DNA of 64,000 bases, taken from assembly GCF_002286985.1 (NCBI RefSeq), contig NZ_NSKC01000002.1, positions 124,001 to 188,000 of the forward strand, in the 5' to 3' direction. Origin of the DNA: Halorubrum salipaludis. Its GTDB lineage: Archaea; Halobacteriota; Halobacteria; Halobacteriales; Haloferacaceae. The notes below the pieces were generated by a model, which was not told the origin of the DNA, searched no databases, and saw nothing but the letters and a program-made list of their open reading frames with translations. Of this stretch, positions 1 through 64,000 are shown in pieces (within the stretch, counting starts at the first letter, position 1; the number at the start of each line of letters is the position of its first letter). The position numbers were made by a program, and so were the translations under genes.

Positions 1-291
1 CTGAGCTCGTTCGTCTCCGCAGAGGGCCAGCAGGTGTGGGTCGAGGACGGCGGGTTCATCGCCTCCAACACCGAGGTGCCGGACGAGGCCTACGAGATCG
101 AGGTCATGGCGAACCTGCCGGACCTCGCCGCCGAGGTGACGGTCGTGCCCGACCTCGACGACGCGCTCGGGAACCCGTTCCAAGAGGAGTTCTGGTCGGT
201 GCTCAAAGGGCTGTGGGCCTCCCCGGACACGGCGACCGAGGACATCGTCAGCCCGCTCGACACCGCCCACCAGGAGACGCTGGATAACTGA
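1..291 (+). CDS. C-terminal part of an ABC transporter solute-binding protein (5' end outside window)
   Basis: The reading frame is open from base 1 and stops at 289-291, so only the last 96 residues are present. The visible part has a motif of the type FVSAEGQQVW followed by an Ala/Asp/Glu-rich helical tail, which matches the C-terminal lobe of periplasmic-type sugar-binding proteins (MalE-like family 1). Such proteins are lipid-anchored outside the membrane in haloarchaea and pass the ligand to a permease pair. The lipobox and N-terminal lobe are not in the window, so the substrate cannot be assigned. A small membrane-protein gene starts 2 bases after the stop and is probably co-transcribed. 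Assignment to the family is an inference from a short tail. Confidence 0.65.
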   Translation: MSSFVSAEGQQVWVEDGGFIASNTEVPDEAYEIEVMANLPDLAAEVTVVPDLDDALGNPFQEEFWSVLKGLWASPDTATEDIVSPLDTAHQETLDN

Positions 292-293
292 CG

Positions 294-608
294 ATGGAGT
301 CGACGTCGACCGCGGACGACCGGGGCGACCGGGGCGACCGCCGCGGGGAGCTCGCCCGGATGTTCGACCCGGAGGAGATCCGGCGCCGGAACCTCGTCTC
401 GCTCGGGATGGACGTGCTCATCCTCGCGACGACCGGCCTCCTCGTAATCCTGTTCACCAAGGGCCTGTGGCCGGCCGTCATCGGAGCGATCCCGATCGCG
501 GCGCTCCTGTACTTCGGATGGGCCTCCTCGAAGGCGTTCTTCGTCGCGCAGGTGCTCGCGATCGGCGTGACGCTGCTCGCCACCGCGACCGGCGTGCTGC
601 CGTACTGA
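294..608 (+). CDS. Small hypothetical membrane protein downstream of the solute-binding protein
   Basis: This 104-residue protein has an acidic/basic cytoplasmic N-terminus of about 40 residues. It is followed by three hydrophobic segments (about 45-62, 64-80 and 84-102), ending almost directly after the last one. I do not recognise a family. The ATG lies 2 bases after the stop of the solute-binding protein gene, so the two are almost certainly one transcript. It could be an accessory to the transporter, but nothing in the sequence shows a function. Confidence 0.6.
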   Translation: MESTSTADDRGDRGDRRGELARMFDPEEIRRRNLVSLGMDVLILATTGLLVILFTKGLWPAVIGAIPIAALLYFGWASSKAFFVAQVLAIGVTLLATATGVLPY

Positions 609-710
609 CACGAGGGGATTCGGGAGGTCACGTTTTCGTCCCGCCGATCGGACTCGCGTTTTGCTTGAGTCAGGCGCAACGGGTTTGCTTGGGTCAGGCA
701 CAGCCGTGCG

Positions 711-868
711 TGATCGCGCGAGTGAGTCTCACACGGTGGTCGAGTGGTTGCTTATAAGTCGGATCGTCGCGGAGCCGGCGGGTGTTTATGAGCGGTCGTC
801 GCCGTTGCTCACCCTCTTTTAAATACCCTCACGTGTCCACAGATCTGCACTACCGGCTCCCGCCATCA
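711..868. repeat. Shrunken copy (A) of the dispersed hairpin element
   Basis: The gene-free stretch 609-941 holds this 158-base relic. Its left end carries TGATCGCGCGAG (711-722), which pairs 10 of 12 with CTCCCGCCATCA (857-868) at the right end. It has the two TATA-like boxes of the family, CTTATAAG (751-758) and TTTATGAG (785-792), exactly 34 bases apart. Compared with the copy at 15640-16162, the whole middle (central hairpin and conserved core) is absent and the left part runs directly into the right part. Just before it, 660-679 and 684-703 are an imperfect tandem repeat. No gene is supported here. Confidence 0.65.
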
Positions 869-941
869 CTCACCGCCGTTTCATGCACTGGGTGACGGGG
901 CGTGGGACGCGATCTGTCGTGGAGATCGCCAAGGCCTCCGG

Positions 942-1988
942 CTAGAATTCGAGGCCGACGGCGTCGCGGTCGGGTCGGATCGGGCTCGTCGGGTACGGCG
1001 GCGACGCCTCGGGGTCGTTGAACGGCCGGGGGGCCACGTCGTTGGGCGCGCCGGGGTAGAAGAGCGCGGCGAGCGTCTGGATCGCGGTCCGACCGCTGGC
1101 GAGCTCGAACTGGCCGCCGCCGTACAGCTCGATCCCCCGTTCCTCGCAGTACGCGATCGTCTCGAACAGCGATTCGAGGGTGCCGAACCGGGAGGGCTTG
1201 ATGTTGCACCACCCCGGCTCGACCGGGAGCAACTCGAGGCTCTCGACGCCGTCGATCGGGTAGTCGAAGGAGAGCCGGTCCGCCTGCGGCTCGACGAGCG
1301 GGCGCGTCTCGGGCGTGAACGCGGCGTCCTCGACGATCGCGGCCGGGAACGCGGCGAACACGTCGCGGTACAGCTCGGGGTCGGCCTCGACGTCGACGTC
1401 GGTGTCTTCGTACCAGCCCTTGAGGTCCAAAATGCGGACGGCGTCGGTCTCCCTGAGCGTCACGAACGCCTCCTCGGGCCAGTCGGGCGTCGGGTCGAGC
1501 TTGAACTCCAGGTCGTCGTCGAGCGCGAGCAGCTCCTCGACGCGGGCGGTCGTCGGCGGCTCTCCCAGCCGCGTCGAGACGACGAACCGGACCGGATCGG
1601 GGTCGATCCCGAGGTATTCGCCGAGCGACTCCCCGCGTTGCCGGAGCGCCAGGTCGAGCGCGGCGCTCTCGACTGCCCACCGGCGGTAGTTGCGGAAGTA
1701 CTCCCGTTCGGGCGGCTTGTGCGCGAAGAGATCGATCTCGTCTAAACGGGCCGACAGCCCGTCGATCGTCCACTCCCCCTCGATGTCGATCGGGTCGGTC
1801 CCGACGAGCGCGGCGTGGTCCTCGGTCTCGTACGTCACGTCCTCGCCGCGGCCGATGACCCCGTCGCCGGTGAGACGGAACTCGGTGGTCGTCCGCTCGA
1901 ACCCGCTGGTCGTTTTCCCGGTGTACCGGCGCCGGTCCACCGATTCGATCGTCACCGAGAGGTCCGCGATCCGCTCGTACGCGCTCAT
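942..1988 (-). CDS. Enolase-superfamily protein of unknown substrate
   Basis: A 348-residue protein with the capping N-terminal domain and TIM barrel of the enolase superfamily. Visible candidates for the active site are Lys163 (FKLDP), Asp188 (LDLKGWYED), Glu220/Asp221 (VEDAAF), Asp242 (SFDYP) and Lys264 (NIKPS). This Lys/Asp/Glu/Asp/Lys order resembles the muconate-cycloisomerase and o-succinylbenzoate-synthase branch. The sequence style is that of a conserved haloarchaeal protein normally called only enolase-like. MenC activity is possible because menF is in the same window, but the two are 18 kb apart and nothing links them directly. The start ATG (1986-1988) is the only good one. Confidence 0.75.
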   Translation of the reverse strand: MSAYERIADLSVTIESVDRRRYTGKTTSGFERTTTEFRLTGDGVIGRGEDVTYETEDHAALVGTDPIDIEGEWTIDGLSARLDEIDLFAHKPPEREYFRNYRRWAVESAALDLALRQRGESLGEYLGIDPDPVRFVVSTRLGEPPTTARVEELLALDDDLEFKLDPTPDWPEEAFVTLRETDAVRILDLKGWYEDTDVDVEADPELYRDVFAAFPAAIVEDAAFTPETRPLVEPQADRLSFDYPIDGVESLELLPVEPGWCNIKPSRFGTLESLFETIAYCEERGIELYGGGQFELASGRTAIQTLAALFYPGAPNDVAPRPFNDPEASPPYPTSPIRPDRDAVGLEF

Positions 1989-2046
1989 GGCGTCCCCGAC
2001 GGTCCGCGGGGACTTAAACGGAGGACGCCGTCGACGGCGTCAGTGG

Positions 2047-2757
2047 TCAGGTCCGCTCCCCGGTTCGGAGCTGACACCGGAGCGTCGCGACCCGCGTCGC
2101 GAGCGCCCAGAACAGCGGGATCACGGTGAGCGCGACGGCGCCGGCGGCCGCGACCTGCAGCACGGTCGTCGTGAACCACGGCTCGGCGTCGGGATAGGGG
2201 ATCGACGTGTGGGTCACCTCGCCGATCACGGGGATGAAGTAGTCCATCAGGAGGTCGACCGTGTACCACGCGGTCGCGACCCCCACCGCCTTCAGCGGGA
2301 AGTCCGTGATCCGGTGGAGCACGAACGCCTGCACGACCATCCCGAGGTGGCTCACGAAGAGGAACGCGTACATCGCGGGCCCCGAGTTCGCGAGGAACGC
2401 GGGGTAGAAGACGACGAGCACGTACGGGGTCCAGAGCCCGAGCTTGACGTTCCCGAAGAAGGCGAGCGCCGCGAGCGTGTCGCTCGACCGCCCGAGCGCC
2501 CACGCCGCGAGCGCGACCGCGATGAGGAGCGTCGCGCCCGGGCTGTCGGGGATGAAGGGCCACATCTCGACCGGGAGCTCGCGGAACTGGAACCGGTAGT
2601 ACCAGAAGCCGAACGCGGTGCCGAGGAGGTTGACGGCGACGATCACCCAGACGAGCCGGAAGGCGACGTCTTCCAGCGCCTTCGGAAGCGGGGCGAGCCA
2701 CCGCGGCAGCGACTCGCGGTCCGGGGGATCGCGGCCGAGCGCGCCGACGATGTCCAT
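2047..2757 (-). CDS. DUF1405 family membrane protein
   Basis: This 236-residue integral membrane protein has about six to seven hydrophobic helices. It carries the conserved features of the DUF1405 (YpjA-like) family: a WVIVAVNLLGTAFGFWYY segment near residue 40, a Pro-rich first loop, a FYPAF motif and a HRITDFPLK-type loop. The function of the family is unknown. It lies between the enolase-like gene and the divergent fxsA-like gene and is transcribed alone or together with the enolase-like gene (58 bases apart, same strand). Confidence 0.8.
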   Translation of the reverse strand: MDIVGALGRDPPDRESLPRWLAPLPKALEDVAFRLVWVIVAVNLLGTAFGFWYYRFQFRELPVEMWPFIPDSPGATLLIAVALAAWALGRSSDTLAALAFFGNVKLGLWTPYVLVVFYPAFLANSGPAMYAFLFVSHLGMVVQAFVLHRITDFPLKAVGVATAWYTVDLLMDYFIPVIGEVTHTSIPYPDAEPWFTTTVLQVAAAGAVALTVIPLFWALATRVATLRCQLRTGERT

Positions 2758-2891
2758 ACGGTCGGCTCGGACCGCCCGGTCAAAGCCGTGGCGGTCGCGG
2801 ATCGGTAACGGCGGGGGACGGTGGGGCGAAGGAGAAACGGCGGGAGTCCGGGACGAAAAGGGCTATGGGTCCCCGGCGGGAAGGCGACGGT

Positions 2892-3551
2892 ATGCGCCCG
2901 CGAACGCTGCTCGCGCTGCTCCTCGTCGTCCCCCTCGTGGACGCGCTGTTCCTGATCGTCGTCGCGACGCGTCTCGGGTGGGCGGTCACCGTCGCGCTCG
3001 TCGTGTTGACGGCCGTTCTCGGGATGCTCCTCCTCCGCGCCGAGGGGCGCGCGACGCTCGCGCGGGTCCAGCGCAAACTGGCCCGCGGCGAGCCCCCGAC
3101 CGACGAACTGCTCGACGGCGGCCTGTTGATCGCCGCCGGCGCGTTCCTGCTCACGCCGGGGCTCGTCACCGACGCGGTCGGGTTCCTGCTCGCGCTCCCG
3201 CTCTCACGGGTTCCGATCCGCATGGCCCTCAAGAAGTACGTGGTGATCCCGTACCTCGACAGCGAGACCGGCGGGTTCACGACCGGCAACGTCTACATCG
3301 GCGGGTTCCCCGGCGGCGACGGTGACGGCGCCGGCGGCGGATTCACGATGGGCGGCGGCGCCGGATTCGGCGGCGGGAACTGGGACTTCGGCGGCGGCGA
3401 CTTCGATCAGGGCGATTTCGGCGACGAGTTCGACGGCGGGAACGCCGGCGGTGACGCCGACGGCGACCGCTTCGACGATCCGGACCACGCGGACGACGTC
3501 GTCGACGTGGACTTCACGGTTGAGGACGACGAGTCGGAGCGGACCGACTGA
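2892..3551 (+). CDS. fxsA: FxsA family membrane protein with a glycine/aspartate-rich tail
   Basis: This 219-residue protein has three predicted membrane helices (about 6-28, 30-48, 78-102). It carries the family hallmark around residues 80-100, a GAFLLTPGLVTDAVGFLL-type segment. FxsA in E. coli eases phage exclusion; its biochemical role is unknown. From about residue 135 the protein becomes a low-complexity Gly/Asp/Phe-rich tail of about 85 residues, absent from typical FxsA and common in haloarchaeal versions. The ATG at 2892 is preferred over the upstream in-frame GTG at 2865 because the hydrophobic N-terminus starts directly after it. Confidence 0.85.
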   Translation: MRPRTLLALLLVVPLVDALFLIVVATRLGWAVTVALVVLTAVLGMLLLRAEGRATLARVQRKLARGEPPTDELLDGGLLIAAGAFLLTPGLVTDAVGFLLALPLSRVPIRMALKKYVVIPYLDSETGGFTTGNVYIGGFPGGDGDGAGGGFTMGGGAGFGGGNWDFGGGDFDQGDFGDEFDGGNAGGDADGDRFDDPDHADDVVDVDFTVEDDESERTD

Positions 3552-3643
3552 GGCGCGCCTTCTGCGGGCGTTCTCCCTCCCCGTGAGCCGTTTCCGGCGC
3601 GATCTGAAACCGACCGCCTGCGGGCGATTCGCGAAAGGAAACC

Positions 3644-3651
3644 CTTAAAAT
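3644..3651 (+). promoter_or_regulatory. TATA box of tRNA-Ile
   Basis: CTTAAAAT sits 33-40 bases upstream of the tRNA, preceded by a purine-rich stretch (GAAAGGAAA) that fits an archaeal BRE. Spacing is as expected for an archaeal tRNA promoter with a short leader. Confidence 0.6.
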
Positions 3652-3683
3652 CCTACCAGCGCAACGAACGAATGCGCTCACCT

Positions 3684-3757
3684 GGGCCAATAGCTCAGTC
3701 AGGTTGAGCGCTCGGCTGATAACCGGGAGGTCCACGGTTCAAATCCGTGTTGGCCCA
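3684..3757 (+). tRNA. tRNA-Ile (GAT anticodon)
   Basis: The acceptor arm pairs GGGCCAA (3684-3690) with TTGGCCC (3750-3756), with discriminator A at 3757. The anticodon stem CTCGG/CCGGG encloses the loop CTGATAA, giving anticodon GAT. The T arm holds GGTTCAAATCC. CCA is not encoded. An AT-rich island begins directly downstream, so the gene is a plausible integration target, but no second copy of its 3' end was found. Confidence 0.95.
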
Positions 3758-4137
3758 CCTACTGCGCGTCCGGTCTTCGACCGGGCGGGATTGGTGGGCT
3801 GGGACTCCCCAGCCACCCAATTTCGGTATTCTAACACTCCTGAGATGAGAGTGCAAAATCAGAGGACGTATCGCAGTTTTAGATAGCTCTCCGTCCGATC
3901 AACGAGCTCGAGTTAGAGGATGATTGGATCTGTTCGTGTGAGGATCTGCTGAGGGGTCGAAGGGATGTACGTGGTAGACTGCGACGTGAAGCAGTTAATC
4001 AACAACGAGAATATGAGTCGATAAATCGCTCTCCTTCGTCATAATATTCTATCACTCCGCGGTTTCGGAGCTCTAAAATATGTTCTCGGACTGTCGTCCG
4101 TGGCATTTATTGGATATACAACTGTTCTTGTTGGTAA
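3758..4137. other. Gene-free, AT-rich left border of a genomic island
   Basis: No coding frame is supported. An imperfect hairpin (3793-3817, GGTGGGCTGGG against CCCAGCCACC) follows the tRNA by about 35 bases and may act as a terminator. From about 3815 base composition drops sharply compared with the host, marking the start of the island. A likely promoter for the next gene lies in the last 40 bases (TTTATTGGATATACA region). Confidence 0.5.
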
Positions 4138-4725
4138 ATGTCAATTCCTGATTATGCAGAACACATTGACACCGACTTCTGGAAACCCATCTGGGATGGC
4201 GTGGTAGAAACTTTAGACATGCTTGATACGCAGTACCAGTCAATCAATCGGTCCGTCATCGAGATCGCCGTTTTGCACTTACATATGACGAATAATATTC
4301 TGTATTCAAAAACGGGCCGTGGTCCTGTTGATATGGATTCAATGTATAACGAGCCATATGTTTTTTCTGGAGATTGTGAAGACCAAAGTGTTCAGTTGGC
4401 ATCAGCGTACAAACATGCGGGATACAGATGCTTGTTAGTCGCTATTCTGGATGCGAACGATTCTAACGGACACCTGCTTGTACTAGTTGAGAATCCGCTT
4501 AATTCTCAAGCGGAATTTGAACGCCAATTGAGGCAATTCTATATGTCTATTCATACCCCTGCTGTACCAACGGGTAAGACGAAATACTTCGGTGAAGAGT
4601 GGTATATTGCCGACCCAGTCAACAGTATGTTTATCGGTGATGTAACCTCGTCTGGGATGTATATCGACGGAGACCCAAGCGGTTACTTTGAATTTGTGAA
4701 CGAACTACAGGTCGAGAAGGTTTGA
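4138..4725 (+). CDS. Transglutaminase-like cysteine-peptidase-fold protein
   Basis: A 195-residue protein in the AT-rich island. It shows the transglutaminase-like triad in order: Cys80 in SGDCEDQS, His112 in NGHLLVLVE, and Asp159 in WYIADP. The GDCED motif, a following helix and the H/D spacing are typical of the transglutaminase-core superfamily, whose archaeal members are mostly thought to be proteases or peptide-processing enzymes. There is no signal peptide or membrane segment, so it is probably cytoplasmic. Codon use favours A/T third positions, unlike flanking genes, which suggests transfer. The rhomboid-like gene follows after 70 bases on the same strand. The fold call is good; the substrate is unknown. 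Confidence 0.7.
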   Translation: MSIPDYAEHIDTDFWKPIWDGVVETLDMLDTQYQSINRSVIEIAVLHLHMTNNILYSKTGRGPVDMDSMYNEPYVFSGDCEDQSVQLASAYKHAGYRCLLVAILDANDSNGHLLVLVENPLNSQAEFERQLRQFYMSIHTPAVPTGKTKYFGEEWYIADPVNSMFIGDVTSSGMYIDGDPSGYFEFVNELQVEKV

Positions 4726-4795
4726 GGTACGGTAAATATATGAATAAAGTCGGGGCTCCCAGTCGCATATAGCTCAATACAAAACGTAGAGTAAC

Positions 4796-5629
4796 ATGGT
4801 AGAGACAACCTCTCCGCATCATCAAGAATGGAGCTCAGATCTCGCTCTCATTCTATCAGTCCCGATCCTGCTTACATCAATTCTTTTCTTCACACCAACC
4901 AGCCTCCAACAGCAACTCGCACTCAGACCAACCGATCCACAGTGGTACACGGTGTTTACGGCGGCGTACGTCCATGCGGGCGTTGACCACCTCCAGAGTA
5001 ACGTCGTCGGATATCTCCTCGCGGTGAGCTACGCATATTGGCTCTGTCTCCACACTCGTCGACGCCGATGGTTCAGGCGGACGACGGTCGGCCTGCTGAT
5101 CGTGACGCCGATCGTGGTCAACGGGGTCGATCTGCTGCTCTTCGGTACCTACCTCCCCGAGATCGAGGGACTTTCTCGCGGCTTCTCTGGTGTCGTCGGC
5201 GGGTTTGGTGGGTTCCTGTTGGTCGCGTTCGTGGTCGCCGTTCGCGATACCTACAACTCGGAACTCGCGCAGATCGTCGGTGTCGCGCTCGTCCTGCTGC
5301 TGTTGCAGCTGATCGACGTGGTGTATGCCGGAATGGTACGGCCACTCGTTGCCGGGCTCGTCACGTTCGGGATTGTCATGCAGGTGATTGGGGTCCTCTA
5401 CGAGCGTGGGTGGGAAATTCCGGTCATCGAAGCATCACCGCGGACGCTCGCACTTCGCGCCATTTCTGGGACGCTTGTGCTGAGTGTGTTAGCGATTCTG
5501 GTGCTCCAAATGTTTCCGGGGACTCTGGTGGAAGGCGGGACGTTCGTGAATATCGTCGCTCATGGAGTGGGATTATTGACTGGGATCGTGTTATCTACGA
5601 CAGCCACAAAAGTGAGTACACAGCGCTGA
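4796..5629 (+). CDS. Rhomboid-like intramembrane serine protease
   Basis: A 277-residue membrane protein with about six to seven helices. Rhomboid landmarks are visible: HAGVDHLQSN (residues 60-69, the H-x4-HL-x2-N element of TM2), GFSG with candidate nucleophile Ser131 in TM4, and AHGVGLLTG with candidate His256 in the last helix. Rhomboids cut membrane proteins within or next to the bilayer. It sits in the island between the transglutaminase-like gene and a convergent orphan membrane protein. Its base composition is intermediate between island and host. Pairing of two putative proteases suggests, but does not prove, joint processing of a membrane target. Confidence 0.8.
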   Translation: MVETTSPHHQEWSSDLALILSVPILLTSILFFTPTSLQQQLALRPTDPQWYTVFTAAYVHAGVDHLQSNVVGYLLAVSYAYWLCLHTRRRRWFRRTTVGLLIVTPIVVNGVDLLLFGTYLPEIEGLSRGFSGVVGGFGGFLLVAFVVAVRDTYNSELAQIVGVALVLLLLQLIDVVYAGMVRPLVAGLVTFGIVMQVIGVLYERGWEIPVIEASPRTLALRAISGTLVLSVLAILVLQMFPGTLVEGGTFVNIVAHGVGLLTGIVLSTTATKVSTQR

Positions 5630-5666
5630 CAAGAGCTAAGGACGGAAGTTAGTATTCTAGTCACTA

Positions 5667-6464
5667 CTAAAGATCCAGTTGTGGCAGACGGATTACGAAG
5701 ATAATAGTGATAGCTATTGACCCTAGCGCCGAAAAGATCAAAAGTATAAATCCAGCAAGTTGTTCAGTGTTTGCCCCAAGAGACGCTGCAGTCTGTACAA
5801 TCCCGGCTAGAAGGAAGAAAACAAATTCGTAATGTGTAGTAGCTCGTTGTCGAACATCTGATTGGATGCTATTATTTATATTAGAAGGCGAATGATGAAA
5901 AGTATTTGATCGGCCTTGGAGAAAAATCGCTGTAATTAGATAACTACCAGCTAGAAGCTGCAAATTCACTCTACCGTAGTATCCCAATGTAAATGGCAAA
6001 GGCGCAAGCAACAAGACAAATCCCACTGGTGCCAATTGTGAAAAGTAGCTCAAATACTCGTCTTTGTATTCTTGATAAGATCCTCTTTCATCATACGGCT
6101 CAGAAAACGCGTCCACATCTGTAGTTGCGCCCCAGATCATATCACCAATACTTTCGATCAGATTGTCAAATTGTTCTATATATTCTGTTGCTGTTACCCA
6201 CGCCAGAAACAAGAATAAGATTCCCACTGACCATTTGATAAATGTGGGATTCAGGATGTCTAGGTTGACAAGTTCAATCAGATCAAATTGAGCTAAAACC
6301 ACTGTAATAAATGAGAATATAAACAATGAGAAGGTGAATATAATTACAATAGCAGCCCCCCCAAACACATCATACAATATCCTAATTACGGCAGACCGGA
6401 TCACATTTCGTATCTTCTTGTCATTTTCTGGATCCACGGGAAGGTCGCTATCATGTTCTGCCAT
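5667..6464 (-). CDS. Orphan multi-spanning membrane protein of the island
   Basis: This 265-residue protein has about five to six hydrophobic helices (about 38-60, 75-98, 145-160, 170-185, 212-230, 238-260). The loop between the second and third, about 50 residues, is soluble and acidic. I do not recognise the family. The gene is strongly AT-rich with AT-ending codons, unlike the host. It is convergent with the rhomboid-like gene, with 37 bases between stops, and its own promoter lies in the AT-rich stretch 6465-6550. It may be cargo of a mobile island. Confidence 0.65.
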   Translation of the reverse strand: MAEHDSDLPVDPENDKKIRNVIRSAVIRILYDVFGGAAIVIIFTFSLFIFSFITVVLAQFDLIELVNLDILNPTFIKWSVGILFLFLAWVTATEYIEQFDNLIESIGDMIWGATTDVDAFSEPYDERGSYQEYKDEYLSYFSQLAPVGFVLLLAPLPFTLGYYGRVNLQLLAGSYLITAIFLQGRSNTFHHSPSNINNSIQSDVRQRATTHYEFVFFLLAGIVQTAASLGANTEQLAGFILLIFSALGSIAITIIFVIRLPQLDL

Positions 6465-6627
6465 AATTTTCGGATAGTTATTATATCCTACTCAGAGTAA
6501 TTATAAACAACTTTTTTGTCTGTCGAAATACACTTTTTGTTTTTACGATCCGCTGAGAAGCTAGTTTTATATTGTAGTCAGATCGGTGATCGGCGTCGAC
6601 CTCGTCAGTGTCGGCTTCGCACTCGTT

Positions 6628-7029
6628 TCAGGTGCGAACGTCCACGCCCGCCAGCTCCCGCGCGAGGTACTCCGCGATCGACACGTCTTCCTCCTCGACG
6701 AACCGGGCGACCTCCTCGCCGTCGGGGGTCTCGACGACGACCGTGGGGATCAGCTCGATCCCGTACTCGTCGACGCCCTCGCCCTCTTTGCCGGTTGGGC
6801 CCTTCGTCACCGGGAAGTGTTCGATGCGGTCGTCGGGGACGCCGGCCGCGGCGAGCGCCGCGCCGAAGGTCGGGAGCTGTCGCTGACAGTCGCCACACCA
6901 GTCGCCGCCCCACACCTTGAACCGGTAGTCGTCGGCCGCGAGCGCGTCGAGGACGGTCTGGTCGAAGTCGTCGGCGTCGGGGGCGTTCGGGGCGCCCTCG
7001 AAGTCGGGATCGAGCGTTTCGAGCGTCAT
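6628..7029 (-). CDS. Thioredoxin family protein
   Basis: This 133-residue protein has a thioredoxin-type active site, WCGDC, at residues 44-48 with Cys45 and Cys48. The cis-Pro region is ELIPTVVV. The GDC variant in place of GPC suggests a thioredoxin-like reductant or bacilliredoxin-like protein rather than classical TrxA. It begins at the ATG at 7027-7029; the longer in-frame extension upstream is Arg/Gly-rich and unlikely to be coding. Cysteine synthase is divergently transcribed 123 bases away, which fits a sulfur or redox context, though this may be coincidence. Confidence 0.85.
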   Translation of the reverse strand: MTLETLDPDFEGAPNAPDADDFDQTVLDALAADDYRFKVWGGDWCGDCQRQLPTFGAALAAAGVPDDRIEHFPVTKGPTGKEGEGVDEYGIELIPTVVVETPDGEEVARFVEEEDVSIAEYLARELAGVDVRT

Positions 7030-7152
7030 ACCCGGTCGTACGCCGGCGACGCTTGTAAACGCCGCGTCGGTGGCAACGGGTCGGTGGGGTCCTTCGGACG
7101 CGTTTTGCCGGTGTCCGCCGGGCCTTTGGGCGGCGCCCTCCTCGGGTTGCAC

Positions 7153-8079
7153 ATGGACGACGACGCGTTGGACACGCTCGGCTCGCCGCTCGTGCGGGTC
7201 GACTCACCGCCGGAGACGACGGTGGCGGCGAAGGTCGAGTCGCGCAATCCCGGCGGCTCCGCGAAGGACCGCCCGGCGCTGTACATGATCGAGGCGGCCG
7301 AAGAGTCGGGCGAGCTGACGCCCGGCGACGGGATCGTCGAGCCCACCTCCGGCAACACGGGTATCGGGCTGGCGATGGTCGGCGCGGTGAAGGGGTACGA
7401 CGTGACGCTCGTGATGCCGGAGGGCAAGTCGATCGAGCGCCGGCGGCTCATGCGCGCGTACGGCGCCGACGTGGAGCTCGTCGACGGCGACATCTCCGAC
7501 GCCAAGGCGCGCGCCGACGAGCTCGAACGCGACGCGGGCATGGTCCAGCTCCGCCAGTTCGAGAACCCCGCGAACCCCCGGGCCCACTACGAGACGACCG
7601 GCCCGGAGGTCCTCGATCAGGTCGGCGACCGCACCGTCGACGCCCTCGTCGCGGGGGTCGGCACGGGCGGGACCATCACCGGGATCGGGCGGCGGCTTCG
7701 CGAGGCGTTCCCCGACGTGCGGATCGACGCGGTCGAGCCGAGCGACAACGCCGTGCTCTCGGGCGGCGAGCCCGGAAACGACCGGTTTCAGGGGATGGGT
7801 CCGGGGTTCGTCGCGCCGAACCTCGACACGAGCCTGATCGACGAGGTGCACACGGTCGACATCGACAGCGCCGAGGCCGAGTGCCGCCGGCTCGCGCGCG
7901 AGGAGGGGCTGCTCGTCGGGCAGTCCTCCGGCGCGTCCAACCTCGCGGCCAAAAATGTCGCCGAGGAACTCCGCGAGTCGGGCGACTTCGCCGGCGACGA
8001 GCCCCTCGTCGTCACCGTGTTCTGGGACAGCGGCGAGCGCTACCTCACCGCCGGCACCTTCGGTGCCTTCGACGCCTGA
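7153..8079 (+). CDS. cysK: PLP-dependent cysteine synthase family protein
   Basis: A 308-residue fold-type II PLP enzyme. Lys38 in NPGGSAKDRPA is the Schiff-base lysine, TSGNTGIGLA around residue 65 binds the substrate carboxylate, and GTGGTITG near residue 175 is the phosphate-binding loop. It forms cysteine from O-acetylserine (or O-phosphoserine) and sulfide; the exact donor cannot be read from the sequence. The ATG at 7153 gives a normal family start; longer in-frame starts run through the thioredoxin gene on the other strand. Confidence 0.9.
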   Translation: MDDDALDTLGSPLVRVDSPPETTVAAKVESRNPGGSAKDRPALYMIEAAEESGELTPGDGIVEPTSGNTGIGLAMVGAVKGYDVTLVMPEGKSIERRRLMRAYGADVELVDGDISDAKARADELERDAGMVQLRQFENPANPRAHYETTGPEVLDQVGDRTVDALVAGVGTGGTITGIGRRLREAFPDVRIDAVEPSDNAVLSGGEPGNDRFQGMGPGFVAPNLDTSLIDEVHTVDIDSAEAECRRLAREEGLLVGQSSGASNLAAKNVAEELRESGDFAGDEPLVVTVFWDSGERYLTAGTFGAFDA

Positions 8080-8180
8080 GGGTCCGCCGGCGTCACAGCG
8101 ACTGGAGGGCGCGGTCGTGTGCGAAACCCGTCTTCTAGTGGCGGGTCAGTCCGACACGGCCGATCGGTACCGACTGATCT

Positions 8181-8706
8181 GATCGATAGCGGGAGCGTGT
8201 CCGTCGAGACGGCGATGTGGTTGTTTATAAACCGGATCGGGGTGTCGCTGTCGGTTGTTTATGAGTGATCGAGGTGCCCGTGCATGGGCGGTGAAGACCT
8301 CCAAGGACTCAGCCGCGAGGCTGTACGACGACGCGATCGCTTATAAACCGCTGAGCGACGCGGACGAGACCTCCAAAGCCCCAGCCGTGAAGCGGGCGCA
8401 CGCTCGCTGCGCTCTTCGGTCGCTCACTTCGTTCGCTCCCTGCGGTGCTTGCGTTGCCTGCGCCCGCTTCACGGCTGCCCCTTTGAGTCCCACCCACCCG
8501 CAACCGCACAGCACCTCACGCCTCCCCAGCCTCGCCGCTCGCGCTTAAAAGCGCTCGCGGCGTCCCTCGCGCGTGCTCCTCGGCCGCGAAGCGGCCTCGG
8601 AGGCACGCGCCGGCTGCATTGTTCTTATAAGCGGTCGGCGGCGCCGCTCACGGGTGTTTACATCCTGTGTATCCACCACCGATCTGCAACACTCCCGCTA
8701 TCGCTC
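8181..8706 (+). repeat. Dispersed hairpin element, copy 1
   Basis: Fills most of the gene-free stretch 8080-8806. Terminal inverted repeats GATAGCGGGAG (8185-8195) and CTCCCGCTATC (8692-8702) pair perfectly. TTTATAAA (8224-8231) and TTTATGAG (8258-8265) lie 34 bases apart, with a third box at 8340-8347. The core runs CCAAAG-CCCC, left arm 8383-8400, a conserved 58-base loop rich in CGCTCGCTGC/CACTTCGTTCGC motifs, right arm 8459-8476, then GCCCCTTTGAGTCCCACC. The two 18-base arms are perfectly complementary. A partial upstream module (8296-8378) repeats the GACCTCCAA box. A second hairpin (GGCCGC-GAA-GCGGCC) lies near 8580. No transposase is present. Short ORFs in it are not credible genes. 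Confidence 0.85.
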
Positions 8707-8806
8707 ATCGCTGTGAGCTTCCACCTCGGTTCGCTGTGACCTACCGGAACCGGACTCGGCCCGTCACACCGTCAGTTCGAGTTCGTCGAGGTCGGTCGTC
8801 TCGGAG

Positions 8807-9139
8807 TTACGTTTCGTCGCCGGACTCGTCGGCGGCGGTCGCGTCGTCGTCGGATTCCGCGTCGCCCGCGTCGTCGGCCGCAGCCGCCTCCTCGGCGTCG
8901 GTGATGTGCGCCTCGGTGCTCACGCTCTCCAGATCGACGCCGACCTCCTCGGCGACCGCGTCGAGGACGGCCCGCTGTTCTGCCATCTCGTTTTCGAGCC
9001 GCTGAACTCGTTCGGAGGTGTCGAGCACTGTCGACTGCGTCGTCTCGACCTCCTCGCGGAGCTCGTTGATCTTCTGGTACGTGCGCTCCGCCTTGTCGGC
9101 GAGCGTCTGGATCTTCTTCGCCGTGTCCCCGAATCCCAT
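8807..9139 (-). CDS. Coiled-coil haloarchaeal protein (probably DUF5798)
   Basis: This 110-residue protein starts at the ATG at 9137-9139 (MGFGDTAKK). A long amphipathic coiled coil spans about residues 10-75. It is followed by a disordered tail very rich in Asp, Ala and Glu, typical of haloarchaeal proteins. The MGFGDTAKKI start and overall layout match the haloarchaeal family DUF5798, of unknown function. No catalytic motif is visible. It is divergent from surE, with the repeat element downstream. Confidence 0.7.
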   Translation of the reverse strand: MGFGDTAKKIQTLADKAERTYQKINELREEVETTQSTVLDTSERVQRLENEMAEQRAVLDAVAEEVGVDLESVSTEAHITDAEEAAAADDAGDAESDDDATAADESGDET

Positions 9140-9194
9140 ACCGGTCGATCGAATCCGAGGTACGTGGGCCTTTCCGTTCGCCGCGGCGGCACAC

Positions 9195-9250
9195 CGCTCC
9201 GGCCTCGCCTCCGACGAGTCCGTGGCCACGCTCCGGCCTCGCCTCCGACG
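9195..9250. repeat. Short direct repeat upstream of surE
   Basis: A 22-base sequence beginning CGCTCCGGCCTCGCC occurs perfectly twice, at 9195-9216 and 9229-9250, between the divergent coiled-coil gene and surE. It lies in the promoter region of surE, ends 34 bases before its ATG, and could be a local duplication or a regulatory site. Confidence 0.6.
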
Positions 9251-9284
9251 GTGGACTTTTGCCCGAACCGCCCGAAGTAACGGT

Positions 9285-10103
9285 ATGAGCGTCGAACGCG
9301 TCCTGTTGACGAACGACGACGGGATCGACGCCGTCGGCCTCAGAGCGCTCTACGACGCGCTCGCGGCCGACTACGACGTGGTGGCGGTCGCGCCGACCGA
9401 GGATCAATCGTCTACCGGGCGCACCCTCTCCGACGGGGTCGACATCGCGGACCACGAGCTCGGCTACGCCGTCGACGGCACCCCGGTCGACTGCGTCGTC
9501 GCGGGGCTCGACGCGCTGGTCCCGGACGCGGACCTCGTGGTCGCGGGCTGTAACGAGGGGGCGAACCTCGGGGCGTACACCCTCGGGCGGTCGGGGACCG
9601 TCTCCGCCGCGGTCGAGGCCGCCTTCTTCGGCGTGCCCGCGGTGGCGACCTCGATGTACGTCCCGGGCGGCGACGACTGGTGGAAGCGGGAGCTGGAGCC
9701 GGCGGAGTTCGAGCACGCGACCACCGCGACCCGCTACCTCGTCGCCGAGGCGACCGCGACCGGGGCGTTCGACCGCGTGGACTACCTCAACGTCAACGCC
9801 CCAATCGCGGGCGCGGACGACGGGTCCGACCCCCCCGCGCCGATGCGCGTCACCGCGCCCTCGCCGTGGTACGGGATGGAGGCGGCCCACGACGGGAACG
9901 GCCGCGTCACCTTCTCCGACCCGATCTGGGGGAAGATGAACGCGGGCGACGTGCCCGACCCGGTCGGCACCGACCGCCGGGCCGTCATCGACGGGGAGGT
10001 CTCGGTCTCGCCGCTGTCGGTCCCCCACGCCGCGGAGCCGGACGCGGGGATCGACGAGCTGGCGGCCGCGTACGGGCGCGCGACCGAGAACGCTCAGAAA
10101 TAG
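9285..10103 (+). CDS. surE: 5'/3'-nucleotidase SurE
   Basis: This 272-residue metal-dependent phosphatase removes phosphate from nucleoside 5'- and 3'-monophosphates. Family motifs are visible: LLTNDDGID (residues 6-14, metal-binding Asp pair), the Ser of EDQSSTGRTLS, YAVDGTPVDCV, and the GCNEGANLG...GRSGTVSAA block with the metal-binding Asn. Length is normal. The ATG at 9285 is 5 residues before the first strand, as in other SurE. It is convergent with grpE. Confidence 0.93.
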   Translation: MSVERVLLTNDDGIDAVGLRALYDALAADYDVVAVAPTEDQSSTGRTLSDGVDIADHELGYAVDGTPVDCVVAGLDALVPDADLVVAGCNEGANLGAYTLGRSGTVSAAVEAAFFGVPAVATSMYVPGGDDWWKRELEPAEFEHATTATRYLVAEATATGAFDRVDYLNVNAPIAGADDGSDPPAPMRVTAPSPWYGMEAAHDGNGRVTFSDPIWGKMNAGDVPDPVGTDRRAVIDGEVSVSPLSVPHAAEPDAGIDELAAAYGRATENAQK

Positions 10104-10121
10104 CTCCGCAGACCGCCGCGA

Positions 10122-10784
10122 CTACTCCTCGTCGGCGCTGACGGTGACCTTCGCCTCGCTGACCACGCGGTCGCCCATCTCGTAGCCGGGCTCGTACACC
10201 TCGTGGACGGTCCCCTCCGGCTGGTCGCTCTCGACCCGCAACATCACCTGATGGCGGGCGGGGTCGACCGCCTCTCCGGGGTCGGGGTCGATGGGTTCGA
10301 CGCCCTCGTCGGCGAGCACCTCGTCGAACTTCTCCAGCGTCGACTCGACGCCGGGGCGGAGGTCGCTCCCCTCCTCCTGGTCGAGCGCGCGCAGGAGGTC
10401 GTTGCGGACCGGGGTGATGCGCTCGACGAGCGCCTCCGAGGCGCGCTCGCGGATCTCGTCCTGCTTCCGCTTGGCGCGCTGCTTGTAGTTGCTGAAGTCG
10501 GCCTTCACGCGGGCGAGCTTGCTCGTCAGCTCCTCTACCTCCTCCTCGGCGTCGAGGAGGTCCTCGCGCGTCTCGGCGAGGTCCGCCTCCAGCGCGGCGA
10601 CCTCCCGGGCGAGCGCCTCGTCGTGCTCGGCGACCGCGGCGGCCAGCGCCTCGCGGTCGCCGGGGGCGTCGGCGTCGCTCCCTTCCCCGGCGGTCGCCTC
10701 CGCCGTGCCGTTCGCGCTCGCCGCGTCGGCCGCGGCGTCGTCGGGGGACTCGACCTCGACGTCGACGGCGTCGTCGTCGCTCAT
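10122..10784 (-). CDS. grpE: Nucleotide exchange factor GrpE
   Basis: GrpE releases ADP from DnaK. The 220-residue protein has an acidic Ala/Asp-rich N-terminal tail (1-60), a long coiled coil (about 60-125) and the C-terminal beta domain with DPARHQVMLRVE and GTVHEVYEPGYEMGDRVVSEAKV-type blocks that contact DnaK. The start at 10784 is chosen over 10811 because it gives the usual acidic MSDDD N-terminus. In many haloarchaea dnaK is next to grpE; here it is not, since the next gene downstream is the convergent surE. The upstream neighbour on the same strand is trehalase. Confidence 0.92.
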   Translation of the reverse strand: MSDDDAVDVEVESPDDAAADAASANGTAEATAGEGSDADAPGDREALAAAVAEHDEALAREVAALEADLAETREDLLDAEEEVEELTSKLARVKADFSNYKQRAKRKQDEIRERASEALVERITPVRNDLLRALDQEEGSDLRPGVESTLEKFDEVLADEGVEPIDPDPGEAVDPARHQVMLRVESDQPEGTVHEVYEPGYEMGDRVVSEAKVTVSADEE

Positions 10785-10882
10785 GTCCGATCGAAGTCGG
10801 TCGGCGTGCATAAGCGTTGCAGAACGGAGCGGGGCGATGCCGGCCGACCCGGGACGGCTCTGGGGGCGCGCGCTCGCGACGA

Positions 10883-12406
10883 CTACTGCCCGGCCGACAG
10901 CGCCGTGACGACGCCGTTCGTCCAGCCGAAGCCGTACTGGAGGTCGTACTCGCCCGGATCGGCCGCCTCGCCGACCGAGCGAACGTCGTACTTCTCCGCC
11001 ATGCGCCCGGTCTCCTCGAAGGAGCTTCGCACGAGGTCGAGCCACCGGCCCGCGATCTCGTCGGCCAGGGCGTCGTGGCCGTACCGCCGGAGCCCGGCGA
11101 CGGCCATCCACTGGAGGGGCGCCCAGCCGTTCGGCGCGTCCCACTGTTCGCCCGTGTCCTCAAGGGTCGTCACCAGCCCGCCGGGCCGCAGGAAGTCGTC
11201 GCGGAGCCGGTCGGCGACCGCCGCCGCGCGGTCCGGCGTCGCGGCCCCGGTGAACAGGGGTACGACGCCGGCGAGGGTGAGCCGCTCTGAGGGGCGCCCG
11301 TCGACCCAGGCGTAGTCGACGTAGAACCCCGCGTCCGGGTCCCAGCAGTACCGGTTTATCGCCGTCCGGCGCCGCGCGGCCAGGTCGGCGTACCGCTCGC
11401 CGGCCTCGGGCGACCCGACGCGGGGGAGCCACTCGGCCAGCGCCGACTCCATCCCGAACAACACCGCGTTGAGGTCGACCGGCACCAGCTCCGTCGTCCG
11501 GATCGAGGTGAGGTCGTCGCCCGCCAGCCACCGCGAGCTGAAGTCCCACCCGGACTCGCAGGCGGCCCGGAGGTTCCGGAACAGCGCCGGTCGGTCGTCG
11601 ACCGGGACCCGATCGGCGACCCGCCGGTCCTCGAGGTGCGACTCCGGACGCGGGCGGGCGCGGTCGTCCCAGTAGCGGTTGAGGACCGCGCCCGCCGGGA
11701 GCCCGACGGTCCGCCGGTGGGCCGCGGCCCCCTCGGCGTCGGCGACGCGGTCGCGCCCGTCCATCCAGAAGCCGTGCTCCGTACGGAGCGCGCCGACGTG
11801 AGGCTCGACGGCGTCGAACCCCTCCTCCCGCTCTAACACCCGGAGCATGCGGTAGAACAGCGGGACCTGCGACCGGCTGTCGTAGTACGCCCGGTTCCCG
11901 AGCGGGACGAACCCGAACCGGTCGATCAGCGACGCGATGTTCCCGGCCATCCCCGCAACGAGGTCGGTCCGGTCGGCCGCGGCCAGCCCCTCCGCCGTGA
12001 AGTAGCTGTCCCAGTAGTACATCTCCCGGAAGCGCCCGCCGGGGACGACGTGGGGGTTGGGGAGGCCGACGAGCGTCGACCCCGCCCCGCCGGCGTCCTC
12101 GAACGTCCGGGTCAGCGCCCCCCACAGCGACGAGACGTGTTCCGCCATCGACCGCGAGGCCGCGAGGTCCGGCGACGCTCCGACCGGCTCCGGCAGCTTG
12201 AACTGGTCGTCGACGAACGACGCCAGGTCGAAGTCGGGGTCGTCGCGGCGCGCCAGGTACCGCTCGAACACGAGGTCCGGCGACGCGCGGGGCTCGGCGT
12301 CGACGATCCGCTTGTCGTCGTCGAAGAGGTCTCGACGCTGTACGGCGCGGAAGAGCTCGCCGGAGATCTGCGGGAAATTGCTGTAGTCGAAGAGACCGGA
12401 ACTCAT
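10883..12406 (-). CDS. treF: Trehalase, glycoside hydrolase family 37
   Basis: Hydrolyses trehalose to two glucose. The 507-residue protein carries both family signatures: PGGRFREMYYWDSY (residues 122-135) and QWDAPNGWAPL (421-431). By comparison with E. coli trehalase, the acid is Asp288 in SGWDFSSRW and the base Glu471 in AEKYDV. There is no signal peptide, so it is cytoplasmic. It acts on trehalose taken up or made as a compatible solute. It is divergent from a sugar ABC importer, a strong hint that the importer carries trehalose or a related disaccharide. A GTG nine bases upstream (12415) is an alternative start. A minus-strand TATA-like box (12430-12437) lies about 25-30 bases upstream, so the mRNA is nearly leaderless. 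Confidence 0.9.
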   Translation of the reverse strand: MSSGLFDYSNFPQISGELFRAVQRRDLFDDDKRIVDAEPRASPDLVFERYLARRDDPDFDLASFVDDQFKLPEPVGASPDLAASRSMAEHVSSLWGALTRTFEDAGGAGSTLVGLPNPHVVPGGRFREMYYWDSYFTAEGLAAADRTDLVAGMAGNIASLIDRFGFVPLGNRAYYDSRSQVPLFYRMLRVLEREEGFDAVEPHVGALRTEHGFWMDGRDRVADAEGAAAHRRTVGLPAGAVLNRYWDDRARPRPESHLEDRRVADRVPVDDRPALFRNLRAACESGWDFSSRWLAGDDLTSIRTTELVPVDLNAVLFGMESALAEWLPRVGSPEAGERYADLAARRRTAINRYCWDPDAGFYVDYAWVDGRPSERLTLAGVVPLFTGAATPDRAAAVADRLRDDFLRPGGLVTTLEDTGEQWDAPNGWAPLQWMAVAGLRRYGHDALADEIAGRWLDLVRSSFEETGRMAEKYDVRSVGEAADPGEYDLQYGFGWTNGVVTALSAGQ

Positions 12407-12547
12407 CCTCGACACGTAGTGAAAGGATTGATAAGTAATTATTGAATCGACCGGAAACCGAGCGATCCGAACCCGTTGTCGGCCGTCTCTTCATCAATGG
12501 ACGATGATTAATTATAAGTGCAGTAAATGAGTATCGGCGGGTAGTTG
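12407..12547. promoter_or_regulatory. Divergent promoter region of trehalase and the sugar ABC operon
   Basis: An AT-rich 141-base gap. AATTATAAG (12510-12518, plus strand) lies about 30 bases before the ATPase ATG. ACTTATC on the minus strand (12430-12437) lies about 25-30 bases before the trehalase ATG. Both transcripts would be nearly leaderless. No regulator gene flanks it. Confidence 0.55.
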
Positions 12548-13612
12548 ATGACTCGCATTAGCATGCGGTCCGTGAGCAAGTACTTCGACGGGGGTGACAC
12601 GGTCGCGAACTACAAGCTGGACATGGAGATAGACGACGGGGAGTTCGTCGTGTTCCTCGGTCCGTCCGGCTGCGGGAAGACGACCGCGCTCCGGATGATC
12701 GCCGGGTTAGAGGACCCGTCCGACGGGGAGATCTACTTCGACGACGACCGCGTCGACGGCACGCCGCCGGCCGACCGGAACGTCGCGATGGTGTTCCAGA
12801 ACTACGCGCTGTATCCCCACATGACCGTCCGGGAGAACATCGAATACCCGCTGAAGGTCAGGGGCGTCCCGCCGGAGGAGCGCGACGAGCGCGTCGCGCA
12901 GGTCGCCGAGCTGTTGCACATCGAGGACCAGCTGTCGAGCGACCCCGGCGAGATCTCCGGCGGGCAGCGCCAGCGGACCTCGCTGGCGCGGGCGATCGTG
13001 CGAGAGCCCTCGGTGTTCCTGCTCGACGAGCCGCTCAGCAACCTCGACGCCAAGCTCCGCTTAGAGATGCGCTCCGAGCTCAAGCGGATCCAGAACGAGC
13101 TCGGGATCACGACCGTCTACGTCACGCACAACCAGGAGGAGGCGATGAGCATGGGCGACAAGATCGTCGTGTTGAACGACGGGACGATCCGCCAAGTCGC
13201 CGAGCCCCAGGAGCTGTACCGGCGGCCCCGGACCACCTGGGTCGCGAAGTTCATCGGCTCCCCGCCGATGAACCTCTTCGAGGGGGCGAACAATGACGGC
13301 ACCGTCCAGCTCGACGGGGGGAACTCCCTGCCGACGACCGCGGAGACGTCGTCGCCGACCGTGTCGCTCGGGGTCCGCCCGGAGGACATCGCGCTCTCGA
13401 CGGAGCCGCCGGACACGGACTGGACCGTGCCGGGCACGGTCAAGACGGTCGAACCGCTCGGGGAGTACGTCCTGGTCAACGTCGAGGTCGGCGGCTCCGT
13501 GGTGAACGTCAAGGTTTCCCACACCGACGCGGGGCCGGGCGACCCGGTGCACCTCACGTTCGACCCGGAGGACGCGTACCTCTACGACGAGAACGGGGAG
13601 CTGGTGGCCTGA
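12548..13612 (+). CDS. Sugar ABC transporter ATP-binding protein (MalK/UgpC type)
   Basis: This 354-residue ATPase energises the two permeases that follow. Walker A is GPSGCGKTT (near residue 40), the Q-loop is VFQNYALYPHMTV, the signature is ISGGQRQR (Ile in place of the usual Leu), Walker B is VFLLDEPLSNLDAKLR and the switch is VTHNQEEAM. The C-terminal third is the OB/TOBE regulatory domain (GVRPEDIAL). The ATG at 12548 is preferred to the adjacent TTG. The stop is 4 bases before the first permease. First gene of a three-gene operon divergent from trehalase. Confidence 0.93.
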   Translation: MTRISMRSVSKYFDGGDTVANYKLDMEIDDGEFVVFLGPSGCGKTTALRMIAGLEDPSDGEIYFDDDRVDGTPPADRNVAMVFQNYALYPHMTVRENIEYPLKVRGVPPEERDERVAQVAELLHIEDQLSSDPGEISGGQRQRTSLARAIVREPSVFLLDEPLSNLDAKLRLEMRSELKRIQNELGITTVYVTHNQEEAMSMGDKIVVLNDGTIRQVAEPQELYRRPRTTWVAKFIGSPPMNLFEGANNDGTVQLDGGNSLPTTAETSSPTVSLGVRPEDIALSTEPPDTDWTVPGTVKTVEPLGEYVLVNVEVGGSVVNVKVSHTDAGPGDPVHLTFDPEDAYLYDENGELVA

Positions 13613-13616
13613 GACG

Positions 13617-14555
13617 ATGTCGGTCGAATCGTACCTCGAGGACAGGCTCGACCGCGACGTGGACGGGGAGAAGCTCACCGCGATCCTCGTGTTCATGCTC
13701 CCCGGGCTCACCCTGTTCGCCATCTTCTCCGTCGGGCCGATGGTGTACTCGGCGGTCGGGAGCTTCTTCACCTGGAACGGGTTCGACATCGGGCAGTTCG
13801 CCGGCTTCGAGACGTGGGTCGCGACCTTCCAGGACGACGCGATCATCAACTGGAGCAACCTCCGGGCGCTGGAGTACCCGATGGGCGCGCTCCCGCAGAA
13901 CCTCATCTGGATGCTGGTTCACGTCCCGCTGAGCACCCTGCTCGGGCTCGGCCTCGCGCTGCTCTTCGCCGACCTGCGCGGGCGGAGCGTCCTCCGGTCG
14001 ATGGTGTTTCTGGCCTTCACGACGCCGACCGTCGTGATCGGGCTCGTGCTGCTGTTCGTCTACGACCCGCAGGCCGGCATCTTCAACGAGCTGCTCCGGG
14101 CGCTCGGACTCGAAGGCCAGGTCCGCAACTGGGTCCAAGAGCCGCAGATCGCGATCTACGCGCTGATCGCCGGCGGCGTCTGGGTCCAGACCGGGTTCAG
14201 CATGCTGTTGTACAGCTCCGCGCTCGCCGGGATCGATCCGGCGCTCTTAGAGTCGGCCCGGGTCGACGGCGCCGGCCGGTTCCGGCGGTTCAAGGACATC
14301 ATCTGGCCGCTCGTCAAGCCCGTGACGGCGGTCGTCGTGATCATGAGCATGATCTGGGTGATCCGGATCTTCGCCATCGTCTACGCGGCCGGCGGCCCGT
14401 CCGGCGGTCCGGGGGGCGTGTTCTCGGTGCTCGGCCTGGAGGTGTATCAGGCCGCGTTCTCGACGCCGATCGAGTACAGCAAGGCGATGGTCGTCGCGCT
14501 CATCGAGCTCGTGATCGCGCTCCCGATGGCGTGGTACATCGCGTCAATGGACTGA
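13617..14555 (+). CDS. Sugar ABC transporter permease (MalF type)
   Basis: This 312-residue inner-membrane subunit has about six helices. It carries the ATPase-contacting EAA loop, SALAGIDPALLESARVDGAG, at about residues 200-219, followed by the conserved FKDIIWPLVKP. The N-terminal 25 residues are cytoplasmic and acidic. It pairs with the next gene to form the channel of a carbohydrate importer (CUT1 family). Spacing of 4 bases upstream and 6 downstream supports one operon. Confidence 0.9.
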   Translation: MSVESYLEDRLDRDVDGEKLTAILVFMLPGLTLFAIFSVGPMVYSAVGSFFTWNGFDIGQFAGFETWVATFQDDAIINWSNLRALEYPMGALPQNLIWMLVHVPLSTLLGLGLALLFADLRGRSVLRSMVFLAFTTPTVVIGLVLLFVYDPQAGIFNELLRALGLEGQVRNWVQEPQIAIYALIAGGVWVQTGFSMLLYSSALAGIDPALLESARVDGAGRFRRFKDIIWPLVKPVTAVVVIMSMIWVIRIFAIVYAAGGPSGGPGGVFSVLGLEVYQAAFSTPIEYSKAMVVALIELVIALPMAWYIASMD

Positions 14556-14561
14556 TCAGCA

Positions 14562-15557
14562 ATGACCGACACACATCACTCAGACGATTCGACCGACGCC
14601 GAGCCCGATACCGACCGCGACAGCGACGCCGACACCGATCTCAGCACCGACGGCGGACGCGTCTACCACGAGCCGCCGGAGACCGCGCCGACTGCGGACC
14701 GGTCCCCGGTCGAGCGGGTCCGCGCCGCGGTCCCGAGCGGGCCGCGTGCCCTGCGCTACGCGGTCGCCATCGGCGTCGCGCTGCTGTGGCTCGTCCCGCT
14801 CATCGGGCTGTTCATGGCCTCCGTCCGCCCCCTCGATCAGGTGATCCAGGGCTGGTGGAGCTTCGAGGGGATGACGATCACCTTCGAGAACTACGCCCGC
14901 GCGTGGGAGTTCCAGTCCGGCCCGATGCGGCAGGCGATGTGGAACACCGCGATCGTCACGATCCCGTCCGTCCTCGCCGTGACGCTGCTCGGGACGATGG
15001 TCGCGTACCCGTTCGCCCGGTTCGACTTCCCGCTGAAGACCGCGCTGTTCTTCCTGCTCATCGTGGTCATGGCGGCGCCGCCGGAGCTGGTCGCGATGGG
15101 CAACTACAACACGCTGCGGACGACCGGGCTGTTCGACACGTACATGGGGCTCATCCTGGTCCACATCGGGTGGGGGATGGGGTGGGTCGTCATGTTCCTC
15201 CGGAACTTCCTGCTCGGGCTCCCCGAGGAGCTCGAGGAGGCCGCGCGGATCGACGGCGCGTCCCGGTACCAGATCTTCAAGTCGATCGTGCTGCCGTACT
15301 CGGCGCCGGCGCTGGTCTCCGTGGCCGTCATCCAGTTCACGTGGGTGTGGAACTCCTTCTTCTTCCCCCTCGTGTTCATGCGCTCGCGCGAGAACCAGCT
15401 CGCGCCGCAGGTGCTCCCGCTGATGAAGGGCCGCCTCCAGATCGACTGGGGGCTCGTCGCCGCCGGATCGGTCCTGACGATGATCGTCCCCATCGTCCTG
15501 TTCGTCACGCTCCAGCGGTACTACAAGCAGGGGATGGTGGCCGCGGTCGCGGACTGA
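14562..15557 (+). CDS. Sugar ABC transporter permease (MalG type)
   Basis: A 331-residue permease of the CUT1 family. An unusually long acidic cytoplasmic N-terminus (about 60 residues, Asp/Thr-rich) precedes six helices. The EAA loop is LLGLPEELEEAARIDGASR, followed by QIFKSIVLPYSAP. It is the last gene of the operon; no solute-binding protein gene follows. The next sequence is a dispersed hairpin element, so a binding-protein gene could have been lost or lie elsewhere. Confidence 0.9.
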   Translation: MTDTHHSDDSTDAEPDTDRDSDADTDLSTDGGRVYHEPPETAPTADRSPVERVRAAVPSGPRALRYAVAIGVALLWLVPLIGLFMASVRPLDQVIQGWWSFEGMTITFENYARAWEFQSGPMRQAMWNTAIVTIPSVLAVTLLGTMVAYPFARFDFPLKTALFFLLIVVMAAPPELVAMGNYNTLRTTGLFDTYMGLILVHIGWGMGWVVMFLRNFLLGLPEELEEAARIDGASRYQIFKSIVLPYSAPALVSVAVIQFTWVWNSFFFPLVFMRSRENQLAPQVLPLMKGRLQIDWGLVAAGSVLTMIVPIVLFVTLQRYYKQGMVAAVAD

Positions 15558-15639
15558 GTCGGCCGCCGCGTTCGCCTTTTTAAGTCCGTCGACGCCCCGG
15601 GTTCAGAACGTGTGAACCAGTCGTCGCCGAGGTGGGCGC

Positions 15640-16162
15640 CTCGATCGACAGCGGGAGTGAGTCTCGCACGGTGGTGGAGGTGTTGTTTATAAGTCGGATT
15701 GTGGTGGTGCTGGCGGATGTTTATAAGTGATCGATGTGTCTGCGGTGAAGACCTCCAAAGCCCCAGTCGCTGCGGGCGGCTCACGCTCGCTGTCGTTCGA
15801 GACGCCTTCGGCGTCTCGTGATGTCGTCAGAACGCAAAGCGTTCTGACTGCTAGCCAGAAATCTGCGATTTCTGGCGATGACGAAACGGCTCCGCCGTTT
15901 CGAACCACGCGCCTCACTCGGTCGCTACCCCTCCCTCGTTGCGGTGCTTGTGTCGCCTGCGCCGCCCGCAGCGACTGCCCCTTTGAGTCCCACCCACACC
16001 GCAACCGCGCCTCACGCCTCCCCAGCCTCGTCGGCCGGCGGCGAAGCCGCCGGCGACGCCACCGCGCGGTTCTTTATAAGTTCCCATCGCCGTTGCTCAC
16101 AGCCGTTTAAATACTGTCTCGCCGCTATCGATCTGCAAGACCCATTCCCGCTGTCGATCGAG
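15640..16162 (+). repeat. Dispersed hairpin element, copy 2 (most complete ends)
   Basis: Occupies the gene-free stretch 15558-16235. The terminal inverted repeats are the longest in the window: CTCGATCGACAGCGGGA (15640-15656) against TCCCGCTGTCGATCGAG (16146-16162), 17 bases perfect. TTTATAAG boxes lie at 15686-15693 and 15720-15727 (34 bases apart) and at 16073-16080. The central arms are 15765-15780 and 15961-15976, 16 bases perfectly complementary. The loop of this copy contains an extra block of four tandem hairpins (15798-15902). Another hairpin, CCGGCGGC-GAA-GCCGCCGG, lies near 16035. No transposase or credible ORF. Confidence 0.88.
15798..15902 (+). repeat. Four tandem perfect hairpins inside repeat copy 2
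   Basis: Four consecutive inverted repeats, each with a 9-10 base perfect stem and a 3-base loop: 15798-15818 (CGAGACGCC, loop TTC), 15826-15848 (GTCAGAACGC, loop AAA), 15854-15876 (GCCAGAAATC, loop TGC) and 15882-15902 (CGAAACGGC, loop TCC). The gaps between them are 5-7 bases. Stem sequences are unrelated, so this is not a simple tandem duplication. Confidence 0.9.
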
Positions 16163-16235
16163 AGGTGGTCTTCGGCCGCCAACGGTTTCCGAAGTACACA
16201 TCCGCCGAACGGGAGGTCGACAGGGCGGTCTCGAC

Positions 16236-18182
16236 CTATCGCCGGCCCTCGTACTCCTCCCGCGCCGCGATCCGCACCCGGGTCTCCCCGCGCTCCGCGA
16301 ACACCGCGTCGTCCTCGCGGACGAACGTGACGCCCCGCAGGGTCACCGACTCGTTCGCCGCCGGGAGCGCGGCGCTCTCGGTCTCGCCCTCACCGTCGAC
16401 GCGCAGCTCGAACCCGCCCTCGACGGCGGCCACGGTGACGTTCCGTCCGTCGATCCGCGGTTCGGCCCGGGCCGGCTCGCTCGTGAACAGCGTCGAGCGC
16501 GTCTCGTTTCGCACTGCGTCGACCCGATAGGTCGGCCCGCCGTTCGCCGCCACCCAGCCGGTGCGCTGGACCCAGACGGTCTCGCGCCACCCCGTCCCGC
16601 CCACGTCGACCGCGCGGTACCCCCAGAAGGCGAGATTCCCCTTCGAGACCGCCGTGGTCCAGATCTCCCGGTCGGCGTTCGCCACGATCACCCCGGAGGT
16701 GTTGACGCTCGTCGACCGGCCGAACGCCTCCACGTCGACGACGCTCACCACCCGGTCCTCGACGTTCTCGGCGTACGTCACCTGATACCCCTCGACCTCG
16801 ATCGGGTCGCCCGGGAGCTCGTCGTCGTCGACGGCGACGAGGTTCGGGCCGATCCCCGGTCCGGCCACGACCGCGAGCGCCGAGACGAGCAGCAGCAGGC
16901 CGACGGCCGCGGGCGTCGCGGACCGGATCGCCCCCCGGACGGTCTCCGGGTCCGGCACGGCCAGATCCGGACGGAGCGGCTCGTCGCGGCCGGCGACCGC
17001 GAGCGCGACGATCGCCGCGAGGACCGCCAGCAAGCCGACCCCGACGGCGCGGTACATCTCGTACCGCTCGTTCCCGAGGTACCAGTAGACGGCCCAGAGC
17101 CGCCGCGACGCCCCGAACAGCATTACCGCGCCGAACGCAACCAGCGCGGTCGTCCTCGCCCGCGGGTCGAGCCCCGCGGTCCGCGAATCCTCCGTGGTCC
17201 GCGTGCCCGCTGCTGACCGCGCACCCTCCGCGGTCCGCGAACCCTCCGCCCGCCGGCGTCGCCGTCGGACGAGCCACACCGCGGCGAGGATCCCGCCGAT
17301 CAGCCCAATCGCGTGCCCCTGTATCGCGATGTTCGCCCAGCTCGGCGGCCCGTACGACCCGCTCGCCTCGGAGACGACGACCGGATTTCGGAGGGCCTCG
17401 TACGTCACGTTCACCAGCGTCGCCCCCGTGAGCGCGGCGATCGTCGTGATCGGGTAGAAGACGAGCGCGAACCCCCACAGCGCGAACACCACCCCCGAGA
17501 AGCCGATCACCGGGCCGAGCGCGAACAGCGACGAGAGGACGCCGAACGACAGCATCGCCCCCGGAACGACGACGAACGCGCGGGCGAAGGGGTTCGCGGC
17601 GAGCGATCCGACCGCGAGCGACCGCCGGATCGACCGTCGGGTCGGGAGCGACTCGCGGACCGACTCCCGAGACGGGAGCAATCGCCGGAGCGACACGGAC
17701 GAGAGCACGGCGGGCAGCGACCCGACCGGCGGCAACGAGCGAACCGACGGCAGCGCGGACCGCAGCGTTCCGGCCCGGTCGTCGACCTCGCGACCGCCGG
17801 GGAAGTGCCCGTAGGCGTACTCGGCGAGCGCGCCGGCGACGAGCGTCGACAGGAGGTTCCCGGTGATGTGTCCCCGGCCGGAGTGGGCGAGCCCGGACCA
17901 GAGCATCCCCTCCGGGTAGAAGTACGACCACGAGCGGAACGGGATCACCACGGGGCGGCCCGGGTTCTCCAGCCCGCTCTGCACGAACAGGTACACCGCG
18001 ACGACCGCGGCGACCGCGACGAGCGTCCCCCACGGGATGCCGAGGAGGAACCGGGACCGCAGCGCTCGGGTCCACGCGCCGCTCGGCCTGTCGGTCCGAT
18101 ATACGACCGCGAGCGCGACGGCGACGAGGAGCCCGCCGGCGGCGAGGTGGGCGGTGTCCGACGAGAGCGCCTCCGCGACCAT
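16236..18182 (-). CDS. Large rhomboid family intramembrane protease with C-terminal extension
   Basis: A 648-residue membrane protein. The rhomboid core spans about residues 45-305: GHITGNL (104-110) is the TM2 element, Ser229 in GFSG the candidate nucleophile and His290 in QGHAIGLIGG its partner. Two unusual parts stand out. An insert of about 70 residues (125-195) rich in Ser, Leu and Arg lies between the TM2 element and the GFSG helix. After an Arg/Thr-rich linker, three to four further helices and a soluble C-terminal domain of about 200 residues follow. The tail has no motif I recognise. It is transcribed alone and lies downstream of repeat copy 2. Confidence 0.85.
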   Translation of the reverse strand: MVAEALSSDTAHLAAGGLLVAVALAVVYRTDRPSGAWTRALRSRFLLGIPWGTLVAVAAVVAVYLFVQSGLENPGRPVVIPFRSWSYFYPEGMLWSGLAHSGRGHITGNLLSTLVAGALAEYAYGHFPGGREVDDRAGTLRSALPSVRSLPPVGSLPAVLSSVSLRRLLPSRESVRESLPTRRSIRRSLAVGSLAANPFARAFVVVPGAMLSFGVLSSLFALGPVIGFSGVVFALWGFALVFYPITTIAALTGATLVNVTYEALRNPVVVSEASGSYGPPSWANIAIQGHAIGLIGGILAAVWLVRRRRRRAEGSRTAEGARSAAGTRTTEDSRTAGLDPRARTTALVAFGAVMLFGASRRLWAVYWYLGNERYEMYRAVGVGLLAVLAAIVALAVAGRDEPLRPDLAVPDPETVRGAIRSATPAAVGLLLLVSALAVVAGPGIGPNLVAVDDDELPGDPIEVEGYQVTYAENVEDRVVSVVDVEAFGRSTSVNTSGVIVANADREIWTTAVSKGNLAFWGYRAVDVGGTGWRETVWVQRTGWVAANGGPTYRVDAVRNETRSTLFTSEPARAEPRIDGRNVTVAAVEGGFELRVDGEGETESAALPAANESVTLRGVTFVREDDAVFAERGETRVRIAAREEYEGRR

Positions 18183-18262
18183 GTGGGTGAGGGGGCGGCC
18201 GGGCGCTTAAGCGTTCTCGCGGGGACGGCCCCCTCGCGGGGCGGCTTCGTCGGGGCGGCGGC

Positions 18263-18541
18263 TCAGATCTTGCTTTCGGCGTCGTCCGCGAGCTCCTCCA
18301 TCCGCTTGCCGACGCGACCGGCGGGGGAGAACTCGTCTTCGCTCATCGCGTTCGCGAGGGCGTTGCCGAGCACGAACACGGCGTGTTTGTGCTCGCTCTT
18401 CGATTTGTGGACGTGGGAGGGGTCGACGTCGAGCTCGTCGTACGGGTCGAAAAGCGAACCGTCGACGGTCTCGTGGCTGCGGAAGTGCTCCATGATCGTC
18501 ACCATCTGCTCGTGGAGTTCGAGGAGCTCGTCTTTGTGCAT
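18263..18541 (-). CDS. UPF0058 family protein
   Basis: A 92-residue protein starting at the ATG at 18539-18541 (MHKDELLELHEQM). The HKDELLxLH opening, the central DPSHVHKSKSEHKHAVF block with several His, and the helical C-terminus are hallmarks of archaeal UPF0058, a small helical family without a proven function. The histidines could bind metal, which is inference. It is a single gene downstream of the ribbon-helix-helix gene on the same strand, 241 bases apart. Confidence 0.85.
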   Translation of the reverse strand: MHKDELLELHEQMVTIMEHFRSHETVDGSLFDPYDELDVDPSHVHKSKSEHKHAVFVLGNALANAMSEDEFSPAGRVGKRMEELADDAESKI

Positions 18542-18782
18542 GTCCCTTGATACGGGCCGTACGCCCTTTAAGCGTTGTTGAGGGGTATACGCACGGTTCT
18601 GGAGCGTTTCGACTCGCGGCCCGCGCCGATCCGGGACGAACCGGGGACGGCGCGGGGTCGAACCTGGAACTGGGAGGGAAGGGAACCGAGACCCGCCCGA
18701 AGCGAGCCGGAACACGGGGAGAGAATCGGTGCCGGTCGAAGCGCTCGGACCCGGTCGAGGCGAAGCCGAGCGGATCGCGCTC

Positions 18783-18998
18783 TCAGAAGACGTACTCGTC
18801 CTCGTGGCCCATCATGCCCTCGTCTTCGAACCCGCTGGAGTCCTCGTCGTCTCGCGGACCGCTCGTCTTGAACGCCTTTATCCCCGTCGACAGGAGCTCT
18901 TCGACCGCCTCCTCGCGGTTGAGGAACTCCCCCTGCTCGACCATCTGAGCGATCTGCATCTCCAGATGCTCCGGCACGGTTATCTCTACTTGTGGCAT
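18783..18998 (-). CDS. Ribbon-helix-helix (CopG-like) DNA-binding protein
   Basis: This 71-residue protein opens with the ribbon strand PQVEITVPEHLE (residues 2-13). It is followed by helix A (MQIAQMVEQ) and helix B (NREEAVEELLSTGIKAF), the layout of CopG/Arc-type repressors. The tail after residue 48 is acidic and disordered. Such proteins usually dimerise and often repress their own promoters. An inverted repeat overlaps its start codon and may be its operator. No toxin partner gene is adjacent. Confidence 0.8.
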   Translation of the reverse strand: MPQVEITVPEHLEMQIAQMVEQGEFLNREEAVEELLSTGIKAFKTSGPRDDEDSSGFEDEGMMGHEDEYVF

Positions 18999-19023
18999 TT
19001 CCTGCCCGGGAGTAATGGAAATG
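18996..19023. promoter_or_regulatory. Candidate operator at the start of the ribbon-helix-helix gene
   Basis: CATTTCC (18996-19002) and GGAAATG (19017-19023) form a perfect 7-base inverted repeat with a 14-base spacer. They overlap the start codon and lie just before the minus-strand TATA-like TATATAC at 19026-19032. The position suits autoregulation. The rest of 19024-19232 is AT-rich with no gene. Confidence 0.4.
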
Positions 19024-19232
19024 GGTATATAAATGTGGCGTCGATGCTACGGCTATTAGAAACCGATTTCGGGCGTTATCATAACTCTATTTTCTCCTTT
19101 CGAATCTACCTTTCCAAAATCGGAATTTGTGATTTATTTCCAATACTTATTCGGGGCGATCTCTCGACTGTCCTCGTCGCCCGCCGTCGCGAGAGCGACA
19201 TTCATAGGTGACGCCGGCACCTACGGTCGGTC

Positions 19233-19871
19233 ATGACCGAAGCCGGCGCATCCGACGCCGACGCCGCGAACGCCGACGCGATCGAGGACCTCACCGACCT
19301 CTACCGCCAGTACGGGGACGAGCGGCTCCCGCCGGGACAGCGCGAGACCGACCGCTTCCCGGTGCTCTCGAAGAGCGGGACGCCCTCGTGGGACCCCGAG
19401 ACGTTCGAGTTCGAGGTCTGGGGCGCCGTCGAGGAGCCGCTCGCCTACTCGCTCGCCGAGTTCCGCGACCTCCCCGCAGTGACCCAGCGACAGGACTTCC
19501 ACTGCGTCACCGGCTGGAGCAAATTCGACTGCGCGTTCACCGGCGTCGAGTTCGGCGAGATCGTCGACCGCGCGGGCGTGCGCGACGACGCCGACCACGT
19601 CATGTTCCACGCGCTCGACGGCTACACGACGAACCTCTCGCTGGCGGAGTGCACCCGCGAGGGCGTGCTGTTCGCGTACGGGTTCGACGGGGACGACCTC
19701 CCCGCCGACCACGGCGGCCCGATCCGCGTCGTCACGCCGCACAAGTACGCGTACAAGGGGGCGAAATGGGTCACCGGCGTCGAGTTCCTCACGGAGAAGG
19801 AGCTCGGCTACTGGGAGAAGCGCGGGTACAGCGACACCGCGAACCCGTGGAACGAGGAGCGGTACAGCTGA
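19233..19871 (+). CDS. Sulfite-oxidase-like molybdopterin-dependent oxidoreductase
   Basis: A 212-residue protein consisting of the sulfite-oxidase (SUOX) Moco-binding domain only. Cys91 in FHCVTGWS is the expected molybdenum ligand. Other conserved blocks are DGYTTNLSL, HGGPIRVVTPHKYAYKGAKWV and a C-terminal EERYS. It lacks the dimerisation domain, cytochrome and signal peptide, so it resembles YedY-like cytoplasmic forms. Its substrate is unknown. It is followed after 74 bases by menF on the same strand, but no functional link is evident. Confidence 0.85.
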   Translation: MTEAGASDADAANADAIEDLTDLYRQYGDERLPPGQRETDRFPVLSKSGTPSWDPETFEFEVWGAVEEPLAYSLAEFRDLPAVTQRQDFHCVTGWSKFDCAFTGVEFGEIVDRAGVRDDADHVMFHALDGYTTNLSLAECTREGVLFAYGFDGDDLPADHGGPIRVVTPHKYAYKGAKWVTGVEFLTEKELGYWEKRGYSDTANPWNEERYS

Positions 19872-19945
19872 GCCTCGCGGGAGCGTTCCGCTGCCGGTCC
19901 CCGGGATAGTCAGGATAAAGGGTCCGCGGGCCCGATCCAACGTCA

Positions 19946-21298
19946 ATGGAACGGGTGCGATCGTCCCCGGCGCCGCCCCTCGTTAGCCGCACGACCGGGA
20001 TCGACGCGCCCGCCTTCGCGGCCGCGTTCGACGCCCTCCCGGCGCCGCGGATGACGTGGAACGCCCCCGACGACGCGCTCGTGCTCGCCAGCGGCGAGGC
20101 CGCGACGCTGACCGCGGACGGCCCGGACCGCTTCGCCGAGATCCGGGCCGGCGCCGACGAGCTGTTCGACTCCGGCGACGTCCACGCCGGGACCGAGGCC
20201 GCCCGCCCGCGCCTGTTCGGCGGGTTCGCCTTCCACGAGGGGGGCTGCGACGGCGACCCGTGGGAGCCGTTCCCCGAGGCGCGGTTCGTGCTCCCGCGCG
20301 TGCAGGTCACGTTCGCGGACAACGGCGCGTGGCTCACGGTGAACGCGGTCGGCGCCGAGGCCGACCCCGACGCGGTCGAGGCCCGACTCGCCGAGGAGCG
20401 CGACCGGCTCGCGGGGCTCGGGGAGGCGTCGGATGTCTCGGCGGCGGACCGCCCGCCGCGCCCCGGGATCGCGGCGACCCGCCGGACGACGAGCCGCGAG
20501 GCGTGGCGCGAGAGCGTCGAGGCCGCGGTCGACCGGATCCGGGGCGGCGACCTCCGGAAGGTGGTGCTCGCGCAGGCGCTGGAGGCCGACCTCGCCGCGA
20601 CGTTCCCGCGGGCGGCGACGCTCGACCGGCTCGCGGAGAAGTACCCGGACTGCCACCGCTACTACTTCGAGCCCGACGCCGGCGGGAGCGCCTTCTTCGG
20701 CGCGACGCCGGAGCGGCTGGTCGCGCTGCGCGGCCGGACCGTCGAGACCGACGCGCTCGCGGGGACGACCGGTCGGGGGGAGACGCCGGCCGAGGACGAG
20801 TGGCTCGCGCAAGAGCTGCTCGACGACGATAAGAACGTCCACGAACACGAACTCGTCGCCGACACCGTCCGCGAGCAGCTGGAGCCGTTCGCGGCCTCCA
20901 TCTCTCCGGGCGAGCGTCGCGTCCGGCGGCTCGCCACGGTCCAACACCTCCACACGCCGATTACGGCCGAGCTGAGCGCGGACCGCCACGTCCTCGAGCT
21001 CGTCGAGGCGCTCCACCCGACCCCCGCGGTCGGCGGGCTCCCGCCGGACCGCGCGCTCGAGACGATCCACGACACGGAGCCGTTCGACCGCGGCTGGTAC
21101 GCCGCGCCGGTCGGGTGGATCGACGCCGCCGGCAACGGCGCGTTCGCGGTCGCGATCCGCTCCGCGGTGGCGACCCCTCGCCGCGCGACCCTCTTCGCCG
21201 GCGTGGGGCTCGTCGCCGACTCGGACCCCGATCTCGAGTGGGACGAGGTCCAGCTCAAGTACCGCCCGATCCTCGACGAGCTGGAAGACGAGGGCTGA
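19946..21298 (+). CDS. menF: Isochorismate synthase MenF
   Basis: Converts chorismate to isochorismate, the first step of menaquinone synthesis (menaquinone is the haloarchaeal respiratory quinone). The 450-residue protein has a poorly conserved N-terminal half and the chorismate-binding domain from about residue 185. Visible blocks are RKVVLAQALE, FGATPERLV, ALAGTTGRGETPAED, ELVADTVREQL, VQHLHTPI, LHPTPAVGGLP and the C-terminal GAFAVAIRSA. These favour isochorismate synthase over anthranilate or aminodeoxychorismate synthase. menD is not in the window. Confidence 0.88.
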   Translation: MERVRSSPAPPLVSRTTGIDAPAFAAAFDALPAPRMTWNAPDDALVLASGEAATLTADGPDRFAEIRAGADELFDSGDVHAGTEAARPRLFGGFAFHEGGCDGDPWEPFPEARFVLPRVQVTFADNGAWLTVNAVGAEADPDAVEARLAEERDRLAGLGEASDVSAADRPPRPGIAATRRTTSREAWRESVEAAVDRIRGGDLRKVVLAQALEADLAATFPRAATLDRLAEKYPDCHRYYFEPDAGGSAFFGATPERLVALRGRTVETDALAGTTGRGETPAEDEWLAQELLDDDKNVHEHELVADTVREQLEPFAASISPGERRVRRLATVQHLHTPITAELSADRHVLELVEALHPTPAVGGLPPDRALETIHDTEPFDRGWYAAPVGWIDAAGNGAFAVAIRSAVATPRRATLFAGVGLVADSDPDLEWDEVQLKYRPILDELEDEG

Positions 21299-21331
21299 CG
21301 GGTCGCCGCCGGTCGAAGTCCGGGCCGGCCC

Positions 21332-22072
21332 TCACTGGAACATCTTCAGCGGTTCCGCCTGCGAGCTCTCTTCGGTCGCCTCCTGCATCCGCTTCGCGAA
21401 CGCCCGCTTCGCGTCCCGGATCTCGGTCGCCTGATCGACGAGCCCCTCGGTGGGCGTCTCCGTCCCGGCGATCGGGTCGATGCCGTCGAGGATGAGGACC
21501 CGCGCCGCTTCCGGGTCGGGGAACTGCGGGTCGGACTCGACGACGAGCCCCACCGCGTCGCGGCCGCGCTCCAGCGACTCCGCGAGCATGGCGCCGGTCG
21601 GCCCGGAGACGAGCCCCGACTCCGGCGGCTCGTCGACCTCGGCGCGGGAGAGCGCGTCGCCGCCGTTCCCGGTCGCGACGCCGTACAGGTCGGGCGGCGA
21701 CTCGTCCTTCTCGCGGCCGAGCCCGGAGAGGAACACGGGTAACGCGTCGGTCTCCGCGAACCACGTGTCGAGACAGCCGGCGACCTCGGTCGCGGCGCCG
21801 GGATTCACCGGCACGTCGCTCCGGAGCGCGACGAGGTCTCGTTCGGGGTCGGCGTACAGCCGCACCGGCGTCGTCAGCGAGGTCTCCGACTCCTGGTAGA
21901 CGGCCACCCGCGGGAGCCCGTCGCAGTGGACGTTCGCGTAGTGGACCATGTCGTGGGCCTCGATCATGTGGTCCGTCGCGATCTTGCCGACGAGCCCGAT
22001 GCCCGGGAACCCCTCGACCAGGGTCGGCTCGTCCAGCGACACCTCGTCGTCGAGCACGGATATGCGCGCCAT
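21332..22072 (-). CDS. PAC2 family protein (proteasome-assembly-chaperone-like)
   Basis: A 246-residue protein with the archaeal PAC2 opening, LVEGFPGIGLVGKIATDHMIE (residues about 18-38). It has the later conserved FLSGLGREKDESPPDLYGVATG-type block and a helical C-terminus. Archaeal homologues (PbaA) bind proteasome core or other complexes, although some act as general scaffolds. The start is the ATG at 22070-22072, just after its duplicated promoter segment; an upstream in-frame extension is Arg/Gly-rich noise. Confidence 0.85.
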   Translation of the reverse strand: MARISVLDDEVSLDEPTLVEGFPGIGLVGKIATDHMIEAHDMVHYANVHCDGLPRVAVYQESETSLTTPVRLYADPERDLVALRSDVPVNPGAATEVAGCLDTWFAETDALPVFLSGLGREKDESPPDLYGVATGNGGDALSRAEVDEPPESGLVSGPTGAMLAESLERGRDAVGLVVESDPQFPDPEAARVLILDGIDPIAGTETPTEGLVDQATEIRDAKRAFAKRMQEATEESSQAEPLKMFQ

Positions 22073-22082
22073 GCGCTCGCGT

Positions 22083-22132
22083 ACTCCCGCCGCCGACCTA
22101 AAGGTGAACTCCCGCCGCCGACCTAAAGGTGA
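22083..22132. repeat. Perfect 25-base tandem duplication in the PAC2 promoter
   Basis: A 25-base unit beginning ACTCCCGCCGCCGACC and ending TAAAGGTGA occurs twice head to tail (22083-22107 and 22108-22132). Read on the minus strand each unit contains CCTTTAGG, a TATA-like box. The nearer one lies about 25-30 bases before the PAC2 ATG. The duplication therefore doubles a likely core promoter. Confidence 0.7.
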
Positions 22133-22203
22133 GCCGCGAGGGCGGAGTCTGGCGGCCGACCCCGTCCCGAAACCGACTAACCGTCCGGCGCGCAAGGGGT
22201 GCC

Positions 22204-23145
22204 ATGAATCCGTTAGAGCGGTACGAGCCGCTCGTCGACGACGCGGCGGCGTTCCGCGCGGCCTGCGACCGGCCGCTGCCGTCGGTCGTCCGCGTGAACG
22301 AGATGGCGGCCTCGCCGGCCCGCGTCCGCGAGGCGTTCGACGACGAGGGCGTGGCCTACGAGCCCGTCGACTGGAACGACGGCCTCTTCCGGCTCCCGGA
22401 CGGGAACCCCGGCGGGAACTGGCCGTACGTCCACGGCTGGACGCACGGGCAGGAGGAGGTCTCCGTCTTGCCGGGGCTCGCGCTCGACCCGCAGCCCGGC
22501 GAGCGGGTGTGGGACGCCTGCGCTGCCCCCGGCAGCAAGACCACCCAGATCGCCGACGCGATGGACGACGAGGGGACCGTCGTCGCCAACGACAACAACC
22601 TCGGGCGGCTCTCCGCGCTCCGGCACAACGCCGAGCGGCTCGGGATCACGAACGCGATCGTCACGAACCAGGACGCGCGCAACTTCTCGACGAAGCCGCT
22701 CGCGTTCGACGAGTTCGACCGCGCCCTCGTCGACGCGCCCTGCTCGTGTGAGGGGACCTGCCGCAAGAACCCGGACGTGGTCGACCAGTGGACCCTCGAC
22801 CACGTCCACGCGGTCGCCGGGATCCAGAAGGGGATCCTGGCGCGAGCCGTGCAGGCGACCCGCCCCGGCGGGACCGTCGTCTACTCCACCTGCACGTTCG
22901 CACCCGAGGAGAACGAGGCGGTGCTCGACCACGTCTTGGCGGCCGAGGACTGCGAGGTCGTCGAGTTCGAGCTCCCGCTCGACACGGTCCCCGGCGTCAC
23001 GGAGTGGGAGGGCGAGACCTACGACGAGTCGGTGACGCGCGCGCACCGCGTCTACCCGCATCACAACGACACGGGCGGGTTCTTCTGCGCGAAGCTCCGC
23101 GTGGGGGGAGACGAGGCGGTCGACGCCGAGGGGGTGGCCGCGTGA
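22204..23145 (+). CDS. RsmB/NOP2-type RNA (cytosine-5) methyltransferase
   Basis: Methylates C5 of cytosine in tRNA or rRNA with SAM. The 313-residue protein has the SAM loop DACAAPGSKT (104-113), Asp130 of the ribose site, the release cysteine Cys180 in DAPCSCEGT and the nucleophile Cys230 in YSTCTFAPEENE. The N-terminal part (1-90) is the RNA-binding NOL1/NOP2 extension. It has no PUA domain of its own; the next gene, overlapping by 4 bases, encodes a PUA-like protein and is very likely its partner. Confidence 0.93.
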   Translation: MNPLERYEPLVDDAAAFRAACDRPLPSVVRVNEMAASPARVREAFDDEGVAYEPVDWNDGLFRLPDGNPGGNWPYVHGWTHGQEEVSVLPGLALDPQPGERVWDACAAPGSKTTQIADAMDDEGTVVANDNNLGRLSALRHNAERLGITNAIVTNQDARNFSTKPLAFDEFDRALVDAPCSCEGTCRKNPDVVDQWTLDHVHAVAGIQKGILARAVQATRPGGTVVYSTCTFAPEENEAVLDHVLAAEDCEVVEFELPLDTVPGVTEWEGETYDESVTRAHRVYPHHNDTGGFFCAKLRVGGDEAVDAEGVAA

Positions 23146-23702
23146 CCGACGGCGCCGACACCGCCGGCGACGCGGACGACCCGTCCGCGACCAACGACGG
23201 CCAGCGCTTCGACCGGCTCCCGGAGACGCCCGCCGACCGCGAGGTCGACGGGCGCGCGAGCCGGCGGGAGGTGCTCGACTGGTGGGAGGAGCGGTTCGGG
23301 GTCGAACCGAGCGTCTTCGAGGGGTACAGCTTCTGGGAGAAGGGCGCGGGGAAGGTCTGGATCTTCAACGGCGAGGCGACGGACCCGAGCCGGGTCGAGG
23401 CGATCGGGATGACGTTCCTCCGCACGCGACAGGAGCACTGGAAGCCGACGAGCCGGGCGGTTACCCGGTTCGGACACCACGCGACGGAGAACGTGATCGA
23501 GCTGGATCCGGAGCAGGCTGTCACCTTCATGGCCGGCGACGACCAGGACCTCCCCGAGTGGGACGGCGACTGGGGGTACCTGATCGCGACCCATGAGGTC
23601 GCCGGCGAGTCGGCGCCGATCGGGGTCGGGCTGTACCTCTACGACGAGCTCCGCTCGGTGGTGCCGAAGGGGAGCCGGGCGGACCTGCCGGTCGTGGAGT
23701 AG
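23142..23702 (+). CDS. PUA-like protein coupled to the RNA methyltransferase
   Basis: This 186-residue protein starts at a GTG overlapping the methyltransferase stop. After a disordered 30-residue leader it has a compact domain with WWEERFGVEP, the VWIFNGE turn, IGMTFLRTRQEHWKPT and a late GLYLYDELRSVVPKG strand. These recall the C-terminal domain found fused to RsmF-type methyltransferases. I believe it corresponds to a haloarchaeal DUF (DUF7122-like), not certain. Translational coupling suggests it supplies RNA binding to the enzyme; that role is inference. Confidence 0.7.
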   Translation: MTDGADTAGDADDPSATNDGQRFDRLPETPADREVDGRASRREVLDWWEERFGVEPSVFEGYSFWEKGAGKVWIFNGEATDPSRVEAIGMTFLRTRQEHWKPTSRAVTRFGHHATENVIELDPEQAVTFMAGDDQDLPEWDGDWGYLIATHEVAGESAPIGVGLYLYDELRSVVPKGSRADLPVVE

Positions 23703-23722
23703 GCGCTCGGTCGGACCGCCGA

Positions 23723-25240
23723 CTACTCCCCTTTCTCCCGCAGCGTCCCGCCGCCGAGCCCCTCCCACTCCACCCGGAACCCGAGCCGCGAGAGCGCGGC
23801 GCTCGCGTCGTCGATGGCGCGCTCGTCGAGGAGCGCCTCGGCCGCCGAGAGCGACATCCCCGCCTCCAGCTCCTCGCCCGCCGCCTCCAACACGGCGGGG
23901 CGGACGAGGGTCCGCCCGACCAGTTCGTGGTCCGGGAACGACTTCTCCCCGACCGCCTCGACGCTCACGCCGTGCGCGTCGGCGAGCGCGTCGAGCCCGA
24001 TCGCGTCCGCGTCCGGCGAGAGCGAGTCGGGGAGGGCGGCGGCGGCGTCGGCGACGAACTCGGCCTCGTACTCGCGGAGCACGTCGACGATTTCTTTCAC
24101 GCGGACGGTCCCGGAGTAGGTGACGACGCGGTGGTCTCGCGCCGCGATCTCCTCGCCGACCCCGAGGCTCTCGTCGACCGCCACGAGGAGGTCCACGTCC
24201 TCCACGTCCGCGAGCTGCGAGAGCTTCTTCTCGACGTATGCGGGGGTCCAAAAGCCCATCACCTCGAAGAACAGCCGGAAGTCGGCGTGGTCGTAGTCGA
24301 ACGCGAAGTCGGGGATCATCACCCGCGTGCCGGTTTCGAGCGGCTCAGGCTCGCGCACGAGCGTCCAGTCGAGGTCGAGGCCGCGGAAGCGCGCCGCGAA
24401 GTCGGCCTCGACCCCGCTGTCGAAGTCGGGCTCCGCGACCGGCTCCACGTCGGGCACCGTCACGTCGCCGTCGGAGAGCCGCATGGTGCGCTCGCGCCCG
24501 CGGTCGTCGATCGTCGCCTCCAGGTTCCACTCCGCCGACTCCGCGACGGTCCGGAGCAGGCGCGCGAAGGCGGTCCCGTACCGACGGGTTCGCGAGAACA
24601 GCGCGTCCGGGCCGGTGACGACCAGCTCGCGTCCCTCAGGGGTCTTCTCCACCTCGTACATCAGTCGGAGCCGCTTCACGGCCGAGACGAGCCGCTTCGG
24701 GTCGTTCGATCGCACCCGGACCTCGGTGGCGTCGAAGAGCGCGGTCTGGGCCAAAGAGAGGTCGTACTGCTCCAAGAGCGAGTCGGGGTCCCACCGCACG
24801 TCGGCGTCGACGAGGACCTCGTTGACGTCGCGGTCGGCGTACAGCGAGTCCTCGACGTCCGCGGAGTCGATCCCGAGCGCGGCGGCGGCGCGATCGACCG
24901 CCTCGTCGCGCTCCGCCTCGCTCGCGACGCCCACCGCCTCCCCGGCCTCGAACGCGGCCCGCCGGACGCGGCGCGGGGGGACCGGCGCCCGCGTCTCGAA
25001 GGCGCACTCGCGCTCGACGAGCGCCGCGAGCCCGCGGACGAGCTTGAAGTCGCCGCCGGCGTCGGCCGCGTCGGCCTCCAGCGCCGCCAGCGCGTCGTCG
25101 AGGTCGCCGCGCCGCTCCCCGACGTGGGACTCGAAGGCCCCGAGCACCCGCGCCGCGAGCGGGCGGTGCTCGCGGGTCGCGAAGCGCGGGCGGTAGCCGC
25201 CGCCGGCCCGCGAGACGCGCAGGAGGTCTTTTCGTAGCAC
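23723..25240 (-). CDS. DUF790 / Bax1-like nuclease
   Basis: This 505-residue protein starts at a GTG (25238-25240) with LRKDLLRVSR, the usual family opening. The C-terminal part has the nuclease-like block PDFAFDY (about 325-331) and FFEVMGFWTPAYVEKK (about 340-355), which supplies a D...E...K pattern of the PD-(D/E)xK type. In other archaea Bax1 binds the helicase XPB and cuts DNA bubbles in nucleotide excision repair. XPB is not next to it here. The family call is good; activity is by analogy. Confidence 0.8.
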   Translation of the reverse strand: MLRKDLLRVSRAGGGYRPRFATREHRPLAARVLGAFESHVGERRGDLDDALAALEADAADAGGDFKLVRGLAALVERECAFETRAPVPPRRVRRAAFEAGEAVGVASEAERDEAVDRAAAALGIDSADVEDSLYADRDVNEVLVDADVRWDPDSLLEQYDLSLAQTALFDATEVRVRSNDPKRLVSAVKRLRLMYEVEKTPEGRELVVTGPDALFSRTRRYGTAFARLLRTVAESAEWNLEATIDDRGRERTMRLSDGDVTVPDVEPVAEPDFDSGVEADFAARFRGLDLDWTLVREPEPLETGTRVMIPDFAFDYDHADFRLFFEVMGFWTPAYVEKKLSQLADVEDVDLLVAVDESLGVGEEIAARDHRVVTYSGTVRVKEIVDVLREYEAEFVADAAAALPDSLSPDADAIGLDALADAHGVSVEAVGEKSFPDHELVGRTLVRPAVLEAAGEELEAGMSLSAAEALLDERAIDDASAALSRLGFRVEWEGLGGGTLREKGE

Positions 25241-25325
25241 GCTCTCGCGGTACGGTCCGGGCGACCTAAAACGGGCGGATCCGGTACAGCGCCTCCGGCG
25301 ACCGGGGGCCGACACCCGGGCGGGA

Positions 25326-26768
25326 TCAGTCGTCGGCGTGCGGCGTCTCCGGCGTGAACGTGACGCCGCCGATCTCGATCTCGTCCGGAACGCCGCTGGC
25401 GTCGTGCGTGCCGACCGGCGGCAGGTTTACCGCCGCGGCGTCGGACGCGTCGAGGTCCGTGTCGCCGTCGATGGAGGCCATCTCCCCGTCCGCGTCCCGC
25501 GCGTCCTGATCGATGCGCATCGAGCAGAACTCCGCGCCGCACATCGAGCAGAACCGGGCCTCCTTGTAGTTGTCTCCGGGCAGCGTCTGGTCGTGGTAGG
25601 CCCGCGCGCGCTCCGGGTCGAGCGCGAGGTCGAACTGCCGTTCCCAGTCGAACTCGTAGCGCGCCTCCGAGAGGGCGTCGTCCCAGTCGCGCGCCCCCGG
25701 AAGCCCGTTTGCCACGTCGGCGGCGTGGGCCGCGATCCGGTACGCCGCGAGCCCGTCCCGCACGTCCTCCGCGTTGGGGAGTCCCAGGTGCTCCTTCGGC
25801 GTGACGTAGCAGAGCATCGCCGCGCCCGCCCGCGCCGCCTCGGTCGCACCGATCGCGCTCGTGATGTGGTCGTATCCGGGAGCGACGTCGGTCACGAGGG
25901 GGCCGAGCACGTAGAAGGGCGCGCCGTCGCACACCGCCTGCTGCCGGTCGACGTTGTCGCCGATCTCGTCCATCGGGACGTGGCCCGGCCCCTCGACCAT
26001 CACCTGCACCCCGTGATCCCACGCGACGCGGGTGAGCTCGCCGAGGGTCTCGAGCTCGGCGAACTGCGCCTCGTCGCTCGCGTCGGCGAGACAGCCGGGA
26101 CGGAGGCCGTCCCCGAGCGACACCGTCACGTCGTGCTCCGCGAAGATCTCGCAGATCTCCTCGAACTCCGCGTACAGGGGGTTCTGCATCCCGTTCTCCT
26201 CGATCCACTGGGCGAGGATCGAGCCGCCGCGCGAGACGATCCCGGTCTTGCGACCGTCCGTCAGCGGCAGGTGTTCCATCAGCACCCCCGCGTGGATCGT
26301 CATGTAATCGACGCCCTGCTCGGCCTGCTTCTCGATCACGTCGAGCAGCAGCTCGTGAGTGATGTCGGCGGGATCGTCGGCCCGCTTCACCGCCTCGTAT
26401 ATCGGGACCGTCCCGACCGGAACCGGCGAGTACGCGACGTTCGCCGCGCGGGTCTCGTCTAAGCGCTCGCCCGTCGAGAGGTCCATGACGGTGTCGGCGC
26501 CGTAGTGGACGGCGGCGTGCAGCTTCCGCAGCTCCGCGTCGAGGTCGCTCGTCGTCTCGCTGTTGCCGATGTTGGCGTTGACCTTCGTCGAGAACTCCCT
26601 GCCGATGATCATCGGGTCGAGCGAGTCGTGAGCGTGATTGTTCGGGATCACCGCCTGTCCGCCGGCGACCTGCTCACGAACGAACTCCGGGTCGCGCTCC
26701 TCGCGCTCCGCCACGCGCTCCATCGCGGGCGTGATCTCCCCGTCTCGGGCACGCTGGATCTGGGTCAT
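25326..26768 (-). CDS. thiC: Phosphomethylpyrimidine synthase ThiC
   Basis: A radical SAM enzyme that rearranges aminoimidazole ribotide to HMP-P in thiamine synthesis. The 480-residue protein has the family's C-terminal 4Fe-4S motif, [11 protein letters not shown], near residue 410. Other ThiC landmarks are [14 protein letters not shown] near residue 45, [23 protein letters not shown] and [12 protein letters not shown]. It starts with [13 protein letters not shown] at 26766-26768. A minus-strand TATA (GTATATTAAC, 26797-26806) sits about 30 bases upstream, leaving no room for a TPP riboswitch in the transcript. It is divergent from elp3. Confidence 0.93.
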
Positions 26769-26885
26769 CGTTGTGATTACTTTGTTATACCACTAGTTAA
26801 TATACCCTCGGATCGCCGGGTCGCCGTCTCCGATCGGGGCGCGGGTGCGACACGCTTAACCCCGAAACGCGTCGATCGACGGGTA

Positions 26886-28625
26886 ATGAGTACAGACGCG
26901 GCAGGCGACGCGGCCGCCGGAGAGGAGTCCGGCGGCGAGGAGGGCTCCGGCGACGAGCCCGAGGCGTTCGTCCGGACCTGCGAGCACCTCGTCGACCGGA
27001 TCCTCGCGGGCGAGATCGACCGCGACGACCTCGAGTCCGCCAAGCTCGACGCCTGCTCGGAGTTCGGCTCCCCGAAGGTCCCGAAGAACACCGAGATCTT
27101 AGATCACGCGCCCCCGGAGGCCCGCGACGACGTGATCGAGGTCGTCCGGCGGAAGCCGGTCCGGACCGCCTCCGGCGTCTCGCCGGTCGCGATCATGACC
27201 TCGCCGAAGCTGTGCCCCCACGGGAAGTGCCTCTACTGTCCCGGCGGGCCGGCCTCGGAGTTCTCCTCGGCGCAGTCGTACACGGGCCACGAGCCCGCCG
27301 CGGCCCGGGGCGAGCAGAACGACTACGACCCGTACGGACAGGTCACCCTCCGGCTCGAACAGCTCCGGAAGATCGGTCACCCGGTCGACAAGGTGGAGCT
27401 CATCCTGATGGGCGGGACGATGACCGCGCGCTCGCACGACTACCAGGAGTGGTTCGTGAAGCGCGCCTTGCAGGCGATGAACGACTACGACCTCGACAAG
27501 GAGCCCGAGCCCGCCGAGGAGGAGTCCTTTGCGCCGGCCCCCGAGGAGACCGAGTTCGAGTACTTAGCGGACGTGATCGCGGAGAACGAGACGAACGAGA
27601 TCCGCAACATCGGCACGACCTTCGAGACGAAGCCGGACTGGTGTGACCCCGAGCAGATCGACCGCATGCTCGATCTGGGCGGGACGAAGGTCGAGGTCGG
27701 CGTCCAGACCACCTACGAGCGGATCAACCGCGAGATGCACCGGGGCCACGGCAACGAGGCCTCTCGCAACGCCAACCGTCGCCTGCGCGACGCCGCGTTC
27801 AAGGTCGGCTTCCACATGATGCCGGGCCAGCCGGGGATGACCCGCGAGATGTGTATCGAGGACTTCCGCCAGCTGTTCGAGAACCCCGACTGGCGGCCGG
27901 ACTACCTGAAGATCTACCCGACCCTCGTCGTCGAGGGGACCCGGATATACGACCGATGGCGCCGCGACGACTTCGAGCCCCTCTCGAACGAGGAGGCGGC
28001 CGACGTGGTCGCCGAGGCGATGGACCACATCCCGAAGTACACCCGGCTCCAGCGCGTCCAGCGCGACATCCCCGCCGACTTCATCGAGGGCGGCGTCTGG
28101 AAGTCGAACCTCCGGCAGCTCGCCGACCAGCGGGCCGAGGAGAAGGGGATCACCCAGCGCGACATCCGCGCCCGCGAGGTGGGGCACAACGACGCCGATC
28201 CGGACCCCGACGACGTGGAGCTCGACGTGCTGACCTACGAGGCCGGCGGCGGGACGGAGCACTTCATCTCCTTCGAGGACCCCGTCCGCGACTTACTCGT
28301 CGGCTTTTGTCGCCTACGGTTCCCCTCCTTCGCGCCCGGCCAGCCCGGCGCGCCCGGCACCGAGGACGACGCGATCCGACGCGAGCTGGCGGACGCTGCG
28401 CTGATCCGCGAGCTGCACGTGTACGGCAGCGAGGTCGCCATCGGCGGCGACGGCGACTGGCAGCATCAGGGGTACGGGACGAAGCTCCTCGAGCACGCGG
28501 AGGAGCTGGCCCGCGACGCCGGCTACCGCAAGCTGGCGATCATCTCGGGGATCGGCGCCCGCGAGTACTACCGCAACAAGCTCGGCTACCACCAGGACGG
28601 GCCGTACGTCTCGAAGCGACTCTGA
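26886..28625 (+). CDS. elp3: tRNA uridine(34) 5-carboxymethylaminomethyl modification enzyme Elp3
   Basis: Modifies wobble uridine of tRNA using acetyl-CoA and radical SAM chemistry. The 579-residue protein has the cluster motif C-P-H-G-K-C-L-Y-C with Cys110, Cys115 and Cys118, followed by PGGPASEF. The radical SAM barrel contains LILMGGTMTARS, EVGVQTTYE and FHMMPGQPG. The C-terminal GNAT domain (about 430-579) ends with WQHQGYGTKLLEHAEE and REYYRNKLGY. An acidic insert, Glu/Pro-rich, lies near residues 210-225. An acidic 30-residue leader is typical of halophiles. Confidence 0.95.
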   Translation: MSTDAAGDAAAGEESGGEEGSGDEPEAFVRTCEHLVDRILAGEIDRDDLESAKLDACSEFGSPKVPKNTEILDHAPPEARDDVIEVVRRKPVRTASGVSPVAIMTSPKLCPHGKCLYCPGGPASEFSSAQSYTGHEPAAARGEQNDYDPYGQVTLRLEQLRKIGHPVDKVELILMGGTMTARSHDYQEWFVKRALQAMNDYDLDKEPEPAEEESFAPAPEETEFEYLADVIAENETNEIRNIGTTFETKPDWCDPEQIDRMLDLGGTKVEVGVQTTYERINREMHRGHGNEASRNANRRLRDAAFKVGFHMMPGQPGMTREMCIEDFRQLFENPDWRPDYLKIYPTLVVEGTRIYDRWRRDDFEPLSNEEAADVVAEAMDHIPKYTRLQRVQRDIPADFIEGGVWKSNLRQLADQRAEEKGITQRDIRAREVGHNDADPDPDDVELDVLTYEAGGGTEHFISFEDPVRDLLVGFCRLRFPSFAPGQPGAPGTEDDAIRRELADAALIRELHVYGSEVAIGGDGDWQHQGYGTKLLEHAEELARDAGYRKLAIISGIGAREYYRNKLGYHQDGPYVSKRL

Positions 28626-28836
28626 TCGGAAGACTCAGACGGTGGAGACGAGGAAGCGCCACGAACGCTTTTTGCGGGTCTCGTGATCGGGCCGACCGAA
28701 ATCGTTGGCTCGATCTGTCTCGCGATCGATCGGGCCCCCTCGGGTTATGCAGAGAAACACGACCTCGATTTTATCGGATTTAAGTAAGATTTTTTAACCA
28801 ACTATTCGCGTTTATTGACACCATCTCACATAGTGG

Positions 28837-30279
28837 ATGGCGATCATGAACTTCGACAGACGCTCCCTCTTAAAAGGTATCGGTGCGGCAGGCGTAGCTC
28901 CGGCGTTCTCGGGACTGGCGTCCGCCGAAGGCGACGGGGATCCGGCGGCGGATCGGTTCCTCATCGACTTACGGGAGGTGGACCGGGCCGACGTACCGGG
29001 CGAGGTCGAAATCGTCCACGACATCTCCGATATCGATCTGTTGGCGGCACGGGGCGATCCCGAGTCGGTTCCGGGTGTCGACTCGACGGCGCCGGACGTC
29101 GCCGTCTATCAGGACGACGCGGGATCCGTCCCGGAGAACGCGGGGCCGGCGGCGGAGGTCGATAAGGGGGCCGACAACAGTGGCAGTCCGGGATGGGACG
29201 ACGGACTGTCTAACAACGAGCTTCAGTGGGACAAGCGCGCCCAGCGGGTTGGAGAGCTCTCCGATCGGCCTGGTAACCAGCGAACGGTCCACGACACGAC
29301 CACGGGCGAGGGCGCTCGCGTCGCCGTGATCGACAGCGGCGTGTCGGACGCTCACCCCGATCTCGCAGACGTGGTGAACGAGGAACTCTCCGAGAACTTC
29401 ACGACCGACGAGTACGACTTCCGCCCGAACGGGGCGGGCGACCACGGCACCCACGTCGCGGGAACCGTCGCGGGGACGAACGCGAGCGGCGACGGGGTGC
29501 TCGGCACCGCGCCGGACGCGGAGATCGTCTCTCTCCGAGTGTTCTCGGGCGTGGAAGGGGCGAGCGGCGACGTCATCGCGGCGATCGTCGCGGCCGCGAA
29601 CAGGGGCTGTGACGCCGCAAATCTGAGCCTCGGCTACCCGGTCCCCTTCGTCGATCCCGAGGAGTACCCGTTCCTGTTGGATATTAAGGAGGCCTACGAG
29701 CGCGCCGCCGCGTACGCCCGCGAGCAGGGCACCCTCGTGATCAACTCCGCAGGCAACGACGGCATCGACATGGACGCCGAGGGCGTTTTGAGCCTTCCGA
29801 CGGAGGCGGAGGGGGTCTTCGGCGTCTCCGCGACCGGCCCCATCGGCTTCCTCTGGGACGACCGGCAGCAGCGCGAAGACCTCGCGCTGAAGCGGCTCGC
29901 GGACCCGACTTCCTCGCCCGCCTTCTACACGAACTACGGCAGCGCGGTCGACGTGAGCGCGGCCGGGGGAGATGTCGACCTCGAGGCGCTCAACGAGGGC
30001 GACAAACCGGCGTACTACGACCTCGTGCTCTCCACGGTCGTGTCCCCGGACGGCGAGGGCGGCGTCGAGCCCGGATACGGGTGGAAGGCCGGCACGTCAA
30101 TGGCGGCACCGCAGGTGGCGGGCGCCGTCGCGCTCGTGCGGTCGCTTCGGCCGGACGCAAGCGCCGCGGAAGTCGAGTCGCTGATCCGCGAGACGGCGTC
30201 GGAGGGCGAGCCCGGCGGCGAGCCGTTCCACGGCGCCGGCCACCTCGACCTGCGACGGCTCGTGAAGGCGGCCCGGTAG
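28837..30279 (+). CDS. Tat-exported S8 (subtilisin-like) serine protease
   Basis: This 480-residue protein has a twin-arginine signal (DRRSLLKGIGAAG, residues 7-19; cleavage likely near 30). A propeptide of about 120 residues follows, then a subtilase domain. The triad is Asp166 in VAVIDSGVS, His203 in DHGTHVAGT and Ser421 in AGTSMAAPQVAG, with Asn307 as oxyanion residue. It ends soon after the catalytic domain, without the C-terminal extension of halolysins. It would be secreted folded, as usual in haloarchaea. It is transcribed alone from an AT-rich promoter region (28770-28800). Confidence 0.92.
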   Translation: MAIMNFDRRSLLKGIGAAGVAPAFSGLASAEGDGDPAADRFLIDLREVDRADVPGEVEIVHDISDIDLLAARGDPESVPGVDSTAPDVAVYQDDAGSVPENAGPAAEVDKGADNSGSPGWDDGLSNNELQWDKRAQRVGELSDRPGNQRTVHDTTTGEGARVAVIDSGVSDAHPDLADVVNEELSENFTTDEYDFRPNGAGDHGTHVAGTVAGTNASGDGVLGTAPDAEIVSLRVFSGVEGASGDVIAAIVAAANRGCDAANLSLGYPVPFVDPEEYPFLLDIKEAYERAAAYAREQGTLVINSAGNDGIDMDAEGVLSLPTEAEGVFGVSATGPIGFLWDDRQQREDLALKRLADPTSSPAFYTNYGSAVDVSAAGGDVDLEALNEGDKPAYYDLVLSTVVSPDGEGGVEPGYGWKAGTSMAAPQVAGAVALVRSLRPDASAAEVESLIRETASEGEPGGEPFHGAGHLDLRRLVKAAR

Positions 30280-30374
30280 GGGCCGACCGGCTCGCGGTCG
30301 TATTTGCGGGGCTCGCGGCGCGGCTCGCCGCCGTAACGACACGCCTTTTTCCGGGCCGGCTGTCTCCTTGGAGT

Positions 30375-32561
30375 ATGGACCAGAAGCGGGAGCTGTCGAG
30401 CATCGACCTCGGCGCGCTCGTCACCGAGCTCAATCGGTACGCGGGCGCGAAGGTCGACAAGGCGTACCTCTACGACGACGACCTGCTCCGGCTGAAGCTC
30501 CGTGACTTCGACCGCGGCCGGGTCGAGCTCATGATCGAGGTGGGCGAGGTCAAGCGCGCCCACGTCGCGGACCCCGAGAACGTCGCGGACGCGCCCGGCC
30601 GGCCGCCGAACTTCGCGAAGATGCTCCGGAACCGGATGTCCGGCGCCGACTTCGCGGGCGTCGAGCAGTACGAGTTCGACCGGATCCTCACCTTCGAGTT
30701 CGAGCGCGAGGACGAGAACACGACCCTCGTCGCCGAGCTGTTCGGGCAGGGGAACGTCGCCGCGCTCGACGAGACCGGCGAGGTCGTGGGCGCGCTCCAG
30801 ACCGTCCGGCTCAAGTCCCGGACGGTCGCGCCCGGGTCGCAGTACGAGTACCCCGCCTCGCGGCTCAACCCCCTCGACGTGAGCCTCGGCGGGTTCAAAC
30901 GGAACATGCGCGAGTCCGACAGCGACGTGGTCCGGACCCTTGCCACGCAGCTGAACCTCGGCGGGCTCTACGCCGAGGAGGTGTGCACCCGCGCGGGCGT
31001 CGAGAAGGAGACGCCCATCGACGAGGTCACGGACGACCAGCTCCGCGCGCTCCACGACGCGCTCGAGCGCATCGGCGAGCGGCTCCGCTCCGGCGACGTC
31101 GACCCGCGGGTGTACGAGGAGGAACTCGACGGTGAATCCGACGAGGACCGCGACCCCCGCGTCGTCGACGTCACGCCGTTCCCGCTCTCGGAGCACGAGG
31201 GCCTCCCGAGCGTCGGCTTCGACTCCTTCAACGCCGCCGTCGACGAGTACTTCCACCGGCTCGAAGGCGAGGACGCCGACGCGGGCGAGGCCCCCGCGGA
31301 TGCGAGCGCCTCGCGCCCGGACTTCGAGGAGGAGATCGCCAAACAGGAGCGGATCATCGAACAGCAGAAAGGGGCGATCGAGGGGTTCGAGGAGCAGGCG
31401 GAGGCGGAGCGCGAGCGCGCGGAGCTGCTGTACGCCCGGTACGACCTCGTCGACGAGGTGCTCTCGACGGTGCAGGAGGCCCGCGAGGACGAGGTCCCGT
31501 GGGACGAGATCGCGGAGACCCTCGACGCCGGCGCCGAGCGCGGGATCCCGGCAGCGGAGGCCGTCGTCGACGTCGACGGCGGCGAGGGGACGGTGACCGT
31601 CGAGCTCGACGCCGAGGGCGACGACGGGGGGACGACCCGAATCGAACTCGACGCGAGCGCGGGCGTGGAGGTCAACGCCGACCGGCTCTATCAGGAGGCC
31701 AAGCGGATCGAGGGGAAGAAGGAGGGCGCGATGGAGGCGATCGAGTCGACCCGGAGGGAGCTGGAGGCGGTCAAGGAGCGGAAGGCCGAGTGGGAGGCGA
31801 AGGAGGCGGCCGACGACGGCGACGGGAACGGAGCCGATGACGAGGACGGGGACGAGGACGAGGAGTACGAGACCGACTGGCTCTCGCGGTCGTCCATCCC
31901 GATCCGGAGCCCGGACGACTGGTTCGAGCGGTTCCGCTGGTTCCGCACGTCGACGGGGTACCTCGTCATCGGCGGCCGCAACGCCGACCAGAACGAGGAG
32001 CTGGTGAAAAAGTACATGGGCAAACACGACCGGTTCTTCCACACGCAGGCCCACGGCGGGCCGGTGACGCTGTTGAAGGCCGCGGGCCCCTCCGAGTCGG
32101 CCGACCCGGTCGACTTCTCCGAGGAGACCCTGCGGGAGGCCGCGCAGTTCGCCGTCTCCTACTCGTCGGACTGGAAGGACGGGCGCGGCGCGGGCGACGC
32201 GTACATGGTCGAGCCCGATCAGGTGTCGAAGACCCCCGAGAGCGGCGAGTACATCGAGAAGGGGAGCTTCGTGATCCGCGGCGACCGCACCTACTTCGAG
32301 GACGTTCCCTGCCGGGTCGCCGTCGGCGTCCAGTGTGAGCCCGTCACCCGCGCCATCGGTGGGCCGCCCTCGGCGATCGTCGACCGCGCCGCGACGAGCG
32401 TCACGCTGGAGCCGGGGATGTACGCCCAGAACGACGCCGCGATGATGGTGTACCGCGAGCTGAAGGAGCGCTTCGCCGACACGTCGTTCGTGCGGAAGGT
32501 GGCCAGCGCCGACCAGCTCCAGGAGTTCCTGCCGCCGGGCGGCTCGGACATCGTGGACTGA
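30375..32561 (+). CDS. rqcH: Ribosome quality control protein RqcH (NEMF/Tae2 family)
   Basis: A 728-residue member of the NFACT family that binds obstructed large ribosomal subunits and, in studied organisms, recruits tRNA to extend nascent chains. The NFACT-N domain begins at MDQKRELSSIDL (1-200). A helical middle with an extensive coiled coil (about 310-480) is interrupted by acidic segments. The NFACT-R (DUF814) domain starts near residue 510 with WFERFRWFRTSTGYLVIGGRN, followed by FFHTQAHGGP. The ATG at 30375 follows the protease gene by 95 bases. Confidence 0.92.
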   Translation: MDQKRELSSIDLGALVTELNRYAGAKVDKAYLYDDDLLRLKLRDFDRGRVELMIEVGEVKRAHVADPENVADAPGRPPNFAKMLRNRMSGADFAGVEQYEFDRILTFEFEREDENTTLVAELFGQGNVAALDETGEVVGALQTVRLKSRTVAPGSQYEYPASRLNPLDVSLGGFKRNMRESDSDVVRTLATQLNLGGLYAEEVCTRAGVEKETPIDEVTDDQLRALHDALERIGERLRSGDVDPRVYEEELDGESDEDRDPRVVDVTPFPLSEHEGLPSVGFDSFNAAVDEYFHRLEGEDADAGEAPADASASRPDFEEEIAKQERIIEQQKGAIEGFEEQAEAERERAELLYARYDLVDEVLSTVQEAREDEVPWDEIAETLDAGAERGIPAAEAVVDVDGGEGTVTVELDAEGDDGGTTRIELDASAGVEVNADRLYQEAKRIEGKKEGAMEAIESTRRELEAVKERKAEWEAKEAADDGDGNGADDEDGDEDEEYETDWLSRSSIPIRSPDDWFERFRWFRTSTGYLVIGGRNADQNEELVKKYMGKHDRFFHTQAHGGPVTLLKAAGPSESADPVDFSEETLREAAQFAVSYSSDWKDGRGAGDAYMVEPDQVSKTPESGEYIEKGSFVIRGDRTYFEDVPCRVAVGVQCEPVTRAIGGPPSAIVDRAATSVTLEPGMYAQNDAAMMVYRELKERFADTSFVRKVASADQLQEFLPPGGSDIVD

Positions 32562-32657
32562 TCGCGGTCCGACACCGCACACAACGTCGGGATTTCACGG
32601 CTTTCGTTTCTATCGCTCCGAACACTAATTACGCCACGCGCCGTACGTGCTCGCGAG

Positions 32658-33029
32658 ATGTCGATCGATCGGGAGACGTTTGAGAACGCCAGCGAAGACG
32701 AGCTCGGCGAACTCTCCGCGCCCGAGCGGGTGCTCGGATTCCTCGTCGCTCACGACGACCGCGCGTTCGAGGCGCGTGAGATTGCGTCGCGGACCGATCT
32801 CGACGACGGGGCCGTCAGCACCGCCCTCTCGCGGCTGAAAGACCGTGGTCTCGTCGAACACAAGGCCACGTACTGGGCCGTGACCGACGACAAGGGGCGT
32901 CTCGACGAGGTCGGCGGGTACGAACGCGCAACGCGAGCGTTCAACGAGCGGCTCGGCACCGAGGACCGCGACGCCTGGCGCGAGCACGCTCCAGAGGAAC
33001 CGCATCCGAACGCCGACGACGAACCGTGA
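32658..33029 (+). CDS. Winged-helix protein, probable antitoxin or repressor of the MazF-like gene
   Basis: This 123-residue protein has a winged helix in residues 20-85. PERVLGFLVAHDDRAFEAREIASRT-type helices are followed by the recognition helix DDGAVSTALSRLKDRGLVE and a short wing (HKATYWAVT). The C-terminal tail (90-123) is acidic and could cover a toxin. It overlaps the MazF-like gene by 4 bases. A MarR-like DNA-binding protein in place of the usual MazE fold is uncommon; the antitoxin role is inferred from position. Confidence 0.7.
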   Translation: MSIDRETFENASEDELGELSAPERVLGFLVAHDDRAFEAREIASRTDLDDGAVSTALSRLKDRGLVEHKATYWAVTDDKGRLDEVGGYERATRAFNERLGTEDRDAWREHAPEEPHPNADDEP

Positions 33030-33436
33030 GCGACGGCGAATCGACCCCGGTTTTCGAACGCGGAGATGTCGTCTATGGCGTGGACCCGTTCAAACGAGCT
33101 GGAGTCGCCCGTCCGTGGCTGATCGTCTCCAATCACGAGGGGCGACCGTTCCACGGCGACCAGTACGTCGCACTCACGCTGACGACGAAGTCGTGGATGG
33201 ACGGACTCATCGAGGTTCCGGCGGAGAGTTGGATCCGGGGCGGGACACCGGACGAAAGCCGGATCGTTCCCTGGGGCGTCCAGTCTCTCGGCCGAGCGGA
33301 TATCGACTTCTGGCAGGGTCGTCTCCTGAGCGAACTCGTCGATGCGGCGGTCGAAGCACTGGTCGACGAGATTCGACAGCGCTCGCACACCGGAGCGCGA
33401 CCCTTTCAAGCCTCCGCCACCGACTCCGCCCCATGA
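33026..33436 (+). CDS. PemK/MazF-like toxin-family protein
   Basis: A 136-residue protein starting at a GTG that overlaps the upstream stop. It has the MazF fold landmarks: ERGDVVYGVDPF at the N-terminus, the RPWLIVSNHEG strand with Arg29-Pro30, DQYVALTLTTKS, and a later SRIVPWGVQSLGRADI. MazF proteins cut mRNA at short sites. The usual first strand VDLDP is here VYGVDPF. Whether the catalytic residues are all present cannot be settled by eye, so it may be a toxin or a derived regulator. Second gene of an overlapping triad. Confidence 0.75.
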   Translation: MSDGESTPVFERGDVVYGVDPFKRAGVARPWLIVSNHEGRPFHGDQYVALTLTTKSWMDGLIEVPAESWIRGGTPDESRIVPWGVQSLGRADIDFWQGRLLSELVDAAVEALVDEIRQRSHTGARPFQASATDSAP

Positions 33437-33816
33437 GCTTCGAGGCGCTGCCGGACGGCTGGCGGGTGTGGAACGAGGAGCCGAGCGGCCGGGCGATCCT
33501 CGTGTACCGGCCCGACGTGTTCGGCGGCGACGACCTCCCGTCCGAGTGTCTCCCGACGATCTACCTGACGAACGGCGCGCGCAACGCCCGCCCCGGATCG
33601 GGTCAGTACGCGACCGAGGAGTGGCACGTCGTTCTCTTCCTCGAGCCCGAGATCGAGGCGGTCTCCGAGACGTACGAGAGCCGCGAGGCCGGCGCGGCCG
33701 CCGCCGTCGACGTCGCGGAGCGGTTCGCCGCCGGCGACGTGGACTACCGGGCCGCCTATCAGGTGCCGCGGGAGGAGTACTTCGAGCGGTTGGACGAGCA
33801 CGTCGGCGGGGAGTAG
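33433..33816 (+). CDS. DUF5820-like haloarchaeal protein
   Basis: This 127-residue protein starts at an ATG overlapping the MazF-like stop (ATGA). It opens with MSFEALPDGWRVWNEE and continues with ILVYRPDVFGG and EEWHVVLFLEPEIE, ending in an amphipathic helix. I associate this pattern with the haloarchaeal family DUF5820, of unknown function. Overlap with the toxin-like gene may mean co-translation, or may just reflect a compact genome, because the family occurs widely. Confidence 0.65.
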   Translation: MSFEALPDGWRVWNEEPSGRAILVYRPDVFGGDDLPSECLPTIYLTNGARNARPGSGQYATEEWHVVLFLEPEIEAVSETYESREAGAAAAVDVAERFAAGDVDYRAAYQVPREEYFERLDEHVGGE

Positions 33817-33965
33817 CCGTCGTCGCTGTCGTACCGTCACCGCTGTTGCGTCGCCCCCGCTGGCGCATCGCCACCGTTGTCGCATCGGGGAGATCAGCCG
33901 CGTCTGATCCACGCATGTGGATACTTCGGTAGTTTAAACGGAGTATTGTGCCACGAACACGAGGG

Positions 33966-33973
33966 TTTTTATC
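33966..33973 (+). promoter_or_regulatory. TATA box of purF
   Basis: TTTTTATC lies about 25-30 bases before the purF ATG at 33998, implying a leaderless or near-leaderless mRNA. No PurR-type operator is recognisable in 33817-33997. Confidence 0.45.
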
Positions 33974-33997
33974 GACTCACGCCCCACCGACGTGTAT

Positions 33998-35497
33998 ATG
34001 CAAGCCGGTGGGGACAACACCGCTGACGAGCCGCGAGAGAAGTGCGGCGTCGTCGGCGTCTCGCTCGCCGACCGCGAGGCCGCGCGACCGCTGTACTACG
34101 CGCTGTACGCGCTCCAACACCGGGGACAGGAGTCCGCGGGGATCGTCACGCACGACGGGTTCCAACAGCACAGCCACGTCGAGCGCGGGCTCGTCGGCGA
34201 CGCGTTCGACGAGGGCGACCTGGAGTCGCTGTCGGGCGGCACCGGCATCGGCCACGTCCGGTACCCGACCGCCGGGAGCCTCGACAAGAGCTGCGCGCAG
34301 CCGTTCTCGGTTTCCTTCAAGTCCGGATCGCTCGGCCTCTCGCACAACGGGAACCTCGTCAACGCGGACGAGGTGCGCGAGGAGCTCGCGGCGGCGGGCC
34401 ACGCGTTCACCTCCGACGGCGACACCGAGGTGATCGCCCACGACCTCGCGCGCAACCTCCTCGAAGAAGACCTCGTACGGGCGGTCAAACACACGATGAA
34501 CCGCATCCACGGCTCCTACTCGCTGGCGATCACCCACGACGACACCGTGCTCGGCGTGCGCGACCCGCTCGGGAACCGCCCGCTGTGTCTCGGGAAGATC
34601 GACGGCGGCTACGTCCTCGCCAGCGAGTCGGCCGCGATCGACACCCTCGACGGGGAGCTGATCCGGGACGTGCGCCCCGGCGAACTCGTCGTCTTGGACC
34701 CCGACGGGACCGGCTACGACACGTATCAGCTCGTCGAGCGCGAGTCGACGGCCCACTGCTTCTTCGAACACGTCTACTTCGCCCGCCCCGACTCCGTCAT
34801 CGACGAGAGCCTCGTGTACGAGGTGCGCCGGAAGCTCGGCCGGAAGCTCTGGGAGGAGTCCGGCGTCGAGTCGGACGTGGTGATGCCCGTTCCGGACTCC
34901 GGGCGCGCGTTCGCCTCCGGCTACGCCGACGCCGCCGGCGAGACGACCGCCGACGGCGACCCCCGTCCGGAGGGCGACGGCGGCATCGAGTTCGCCGAGG
35001 GGCTGATGAAGAACCGATACGTCGGGCGGACGTTCATCATGCCGACCCAAGACGAGCGCGAGCGCGCGGTCCGGCTGAAGCTCAACCCGATCCGATCGAC
35101 CGTCGAGGGGAAGTCGGTCACCATCATCGACGACTCGATCGTGCGGGGGACCACGTCGACCCAGCTCGTCGAGCTGGTCCGCGAGGCGGGCGCCGAGGAG
35201 GTCCACCTCCGGATCGGCGCGCCGGCGATCGTCGCGCCCTGCTACTTCGGCATCGATATGGCGACCCGCGAGGAGCTGATCGCCGCCGACGCCTCGACGG
35301 AGGAGATCCGGGAAGAAGTGGGGGCGGACTCGCTGTCGTACCTCTCGATCGACGCCGTCGCCGACGCGCTCGGCGAGAGCCGCGCGGACCTCTGTCTGGG
35401 GTGTGTCACCGGGGAGTACCCGTTCGACGTGGCGGGCGAAGAGGCGGATCGGGACTTGGAGGGCACCGCGTCGGGCGTGACTCCCGCGGACGACTGA
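33998..35497 (+). CDS. purF: Amidophosphoribosyltransferase PurF
   Basis: Makes 5-phosphoribosylamine from PRPP and glutamine, the first step of purine synthesis. In this 499-residue protein the Ntn nucleophile is Cys16 after a short propeptide (EKCGVVG). The PRPP loop is IIDDSIVRGTTS. Cysteines matching the structural 4Fe-4S ligands of the B. subtilis type are present: HCFFEHVYF, APCYFGID and the CLGC pair near the C-terminus. The ATG at 33998 is preferred over the GTG at 33992. The insert around residues 308-328 is acidic and haloarchaeal in style. Confidence 0.95.
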   Translation: MQAGGDNTADEPREKCGVVGVSLADREAARPLYYALYALQHRGQESAGIVTHDGFQQHSHVERGLVGDAFDEGDLESLSGGTGIGHVRYPTAGSLDKSCAQPFSVSFKSGSLGLSHNGNLVNADEVREELAAAGHAFTSDGDTEVIAHDLARNLLEEDLVRAVKHTMNRIHGSYSLAITHDDTVLGVRDPLGNRPLCLGKIDGGYVLASESAAIDTLDGELIRDVRPGELVVLDPDGTGYDTYQLVERESTAHCFFEHVYFARPDSVIDESLVYEVRRKLGRKLWEESGVESDVVMPVPDSGRAFASGYADAAGETTADGDPRPEGDGGIEFAEGLMKNRYVGRTFIMPTQDERERAVRLKLNPIRSTVEGKSVTIIDDSIVRGTTSTQLVELVREAGAEEVHLRIGAPAIVAPCYFGIDMATREELIAADASTEEIREEVGADSLSYLSIDAVADALGESRADLCLGCVTGEYPFDVAGEEADRDLEGTASGVTPADD

Positions 35498-35650
35498 GCG
35501 GTCTCAATCCGCCGACGGCTGAGCGGGTCTCACCCCCGGCGCCCGGCCGCGTTCCGCTCACGCCCGCCCTCGCACTCCGCCGACGGCGCGTTCTCACGCC
35601 GCGGCGGCGGAATCGGGAATTTAAATACGCCCACGCCGGGAGGTACGCGT

Positions 35651-36715
35651 ATGACATCCGACGCCGACGAGACGACGATGAGTCGCCGCGGGCTGTTCAG
35701 GGCCGGGGCCGCGGGGGCCGCCGCCGCGACGGGGCTCGCCGCCGGTTCCGGAGGGGCAGCCGCCCAGTACGACGGCTGGCTGGACGACGTCGACAACTAC
35801 GACGGCACCCACGACTACCGGGGGGAAGACGAGGTCACGGTCGAAGTCGGCGCGGTCGACGGCCTCAAGTTCGGACCGGCGGCGATCCTGATCGACCCCG
35901 GGACGACGGTCGTCTGGGAGTGGACCGGGGAAGGAGGCGCACACAACGTCGTCGCCGACGACGGGACGTTCGACAGCGGCGAGACGGTCAGCGATGAGGG
36001 AACCACCTTCGAGTACACCTTCGACGGCGCCGAGGAGGGCGACACGTTCAACTACCTCTGTGTCCCCCACGAGGCGGTCGGGATGAAGGGCTCCGTGGCG
36101 GTCGGATCCGTGGACGACGACCTCGTCGATCCCGAGGGCGGCGACGGGAGCGACGGCGGCGACGGGAGCGACGGCGGCGACACCGCCGGCTACGGCGACT
36201 GGTTCGAGGACGTCGGCAACTACGACGGCACCCACGACTACCGGGGGGACGACGAGGTCACGGTCGAGGTCGGGGTCGGCGAAAACGGCCTCCTCTTCGG
36301 CCCGGCCGCGATCCTCGTCGACCCCGGCGCGACGGTGGTGTGGGAGTGGACCGGGGAGGGAGGCGCACACAACGTCGTCGAGGAGAACGACGCCTTCTCC
36401 AGCGGGTCGGCCGTCGACGGGGCGGGCGAGACCTTCGAGCACACCTTCGAGGACGCCTCCGAGGGCGACGTCTTCCGGTACGTCTGCGAGCCCCACGAGG
36501 CGGTCGGGATGAAGGGCGCGGTCGCGGTCGGTGCGGTCGACGACGACATCGTCGGTGAGGGGGGCGACGGCGGCGACGGCGGCGACGGCGGGGGCGGCTC
36601 GGGCCGCGATCTCACCGCGAGCGACGTCGGCGCGCTGGCGCTCGGCTTCGGCTTCGCCGGGGCGCTTCTCGTCCCGCTGTTCTACGCCGCCCACAAGAAG
36701 GCGAGCGAGGAGTAG
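35651..36715 (+). CDS. Halocyanin with two blue-copper domains and C-terminal anchor
   Basis: A membrane-attached electron carrier of 354 residues. It has a Tat signal (SRRGLFRAGAAG, residues 11-22) and two plastocyanin-like domains (about 40-155 and 180-300). A Gly/Asp-rich linker and a C-terminal helix (about 325-345) complete it. Copper ligands appear in both domains: the His of GGAHNVV, then the Cys, His and Met of YLCVPHEAVGM and YVCEPHEAVGM. The domains are nearly identical in places at the DNA level, pointing to recent duplication or gene conversion. The neighbouring DUF420 gene also suggests a respiratory context. Confidence 0.92.
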   Translation: MTSDADETTMSRRGLFRAGAAGAAAATGLAAGSGGAAAQYDGWLDDVDNYDGTHDYRGEDEVTVEVGAVDGLKFGPAAILIDPGTTVVWEWTGEGGAHNVVADDGTFDSGETVSDEGTTFEYTFDGAEEGDTFNYLCVPHEAVGMKGSVAVGSVDDDLVDPEGGDGSDGGDGSDGGDTAGYGDWFEDVGNYDGTHDYRGDDEVTVEVGVGENGLLFGPAAILVDPGATVVWEWTGEGGAHNVVEENDAFSSGSAVDGAGETFEHTFEDASEGDVFRYVCEPHEAVGMKGAVAVGAVDDDIVGEGGDGGDGGDGGGGSGRDLTASDVGALALGFGFAGALLVPLFYAAHKKASEE

Positions 36716-36847
36716 CGGGCGAGGAGCGGCGAGACGGACGAGGGGCACCGGGATGAAACGAAGCGAGACGGCGAGCAGCGGGCGACTGTTTCGAGGCGAA
36801 GTGTTCGAGCGTTTGCGCCCGGATTTCCGTCGGGCTTCCGATCCGCG

Positions 36848-37408
36848 TCAGAAGACGTGGTACAGCATGAGGTAGACGCCGATCCCCATCGTGAAGGAGA
36901 CCAGCCAGAGCGCCGCGGCGGCGGCCCCGACCTGCGCGTGCCGGGTGTGGTACAGCTCTTCGTACGGGCGCGTGGCGGCGAGCAGCAGCGCGTGGAAGAC
37001 GAACGGGACGCAGACGATCGCGAGCAGCACGTGGATCGCCAGAAACGGGAGGTAGACGTAGGTGTAGACGACCTCGGGACCGGGGAACTCGGCGGTCCCG
37101 ACCAAGATCAGCCGGTAGAGGTAGCTGCCGAGGAACGCGACGAACAGCCCGAACGACGAGAGCATGAGCGCCCTGTGACGGGCGACGTTCCCCCGGGAGA
37201 TCGCCCGCCAGCCGAGCAGGATGGTGGCGATCGCCGTCGCGGAGATCGCGGCGTTGAGGTGCGGGAGCGCCGCGAGGACCGCGTCGTTCGCGCGCGGCAG
37301 CACGCCGCTCGGGATCGCGCCGCCGACGGCGCCGAACACCAGCGCGAGCGCGGCGACGGACAGGAGGGCGGTCAGTAACGGGACGTTCTCGCGGGCCCAC
37401 TCGGACAT
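36848..37408 (-). CDS. DUF420 family membrane protein
   Basis: A 186-residue protein with about five helices. The family pattern includes LPHLNAAISATAIATILLGWRAI, RHRALMLSSFGLFVAFLGSYL, LAIHVLLAIVCVPFVFHAL and RHAQVG. DUF420 proteins (YozB/CtaM-like) are associated with haem-copper oxidase assembly; conserved His in HLNA, HRALM and IHVLLA could bind haem or copper. The ATG at 37406-37408 gives the usual start; the upstream extension is Arg-rich. It is convergent with the halocyanin gene. Confidence 0.88.
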   Translation of the reverse strand: MSEWARENVPLLTALLSVAALALVFGAVGGAIPSGVLPRANDAVLAALPHLNAAISATAIATILLGWRAISRGNVARHRALMLSSFGLFVAFLGSYLYRLILVGTAEFPGPEVVYTYVYLPFLAIHVLLAIVCVPFVFHALLLAATRPYEELYHTRHAQVGAAAAALWLVSFTMGIGVYLMLYHVF

Positions 37409-37536
37409 GGGCGATCGGACGGACGCCACTCCCAAACCCGTGCCGGTTTCGACGGCGCGGTTCCGGTGGACCGGCTCGTCGCGCCGTCCTTCCCGACCGG
37501 TGGCAACCTCCGACACGGTCCGGCCGAATGGAAGGG

Positions 37537-37545
37537 CTTTTAATT
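37537..37545 (+). promoter_or_regulatory. TATA box of tRNA-Leu
   Basis: CTTTTAATT (37537-37545) lies about 38-46 bases upstream of the mature tRNA, as expected with a short 5' leader. Confidence 0.5.
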
Positions 37546-37582
37546 AGGGGAAGGGTACGTGGAGATGCGAAAAAGACAGCGA

Positions 37583-37667
37583 GCGTGGGTAGCCAAGCCA
37601 GGCCAACGGCGCAGCGTTGAGGGCGCTGTCCTGTAGAGGTCCGCCGGTTCAAATCCGGTCCCACGCA
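37583..37667 (+). tRNA. tRNA-Leu (GAG anticodon)
   Basis: The acceptor stem pairs GCGTGGG (37583-37589) with CCCACGC (37660-37666), with discriminator A at 37667. The anticodon stem CAGCG/CGCTG encloses TTGAGGG, giving GAG. The long variable arm is typical of class II tRNA-Leu. The T arm reads GGTTCAAATCC. There is no intron and no encoded CCA. Confidence 0.93.
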
Positions 37668-37813
37668 TCGCTCGGGGCACACCCCCACCGATGCACGGTG
37701 TTGTCTCTACGACAGCACCCACGCACAATTCCTTTCCACCGCTACGCGACGAGTGATTACTCTACGGTATGCTTGTGAGGATCGGCTTTCAAGTAGTCAC
37801 GCTGTTCCAGTCA

Positions 37814-38230
37814 CTTGCTTATAAGCGGTTACTGACGGCTCGACGACGGAGACCTCCAAAGCCCCAGCCGCTCGGCTGTACGATGATGCGATTGCTTATA
37901 AGCCTCTGATCGGCGCGGATAAGACCTCCAAAGCCCCAGTCGCGAGGACACCACACGCTCGCTGCGCGCCTCGGTCGCTCACTTCGTTCGCTCCCTGCGG
38001 TGCTTGCGTCGCCTGTGGTGTCCTCGCGACTGCCCCTTTGAGTCCCGCCCTGCACAGCGACCGCACCTCACGCCTCCCCAGCCTCGTCAGTCGCCTCCGC
38101 TTCGCTCCGGCGACTGACTCCCTCGCGCGTGCGAGTCGCGCCCTCCAGGCGCTCCTCGGCACGCGCCACCGCTGCTCATTTATATATCGTATCGTCGGCC
38201 ATCGATCGTCACCGCTCTTTTAAACACTCG
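37814..38230 (+). repeat. Dispersed hairpin element, copy 3
   Basis: Lies in the gene-free stretch 37668-38287 between tRNA-Leu and gatE. It has two CTTATAAG boxes (37817-37824, 37895-37902), each followed by a GACCTCCAAAGCCCCAG module. The second module opens the central hairpin with arms 37938-37955 and 38014-38031, 18 bases perfectly complementary, around the conserved loop. GCCCCTTTGAGTCCC follows the right arm. A further hairpin, CAGTCGCC against GGCGACTG, lies near 38090-38120. Terminal inverted repeats are not recognisable in this copy. The proximal part 37668-37813 holds nothing I can name. Confidence 0.82.
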
Positions 38231-38287
38231 ATCACCGCTCGCGCGAACTGCCACCCTTTTAGTCGCGCGCCGTCGGAGTGAGACGTA

Positions 38288-40171
38288 ATGAGTACGGACG
38301 CGACCCCCGAGTACGACTACGAGGAGCTGGGGCTCGTCGCCGGCCTGGAGATCCACCAGCAGCTCGACACCGAGACGAAGCTGTTCTGCGACTCTCCGAC
38401 CGTCGAGCGCGACCCCGAGGAGTCCGACCGGTCGATCACCCGCCGGCTCCACCCGACGAAGAGCGAACTCGGCGAGCTCGACGACGCCGCCATGGAGGAG
38501 AGCCGCGTCGACCGCGAGTTCACCTACCTCGCGTACGACACCACCTGCCTCGTCGAGGAGGACGACGAGCCGCCCCGCCGCGTCGACGACGAGGCGCTCT
38601 CGGTCGCCCTCCAGATCGCCGACCTGCTCGACATTTCCGTCGTCGATCAGGCCCACGTCATGCGGAAGCTCGTCATCGACGGCTCGAACACCTCCGGGTT
38701 CCAGCGCTCGATCCTCCTCGGACAGGAGGGCGAGATCGAGACGAGCGAGGGGGCCGTGTCGATCGTCGATCTCATGCTCGAGGAGGAGTCGGCGAAGCGC
38801 GTCGAGGAGACCGAAGAGGGGGTCGTCTACTCGCTCGACCGGCTCGGCGTCCCCCTCGTCGAGATCGGGACGGGACCGGACATCCGGAGCCCCGAGGGCG
38901 CCCGCGAGGCCGCCGCGCGCATCGGGATGCTCCTCCGGTCGACGGGCGCCGTCAAGCGCGGGCTCGGCACGATCCGTCAGGACGTGAACGTCTCCATCGC
39001 CGACGGCGCCCGCGTCGAGGTGAAGGGTGTCCAGGACCTCCAGGGCATCGAGGACATCGTCCGCGGCGAGGTCGGCCGGCAGGCGGAGCTGCTCGCCATC
39101 CGCGACGAGCTCCGCGAGCGCGACGCGCGCGTCGGCGAGGTCACGGACGTGACCGACACCTTCGCCGACACCGAGTCGGGCGTGATCCGCGGCGCGCTCG
39201 ATTCGGGCGGGAAGGTCACCGCGGTCCCGCTGTTCGGCTTCGACGGGCTCGTCGGCCGCGAGATCCAGCCGGACCGCCGGCTCGGCACCGAGCTCTCGGA
39301 CCACGCGAAGCGCCACGGCGCCGGCGGTATCTTCCACACCGACGAGCTGCCGGCGTACGGCGTGACCGAGGAGGAGGTGTCGGCGCTCCGCGACGCGGTC
39401 GGCGCCGGTGAGGGCGACGCGGTCGCCATCGTCGCCGCCGACCCTGAGACCGCGGACCTCGCGATCGAGGCCGCCGCCGAGCGCGCCGAGACCGCGATCG
39501 AGGGCGTCCCCGAGGAGACCCGCGGCGCGAACGACGACGGGACCACCCGGTACCTCCGCCCGCTCCCCGGCGCCGCCCGGATGTACCCCGAGACGGACGT
39601 GCCGCCGGTCGAGCCGGACCCCTCCGACGTGGAGCGGCCCGAGCTGCTCGACGAGAAGGCCGAGCGGTACGCCGACGAGTTCGGGCTCGACGCCGGCCTC
39701 GCCGAGCAGGTCGCGTTCGGCCAGCGGTTCCCGCTGTTCGAGACCGCGGTCGACCGCGGCGTCGACCCCACCTTCGCCGCCTCGACGCTGGAGTCGACGA
39801 CGACGGAGATCCGGCGGGAGGGGGCGGCCGTCGAGAACCTCACCGACGAGCACTTTCTCGACCTGTTCGATCTCGTCGAGGACGGCGACCTCGCGAAGGA
39901 GGGCGTTCCGGAAGTGCTGACGACGCTCGCCGAGAGTCCCGAGCTGTCGGCGGCCGAGGCGGTCGAGGAGGCCGGCCTGTCGGGCGTGAGCGAAGAGGAG
40001 GTCCGGGAGGCCGTGGTGGAGGTCGTCGAGCGGAACGCGGACCAGATCGAGGCGGAGGGGATGGGCGCCTTCTCCGGGCTGATGGGCGAGGCGATGGGCG
40101 CGCTCCGCGGGAAGGCGGACGGCGAGGTCGTCTCCGACGTGCTGCGCGAGGAGATCGGAAAGCGGTCGTAG
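38288..40171 (+). CDS. gatE: Glu-tRNA(Gln) amidotransferase subunit E
   Basis: This subunit of the archaeal GatDE enzyme converts Glu-tRNA(Gln) to Gln-tRNA(Gln). The 627-residue protein opens with GLVAGLEIHQQLDTETKLFC (GatB-type kinase core) and contains DGSNTSGFQRS, VPLVEIGTGPD and IRQDVNVSI. A GAD-type insert, specific to GatE, lies in about residues 270-410, and the YqeY-like helical tail in 500-627 has FSGLMGEAMGALRGKADGE. The partner gatD is not in the window. The ATG at 38288 lies about 60 bases after repeat copy 3, so the repeat may border its promoter. Confidence 0.95.
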   Translation: MSTDATPEYDYEELGLVAGLEIHQQLDTETKLFCDSPTVERDPEESDRSITRRLHPTKSELGELDDAAMEESRVDREFTYLAYDTTCLVEEDDEPPRRVDDEALSVALQIADLLDISVVDQAHVMRKLVIDGSNTSGFQRSILLGQEGEIETSEGAVSIVDLMLEEESAKRVEETEEGVVYSLDRLGVPLVEIGTGPDIRSPEGAREAAARIGMLLRSTGAVKRGLGTIRQDVNVSIADGARVEVKGVQDLQGIEDIVRGEVGRQAELLAIRDELRERDARVGEVTDVTDTFADTESGVIRGALDSGGKVTAVPLFGFDGLVGREIQPDRRLGTELSDHAKRHGAGGIFHTDELPAYGVTEEEVSALRDAVGAGEGDAVAIVAADPETADLAIEAAAERAETAIEGVPEETRGANDDGTTRYLRPLPGAARMYPETDVPPVEPDPSDVERPELLDEKAERYADEFGLDAGLAEQVAFGQRFPLFETAVDRGVDPTFAASTLESTTTEIRREGAAVENLTDEHFLDLFDLVEDGDLAKEGVPEVLTTLAESPELSAAEAVEEAGLSGVSEEEVREAVVEVVERNADQIEAEGMGAFSGLMGEAMGALRGKADGEVVSDVLREEIGKRS

Positions 40172-40232
40172 GTGTTGAGGCGTGTGGTGTGTTCGTTTTT
40201 AAGTATCAGCGCGTCATCCCCGAGGATTCGTC

Positions 40233-40487
40233 TTATCTCCCGTAGAGGAGATAGAGAAGGTACAGACTCGCACCGATTATCAGTGTTCCCGCGATGAGGA
40301 GCCCTCCTGTCGCCGCGATCGACGCCGCATGTACTGCAAGCTGGACCAATTGGAGACCTACCAAAATCGTGAAGACGGAGATCAGTGTCCAGACAACGGT
40401 TCCCAACAGTGTGCGAGTTGTCCGAGCGAGCTCCTCGCGCACGATCGACCGGACCGTTTGTTCGTCGAGGTCATCGGAGGGCGACAT
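40233..40487 (-). CDS. Small hypothetical membrane protein
   Basis: An 84-residue protein with a charged N-terminus (MSPSDDLDEQTVRSIVREEL) and two hydrophobic helices (about 27-50 and 55-80). No family is recognised. The ATG at 40485-40487 is preferred to the upstream in-frame one because the preceding residues are not conserved-looking. It is convergent with gatE. Confidence 0.55.
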   Translation of the reverse strand: MSPSDDLDEQTVRSIVREELARTTRTLLGTVVWTLISVFTILVGLQLVQLAVHAASIAATGGLLIAGTLIIGASLYLLYLLYGR

Positions 40488-40628
40488 ATCTGCACACGTC
40501 GCGGTCAGTAGCAATAAACTGTTGGCTGATTGGTGCTACTGAGTTAACGTAGTCGTCAGATACTCAATTCCGGAACTGACCACACATGGGTCAGAGCGAA
40601 ACACCTTCTGAGAATTTAGCAGATTTAC

Positions 40629-40970
40629 TTGCTTATAAACGGCTGATAGCAAATCGGCGGGGACTATCTCCAAAGCCCCAGCCGTGAGGACGGCGCACAC
40701 TCGCTGCGCGCTTCAGTCGCTCACTTCGTTCGCTCCTTACAGTGCTTGCATCGCCTGCGCCGTCCTCACGGCTGCCCCTTTGAGTCCCACCCGTCCGCAC
40801 CGCAACCGCAGCCTCACGCCTCCCCAACCTCGCCGCTCGCTCGGGGCTTCCTTCGGTCGCCCACGTCACTCGCGGCGTCCCTCGCACGCGCTCCTCGCGG
40901 CCTGCCGGCCGCTCGGAGGCGCGCGCCACCGCACATTCGTTTATAAACCGTTGTCGTTACTCCCGGTTTT
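40629..40970 (+). repeat. Dispersed hairpin element, copy 4
   Basis: In the gene-free stretch 40488-41011. A CTTATAAA box (near 40632) is followed by ATCTCCAAAGCCCC and the central hairpin with arms 40680-40697 and 40756-40773, 18 bases perfectly complementary. After the right arm comes GCCCCTTTGAGTCCCACC, a downstream Leu/Arg-like GC-rich segment, and a right-hand TTTATAAA (40940-40947). The terminal repeats are not recognisable; the left end looks truncated. The stretch 40488-40628 has no gene or motif I can name. Confidence 0.82.
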
Positions 40971-41011
40971 CCTTCAAAACACCGCCGCCTTCCGACGAGA
41001 CCGCCTTTTCC

Positions 41012-41494
41012 TCAGTCGACCAGTTCCTCGATCAGCGTGTCGAGGTCGTACGTCGCCGGCGCGCGCGGCTCGTCGCGCAGGGTGGCGATCGTGAACGTCG
41101 AGTTCGTGCGCTCGACCTGCGGGATCGCCTCGAAGTCGCTAATCAGTCGCTCGACGGTGTCCGACGAGGAGAGCCGCGCGAGGACGACGAAGTCGGTCTC
41201 GCCCATCGTGAAGAACGCCTCCGTGACGCCCTCGACCGCGAGCAGCTCGTCCGCGAACTCCTCGTAGGGCCCCTCGTAGTCCGCGAGCACCTCGACGATC
41301 ACGGTGACGCCGAGCCCCAGGGCCTCGTGGTCGAGGTCGTACAGGTCGTTCTCGATCACGCCGTCCTCGCGGAGGTTGTTCAGCCGGTAGTGGATCGTCG
41401 ACACCGGGATGTCCGTCTCCTCGTGGAGCCGCTCCGGGCTCCCCGTCCCGAGGTCCGATATCGCCTTCAACAGCCGCACGTCGCGCTCGTCCAT
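41012..41494 (-). CDS. Lrp/AsnC family transcriptional regulator
   Basis: This 160-residue protein has an N-terminal winged helix (SPERLHEETDIPVSTIHYRLNNLREDGVI, about residues 16-44; quoted in part) and a C-terminal ligand-binding/oligomerisation RAM domain from about residue 65 (VTVIVEVLADY, EAFFTMGETDFVVLARL). These regulators respond to amino acids or similar small molecules. It is divergent from an EamA exporter with a 182-base gap, an arrangement that usually means it controls that exporter. Confidence 0.88.
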   Translation of the reverse strand: MDERDVRLLKAISDLGTGSPERLHEETDIPVSTIHYRLNNLREDGVIENDLYDLDHEALGLGVTVIVEVLADYEGPYEEFADELLAVEGVTEAFFTMGETDFVVLARLSSSDTVERLISDFEAIPQVERTNSTFTIATLRDEPRAPATYDLDTLIEELVD

Positions 41495-41676
41495 ACCCCC
41501 CGTTTGCGTGATGGTCTGTTATATATTACGACCGATATACTTGGATCGGAGTGCAAGATACCCGACTGATCTGGAACGAAATTGCATCAAATTCGTATGC
41601 GTGATTGTTCATTCTGAATATCGGCCGATCCGAGAGAATAGTTTAACTATCTCTGCCGATTTCGAACAGACAGCCA

Positions 41677-42624
41677 ATGAATCTGCGGAGCCTTATTTCC
41701 ACTCCCGAATCGATCGTCGCCGCGTTCGTCCTCCTCGCGACGCTGTGGGGCACCTCCTTCGTCGCCATTGAGGCCGGGCTGCACTACTTCCCGCCGCTCC
41801 TGTTCGCCGGCGTGCGCTACGCCGTCGCCGGCGCCATCGTGCTTGGCGTCGCCGCGGTTATGTCCGGCCGGACGGTCCCCCGGGGTCGCGACGAGTGGCT
41901 CGGCGTCGGCGTCGCCGGCGCCTTCGTGATCGCCGCGTACCACGGCCTGCTGTACGTCGCCGAGCTCCACATCACGGGCGCGGTCGCCGCCGTGATCGTG
42001 AGCCTCGCGCCGGTGTTGACCGCCACGTTCGCGGCGCTCATGCTCCCGAACGAGCGCCTCGGGCCGCTCGAGATCGGCGGGTTCGCGCTCGGGATCCTCG
42101 GCGTGATCGTGATCGCCGACCCGATGGAGGCGGGGCTCGGTAGCTCCGCGCTGCTCGGTGTCGGGCTCGCGTTCGCCGGCGCGGTCGCCTTCTCGCTCGG
42201 CGCGGTGCTGCTCCGCCCGCTCCGCACCGACCTCCCGATCGCCGCGCTGCAGGGGTGGGCGATGGTCTCCGGCGCCGGGATGTTATTCGTCGGGGCCGCC
42301 CTGCTCGGCGAGTCGCCCGCGGCGATCGTCTGGAACGCGACCTCGCTCGCCTCGCTGTCGTACCTCACGCTGCTGTCGGGGGTCGTCGCGTTCCTGATCT
42401 ACTTCGCGCTGCTCGACGAGGTCGGCCCGGCCCAGCTCCACCTCGTCGGCTACGCGGAGCCCGTCGTCGCCGCGGTCGGGAGCTGGGTCCTGCTCGGCAG
42501 CCTGATCGACGCGGAGGCGATGGTCGGCTTCGTCGCGATCCTCGCCGGCTTCCTCGTCTTAGAACGACACGAGATCGCCGCCTACGTCGGCTTCGACGTC
42601 GAGGACGCGCTCCGGACGCGCTGA
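41677..42624 (+). CDS. DMT superfamily (EamA) transporter
   Basis: This 315-residue protein has ten predicted helices in two EamA repeats. The opening is FVLLATLWGTSFVAIEAGL, the first-repeat end ERLGPLEIGGFALGILGV, and the second-repeat end AVGSWVLLGSLIDAEAMVGFVAILAGF. Family members export amino acids or metabolites. Divergence from the Lrp-type regulator supports an amino-acid-related substrate, which is inference. Confidence 0.9.
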   Translation: MNLRSLISTPESIVAAFVLLATLWGTSFVAIEAGLHYFPPLLFAGVRYAVAGAIVLGVAAVMSGRTVPRGRDEWLGVGVAGAFVIAAYHGLLYVAELHITGAVAAVIVSLAPVLTATFAALMLPNERLGPLEIGGFALGILGVIVIADPMEAGLGSSALLGVGLAFAGAVAFSLGAVLLRPLRTDLPIAALQGWAMVSGAGMLFVGAALLGESPAAIVWNATSLASLSYLTLLSGVVAFLIYFALLDEVGPAQLHLVGYAEPVVAAVGSWVLLGSLIDAEAMVGFVAILAGFLVLERHEIAAYVGFDVEDALRTR

Positions 42625-42652
42625 GTCGACAGCCGCGGCCGTTTCCCGCTTT

Positions 42653-43237
42653 TCACCCGCCGATATCCTGCGTCAGCCCCGCCCGGAGGTCCCGACCGAA
42701 GTAGTGTCCGAGCAGCGCCAGCACCAGCCCCAGCCCGCCGCCGACGGCGAGCAGGGGGAGCCCCCACTGCTGGAGGTAGTCGATCCCGATCGGGAGGAAG
42801 CCGATCCCGAGGACGCTGGTCACGGCGGTCCCCGCGCCGGCCGCGGCGCCGGCGAGCCCGGTCTCCACGTACTTGCGCGCCGAGAAGACCAGCCCGACGA
42901 GGAACGAAGCGAGGAACACCCCGGCCGCGGAGCCGATCGTGCCGCCGATAATCGGGATCGCGCCGCCGGCGAACACCCCGACGCCGACGGCGACGAGCGC
43001 GAGGACGAAGGACTTGGCGGAGAACCAGCGCCCGTCCATTCCGACCCGACCGCTCCCGGACCCGCCCGCTCCCGACCCCGTTCCGGCGGCGGGGGCGGCG
43101 TCCGACCCAGCGCTCGCGGCGCTCCCGGAGTCGGCCTCGCCCCCGCCGTCGCCGTCCGCGAGGTCGTCGTCGAGGAGGTCGTCGAGGTCGTCCATCGGGT
43201 CGCCGTCGGACGCCTCCCGCTCCTTGGAGGGTTGCAT
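42653..43237 (-). CDS. Hypothetical membrane protein with acidic disordered N-terminus
   Basis: A 194-residue protein. Residues 1-70 are low-complexity, rich in Asp, Gly, Ser and Ala. Three to four glycine-rich helices follow (about 75-95, 98-118, 125-145, 158-178). The GGAIPIIGGTIGSAAGVF pattern recalls small-glycine-zipper membrane proteins such as DUF456-like families, but I cannot assign it. It is convergent with the EamA transporter gene. Confidence 0.55.
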   Translation of the reverse strand: MQPSKEREASDGDPMDDLDDLLDDDLADGDGGGEADSGSAASAGSDAAPAAGTGSGAGGSGSGRVGMDGRWFSAKSFVLALVAVGVGVFAGGAIPIIGGTIGSAAGVFLASFLVGLVFSARKYVETGLAGAAAGAGTAVTSVLGIGFLPIGIDYLQQWGLPLLAVGGGLGLVLALLGHYFGRDLRAGLTQDIGG

Positions 43238-43450
43238 ACCCGAGCGTTCGCCCGTGAGACCTTGTGTCTTGCGCCGAGGGCGGGTCGCGCGCTTCGTGCC
43301 GGATCAGACGGCGTCCCGTGCGACTCGGTAACGCTCGCCGTTTCACCGGAAACCCGGTGTCCCCTGCTCGGACCGCAGGGATCCGATCCCCGCCGTCGAC
43401 CGCGGGGCTTCGGGGGCGCGGCGGCTTCGGCCGCCGACCGCGGTTCGCGC

Positions 43451-43801
43451 TTACTCCTCGCCGTCCGGTTGCTCCCGCGATCCCCACACCAGCTTGTCGA
43501 CCAGCTCGACGCTCATCGGTCCGTCGACGGTCACCTGACAGGAGAGCCGGGGGTAGCCGAACCGGTCCGCCAGCCGGTCGTGCCAGTGCTCGGGCGGGGG
43601 CCCCTCGCGGATCCGAACGCCGCAGGTCGCACAGAGCCCCCGCCCGTCGCAGTTGAGGCGGCGCGTCGCGGCGGCGTACGGCGAGAGGCCGGCGTCGAGC
43701 AGCGCGTCGCGGAGGGTCCGTCCGGGCTCGACCGCGAGCTCGATCCGGTCGTCGCCGTCGCGGACGGTCAGCGGGACGGTCTCGTCGTCGGCTCCGGGCA
43801 T
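43451..43801 (-). CDS. 2Fe-2S ferredoxin-like protein
   Basis: This 116-residue protein has a plant-type ferredoxin fold. The ligands are Cys in NCDGRGLCATCGV (C-x5-C-x2-C) and a fourth Cys in LSCQV about 35 residues later. The first spacing, C-x5-C, is one longer than the classical C-x4-C when counted from the first Cys. The C-terminus adds a VELVDKLVWGSRE helix. It would carry electrons for an unknown enzyme. It is divergent from birA. Confidence 0.82.
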   Translation of the reverse strand: MPGADDETVPLTVRDGDDRIELAVEPGRTLRDALLDAGLSPYAAATRRLNCDGRGLCATCGVRIREGPPPEHWHDRLADRFGYPRLSCQVTVDGPMSVELVDKLVWGSREQPDGEE

Positions 43802-43908
43802 TCGGTCTCGCTTTCGCCCTCCGAACGGATAGCTCTGTGCTCGGTTCCGCGAACCGGCGCGAACCGAGACCCGGAACGGCTTTGCGCGTCCGCGCCGACC
43901 CGACCGAT

Positions 43909-44949
43909 ATGGACACGCGCCGCGCGCTGCTCGACGCCCTCGGCGACGGCCCGGTCTCCGGGCCCGCGCTCGCGGACGACCTCGGGGTGTCGCGAGCGGC
44001 GGTCTGGAAGGCGGTCGAGTCGCTCCGCGAGGAGGGGTTCGCGGTCGAGTCAACGCCGGAGGGGTACGTCGCGCCCGCCGACCCCGGCTACTCCGCCGCC
44101 GGCATCGAGTTCGGGCTCGACGCGCCCTACGCGGTGGAGTACCACGATCGGATCTCGTCGACGAACCGCCGCGTTCGGGAGCTGGCGGCCGGGGGCGAGA
44201 TCCCGGAGGAGGGGGTCGCGGTCGTCGCCGACGAGCAGACCGGCAGCCGGGGGCGGCTCGACCGCGAGTGGGTCGCGCCGAGCGGGGGGGTCTGGCTCTC
44301 GCTGGCGGTCCGGCCCGACGCCCCGCCGGCCCGGGCCCCGCTCTTCACGCTCGCCGCCGCGGTCGCGACCGCCGACGCCTGCCGAGAGGCGGGCGTCGAC
44401 GCGCACATCAAGTGGCCGAACGACGTGCTCGTGGGCGGTCCTGGAGGCGAGGACGAGGACGAGTACGCGGACGCCGACGGCGACGCCGACGGCGACGCCG
44501 ACGGCGACGCCGCGGACGAGGGTAGTCGCGGCGGCCGCAAGCTCGCCGGGATCCTCACGGAGATGGAGGGGGAGGCCGACCGGATCTCGTGGCTGGTCGC
44601 GGGGATCGGCGTCAACGCCAACATCGACGCCGAGACGCTCCCGGCGGGGGCGACCTCACTGCAGGAGGAGCTGGGCGAGCCGGTCGACAGGCGCCGGTTC
44701 GCCGCGACCCTCCTCGAGCGCTTCGACGCGCTCGCCGGGACGCCGGACCGGATGGACCGGATCCTGCCGGCCTGGCGCGAACGCGCGAGCACGCTCGGCC
44801 GCCGGGTCCGCGTCGACACCCCGAACGGTCCGGTGACGGGCATTGCGGTCGACGTGGAGCCGCCCGGGGCGCTCGTGATCGAGACGGACGACGGCGTCAG
44901 GCGGGTCCACGCCGGCGACTGCGAGCACCTGCGCGACGCCGACGGCTGA
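43909..44949 (+). CDS. birA: Biotin--[acetyl-CoA-carboxylase] ligase BirA
   Basis: Attaches biotin to carboxylase carrier domains via biotinyl-AMP. The 346-residue protein has an N-terminal winged helix (1-60), so it may also repress genes. The catalytic core has GSRGRLDREW (112-121) and KWPNDVLV (168-175), followed by GRKLAGILTEM, and the C-terminal SH3-like domain ends the protein. An acidic insert (178-208) with a repeating DADG motif separates KWPND from GRKLAG. Such inserts in a surface loop fit salt adaptation. Confidence 0.92.
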   Translation: MDTRRALLDALGDGPVSGPALADDLGVSRAAVWKAVESLREEGFAVESTPEGYVAPADPGYSAAGIEFGLDAPYAVEYHDRISSTNRRVRELAAGGEIPEEGVAVVADEQTGSRGRLDREWVAPSGGVWLSLAVRPDAPPARAPLFTLAAAVATADACREAGVDAHIKWPNDVLVGGPGGEDEDEYADADGDADGDADGDAADEGSRGGRKLAGILTEMEGEADRISWLVAGIGVNANIDAETLPAGATSLQEELGEPVDRRRFAATLLERFDALAGTPDRMDRILPAWRERASTLGRRVRVDTPNGPVTGIAVDVEPPGALVIETDDGVRRVHAGDCEHLRDADG

Positions 44950-45021
44950 TCGTCGGTCGTCGCGAGGCGTCGGGGGACATTCGAGCCGCGATGGCGCGCA
45001 AAACGCGGCTCCGGACTCCCG

Positions 45022-45570
45022 CTAACTCTGTCCGGTCGCTTCCGGCTCCCCGTCGGCCGGGGCCTCCGTTTCGGCCGGCGTCTCCCCCTCGGCGGACACC
45101 TCGGCGCCGACGGCCCCGTCCCCCGGGATGTTTCCGTCCAACCGCACCGTCAGCACGGGGACGCTCGACCCGCGCACCACCTTCTCGGCGACGCTCCCGA
45201 GGAGGAGCCGGTCGATCCCGCCCCGGCCGTGGGTCCCCATCACGATCAGGTCGCAGCCGTTCCCCTCGGCGTACCGGATGATCTCCTTGCTCGGGGAGCC
45301 CTCCGCGACCGCCGTCTGGACGGCGAGGTCGGTCCCGGCCGCGAGCGACTCGACCTCCGCGACCGCCTCGTTCGCGTCGTCCCGCAGGAGGTCGCCGACC
45401 CCCTCCCACGAGCTCTCCATCGGCATCCCCGCGTAGCTCGCCGTGTCGACCACGTACAGCGCGTGGACGCCCGCGCCGTGGACCGACGCGAGGTCGAGGG
45501 CGTGCGCGACCGCCCGCTTCCCCTCGGCGGAGCCGTCGGTCGGAACGAGGATCCGATCGTATAGAGTCAT
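45022..45570 (-). CDS. Universal stress protein family protein
   Basis: A 182-residue UspA-fold protein. It has ILVPTDGSAEGKRAVAHAL at the N-terminus and the ATP-binding motif GTHGRGGIDRLLLGSVAEKVVRGSSVPVL (quoted in two parts: GTHGRGG near residue 115, and GSVAEKV). A 40-residue acidic Glu/Ala/Pro tail follows the domain. The G-x2-G-x9-G pattern suggests ATP binding. The ATG at 45568-45570 is clear. Confidence 0.9.
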   Translation of the reverse strand: MTLYDRILVPTDGSAEGKRAVAHALDLASVHGAGVHALYVVDTASYAGMPMESSWEGVGDLLRDDANEAVAEVESLAAGTDLAVQTAVAEGSPSKEIIRYAEGNGCDLIVMGTHGRGGIDRLLLGSVAEKVVRGSSVPVLTVRLDGNIPGDGAVGAEVSAEGETPAETEAPADGEPEATGQS

Positions 45571-45697
45571 ACGTTCACACGTATCAGGGTACCGCCGCCA
45601 CATAACTCTTTGCGCGTTTTGCCGGTTCTTTTCGGGCGGACGCGTTCGGATTCGGGCCGGGCGTGCGTTTAAGTCCTCACGCGCCGATATCCATCCC

Positions 45698-45955
45698 ATG
45701 ACATCCGAAGTACACCTCTCGCGCGTCGAAGACGAGTTCCGCGAGCACTCCTACCCGGCCGCCCGCGAGGACCTGGTCGACTCCTGTGCCGGCACCACCG
45801 TGCTGTTCGCCGACGGCGACGCCGACCTCGGCGACCTCGTGGCCGACATCGACCAGGAGCGGTTCGAGAGCGCCGAGGACGCCTTCGCCGCGCTCCAGAA
45901 CGTGCTCCCGGTCGAGGCGGTCGGCGAACCCGGGCAGTCCGACGGCGACGCCTGA
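45698..45955 (+). CDS. Haloarchaeal DUF5789-like small protein
   Basis: This 85-residue acidic protein opens with MTSEVHLSRVEDEFREHSYPAAREDLV and contains SCAGTTVLFADGDADLGDLV and FESAEDAFAALQNVLPVEAVGEPGQS-type helices (cited in part). The pattern fits the haloarchaeal DUF5789 family, of unknown function. It is transcribed alone upstream of ychF. Confidence 0.75.
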   Translation: MTSEVHLSRVEDEFREHSYPAAREDLVDSCAGTTVLFADGDADLGDLVADIDQERFESAEDAFAALQNVLPVEAVGEPGQSDGDA

Positions 45956-46078
45956 CTCGGGTCGAGTCGCGGGCCGACCTGCGCCGTCGCCACCGCCCCT
46001 CGCGTCCGCCTCGTCACCCGTACCCACGCCACGACGCGTCTCGCATCGCTTTTTACCGCGGGTCGCGCACTGACGGTA

Positions 46079-47281
46079 ATGAGTTACCGGATCGGTCTCG
46101 TCGGCAAGCCCTCCGTGGGGAAGTCGACGTTCTTCAACGCCGCGACCATGAACGACGTGCCCGAGGGCGCGTACCCGTTCACCACGATCGACCCGACCGT
46201 CGGCGAGGCGTACGTCCGCGTCGACTGCGCCGCCCCCGAGTTCGACGAGACGTGTACGCCGAGCGTCGGCGTCTGCCGCGAGGGCACCCGCTTCGTCCCG
46301 GTCAAGCTGGTCGACGTCGCCGGCCTCGTCCCCGGCGCCCACGAGGGGCGCGGGCTCGGCAACCAGTTCCTCACCGACCTCAACGAGACCGACGTGCTGA
46401 TCCACGTCGTCGACTTCTCCGGGAAGACCGACATCGAGGGCGAGGCCACCGAGGGCCACGACCCGCGCGAGGACATCGACTTCTTAGAGGAGGAGCTCGA
46501 CGCGTGGTACCTCGACGTGCTGGAGAAGGGCCTCGAGAAGTTCGAGACGCGGTACCACGGCGCGGACGCCGCCATCGAGGCGGAGCTCGCCGACCAGATG
46601 TCCGCCTTCGGCATCGACAAGGACCGGATGAAGCGGGTGATCCTCGCCGAGGGGCTCGAGCTCGACCCCGAGACGTGGGACGAGACGGACAAGGCCGACC
46701 TCGCCCGCGAGATCCGCAAGCGCACGAAGCCGATGGTCGTCGCCGCGAACAAGATGGACACGCCCGAGGCGCAGGCGAACTGGGAGGAGATCACGGCGGA
46801 CCCCGACTACGACCACCTCTCCTTCGTCCCCGCGAGCGCCCACGCCGAGAAGGCCCTGAAGAACGCCGACGACGCGGGCGTCGTCGACTACACGCCCGGC
46901 GACAGCGACTTCGAGGTCGTCGGCGACGTCTCCGGCGAGCAGGCGGCGGGCTTGGATCAGATCGGCGAGTTCGTCCACGAGTACGACGGGACCGGCGTGC
47001 AGGGCGCGCTCGAAGAGGCCGTCTTCGACGTGCTCGGCTGTATCGCCGTCTTCCCCGGCTCCGCGAACGGGAGCAAAGACGAGAAGGGGGTCTTCCGCGA
47101 CTGCTTCGTCCTCCCCGAGGGGTCGACCACCGAGGACTTCGCGTTCCACATCCACTCGGACATCGGCGAGGGGCTCCTCCACGGCACCGACTGCCGGAGC
47201 GGTCGGCAGGTCGGCGCCGACCACGAGCTCTCCCACCGCGACGTGATCGAGCTGGTCTCGACGAAGCAGGCGGCCCCGTAG
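46079..47281 (+). CDS. ychF: YchF/OLA1-type redox-regulated ATPase
   Basis: A 400-residue OBG-family P-loop protein. G1 is GKPSVGKST (9-17), G3 DVAGLVPGAHEGRG, and the G4-equivalent is NKMD; bacterial YchF often has NxxE there and prefers ATP. A helical insert (about 145-200) and the C-terminal TGS-like region (HIHSDIGEGLLHGTDCRSG) complete the fold. The family binds ribosomes and responds to stress. Because of NKMD the nucleotide preference here is not settled by sequence. Confidence 0.92.
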   Translation: MSYRIGLVGKPSVGKSTFFNAATMNDVPEGAYPFTTIDPTVGEAYVRVDCAAPEFDETCTPSVGVCREGTRFVPVKLVDVAGLVPGAHEGRGLGNQFLTDLNETDVLIHVVDFSGKTDIEGEATEGHDPREDIDFLEEELDAWYLDVLEKGLEKFETRYHGADAAIEAELADQMSAFGIDKDRMKRVILAEGLELDPETWDETDKADLAREIRKRTKPMVVAANKMDTPEAQANWEEITADPDYDHLSFVPASAHAEKALKNADDAGVVDYTPGDSDFEVVGDVSGEQAAGLDQIGEFVHEYDGTGVQGALEEAVFDVLGCIAVFPGSANGSKDEKGVFRDCFVLPEGSTTEDFAFHIHSDIGEGLLHGTDCRSGRQVGADHELSHRDVIELVSTKQAAP

Positions 47282-47374
47282 CTCGGTCGGCCGGGGCCTG
47301 ACCGCCCCCTGACCGAGACGGTCGCCCCCTTCTGACCGACGGATTTTCGCCCCCGGCCGACCACCGGTTCGGAC

Positions 47375-48139
47375 GTGAACGACATCGTCGACGCCCTCGG
47401 CGCGGCCGCGGGGACGACCTGTCTCGTCGGCGCCGGCGGGAAGAAGACCACGCTCTACGCGCTCGCCGACCGGCTCGACCGGGCGGTGCTCACCGCGACG
47501 GTCCGGATCCCGATCTTCGACCGCGAGGTCGCCGCGGTGCGCGTCACCGGGGACCCCGTGAGCGCGCTCGACGCGATCGAGGGGGCCGACGCAGCCGAGG
47601 TGGCCAACGGACCCGAGGACGCCTTCCCGCTCGGGCTGGTCCCGGAGCGCGAGCGCGACGACCGATACCGGGGGTACGACCCCGCGGTTGTCGACGAGAT
47701 CGGGGCCGCCCACGACGGGCCGGTCCTCGTGAAGGCCGACGGCGCGCGGACGCGGCTCCTCAAGGCGCCAAACGACCGCGAGCCGCAGGTCCCGGCGGGC
47801 GCGGACCGCGTGATACCGGTGGCGAGCGTCGGCGCCGTCGGGGAGCCGCTGACGGCGGAGACGGTCCACCGCCCCGAGCGCGTCGCGGCGATCGCGGACG
47901 CCGCCGTCGGCGACGAGATCACGCCCGAACTGGTCGGCGGCGTCCTCGCGCACGAGCGGGGCGGCTTAAAAGGGATCCCGGACGGGGCGACCGCGGTCCC
48001 GCTCGTGAACGCCGTCGACGACGCCGACGACGAGGCGACGGCGCGCGAGATCGCTCGGGTCGTCCACGAGCGCGCGGACGTGCCGCGGGTCGTCCTCGCG
48101 CGGATGATCGAAGGGGAGATCGTCGACGTCGTGGAGTGA
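47375..48139 (+). CDS. yqeC: YqeC-like selenium/molybdenum-hydroxylase accessory protein
   Basis: This 254-residue P-loop protein starts at a GTG. The Walker A-like motif is VGAGGKKTT (near residue 20). Later family blocks are VLVKADGARTRLLKAPNDREP and ITPELVGGVLAHERGGLKGIP. YqeC is tied to maturation of selenium-dependent molybdenum hydroxylases in bacteria; its role in haloarchaea is not known. No molybdenum hydroxylase gene is near. Confidence 0.8.
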   Translation: MNDIVDALGAAAGTTCLVGAGGKKTTLYALADRLDRAVLTATVRIPIFDREVAAVRVTGDPVSALDAIEGADAAEVANGPEDAFPLGLVPERERDDRYRGYDPAVVDEIGAAHDGPVLVKADGARTRLLKAPNDREPQVPAGADRVIPVASVGAVGEPLTAETVHRPERVAAIADAAVGDEITPELVGGVLAHERGGLKGIPDGATAVPLVNAVDDADDEATAREIARVVHERADVPRVVLARMIEGEIVDVVE

Positions 48140-48184
48140 CACCGGCGGCCTGACCGCCCCGTCACCGCTGTCCGACGGGGGCGC

Positions 48185-48829
48185 CTACCCGTCCAGCTCG
48201 GCCACGATCCGCTCGCGGATGTCCCCCGCGTCCACGGGCGCCCACGCCTCGATGTCGTAGGTCACGTCGGCGAGGACCTCCAGCCGCTCCGCGTCGCCGG
48301 ACTCGATCGCGGCGACCGCGTCCCTCGACAGCCGTTCCAACACGGCCTCCGAGAGCGCCTCCCGGTCCACGTCGCGCTCCGGCACGTCGAGGATGTGCGG
48401 GAGGTCCTCGGCGTCCGCCGGCAGCGAGGGGAACGCCGCCGGACCGACCGCGAGCGCGACCGCGTCGGGTTCGTCCCCGCCGACGGAATCGTCTCCGCCC
48501 TCCGAGTCACCCCCGTCGTCGGAGCCGTCCCCGTCGTCGGATGTCGCGGGATCGGTCACCCCTTCCAGTGTGTTCCCCGCTCCCGCTTCCGAGAGCGCCG
48601 CGGGGGGCGCGGGGACGAGCGCGTACTCCGCGACGGCGACGTCGATGGCGGCGGCGATGGCCTCGTCGTCGACCTCGGCGCGCTGTTTGAAGGCGAGCTC
48701 CGAGAGCGCCTCCGACAGCTCCGCGCGGGTGAGCCACTCGAACAGGTCGACGACCCCGGCGAGGTCGTCGCGCGCGGCGACGCTCGGGGCGCCGCCGTCG
48801 GACCGACTGGGTCCGTCCGCGTCCCCCAC
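48185..48829 (-). CDS. Haloarchaeal protein of unknown function downstream of the glycosyltransferase
   Basis: This 214-residue protein starts at a GTG (48827-48829) 2 bases from the stop of the glycosyltransferase gene, so the two are co-transcribed. It has an N-terminal helical domain (LFEWLTRAELSEALSELAFKQR, about 28-50; cited in part). A middle low-complexity Asp/Gly/Ser stretch lies at about 95-125. The C-terminal helical domain has EALSEAVLERLSRDAVAAIE. The helical N-terminus is of a type seen in DUF7109-like haloarchaeal proteins, but I am not sure. Function is unknown. Confidence 0.65.
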   Translation of the reverse strand: MGDADGPSRSDGGAPSVAARDDLAGVVDLFEWLTRAELSEALSELAFKQRAEVDDEAIAAAIDVAVAEYALVPAPPAALSEAGAGNTLEGVTDPATSDDGDGSDDGGDSEGGDDSVGGDEPDAVALAVGPAAFPSLPADAEDLPHILDVPERDVDREALSEAVLERLSRDAVAAIESGDAERLEVLADVTYDIEAWAPVDAGDIRERIVAELDG

Positions 48830-48831
48830 GG

Positions 48832-50025
48832 TCAGTCCTCCCCCGGCGCGGCGTCGGCGCCCGGGTCCGCCGGTCGCGGGCGGTCGGCTTCCGGCAACGT
48901 CCGGTCGGTTCCCCCCGAACGGTCGTCTCGCGCGCCCTCGAGGTCGGCCCGCGCCGCGTCGGCGACCTCGGCGGGCGTGACGGGCGCGTCGCGCCACGCC
49001 GGCAGACGGGTGTCCGGGCCCGGCTCGCCGAGGGCGTCCGCGTACGTCTCGACCTGCTCGCGTTCGGCCGCGCGGTCGTAGTCGAGGCCGTTGAACGCGG
49101 CGTCCGTCTCGTAGCCGCGGATCAGCCCGTCGGCCGCCTCGCGGTAGCGGTCTGCGAGCGCGTCGTACTCGACGTCGACGCCCGCGCCTTCGACCGCGCG
49201 GAGGGTCGCCTCGCCGACCGCCCGGCTCATGTCGGCGAGCCCGGTCGGCCCGTCGACGGAGCGGTGGTCGTGCTCGTACCGCCCCAGGTCGACCTGCGCG
49301 CTCTCCGCGAAGCCGGCGTGCGCGAACGCCTCGCCGAGCGTCCCGACCTCCAAGCCCCAGCCGCGCTGGACCCGGAGCCGGGAGACGAGGTCGGTCGTCG
49401 CCGCGAACTCGCCCGCGAGCGCGTAGCGGAACGCGTCGAGGTACTCTAAGACGCCGGGCTCGCGCCGCTCCGTCGCGTCGGCGAGCGCGCGGACCAGCGG
49501 CCGGAAGAACAGCCGGAACAGCCGCCCGTACAGCGAGCCGTCCTCGACGCGGGCGTAGTACCCCTTCGAGAACTCGTGGCCGCGGGCGAGCGGGAACAGC
49601 AGGCGGTTCACGAACGCCGGCGAGTACGTCTTCGTGTCGGCGTCGTGGACCACGACGAACTCCTCCTCCAAGGCGCGACCGAGCCCGAGCCACACGTCCC
49701 GCCCCTTCCCGCGGTCGCCGTCGAGCCCGCGCTCCGCGAGCAGCTCCGTGAGCCGCGGGCCGCCGCACCACAGGGGCTCGACGTCCACGTCGAACCCGTC
49801 GAGCCAGTCGGCGAAGGGACCGACGCGGTCCGCGGGGGCGCGGAGGGGGACGACCACGCGGGCGGGGTCGACCGACTCCAGCGCCGTCAACACCCGATCG
49901 GCCGCGAGCGTCCCGTACTCGCGTTCCGTCATCGGCACGACGACCGCCGCCCGGTCGGTGGGGGCGTCCGGCCGGTGGTCGGTCAACGCGTGCAGCGTGG
50001 TCACGCGCTCTTGTACGTACTCCAT
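48832..50025 (-). CDS. GpgS-like family glycosyltransferase
   Basis: A 397-residue GT-A glycosyltransferase resembling glucosyl-3-phosphoglycerate synthase. It has the pre-DxD block GKGRDVWLGLGRAL (106-119, where GKG may contact phosphoglycerate), DxD as Asp128-Ala-Asp130 in VVHDADTKTYS, and FSKGYYAR. The last 50 residues are an acidic Asp/Pro-rich tail. In other organisms GpgS makes a compatible solute or lipid precursor. A GpgP phosphatase is not adjacent, so the product is uncertain. Confidence 0.8.
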   Translation of the reverse strand: MEYVQERVTTLHALTDHRPDAPTDRAAVVVPMTEREYGTLAADRVLTALESVDPARVVVPLRAPADRVGPFADWLDGFDVDVEPLWCGGPRLTELLAERGLDGDRGKGRDVWLGLGRALEEEFVVVHDADTKTYSPAFVNRLLFPLARGHEFSKGYYARVEDGSLYGRLFRLFFRPLVRALADATERREPGVLEYLDAFRYALAGEFAATTDLVSRLRVQRGWGLEVGTLGEAFAHAGFAESAQVDLGRYEHDHRSVDGPTGLADMSRAVGEATLRAVEGAGVDVEYDALADRYREAADGLIRGYETDAAFNGLDYDRAAEREQVETYADALGEPGPDTRLPAWRDAPVTPAEVADAARADLEGARDDRSGGTDRTLPEADRPRPADPGADAAPGED

Positions 50026-50123
50026 CTATCCGGTACACGGGCGGGACGCCCTAAATAGGTGCGATACCCGTCCCCCCTGCCGGTCTCCCCCTTCGGCGCG
50101 CCGCGCCACCCGTGCGCGGACGA

Positions 50124-51308
50124 TCAGGCCGCGCGCTCCGCCCCCGCGGCGCCGCCGGGGACCCGACCGAGGCGCTCCAGGACCGCGTACGCGGCGACGA
50201 CGACCGCGAGCCCCCCGGCGAGCGCGAGGAAGACGGCGTCGTAGCCGGCGCCGGCCTCGATCGCCTCGCCGACGACCCACGAGCCGGCCGCCTGCGTCGT
50301 CATCATCCCGGCGGAGAAGACGGCGTACGCCGACGCCCGCGACTCGTCCGGCAGCGACGCGAGCAGGTAGGTGTCGCTGGCGGGGAACAGCATGTGGATC
50401 GCGAAGCCGACGACGACGCTGGCGGCGACGACTGCGACCAGTCCCGAGGAGACGACCACGAAGACGACGCCGACGAGGAACGTCGACACGATGCCGAGCA
50501 GGTACGGGACGTGCGGGAGCCGGTCGGCGAGGTCGCCGGAGACGAGGAACGCCGGGACACCCGCGGCGAAGATCACCGTCAGCAGGTTCCGCGCGGTCGC
50601 CGCCGGGATCCCCTTGTCGATCATGTACAGCTCGTAGAAGTTGAAGAGCCCCTGCCAGACGAAGCTCGTGAGCCCCATCAGCACGACCCCGGCGAGGATC
50701 AGCTTCCACTCCGAGAGGGCGCCGGCGACGAAGTCCGTGTCGCCCGCGCCGGCGTCCGGGAGGTCGGTCCGGCGCGCGAGGGCGACGAAGACCGCGGTGG
50801 AGACGGCGGCGGCGAGCGCGAGCCCGTGGAAGGCGAGCCGCCAGTCGTACCAGAGCGCGACCGTCACGACCGGCGCGGCGGCGACGGCGGCGAGCTGGCT
50901 CGCCATCCCGTGCACGCCCATCACGCGCCCGACGCGGGTCGGGAACAGCTCCGAGATGAAGGGGTTGGCGGCGACGAAGTAGACGCCGGACGCCAAGCCG
51001 ATCGCGAACGCCGCGGTCATCAGCGTCGGCACGCCCGGCGCCAGTGCGACGCCGAGCGCGCCGAGCGTCAGCATCGCTCCCGAGACGAGGATCACGAACT
51101 GGCGAGAGAAGCGCGTCAGCGCCCAGCCCGCCGGGAGTCGCGGGGCCGCCGAGCCGAGCCACGCGAGCGTGACGATCAGTCCCGCCGTTCCCTCGCCGAT
51201 CGCGAACTCGCCGATGAACTCCCCCACGAGGGGGGCGAACACGACCCGCGCGAAGTTGACGAGGAAGACGATCGCACACAGGGACCCGAACAGCCGACTC
51301 CGTGACAC
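50124..51308 (-). CDS. Major facilitator superfamily transporter
   Basis: A 394-residue protein with 12 predicted helices and a GTG start (51306-51308). The loop 2-3 signature region GWALTRFSRQFVILVSG, the helix-4 region PFISELFPTRVGRVMGVHGMAS (in part) and the symmetric second half (GVPAFLVSGDLADRLPHVP) are typical. The family includes nitrate, sugar-phosphate and drug transporters, and I cannot assign a substrate. It is transcribed alone. Confidence 0.85.
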   Translation of the reverse strand: MSRSRLFGSLCAIVFLVNFARVVFAPLVGEFIGEFAIGEGTAGLIVTLAWLGSAAPRLPAGWALTRFSRQFVILVSGAMLTLGALGVALAPGVPTLMTAAFAIGLASGVYFVAANPFISELFPTRVGRVMGVHGMASQLAAVAAAPVVTVALWYDWRLAFHGLALAAAVSTAVFVALARRTDLPDAGAGDTDFVAGALSEWKLILAGVVLMGLTSFVWQGLFNFYELYMIDKGIPAATARNLLTVIFAAGVPAFLVSGDLADRLPHVPYLLGIVSTFLVGVVFVVVSSGLVAVVAASVVVGFAIHMLFPASDTYLLASLPDESRASAYAVFSAGMMTTQAAGSWVVGEAIEAGAGYDAVFLALAGGLAVVVAAYAVLERLGRVPGGAAGAERAA

Positions 51309-51408
51309 GGGCGCCGTTGTCGACGGCGGGAGACAAGGGTTGCGAAAGCGACGCGTCCGACCGGCGTCGTACGGGGTTTTTATACGCTCACGCGATCAAC
51401 TTCGAGCC

Positions 51409-51579
51409 ATGAAATCGACGCGGAAGGGCCTTCGCGACGGCGACCTGTTCAAAGACACCTACGAGCGGTTGAACTGCGCCGACTGCGAGAAGGTGTTGAA
51501 AAAGCAGAACGACCCGGACGAGGTGTTCTCCGTCCGCGTCTGCCCCGAGTGCGAGGCGACGTTTAAAGAGCTGCGCTGA
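51409..51579 (+). CDS. HVO_0758-type zinc-ribbon protein
   Basis: This 56-residue protein is one of the haloarchaeal small zinc fingers. The ligands are C-x2-C in NCADCEK and C-x2-C in VCPECEA. It opens with MKSTRKGLRDGDLF and ends in FKELR, matching the family. Members are studied as small regulators, with no general function known. The ATG at 51409 is 25 bases after a TATA-like TTTTTATAC (51377-51385), so the mRNA is probably leaderless. Confidence 0.88.
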   Translation: MKSTRKGLRDGDLFKDTYERLNCADCEKVLKKQNDPDEVFSVRVCPECEATFKELR

Positions 51580-51708
51580 CGAGTTCTCCGTCCTTCGTAC
51601 CGTCGCTGAAGTCGATGGTCCCCGCGTCCCCGTGCCGCCTTCTCGGCCGCATCGCGTCCGTCTCCAGACGCGATGACGACTGACGCGACCGATCACCGCG
51701 GATAACAC

Positions 51709-52048
51709 CTCGATCGACTGCGGGAGTGGGTATAGCAAACTGGCTGATCGATTGTTTATAAGTGGAGTTGTGGTGTTGCTGTCGGCTGTTTATAAGTGAT
51801 CGACGGTGTTGCGGTGAAGACCTGCAAAGCCCCAATCGCGAGGGCGCCGCACGCTCGCTGCGCGCCTCGCTGCCGCTCGCTACGCTCGCGGCGTCCCTCG
51901 CGCGCGCTCCTCGCGCCTTATCAGGGCGCGCGGAGGCGCGCGCCACCGCAACAGCCGTTTTTAAGTAATCGTCGCCGCCGCTCACGCCCCGTTTAAATAC
52001 GATATCGCTCTCCTCGATCTGCAAGACCCACCCCCGCTATCGGTCGAG
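51709..52048 (+). repeat. Dispersed hairpin element, copy 5 (right arm lost)
   Basis: Fills most of 51580-52057. Terminal repeats CTCGATCGACTGCGGG (51709-51724) and CCCGCTATCGGTCGAG (52033-52048) pair 13 of 16. TTTATAAG boxes lie at 51755-51762 and 51789-51796, again 34 bases apart. The left arm of the central hairpin (51835-51852) is present, but the loop runs directly into the downstream GC-rich part. The right arm and the GCCCCTTTGAGTCCC box are missing, so this is an internal-deletion copy. 51580-51708 has no gene. Confidence 0.8.
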
Positions 52049-52057
52049 ACGATCCGA

Positions 52058-52702
52058 TCAGTCGCCGCCCCCGGCCGCGCCGCTCTCCCCGTCCGCTCGC
52101 GAGACGACCTCTGCCGGCACGCCGGCGACCGTCGTTCCGGGCGGTACGTCCTCGGCGACGAGGGAGTTGGCGGCGACCTGCGCGCTCTCGCCGATCGTGA
52201 CGCCCGGGAGGACGACCGCTCCCGCGCCGATCATTGCGCGGTCCTCGACGACCACGTCGCCGAGCCGGTACTCGTCTTGGAGGAACTCGTGACAGAGCAG
52301 GGTGGCGTCGTAGCCGACGATGGCGTCGTCGCCGACCGCGATCCGCTCGGGCCAGAACACGTCCGGCGTCGACTCCAACCCCCACGAGACGCCGGCGCCG
52401 ACCGTGACGCCGATCCGGCGCAACAGCCAGTTCTTCAGCCGGAGGCTCGGGCAGATCCGCGCGAGCACGATCACGACGTAGTTGCGGACGACCGCGAGCG
52501 GCGACTTCGCGTCGGGCCACGACCACAGGGAGTTCCGCACGCCGCCGGTCGGGTGGCGCTCCAGCCGATCGGTGCGGTGGCCGCCGGACTCCGCCTCGTC
52601 CGTCTCGGACCCCGCGCCGGCGGTCTCGGACCCCGCGCCGCCCGTTCCAGACCCCGCGCCGTCGGTGTGGGCGGCGTCGGAATCTCCGTCCTCGTGAGTC
52701 AC
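52058..52702 (-). CDS. Hexapeptide-repeat acyltransferase
   Basis: A 214-residue protein with a left-handed beta-helix. Hexapeptide repeats span about residues 95-200 (IAVGDDAIVGYDA, VVVEDRAMIGAGAVVLPGVTIGESAQVAANSLV in part), with a C-terminal VAGVPAEVV. A disordered repeat of Gly/Ser/Asp/Thr (GAGSETAGAGSET) makes up the first 45 residues. Starts at a GTG (52700-52702). The fold fits CoA- or acyl-carrier-dependent acetyltransferases of sugars; the acceptor is unknown. Next gene purD is on the same strand. Confidence 0.85.
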   Translation of the reverse strand: MTHEDGDSDAAHTDGAGSGTGGAGSETAGAGSETDEAESGGHRTDRLERHPTGGVRNSLWSWPDAKSPLAVVRNYVVIVLARICPSLRLKNWLLRRIGVTVGAGVSWGLESTPDVFWPERIAVGDDAIVGYDATLLCHEFLQDEYRLGDVVVEDRAMIGAGAVVLPGVTIGESAQVAANSLVAEDVPPGTTVAGVPAEVVSRADGESGAAGGGD

Positions 52703-52750
52703 GGACGCCCGTTCGGGCGGCTCCGGTAAAAGGGTCGCTGACGCGGCGCG

Positions 52751-54034
52751 CTACTCCCGCAGCTCGGCCATGTGGTCGATCCGGCGCTGGACGAGATCCG
52801 CTTTGCCGATGTCGTGGCGGATGCGGACCCGGTCGCCGGCGGCGGCGAGCGCGTCCTCGGCCTGGGCCTCCGCGGCCGCGATGGAATCGCCGCGGCCGAC
52901 GACCGCGAACGACCGCGAGGTGGTGGTGTACAGTCCGTCCTCGCGCTCGTCGACGCTCGCGTAGTAGAGGAGCGCGTCGCCGACGCTCTCCTCGTCGACC
53001 GCGACCTCCGCGCCCGCGTCGGGGTCGGTCGGGTACCCCTCCGGGACCGCGTACTTACAGACGGTCGCCTCGCCGGAGAAGGCGAGTTCGGGGAGGTCGT
53101 CGCCGTCGCGCGCGGCGGTGAGCACGTCGAGGAAGGGGGTCTCTAGGACGGGGAGCGTGTTCATCGCCTCGGGGTCGCCGAAGCGCGCGTTGAACTCGAC
53201 GACCTTCGGGCCCGCGTCCGTGAGCATGAACTGGCCGTAGAGGACGCCCTTGTAGTCGGGCAGCGCGTCGACGACCGCCTCCAGCACGTCGACGGCGGCG
53301 TCGTAGTCGCCCTCGGCCATGAACGGGAGCGAGAGCCCGGTGTCTGTGTACGAGCCCATCCCGCCGGTGTTCGGCCCCTCGTCGCCCTCGTAGGCGCGCT
53401 TGTGGTCCTGCACCGCGGGGGTCGTGCGGAGCTCGCCGTTCGCGACGAACGCCTGCACCGTGAACTCCTCGCCGACGAGGCGCTCCTCGAGCACGACCCG
53501 ATCGTAGTCGGAGTCGCGGAGGTACGCCTTGGCCTCCTCCGCCGTCACCTGATCGCCGATCACCTTCACGCCCTTGCCGCCGGTGAGCCCGGCCGGCTTC
53601 ACCGCGAGGTCGCCGTCGTACGCGTCGATGTGCTCGCAAGCGGCCTCGATGTCGTCGAACACCGCGTAGTCCGGGCAGCCGGGAACGCCCGCCTCGTCCA
53701 TGAACTCGCGCTGGTACGCCTTGTCCGTCTCCAGGCGCGCCTCCTCGGCCCGCGGGCCGAACGCGTACACGCCCGCCTCGTCGAGGGCGTCGGCGACCCC
53801 CGACTCCAGCGCCGACTCCGGCCCGATCACGGCCAGGTCCGCGCCGACCGCGGTCGCGTAGTCGGCGACCGCCGCGGCGTCGGTCTCGTCGATCGTCTCG
53901 AACCCGTCCGCGAGCCGGCGGATCCCCGGGTTCCGGTTGCTCGCGCAGGCGTACAGCGCGCAGTCGTCGGCGACGGCGCGGGCGATCGCGTGCTCGCGTC
54001 CGCCGCCCCCCACCAAGAGTACGGTCTCCGTCAT
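52751..54034 (-). CDS. purD: Phosphoribosylamine--glycine ligase PurD
   Basis: The second step of purine synthesis, joining phosphoribosylamine to glycine with ATP. In this 427-residue protein MTETVLLVGGGGREHAIAR opens the N-domain. The ATP-grasp has VKPAGLTGGKGVKV, EERLVGEEFTVQAF, GPNTGGMGSYT and VVEFNARFGDPEAMNTLP. An added acidic insertion is not evident. The true start is the ATG at 54032-54034; a longer in-frame start adds an unconserved Arg-rich leader. purF is 17 kb away in the same window. Confidence 0.95.
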   Translation of the reverse strand: MTETVLLVGGGGREHAIARAVADDCALYACASNRNPGIRRLADGFETIDETDAAAVADYATAVGADLAVIGPESALESGVADALDEAGVYAFGPRAEEARLETDKAYQREFMDEAGVPGCPDYAVFDDIEAACEHIDAYDGDLAVKPAGLTGGKGVKVIGDQVTAEEAKAYLRDSDYDRVVLEERLVGEEFTVQAFVANGELRTTPAVQDHKRAYEGDEGPNTGGMGSYTDTGLSLPFMAEGDYDAAVDVLEAVVDALPDYKGVLYGQFMLTDAGPKVVEFNARFGDPEAMNTLPVLETPFLDVLTAARDGDDLPELAFSGEATVCKYAVPEGYPTDPDAGAEVAVDEESVGDALLYYASVDEREDGLYTTTSRSFAVVGRGDSIAAAEAQAEDALAAAGDRVRIRHDIGKADLVQRRIDHMAELRE

Positions 54035-54162
54035 GTGCGACCGATCACTACACGGTAGTGTAAGCTTTACTCTCCATCTGCGTTCGGATATACATGTTCG
54101 TGCAGTACTTCCGGCGGGCGCTCGTGTGACGGGTTTTTGCCGCGCCGGGCCGAATCGGACGT

Positions 54163-56442
54163 ATGTCACAGCCGACCGAGCGGAACCGTCTCGACGGGGA
54201 GGCGAGTCCGTACCTCCGACAGCACGCGGACAACCCCGTCAACTGGCAGCCGTGGGGCGAGGAGGCGTTCGAGCGCGCCCGGGAGCACGACGTGCCGGTG
54301 TTCGTCTCGATCGGGTACTCCTCGTGCCACTGGTGTCACGTGATGGCCGAGGAGAGTTTCGAGGACGAGGCGGTCGCGGAGGTGCTCAACGAGGAGTTCG
54401 TACCGATCAAAGTCGACCGCGAGGAGCGGCCCGACGTCGACAGCACCTTCATGACCGTCTCGCAGCTCGTCACCGGCGGGGGCGGGTGGCCGCTCTCGGC
54501 GTGGTGTACGCCCGAGGGAGAGCCGTTCTACGTGGGGACCTACTTCCCGCCGGAGCCGCGCCGGAACCAGCCCGGGTTCCGTGACCTCTGCGAGCGCATC
54601 GCCGACTCGTGGGCGGACCCGGAGCAGCGCGAGGAGATGAAGCGGCGCGCCGACCAGTGGACGACGAGCGCCCGCGACGAGCTGGAGTCGGTGCCGGAGT
54701 CGGAGCCCGTCGGCGACGCGGACGTCGCTGGGGACGCCCCCGACGCCGAGGCGCCCGGCCCCGACCTCCTCGACGAGGCCGCGGCCGCGGCGATCCGCGG
54801 GTACGACGACGAGTACGGCGGGTTCGGGGGCGGCGGCGCGAAGTTTCCGATGCCGGGCCGGATCGACGTGCTCATGCGGGCGTACGCGCGGACCGGCCGC
54901 GACGCCGCGCTCACCGCCGCGACGGGCACCCTCGACGGGATGGCCCGCGGCGGGATGTACGACCAGATCGGCGGGGGATTCCACCGGTACGCGGTCGACC
55001 GCCAGTGGACGGTCCCGCACTTCGAGAAGATGCTCTACGACAACGCGGAGCTCCCGATGGCGTTCCTCGACGCCACCCGGCTCACGGGCGACGCCTCGTA
55101 CGCCCGGGTCGCGAGCGAGACCCTCGGCTTCCTCGACCGCGAGCTCCGCCACGAGGACGGCGGGTTCTTCAGCACGCTCGACGCCCGGAGCCGACCGCCC
55201 GAGAGCCGGCGCGGTGACGCGGGCTCCGACGGGAGCGACGCCGACGCTGCCGACGTCGAGGGGGCCTTCTACGTCTGGACGCCCGGCGAGGTCGACGCCG
55301 TCCTCGACGAGCCCGCGGCGTCGCTCGCGAAGGACCGGTACGGGATCGAACCCGGCGGGAACTTCGAGCGGGGCACGACTGTCCCCACGATCGCGGCGAC
55401 GGTCGCGGAGCTCGCCGACGAGCACGACATGTCCGCGGAAGCGGTCCGTGAGACCCTGACCGAGGCCCGCGTCGCCCTCTTCGAGGCGCGTGAGTCGCGG
55501 CCGCGGCCCGCCCGCGACGAGAAGGTGCTCGCGGCGTGGAACGGCCGGGCGATCTCCGCGTTCGCCGCCGCCGGACAGGTTCTCGGCGAGCCGTACGCCG
55601 AGATCGCGAGCGACGCGCTCGCGTTCTGCCGCGAACGGCTGTACGACGAGGAGACCGGCGACCTCGCGCGGCGCTGGCTCGACGGCGACGTGCGCGGTCC
55701 GGGCTACCTCGACGACCACGCGTTCCTCGCGCGCGGCGCGCTCGACACCTACGCCGCCACCGGCGACCCGGAGGCGCTCGGCTTCGCGCTCGATCTGGCG
55801 GAGGCGATCGTCGCGGACTTCTACGACGACGATGACGGCACGATCTACTTCACGCGGGATCCCGACGAGACCGCAGGAGGGGGAGACAGCGAGGCGCAAC
55901 GCGCCTCTGGCAGCCGGACGCAGTCCGGCGACAACACCCTCTTCGCCCGCCCGCAGGAGTTCACCGACCGGTCGACCCCGTCGAGCCTCGGCGTGGCCGC
56001 GGAGACGCTCGCGGTCCTCGACGGGTTCCGGACCGACCGCGAGTTCGCCGACGTGGCGGAGCGTGTCGTGACGACCCACTCCGACCGGATCCGCGCGAGC
56101 CCGCTTGAGCACGTCTCCTTAGTGCGCGCGGCCGACCGCGTCGCGTCCGGCGGGATCGAGGTGACCGTCGCCGCCGACGCGGTGCCGGACGCGTGGCGCG
56201 AGACGCTCGGCGAGCGCTACCTGCCGGGCGCGCTCGTCGCCCCGCGCCCGCCGACCGACGACGGGCTGGCGGCGTGGCTCGACCGGCTCGGGATGGACGA
56301 GGCGCCGCCGATCTGGGCCGACCGCGACGCGGTCGACGGCGAGCCGACCGCCTACGTCTGCGAGGGCCGGACGTGCTCGCCTCCGGAGACCGACCTCGAC
56401 GCGGCGCTGGAGTGGCTGGCGGCGCGGGAGCGGTCCGAGTAG
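54163..56442 (+). CDS. DUF255 / thioredoxin-domain protein (YyaL/SPATA20-like)
   Basis: This 759-residue protein has an N-terminal thioredoxin-like DUF255 domain with [12 protein letters not shown] and the redox motif [11 protein letters not shown] (Cys55, Cys58). Further conserved blocks are [12 protein letters not shown] and [26 protein letters not shown] (in part). A long (alpha/alpha)6 domain resembling N-acylglucosamine 2-epimerases follows (about 200-600), containing [12 protein letters not shown] and [28 protein letters not shown] in part. The function of the family is unknown. Confidence 0.92.
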
Positions 56443-56483
56443 GCCGCGTCGCAGTTATAAGTCCCCGTCACCACGCTCCCTCC

Positions 56484-57593
56484 ATGCACGATTTCGTCGT
56501 CGTGGGCGCGGGGCCGCCGGGGTCGCGGTTCGCCCGGCGCGCCGCCGCGGCCGGCCGCGACGTCGTCGTCTTCGAGAAGGGGTCGGTCGGGACCCCGCTG
56601 GCCTGCTCCGGACACGTCTCCGACGACGTGTGGGAGTACGTCCCGGACGACGCGCGCGGCGAGCTCCTCCAGAACCGGGTGTACGGCGCGCGCTTCCACG
56701 TCGGCGGGCCCGGGTCGAAGGCGTATCCCTTCTACAAGCCCGAGCCCGTCTCGAACGTGATCGACCGCGTCGGGCTCGACCGGACCCTCGCCGACTGCGC
56801 GCGGGAGGCCGGCGCGGACGTGCGAGAGGACCACACGGTCGTCGGCGTCGACGAGCGCGACGATCGGGTCGTCGTCGAGGTCCGGACGCCCGCGGGCGAC
56901 GTGGAGGAGGTCGCGGCGCGGATGGTCGCCGGCTGCGACGGCCCCACGTCGCGGGTCCGGCGGTCGCTCGACCTCCCCGAGCCGGACGAGCTGCTCCACG
57001 GGGTGCTCGCGTTCGACGACGCGCCGGACGACGGCGACCTCGTCGACGTTCACCTCACCGCCCCGACGTTCTTCGCGTGGCGGATCCCCCGCGGCGACGC
57101 GGGCGTGGAGTACGGGCTCGCGGCGCCGCCGAGCGACGACGTGTCCGCGATGTTCGACCGGCTCACCGACGCCTACGACGTGACGACGGACCGGTTCTGC
57201 TCGGGGGCGATCCCGATCGGTCCCCCCGAGCGCGTGACGACCGACCGGGCGTTCCTGATCGGCGACGCCGCCGCGCAGACGAAGCCGTTCACCGGCGGGG
57301 GGATCCTCTACGGGATGACCGCGGCGGACGTGGCGGCCGAGGCGATCGACCCCGACGACCCCGCGACGCTCGCCCACTACGAGTCCGGGTGGCGGGAGGC
57401 GATCGGCACCGAGATCCGGCTCGGCGCGGCGATCCGCCGGTGTTACTCCCTCCCAGAGCCGGTCCAGCGGGCCGGGCTGCGGGCGCTGTCGGGCGAGATC
57501 GGCGTCCACATGGACCGGCCGAGCTCCTTCTTCTCGCCGGGGCACCTCAGGAAGCTGTTCTCGCGGAGCGACCCCGAGGACGCGCCGCGGTAG
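56484..57593 (+). CDS. FAD-dependent oxidoreductase of the geranylgeranyl reductase family
   Basis: A 369-residue flavoprotein. The Rossmann motif VVVGAGPPGSRFARRAAAAG opens the protein. CSGHVSDDV follows, then a GCDGPTSRVRR block, and FLIGDAAAQTKPFTGGGI forms the C-terminal FAD site. These match archaeal geranylgeranyl (bis)diphosphate reductases, which saturate archaeol side chains, but the family also has other members. It is co-directional with the DUF255 gene (41 bases). The start is the ATG at 56484. Confidence 0.85.
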   Translation: MHDFVVVGAGPPGSRFARRAAAAGRDVVVFEKGSVGTPLACSGHVSDDVWEYVPDDARGELLQNRVYGARFHVGGPGSKAYPFYKPEPVSNVIDRVGLDRTLADCAREAGADVREDHTVVGVDERDDRVVVEVRTPAGDVEEVAARMVAGCDGPTSRVRRSLDLPEPDELLHGVLAFDDAPDDGDLVDVHLTAPTFFAWRIPRGDAGVEYGLAAPPSDDVSAMFDRLTDAYDVTTDRFCSGAIPIGPPERVTTDRAFLIGDAAAQTKPFTGGGILYGMTAADVAAEAIDPDDPATLAHYESGWREAIGTEIRLGAAIRRCYSLPEPVQRAGLRALSGEIGVHMDRPSSFFSPGHLRKLFSRSDPEDAPR

Positions 57594-57622
57594 ACGACCT
57601 CGCCGGACGAGAGAGAAGAGAC

Positions 57623-58084
57623 CTACTCCCCGACGACTTCCGCGAACGAGACGTTCTCGCGGACGCTCGTGATCTCGACGGTCGGCTCGTCGCCCGGCTC
57701 GGAGTCCGGGACGATGACGACGTACCCCCGCTCGATCTTCGCGATCCCGTCGCCCTTGTCGCCGAGCGTCTCGATCGTCACCTCTCGCACGTCGCCCTCG
57801 GAGACCGGCGGGCCGGAGGCTTCGGCGTCGGTCGCCGCTCGCGTCGTCGTCGACGCTGGGCTTCCCCCCGCGCCGTTGGTGGCGACGGCGCCGGCGTCGT
57901 CGGCCGCGACGGTCGCGCCGCCGTCGTCCCCCTCCCGTTTGATCAGGGCGACCCGGTACGACTCGCCCGCCTCGATCGTCCCGTGTTCGATCTCCGTGGC
58001 GGGGATCCGAACGACGTGCTCGTCGCCGCGCTCCTCTACTGTCCCGGTAAAGAGACACTTCAGCGAATCCGTGAGTTCGACCAT
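57623..58084 (-). CDS. TRAM domain protein
   Basis: This 153-residue protein has an N-terminal domain with MVELTDSLKCLFTGTVEE and EIEAGESYRVALI-like strands. A low-complexity Ala/Thr/Ser linker (about 65-95) follows, and a C-terminal TRAM (RNA-binding OB fold) domain with REVTIETLGDKGDGIAKIERGYVV and PGDEPTVEITSVRENVSFAEVV (in part). Such haloarchaeal proteins are thought to bind RNA or act as cold-shock-like chaperones. The start is the ATG at 58082-58084. It is convergent with the FAD protein gene. Confidence 0.85.
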   Translation of the reverse strand: MVELTDSLKCLFTGTVEERGDEHVVRIPATEIEHGTIEAGESYRVALIKREGDDGGATVAADDAGAVATNGAGGSPASTTTRAATDAEASGPPVSEGDVREVTIETLGDKGDGIAKIERGYVVIVPDSEPGDEPTVEITSVRENVSFAEVVGE

Positions 58085-58214
58085 GCGGATAGTTGCGGAC
58101 ACGTCAATGAAAAACCCCCTATTTACGCGGGGGACGGAAAGCGGCGTTCGCGCCGAGCGAACCCTCCCTCAGAGGAACATAAACGTTTACCCTGTTCCGA
58201 ATGAATCGCCGTCT

Positions 58215-59453
58215 ATGAGCCGAAACTACGAGTCGCTCCACGACCCGAACGCGGAGTACACGATGCGGGAACTCTCCGCCGAAACGATGGGGACCACGGG
58301 CTCGCGCGGCGGCGGGCGCGACGTCGAGATCACGGACGTACAAACGACGATGGTCGACGGGAACTTCCCGTGGACGCTGGTCCGCGTGTACACGGACGCG
58401 GGCGTCGTCGGCACCGGCGAGGCGTACTGGGGCGCCGGCGTCCCCGAGCTGATCGAGCGCATGAAGCCGTTCGTGATCGGCGAGAACCCGCTCGACATCG
58501 ACCGGCTCTACGAGCACCTCATTCAGAAGATGTCGGGCGAGGGCTCCGTCGAGGGCGTCACCGTCACCGCGATCTCCGGGATCGAGGTCGCGCTCCACGA
58601 CGCCGCCGGCAAGATCCTCGACGTGCCCGCCTACCAGCTGCTCGGCGGCAAGTACCGCGACAAGATGCGCGTGTACTGCGACTGCCACACCGAGGAGGAG
58701 GCCGACCCCGAGGCGTGCGCCGACGAGGCCGAGCGCGTCGTCGACGAGCTCGGCTACGACGCCCTGAAGTTCGATCTGGACGTGCCGAGCGGCTTCGAGA
58801 AGGACCGCGCGAACCGCCACCTCCGTCCCGGCGAGATCCGCCACAAGGCGGAGATCGTCGAGACGGTCACCGAGCGCGTGAAGGACAAGGCCGACGTGGC
58901 CTTCGACTGCCACTGGACGTTCTCGGGCGGCTCCGCGAAGCGCCTCGCGGACGCCATTGAGGAGTACGACGTGTGGTGGCTCGAAGACCCCGTCCCGCCG
59001 GAGAACCTCGAGGTGCAGGAGGAAGTGACGAAGAACACGATCACGCCGATCACGGTCGGCGAGAACCGCTACCGCGTCACGGAGCTCCGCCGCCTCATCG
59101 AGAACCAGGCGGTCGACATCGTCGCGCCCGACCTGCCGAAGGTCGGCGGCATGCGTGAGACCCGCAAGATCGCGGACGTGGCGAACCAGTACTACGTCCC
59201 GGTCGCGATGCACAACGTCGCCTCCCCGATCGCGACGATGGCGGCGGCCCACGTCGGCACCTCCATCCCGAACTCGCTGGCGATCGAGTACCACTCCTAC
59301 GAGCTCGGCTGGTGGGAGGATCTGGTCGAGGAGGACGTCATCGAGGACGGCTACATCGAGGTGCCGGAGAAGCCCGGGATCGGCCTCACGCTCGACATGG
59401 ACACCGTCGAGGAGCACATGGTCGAGGGCGAGACGCTGTTCGACGAAGCCTAG
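58215..59453 (+). CDS. Mandelate-racemase/muconate-lactonising-type sugar-acid dehydratase
   Basis: A 412-residue enolase-superfamily enzyme. The metal-binding residues lie in FDCHWTFS, WWLEDPV and ITVGENRYR, and a catalytic His lies in AMHNVASPIATMA; YDALKFDLD holds a Lys. The opening (NYESLHDPNAEYTMRELSAETMG) closely recalls haloarchaeal D-gluconate or D-xylonate dehydratases, which give 2-keto-3-deoxy acids for the semi-phosphorylative Entner-Doudoroff or pentose routes. I cannot tell gluconate from xylonate. There is no other sugar-pathway gene adjacent. Confidence 0.85.
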   Translation: MSRNYESLHDPNAEYTMRELSAETMGTTGSRGGGRDVEITDVQTTMVDGNFPWTLVRVYTDAGVVGTGEAYWGAGVPELIERMKPFVIGENPLDIDRLYEHLIQKMSGEGSVEGVTVTAISGIEVALHDAAGKILDVPAYQLLGGKYRDKMRVYCDCHTEEEADPEACADEAERVVDELGYDALKFDLDVPSGFEKDRANRHLRPGEIRHKAEIVETVTERVKDKADVAFDCHWTFSGGSAKRLADAIEEYDVWWLEDPVPPENLEVQEEVTKNTITPITVGENRYRVTELRRLIENQAVDIVAPDLPKVGGMRETRKIADVANQYYVPVAMHNVASPIATMAAAHVGTSIPNSLAIEYHSYELGWWEDLVEEDVIEDGYIEVPEKPGIGLTLDMDTVEEHMVEGETLFDEA

Positions 59454-59577
59454 CGAAGCCGACCCGTCACGCGGCGTTATTTATCAGCGATCGTCGCCGA
59501 CGACGCGGTTACTTTTGAGTACTACCTCGATCCCGACCACGGAAACGTTCAATTCGCCGGGCGGCCTATCGGAGCGT

Positions 59578-60013
59578 ATGGACACGACAGCCCCCGCGAC
59601 GGAGCCGCGTTCCGACCGAACCGAGGTGGCGGGCGCCCGCCCCTGAGGTCGTCGGCGTCGACATCAGCGGTCGCCACGAGGAGGCCGGCGAGTACCTGAT
59701 GGTCGCGGCCGCGGTCCACGCCCGGATCGACTCGACGCGGATCCGGTCGGTCGAGGGGATGGGTTTTGCCGCCGTGCGCGAGGGGCCGACCCTCGAGGCG
59801 ACCGTCGCCCTCACGGCGGAGGCGGTCGGGGACCTCCCGGAGCCGCCCGAGGGACCGATCGTCGCCGAACACGGCGAGTTCTACGAGGAGCCCGCCGAGC
59901 GGGTGGGGCTGAGTTTCCAACCCGAGTTTAAATACGTCGAGAGCATAGGGGAGCGCGAAACAGTGCAGGCAGCACACCACGCCGCGTACGCCGCCCGGGA
60001 CCTCCTGTTATGA
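59578..60013 (+). pseudogene. DUF2209-like gene with an apparent frameshift near its 5' end
   Basis: The frame ending at 60013 encodes a DUF2209-like protein whose conserved N-terminus, VVGVDISGRHEEAGEYLMVAA, begins about 59648. That frame has no ATG or GTG upstream until beyond the likely promoter. The only plausible initiator, ATG at 59578, opens a different frame that stops at 59644-59646, exactly where the conserved part starts. A single-base indel in the CGCCCCTGAGG run (59637-59647) would join the two. Alternatively translation begins at the internal ATG 59699, losing about 17 conserved residues. The 3' end overlaps hflX (ATGA). Listed as disrupted; function unknown. Confidence 0.6.
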
Positions 60014-61359
60014 CCGGGAGCACTCAGGGGACGGCGACCGACACCGAGCCGACCGCCGCGGAGAAGCGCGCGGTCGTCGCCAAGCGCGTCGAGTCCGGAT
60101 CGGCGGACCTGACCGAGATCAGCCAGCTCGCGGCCGCCGCAGGCTACGACGTGGTCGGCGAACTCACCCAGACCCGGACCGAGGACGCCGCGTTCATGTT
60201 CGGGAAGGGGAAGGTCGCGGAGCTCCGCGACCTGGTCCGCCGGACCGACGCGACCGCCGTGATCGTCGACAACGACGTGGGGCCGTACCAGACGTTCAAC
60301 ATCGGGGGCGAGCTCCCCGAGGGCGTCGAGGTGATCGACCGGTTCACGCTCATCCTCGAGATCTTCGGGCAGCGCGCGAACACCCGGAAGGCCCAGCTGC
60401 AGGTCGAGCTCGCGGAGCTGCGGTACGAGCTCCCGCGCGCCGAGGCGAAGGCGAGCCTCGCGAAGCGCGACGAGCGGCCGGGGTTCATGGGGCTCGGCGA
60501 GTACGACGAGAGCGTCGAGCGCGACATCAAACGCCAGATATCGGAGATCCGCGACGAGCTCGAGTCGATCGCGGAGAAGGAGGAGGCGCGGCGCGAGCAG
60601 CGCCGCGACTCCGGGTTCGACCTGGTCGCGCTCGCGGGCTACACCAACGCCGGCAAGTCGACGCTGATGCGGCGACTCGCGGCCGAGATCGATGTCGACG
60701 AAAACGCCGAGCGTCACCCCGACCTCGACACGACCGCGGAGTCGCAGGACATGCTCTTTACCACCCTCGGCACCACCACCCGCCGGGCCGAGATGGAGAA
60801 GCGCGACGTACTCTTAACCGACACGGTCGGGTTCATCGCGGACCTCCCCCACTGGCTGGTGGAGTCGTTCGAGTCGACGCTCGACTCGGTGTACCGCGCC
60901 GACCTCGTGCTGCTCGTCGTCGACGCGAGCGAGCCGGTCGAGGAGATGCGCGAGAAGCTCGTCACGAGCCACGACACCCTCTACGAGCGCAACGAGGCGC
61001 CGATCGTCACGGTGTTCAACAAGGTCGACCGGCTGGCGCCGGGCGAGCTGGCGGACAAGCGCGCCGCGCTCTCGGGGGTCGCGCCCGACCCCATCGCCGT
61101 CTCGGCGAAGACGGGCGCCGGCGTCGCGGAGCTCCGCGACCGCGTCGAGGCCGAGCTGCCGGACTGGGAGCGCGAGCGGCTCGTCCTTCCCCTCTCCGAC
61201 GACGCGATGAGCCTCGTCTCGTGGGTCCACGACCACGGCCACGTCGAGGCGGAGACGTACGCGGACGACCAGGTCACGCTCGACTTCGAGGCGAAGCCGT
61301 CGATCGTCGCGCGCGCTCGGTCGAAGGCGGCCGGGCTCGCGCCAGCGGAGTCGACGTAG
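60010..61359 (+). CDS. hflX: Ribosome-associated GTPase HflX
   Basis: A 449-residue GTPase that splits or rescues ribosomes under stress in bacteria. The HflX N-domain contains GKGKVAELRDLV and IVDNDVGPYQTFNI, a coiled coil links the domains, and the G domain has G1 GYTNAGKST (210-218), G2 TTLGTTTRR, G3 DTVGFI, G4 NKVD and the C-terminal domain. Starts by overlap (ATGA) with the DUF2209-like gene, so the two are co-transcribed. Confidence 0.93.
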   Translation: MTGSTQGTATDTEPTAAEKRAVVAKRVESGSADLTEISQLAAAAGYDVVGELTQTRTEDAAFMFGKGKVAELRDLVRRTDATAVIVDNDVGPYQTFNIGGELPEGVEVIDRFTLILEIFGQRANTRKAQLQVELAELRYELPRAEAKASLAKRDERPGFMGLGEYDESVERDIKRQISEIRDELESIAEKEEARREQRRDSGFDLVALAGYTNAGKSTLMRRLAAEIDVDENAERHPDLDTTAESQDMLFTTLGTTTRRAEMEKRDVLLTDTVGFIADLPHWLVESFESTLDSVYRADLVLLVVDASEPVEEMREKLVTSHDTLYERNEAPIVTVFNKVDRLAPGELADKRAALSGVAPDPIAVSAKTGAGVAELRDRVEAELPDWERERLVLPLSDDAMSLVSWVHDHGHVEAETYADDQVTLDFEAKPSIVARARSKAAGLAPAEST

Positions 61360-61485
61360 GATTCTGGCTCTCTGTCGGCTCCGGTCTCCACCACCCTTCG
61401 TCGGCTCCGGTCCCCCGTTTCCGATCGGTTCCGGGCGCCGGGTTCGCGGACAAAGTATACATTCCTTCGATTGTGAGGTAGTATC

Positions 61486-63450
61486 ATGGATTACGCCGGA
61501 GTCGACGGCCGGCGGACGGACGAGGCCGCCGCCGGCGACGACGAGGAGGTCGTCGAGCCGCCCGCCGCGTTCAGCGACCGGGCCGTCGCGAGCGACCCGG
61601 AGCTGTACGCGGCCTTCGCGGAGGAGGGACCCGAGGCGTGGCGCCGCGCCGCCGACCTTCTCGAGTGGGAGCGTCCCTACGAGACCGTCCTCGACGACAG
61701 CGACCCGCCCTTCTACGAGTGGTTCCCGGACGGGCGGCTCAACGCCGCGGCGAACTGCGTCGACCGCCACCTCGACGAGCGCCGGAACCAGCTCGCGATC
61801 CGCTGGTTCGGCAAGCGCGGGGAGCGGCGGTCGTACACCTACCTCGACCTCCACCGCGAGGTGAACGCGCTCGCGGCCGGACTGCGGGAGCTGGGCGTCG
61901 AGGAGGACGACGTGGTGACGTTATACCTCCCGATGATCCCGGAGCTGCCGATCGCGATGCTGGCCTGTGCCCGGATCGGCGCGCCCCACAACGTCGTCTT
62001 CGCGGGGCTGTCGGCCGAGGCGCTCGCGACCCGGATCGACGCCGCCGACTCGGAGTACCTCGTCACCTGCGACGGCTACTACCGCCGGGAGGACGCGTTC
62101 AACCAGAAGTCGAAGGCGGACAACGCCCGGCTCCGGGCGGACGCCGACCTCTCGGCGACGGTGGTCGTCGACCGGCTCGGCGACGCGCTCGACGTGACCC
62201 TCGGGGACGGCGAACACGAGTACGAGGCGCTCGTGGACGCCCACGACGGGGAGGCGGTCGAGCCGGTCGCGCGCGACGCCACCGACCTGCTCTTCGTGAT
62301 GTACACCTCCGGGACCACGGGGCGCCCGAAGGGCGTCGAGCACGCCACCGGCGGCTACCTCTCGCACGTCGCGTGGACGACCCGGAACGTGCTCGACGTG
62401 CGCCCCGACGACACCTACTGGTGCGCGGCCGACATCGGCTGGATCACGGGCCACTCCTACGGCGTATACGGCCCTCTCTCCGTCGGGACCACGACCCTCC
62501 TCTACGAGGGCTCGCCCGACTACCCCGACCGGGACCGCGTGTGGGACCTGATCGAGCGCAACGCCGTCAGCGTCTTCTACACCTCGCCGACCGCGATCCG
62601 CTCGTTCATGAAGTGGGGCGCGGAGTACCCCGAGGCCCACGACCTGTCGTCGATCCGCCTGCTGGGGACGGTCGGCGAGTCGATCACCCCGAAGGCGTGG
62701 CGCTGGTACCGCGAGCACGTCGGGGGCGGCGAGGCGCCGATCGTCGACACGTGGTGGCAGACCGAGACGGGCGCCATCTCGCTGGCGACGCTGCCGGGGG
62801 TCACGCCGATGAAGCCCGGCAAGGTCGGGCCGCCCCTGCCGGGGATCGACGCGCGCGTCGTCGACGAGGACGGCGAGCCCGTCGACCCCGGCGAGCCTGG
62901 CTACCTCACGATCGCCGCCCCGTGGCCGGGGATGCTCCGCGGGCTCCGCGAGGGCGACGAGCGCTACCGGCGAGAGTACTGGCTGGAGGGCGAGGACGGA
63001 TGGCGGTACCGCACCGGCGACGGCGCCACCGTCGACGAGGACGGCTACGTGACCATCCTCGGCCGCGTCGACGACGTGATCAACGTCCGGACCCACCGGT
63101 TCAACACCGCGGAGCTTGAGTCGGCCATCGTCGGGTGCGACGGCGTCACGGAGGCCGCGGTCGTCGGCGACGACGACGGGCGGATCGTCGCGTACGTCAC
63201 GACCCGCGGCGACGTCGACCCGGACGGATCCCTCCGCGAGGAGATCGGAGAGCGGCTGGCGCGGGCGGTCGGCGACGTGGCGCGTCCCGATCGGATCGTG
63301 TTCACGCCGGATCTCCCGAAGACCCGGTCCGGAAAGATCATGCGCCGCCTGCTGGAGGACATCGCGCGGGGCGACGAGTTCGGCGACGTGAGTGCCCTCC
63401 GCAATCCCGAGGTGGTCGGCGAGATCGAGTCGACGGTTCGCAGCGAGTAA
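61486..63450 (+). CDS. acs: AMP-forming acetyl-CoA synthetase-like enzyme
   Basis: This 654-residue adenylate-forming enzyme has an N-terminal acetyl-CoA synthetase domain (NAAANCVDRHLDERRNQLAI). The ATP loop is YTSGTTGRPKG (near residue 270), and DTWWQTETG and the hinge GRVDDVINV are present. The catalytic lysine in KTRSGKIMRR is close to the C-terminus. The residues after the hinge (RTHRFNTAELE) deviate from the usual GHR-x-GT-x-EIE, suggesting altered substrate or regulation. It activates acetate or another short acid. Only propionate versus acetate is undecided. Confidence 0.88.
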   Translation: MDYAGVDGRRTDEAAAGDDEEVVEPPAAFSDRAVASDPELYAAFAEEGPEAWRRAADLLEWERPYETVLDDSDPPFYEWFPDGRLNAAANCVDRHLDERRNQLAIRWFGKRGERRSYTYLDLHREVNALAAGLRELGVEEDDVVTLYLPMIPELPIAMLACARIGAPHNVVFAGLSAEALATRIDAADSEYLVTCDGYYRREDAFNQKSKADNARLRADADLSATVVVDRLGDALDVTLGDGEHEYEALVDAHDGEAVEPVARDATDLLFVMYTSGTTGRPKGVEHATGGYLSHVAWTTRNVLDVRPDDTYWCAADIGWITGHSYGVYGPLSVGTTTLLYEGSPDYPDRDRVWDLIERNAVSVFYTSPTAIRSFMKWGAEYPEAHDLSSIRLLGTVGESITPKAWRWYREHVGGGEAPIVDTWWQTETGAISLATLPGVTPMKPGKVGPPLPGIDARVVDEDGEPVDPGEPGYLTIAAPWPGMLRGLREGDERYRREYWLEGEDGWRYRTGDGATVDEDGYVTILGRVDDVINVRTHRFNTAELESAIVGCDGVTEAAVVGDDDGRIVAYVTTRGDVDPDGSLREEIGERLARAVGDVARPDRIVFTPDLPKTRSGKIMRRLLEDIARGDEFGDVSALRNPEVVGEIESTVRSE

Positions 63451-63523
63451 CTCATACTGGTTACGTTTCTACGGTTTAGAAATGTCTATGGGTTTCTTAT
63501 TGCTGTAGGCCGTTTGGCGTTCC

Positions 63524-63760
63524 ATGAGCTCTCTCATCTCGCGCACGCCGCTCCATGCGCGGAAGCGAGCGCTCGCCAAAACCCTCTGCTACCGGGCGCT
63601 CATGGTGGCGATCACCGTTCTGGTGGCGTGGGTCGTCGTCGGCGACGTCAGCGACGCCGTGAACATCGGGCTGGTCGCCAACGTGGTGAAGACAATAACC
63701 TACTACAGTTACGAGCGACTGTGGGACCGCGTCTCGTGGGGCGTCGCCGACCGGGCCTGA
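63524..63760 (+). CDS. DUF2061 family membrane protein
   Basis: This 78-residue protein has KALAKTLCYRALMVAITVLVAW-type and ANVVKTITYYSYERLWDRVSW-type segments (cited in part), two helices and the ERLWDRVSWG ending of DUF2061. Function unknown; some bacterial homologues lie next to sulfate-assimilation genes. No partner is adjacent here. Bases 63761-64000 hold no supported gene; the sequence turns AT-rich near the window end. Confidence 0.85.
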   Translation: MSSLISRTPLHARKRALAKTLCYRALMVAITVLVAWVVVGDVSDAVNIGLVANVVKTITYYSYERLWDRVSWGVADRA

Positions 63761-64000
63761 TCCGGGGAACTCGGAGAGCCGCCGAGGCGATCCGGATCGA
63801 GTGTCCCGACACGGACAACGGTCCCGTTTCGATCGTTATTTCGGAACTCAATCTATAAGCGAAACGTATTCTCGACGTGTCGCGCCCACTGAGGCTCGAA
63901 TCGGCGACTGCGAGCGGACGGCGAGTTCGGGAACGGAAGAGAACGGCTGAATATCCGATATCGAACGGCAACAGGGGAAAGACTTACTTCGCTTTTCTGA

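What the first reader, a model, noticed from the sequence alone, without database searches (positions are those of the whole stretch)
3758..6580. AT-rich island beside tRNA-Ile with a transglutaminase-like and a rhomboid-like protein
Directly after tRNA-Ile base composition and codon use change, and three genes appear: a soluble transglutaminase-fold protein with an intact Cys-His-Asp set, a rhomboid with intact Ser/His, and an orphan membrane protein. No integrase, no second att copy and no phage gene are visible. Two putative proteases with an orphan membrane protein could form a sensing or defence module; this is speculative.
Basis: partly seen in the sequence, partly recalled or inferred. 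Interest (0 to 1): 0.6.

Follow-up and report, generated by a model that had tools for sequence, protein, structure and literature searches.

The report
Mobile rhomboid with variable membrane partner
Behind a tRNA gene of a salt-loving archaeon (genus Halorubrum) sits a decayed piece of mobile-DNA cargo carrying a membrane-embedded protease next to a fast-changing membrane protein whose only clear relative is fused to the same kind of protease, which makes it a candidate natural target of a protease class whose targets in archaea are not established.

Summary
In detail: between tRNA-Ile(GAT) (3684-3759) and a thioredoxin-like gene lies a 2.8-kb segment of GC about 0.39-0.58 (flanks about 0.70) with a transglutaminase-like gene (TG), an intact rhomboid (RHO) and an orphan multi-TM protein (ORPH). 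In 48 oriented Halorubrum tRNA-Ile loci, homology typically stops 66-101 bp after the tRNA and the cargo differs: an integration hotspot. In Halorubrum halophilum a RHO of the same clade lies on an element with integrase and attR at this tRNA; the window copy has lost both.

The three genes are not one module: TG occurs beside no other rhomboid found. RHO and ORPH probably belong together. ORPH's only clear relative is the C-terminal extension of a rhomboid of the same 12-member clade (Smith-Waterman 101; shuffles 41±7, 0/500). In that clade 9 of 12 members have a membrane protein of this kind beside or fused to them, in changing orientation; the same screen finds 3 among 87 other rhomboids.

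Most likely ORPH is RHO's dedicated membrane partner, plausibly its substrate (inferred, untested). A defence role is neither supported nor excluded. Single-sequence folds failed. No description of such a pair turned up in the papers searched.

The parts
3684..3759 (+). tRNA-Ile (GAT); integration target
   Evidence: ARAGORN, Rfam RF00005; 53 of 53 genus genomes match the FxsA-tRNA query, two of them only weakly; the last 14 nt are where the homology of the G118 attR begins
3760..3833 (+). Conserved block after the tRNA (hairpin; 3804-3824 nearly invariant); part of the attachment-site duplication in relatives
   Evidence: Conserved in 49 aligned loci; 91% copy of 3745-3833 as attR in G118; 99-bp copy of 3727-3825 in G140; single copy in the own genome
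3909..4011 (+). Probable scar of an earlier cargo gene, read here as a fragment of a DNA adenine methyltransferase (DPPY motif)
   Evidence: 72-78% identity to stretches in L045, L124, L083, L094; open reading frame with DPPY motif in L124; the methyltransferase identity rests on the motif only, not on a family search
4138..4725 (+). TG: soluble transglutaminase-like protein, C80-H112-D159
   Evidence: relatives in mobile contexts
4796..5629 (+). RHO: rhomboid intramembrane protease, S131/H256 intact
   Evidence: Pfam PF01694 above cut-off, alignment A1, tree
5667..6464 (-). ORPH: polytopic membrane protein, convergent with RHO (37 bp between the two stops), homologous to the C-terminal extension of the G103 rhomboid
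6628..7152 (-). Right border: thioredoxin-like gene, shared with five near relatives that carry other cargo
   Evidence: Pfam Thioredoxin, weak; homology resumes at 6628-6638 in L078, L080, L082, L084, L085

Best explanation
The segment (about 3834/3861-6627) is decayed cargo of an integrase-borne element that integrates at the 3' end of tRNA-Ile in Halorubrum; its integrase and attR are gone. The functional core is a two-gene pair: a catalytically intact rhomboid protease (RHO) and a fast-evolving polytopic membrane protein (ORPH). Proposed working: RHO and ORPH meet in the cytoplasmic membrane and RHO cuts ORPH in a transmembrane helix or next to its long polar loop between TM2 and TM3 (or is held in check by it), so that ORPH's activity depends on the protease; in one relative both are one polypeptide. 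TG is separate mobile cargo. Shown: integration site, mobility in a sister species, intact catalytic residues, homology of ORPH to a rhomboid-fused domain, linkage of such partners to this rhomboid clade. Inferred: physical interaction, cleavage, and any role in sensing or defence.
For: Hotspot: 48 oriented genus loci, homology typically stops 66-101 bp after the tRNA, then cargo differs; five near relatives share the right border with other cargo. G118 (H. halophilum): RHO, low-GC TM partner, PadR/orf/integrase operon, then a copy of the tRNA 3' end and conserved block, followed by the DNA that runs from -14 to +384 of the tRNA-Ile end in G121/G128. G153 carries a 65% identical RHO 7.5 kb after the same tRNA. 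ORPH's only clear relative is fused to a rhomboid of the same 12-member clade (SW 101 vs 41 +- 7, 0/500 shuffles; no third clear match in 392 genomes). In that clade one screen (>=150 aa, >=3 TM, GC3 <=0.52, within 1.6 kb) finds a partner in 7/12, plus one fused and one truncated by inspection, against 3/87 other rhomboid loci; orientation differs while linkage stays. Strict count: 6/24 neighbour slots vs 2/372 background genes, Fisher 7e-7. The six full-length 3' or fused partners share a topology met by 2 of 102 other membrane proteins, one of which is next to a rhomboid.
Against: Apart from ORPH and the G103 domain the partners show no detectable sequence similarity to each other, so 'one partner family' rests on topology, defined after looking. 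Within low-GC genes alone the enrichment is only borderline (6/8 vs 2/10, p = 0.05), so part of it may reflect AT-rich islands as such. Three clade members lack a partner. The clade's members are related, so the counts are not independent. Convergent orientation is unusual for a co-regulated pair. ORPH's single-sequence fold failed (pLDDT 50). No biochemical data.
Confidence: 0.5

Rival explanations
1. Unrelated cargo genes collected one by one at a tRNA hotspot; the RHO-ORPH proximity is accidental.
For: Mosaic composition and a scar of an earlier gene; AT-rich membrane genes also occur in hotspots without rhomboids (L095, L104); borderline enrichment when only low-GC genes are compared.
Against: ORPH homologue fused to a rhomboid of the same clade; partners recur in 9/12 clade members while orientation changes.
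Confidence: 0.3
2. The three genes form one sensing or defence module (two proteases plus a membrane protein).
For: TG and RHO are co-directional, 70 bp apart; the segment is mobile cargo; TG relatives lie beside an Eco57I-like restriction-modification enzyme (L044) or an integrase (L043).
Against: No TG near any other rhomboid and no rhomboid near any other TG in the loci held; GC3 differs strongly (0.46/0.67/0.36); no PADLOC hit.
Confidence: 0.1
3. The rhomboid works in regulated intramembrane proteolysis: it frees membrane-tethered winged-helix regulators, of which ORPH is a diverged or split relative.
For: Winged-helix + 2-TM proteins lie beside rhomboids in 10 of 99 loci, 8 of them head-to-head, against 2 of 507 background genes; small wHTH genes lie near the TM partner in L031, L036, L189.
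Against: Reverse test: of 23 further loci with matches to such regulators (1.5-kb flanks, some weak matches) only one (L310) has a rhomboid; no wHTH gene was found in the window segment and ORPH has no such domain.
Confidence: 0.1

Closest known systems
Rhomboid proteases (MEROPS S54, Pfam PF01694), e.g. Haloferax volcanii Rho1/Rho2
   Same: Same family by profile; all catalytic positions present
   Different: Here it is island cargo with a linked variable membrane protein, fused to it in one relative. For the Hfx. volcanii enzymes only putative RhoII targets (PibD, Agl15) are named (PMC9263693) and substrate identification is left to future work (PMC11985538)
Haloarchaeal elements integrated at tRNA 3' ends by tyrosine integrases (SNJ2 type and others, PMC8371274)
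   Same: tRNA 3'-end target with a short core at the acceptor end; in G118 the integrase gene sits at the attR end
   Different: The window segment lacks integrase and attR; the integrase family of the G118 element was not classified here and the protein itself had no Pfam hit
Transglutaminase-like cysteine proteins (PF01841)
   Same: Conserved Cys-His-Asp; six of nine family members match the Pfam model
   Different: The window protein itself is below detection; fold not confirmed; substrate unknown

Membership tests
Rhomboid protease (S54) | Pfam rhomboid profile above curated cut-off | tested here: met
   25.6 vs 22.6 bits, E 1.6e-5
Rhomboid protease (S54) | Ser in GxSG, His in a later TM, HxxxN in an earlier TM | tested here: met
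   S131, H256, H65/N69 invariant in 15 sequences
Rhomboid protease (S54) | Intramembrane proteolytic activity | not testable with these tools
   Needs a cleavage assay
Transglutaminase-like superfamily | Catalytic Cys-His-Asp | tested here: met
   C80, H112, D159 invariant in four relatives; among nine, C80 and D159 kept in all, H112 replaced in L167
Transglutaminase-like superfamily | Profile match of the window protein | tested here: not met
   No PF01841 hit for the window protein; six of nine family members match
Transglutaminase-like superfamily | Papain-like fold | tested here: inconclusive
   AlphaFold without alignment, pLDDT 35.5
tRNA-integrated element | Variable content at a conserved tRNA 3' end | tested here: met
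tRNA-integrated element | Integrase and direct att repeat in the window itself | tested here: not met
   No integrase among the segment's genes, no second att copy; both present in G118
Known anti-phage defence system | Match to a PADLOC model | tested here: not met
   No hit for any of the three proteins

The most novel reading that the evidence does not exclude
A previously undescribed class of mobile two-component membrane systems in haloarchaea: a conserved rhomboid protease paired with a hypervariable six-TM protein that is its dedicated substrate, exchanged as cassettes at tRNA sites and acting as a membrane sensor or virus-exclusion effector.
Probability: 0.2. Interest if true: 0.8.

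Novelty: new variant of a known kind. Interest (0 to 1): 0.5.

Why it matters
In the two papers on haloarchaeal rhomboids read here, natural targets are only putative or left to future work (PMC11985538, PMC9263693). A rhomboid that travels with, and in one case is fused to, a specific membrane protein gives a defined protease-partner pair that can be tested in a genetically tractable haloarchaeon.

Tried and rejected
Three-gene module: rejected for TG. Phage or plasmid origin: no TG or RHO match in phage records and no match of any of the three in plasmid records (ORPH was not searched in phages); none of RHO, ORPH or TG found a relative in viral contigs. Solved-structure search with the TG profile: only weak hits (best E 0.015). 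Second att copy in the window: none. wHTH + 2-TM regulators as the general rhomboid partner: real near 10 of 99 rhomboids but failed the reverse test. One shared family for all partners: no sequence evidence beyond ORPH and the G103 domain. An ORF picker written here (no trained gene finder) was used for neighbours; it prefers long, GC3-rich, acidic ORFs and may mis-call some.

Full report
Observation. Searches confirm the finding. tRNA-Ile(GAT) ends at 3759. GC falls from about 0.70 to 0.39-0.58 over roughly 3.8-6.6 kb and returns to 0.70. Three genes lie there: TG (4138-4725, +), RHO (4796-5629, +) and ORPH (5667-6464, -, convergent with RHO). GC3 is 0.46, 0.67 and 0.36, so the segment is a mosaic. 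RHO passes Pfam's rhomboid cut-off and has the canonical Ser, His and HxxxN. TG keeps Cys-His-Asp. ORPH has no convincing family match.

Locus. All 53 genus genomes searched match the FxsA-tRNA-Ile query, two of them only weakly (G133, G148). Of 49 stretches fetched, 48 could be oriented on the tRNA. Homology to the window typically extends 66-101 bp past the tRNA and then ends; beyond it the cargo differs. Five near relatives keep the same right border, the thioredoxin-like gene and cysK, with 1.3-4.3 kb of other cargo between. The block after the tRNA forms a hairpin, is nearly invariant at 3804-3824 in 49 aligned loci, and occurs once in the own genome.

Mobility. The window has no second att copy. 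In G118 (a contig of the same length is named Halorubrum halophilum B8) a contig carries a 70% identical RHO, a low-GC TM partner, then a PadR-like gene, a second small gene and an integrase-like gene, and then a copy of the tRNA 3' end with the conserved block, 91% identical over 89 bp. What follows matches, from -14 to about +384 relative to the tRNA end, the DNA directly behind tRNA-Ile in G121 and G128. This is an attR. The G118 integrase itself had no Pfam hit; it is called an integrase because its relatives in L036 and L027 match Phage_integrase. Relatives or remnants of it lie in the tRNA-Ile loci of G140, G142, G111, G120 and G106. G153 has a 65% identical RHO 7.5 kb after the same tRNA. 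A stretch at 3909-4011 resembles a DPPY-motif gene fragment found in other islands, which suggests repeated insertion and decay.

TG. Nine family members align; six match Transglut_core. Neighbours of the relatives include an integrase (L043), a HerA-like ATPase (L042) and an Eco57I-like enzyme (L044). No rhomboid lies near a TG in these loci and no other rhomboid locus holds a TG. TG is therefore treated as separate cargo.

RHO and ORPH. A tree of 92 haloarchaeal rhomboids places RHO in a 12-member clade (support 94/89). One screen (at least 150 aa, at least 3 TM, GC3 up to 0.52, within 1.6 kb) finds a partner in seven of the 12 (window, L027, L028, L029, L031, L036, L039); a fused one (L034, G103) and a truncated one (L032) were added by inspection. 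The same screen finds 3 among the 87 other rhomboid loci (L189, L219, L279). The arrangement is convergent in the window, L029, L031 and L036, co-directional in L028, divergent in L027 and fused in L034. ORPH and the G103 extension are homologous: 22% identity, Smith-Waterman 101 against 41±7 for local shuffles, 0 of 500. A profile of the two found no third clear match in 392 genomes (next best E 0.005). On strict criteria 6 of 24 neighbour slots hold a low-GC3 protein with four or more TM and at least 200 aa, against 2 of 372 background genes (p = 7e-7); within low-GC genes alone the contrast is 6/8 against 2/10 (p = 0.05). The topology rule (N-tail 18-50, TM1-TM2 loop up to 50, TM2-TM3 loop 48-85) fits the six full-length 3' or fused partners and 2 of 102 others; it was set after looking. 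Clade members are related, so these counts are not independent trials.

Regulators. Winged-helix + 2-TM proteins lie beside 10 of 99 rhomboids against 2 of 507 background genes, but of 23 further loci with matches to such proteins only one has a rhomboid within the 1.5-kb flanks. This link is kept as a rival, not as the explanation.

Mechanism. Best supported: RHO acts on, or together with, ORPH in the membrane. Shown are intact catalytic residues, homology of ORPH to a rhomboid-fused domain, and recurrent linkage. Cleavage, binding and biological role are inferred.

Literature. Searches for rhomboids with haloarchaea, with winged helix and genomic context, with biological conflict, with membrane-tethered transcription factors and with gene neighbourhood listed no paper whose title or abstract describes such a pair; only a few papers were opened. 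Substrates of the Hfx. volcanii rhomboids are putative or unknown in the two papers read.

Noticed in passing
3790-3825: Hairpin block directly after tRNA-Ile, nearly invariant at 3804-3824 in 49 aligned Halorubrum loci; beyond being part of the att copy its role (terminator, small RNA) is unknown; no Rfam match covers it.
   Followed up: partly
L304, L305, L307, L308, L309, L311: A divergent pair recurs: a winged-helix + 2-TM protein and a small (about 87-126 aa) two-TM protein with a 'GPL..A.DIQ..LAS.P' motif; a similar small protein precedes the rhomboid in L030 and L012.
   Followed up: partly
L042 2610-7399; also L290, L293: TG relatives sit in what looks like a conserved gene row with zinc-ribbon-like proteins and, in L042, a HerA-like ATPase.
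   Followed up: no
L125 2565: A further copy of the conserved post-tRNA block on a second contig of G134, with two integrase relatives nearby.
   Followed up: no
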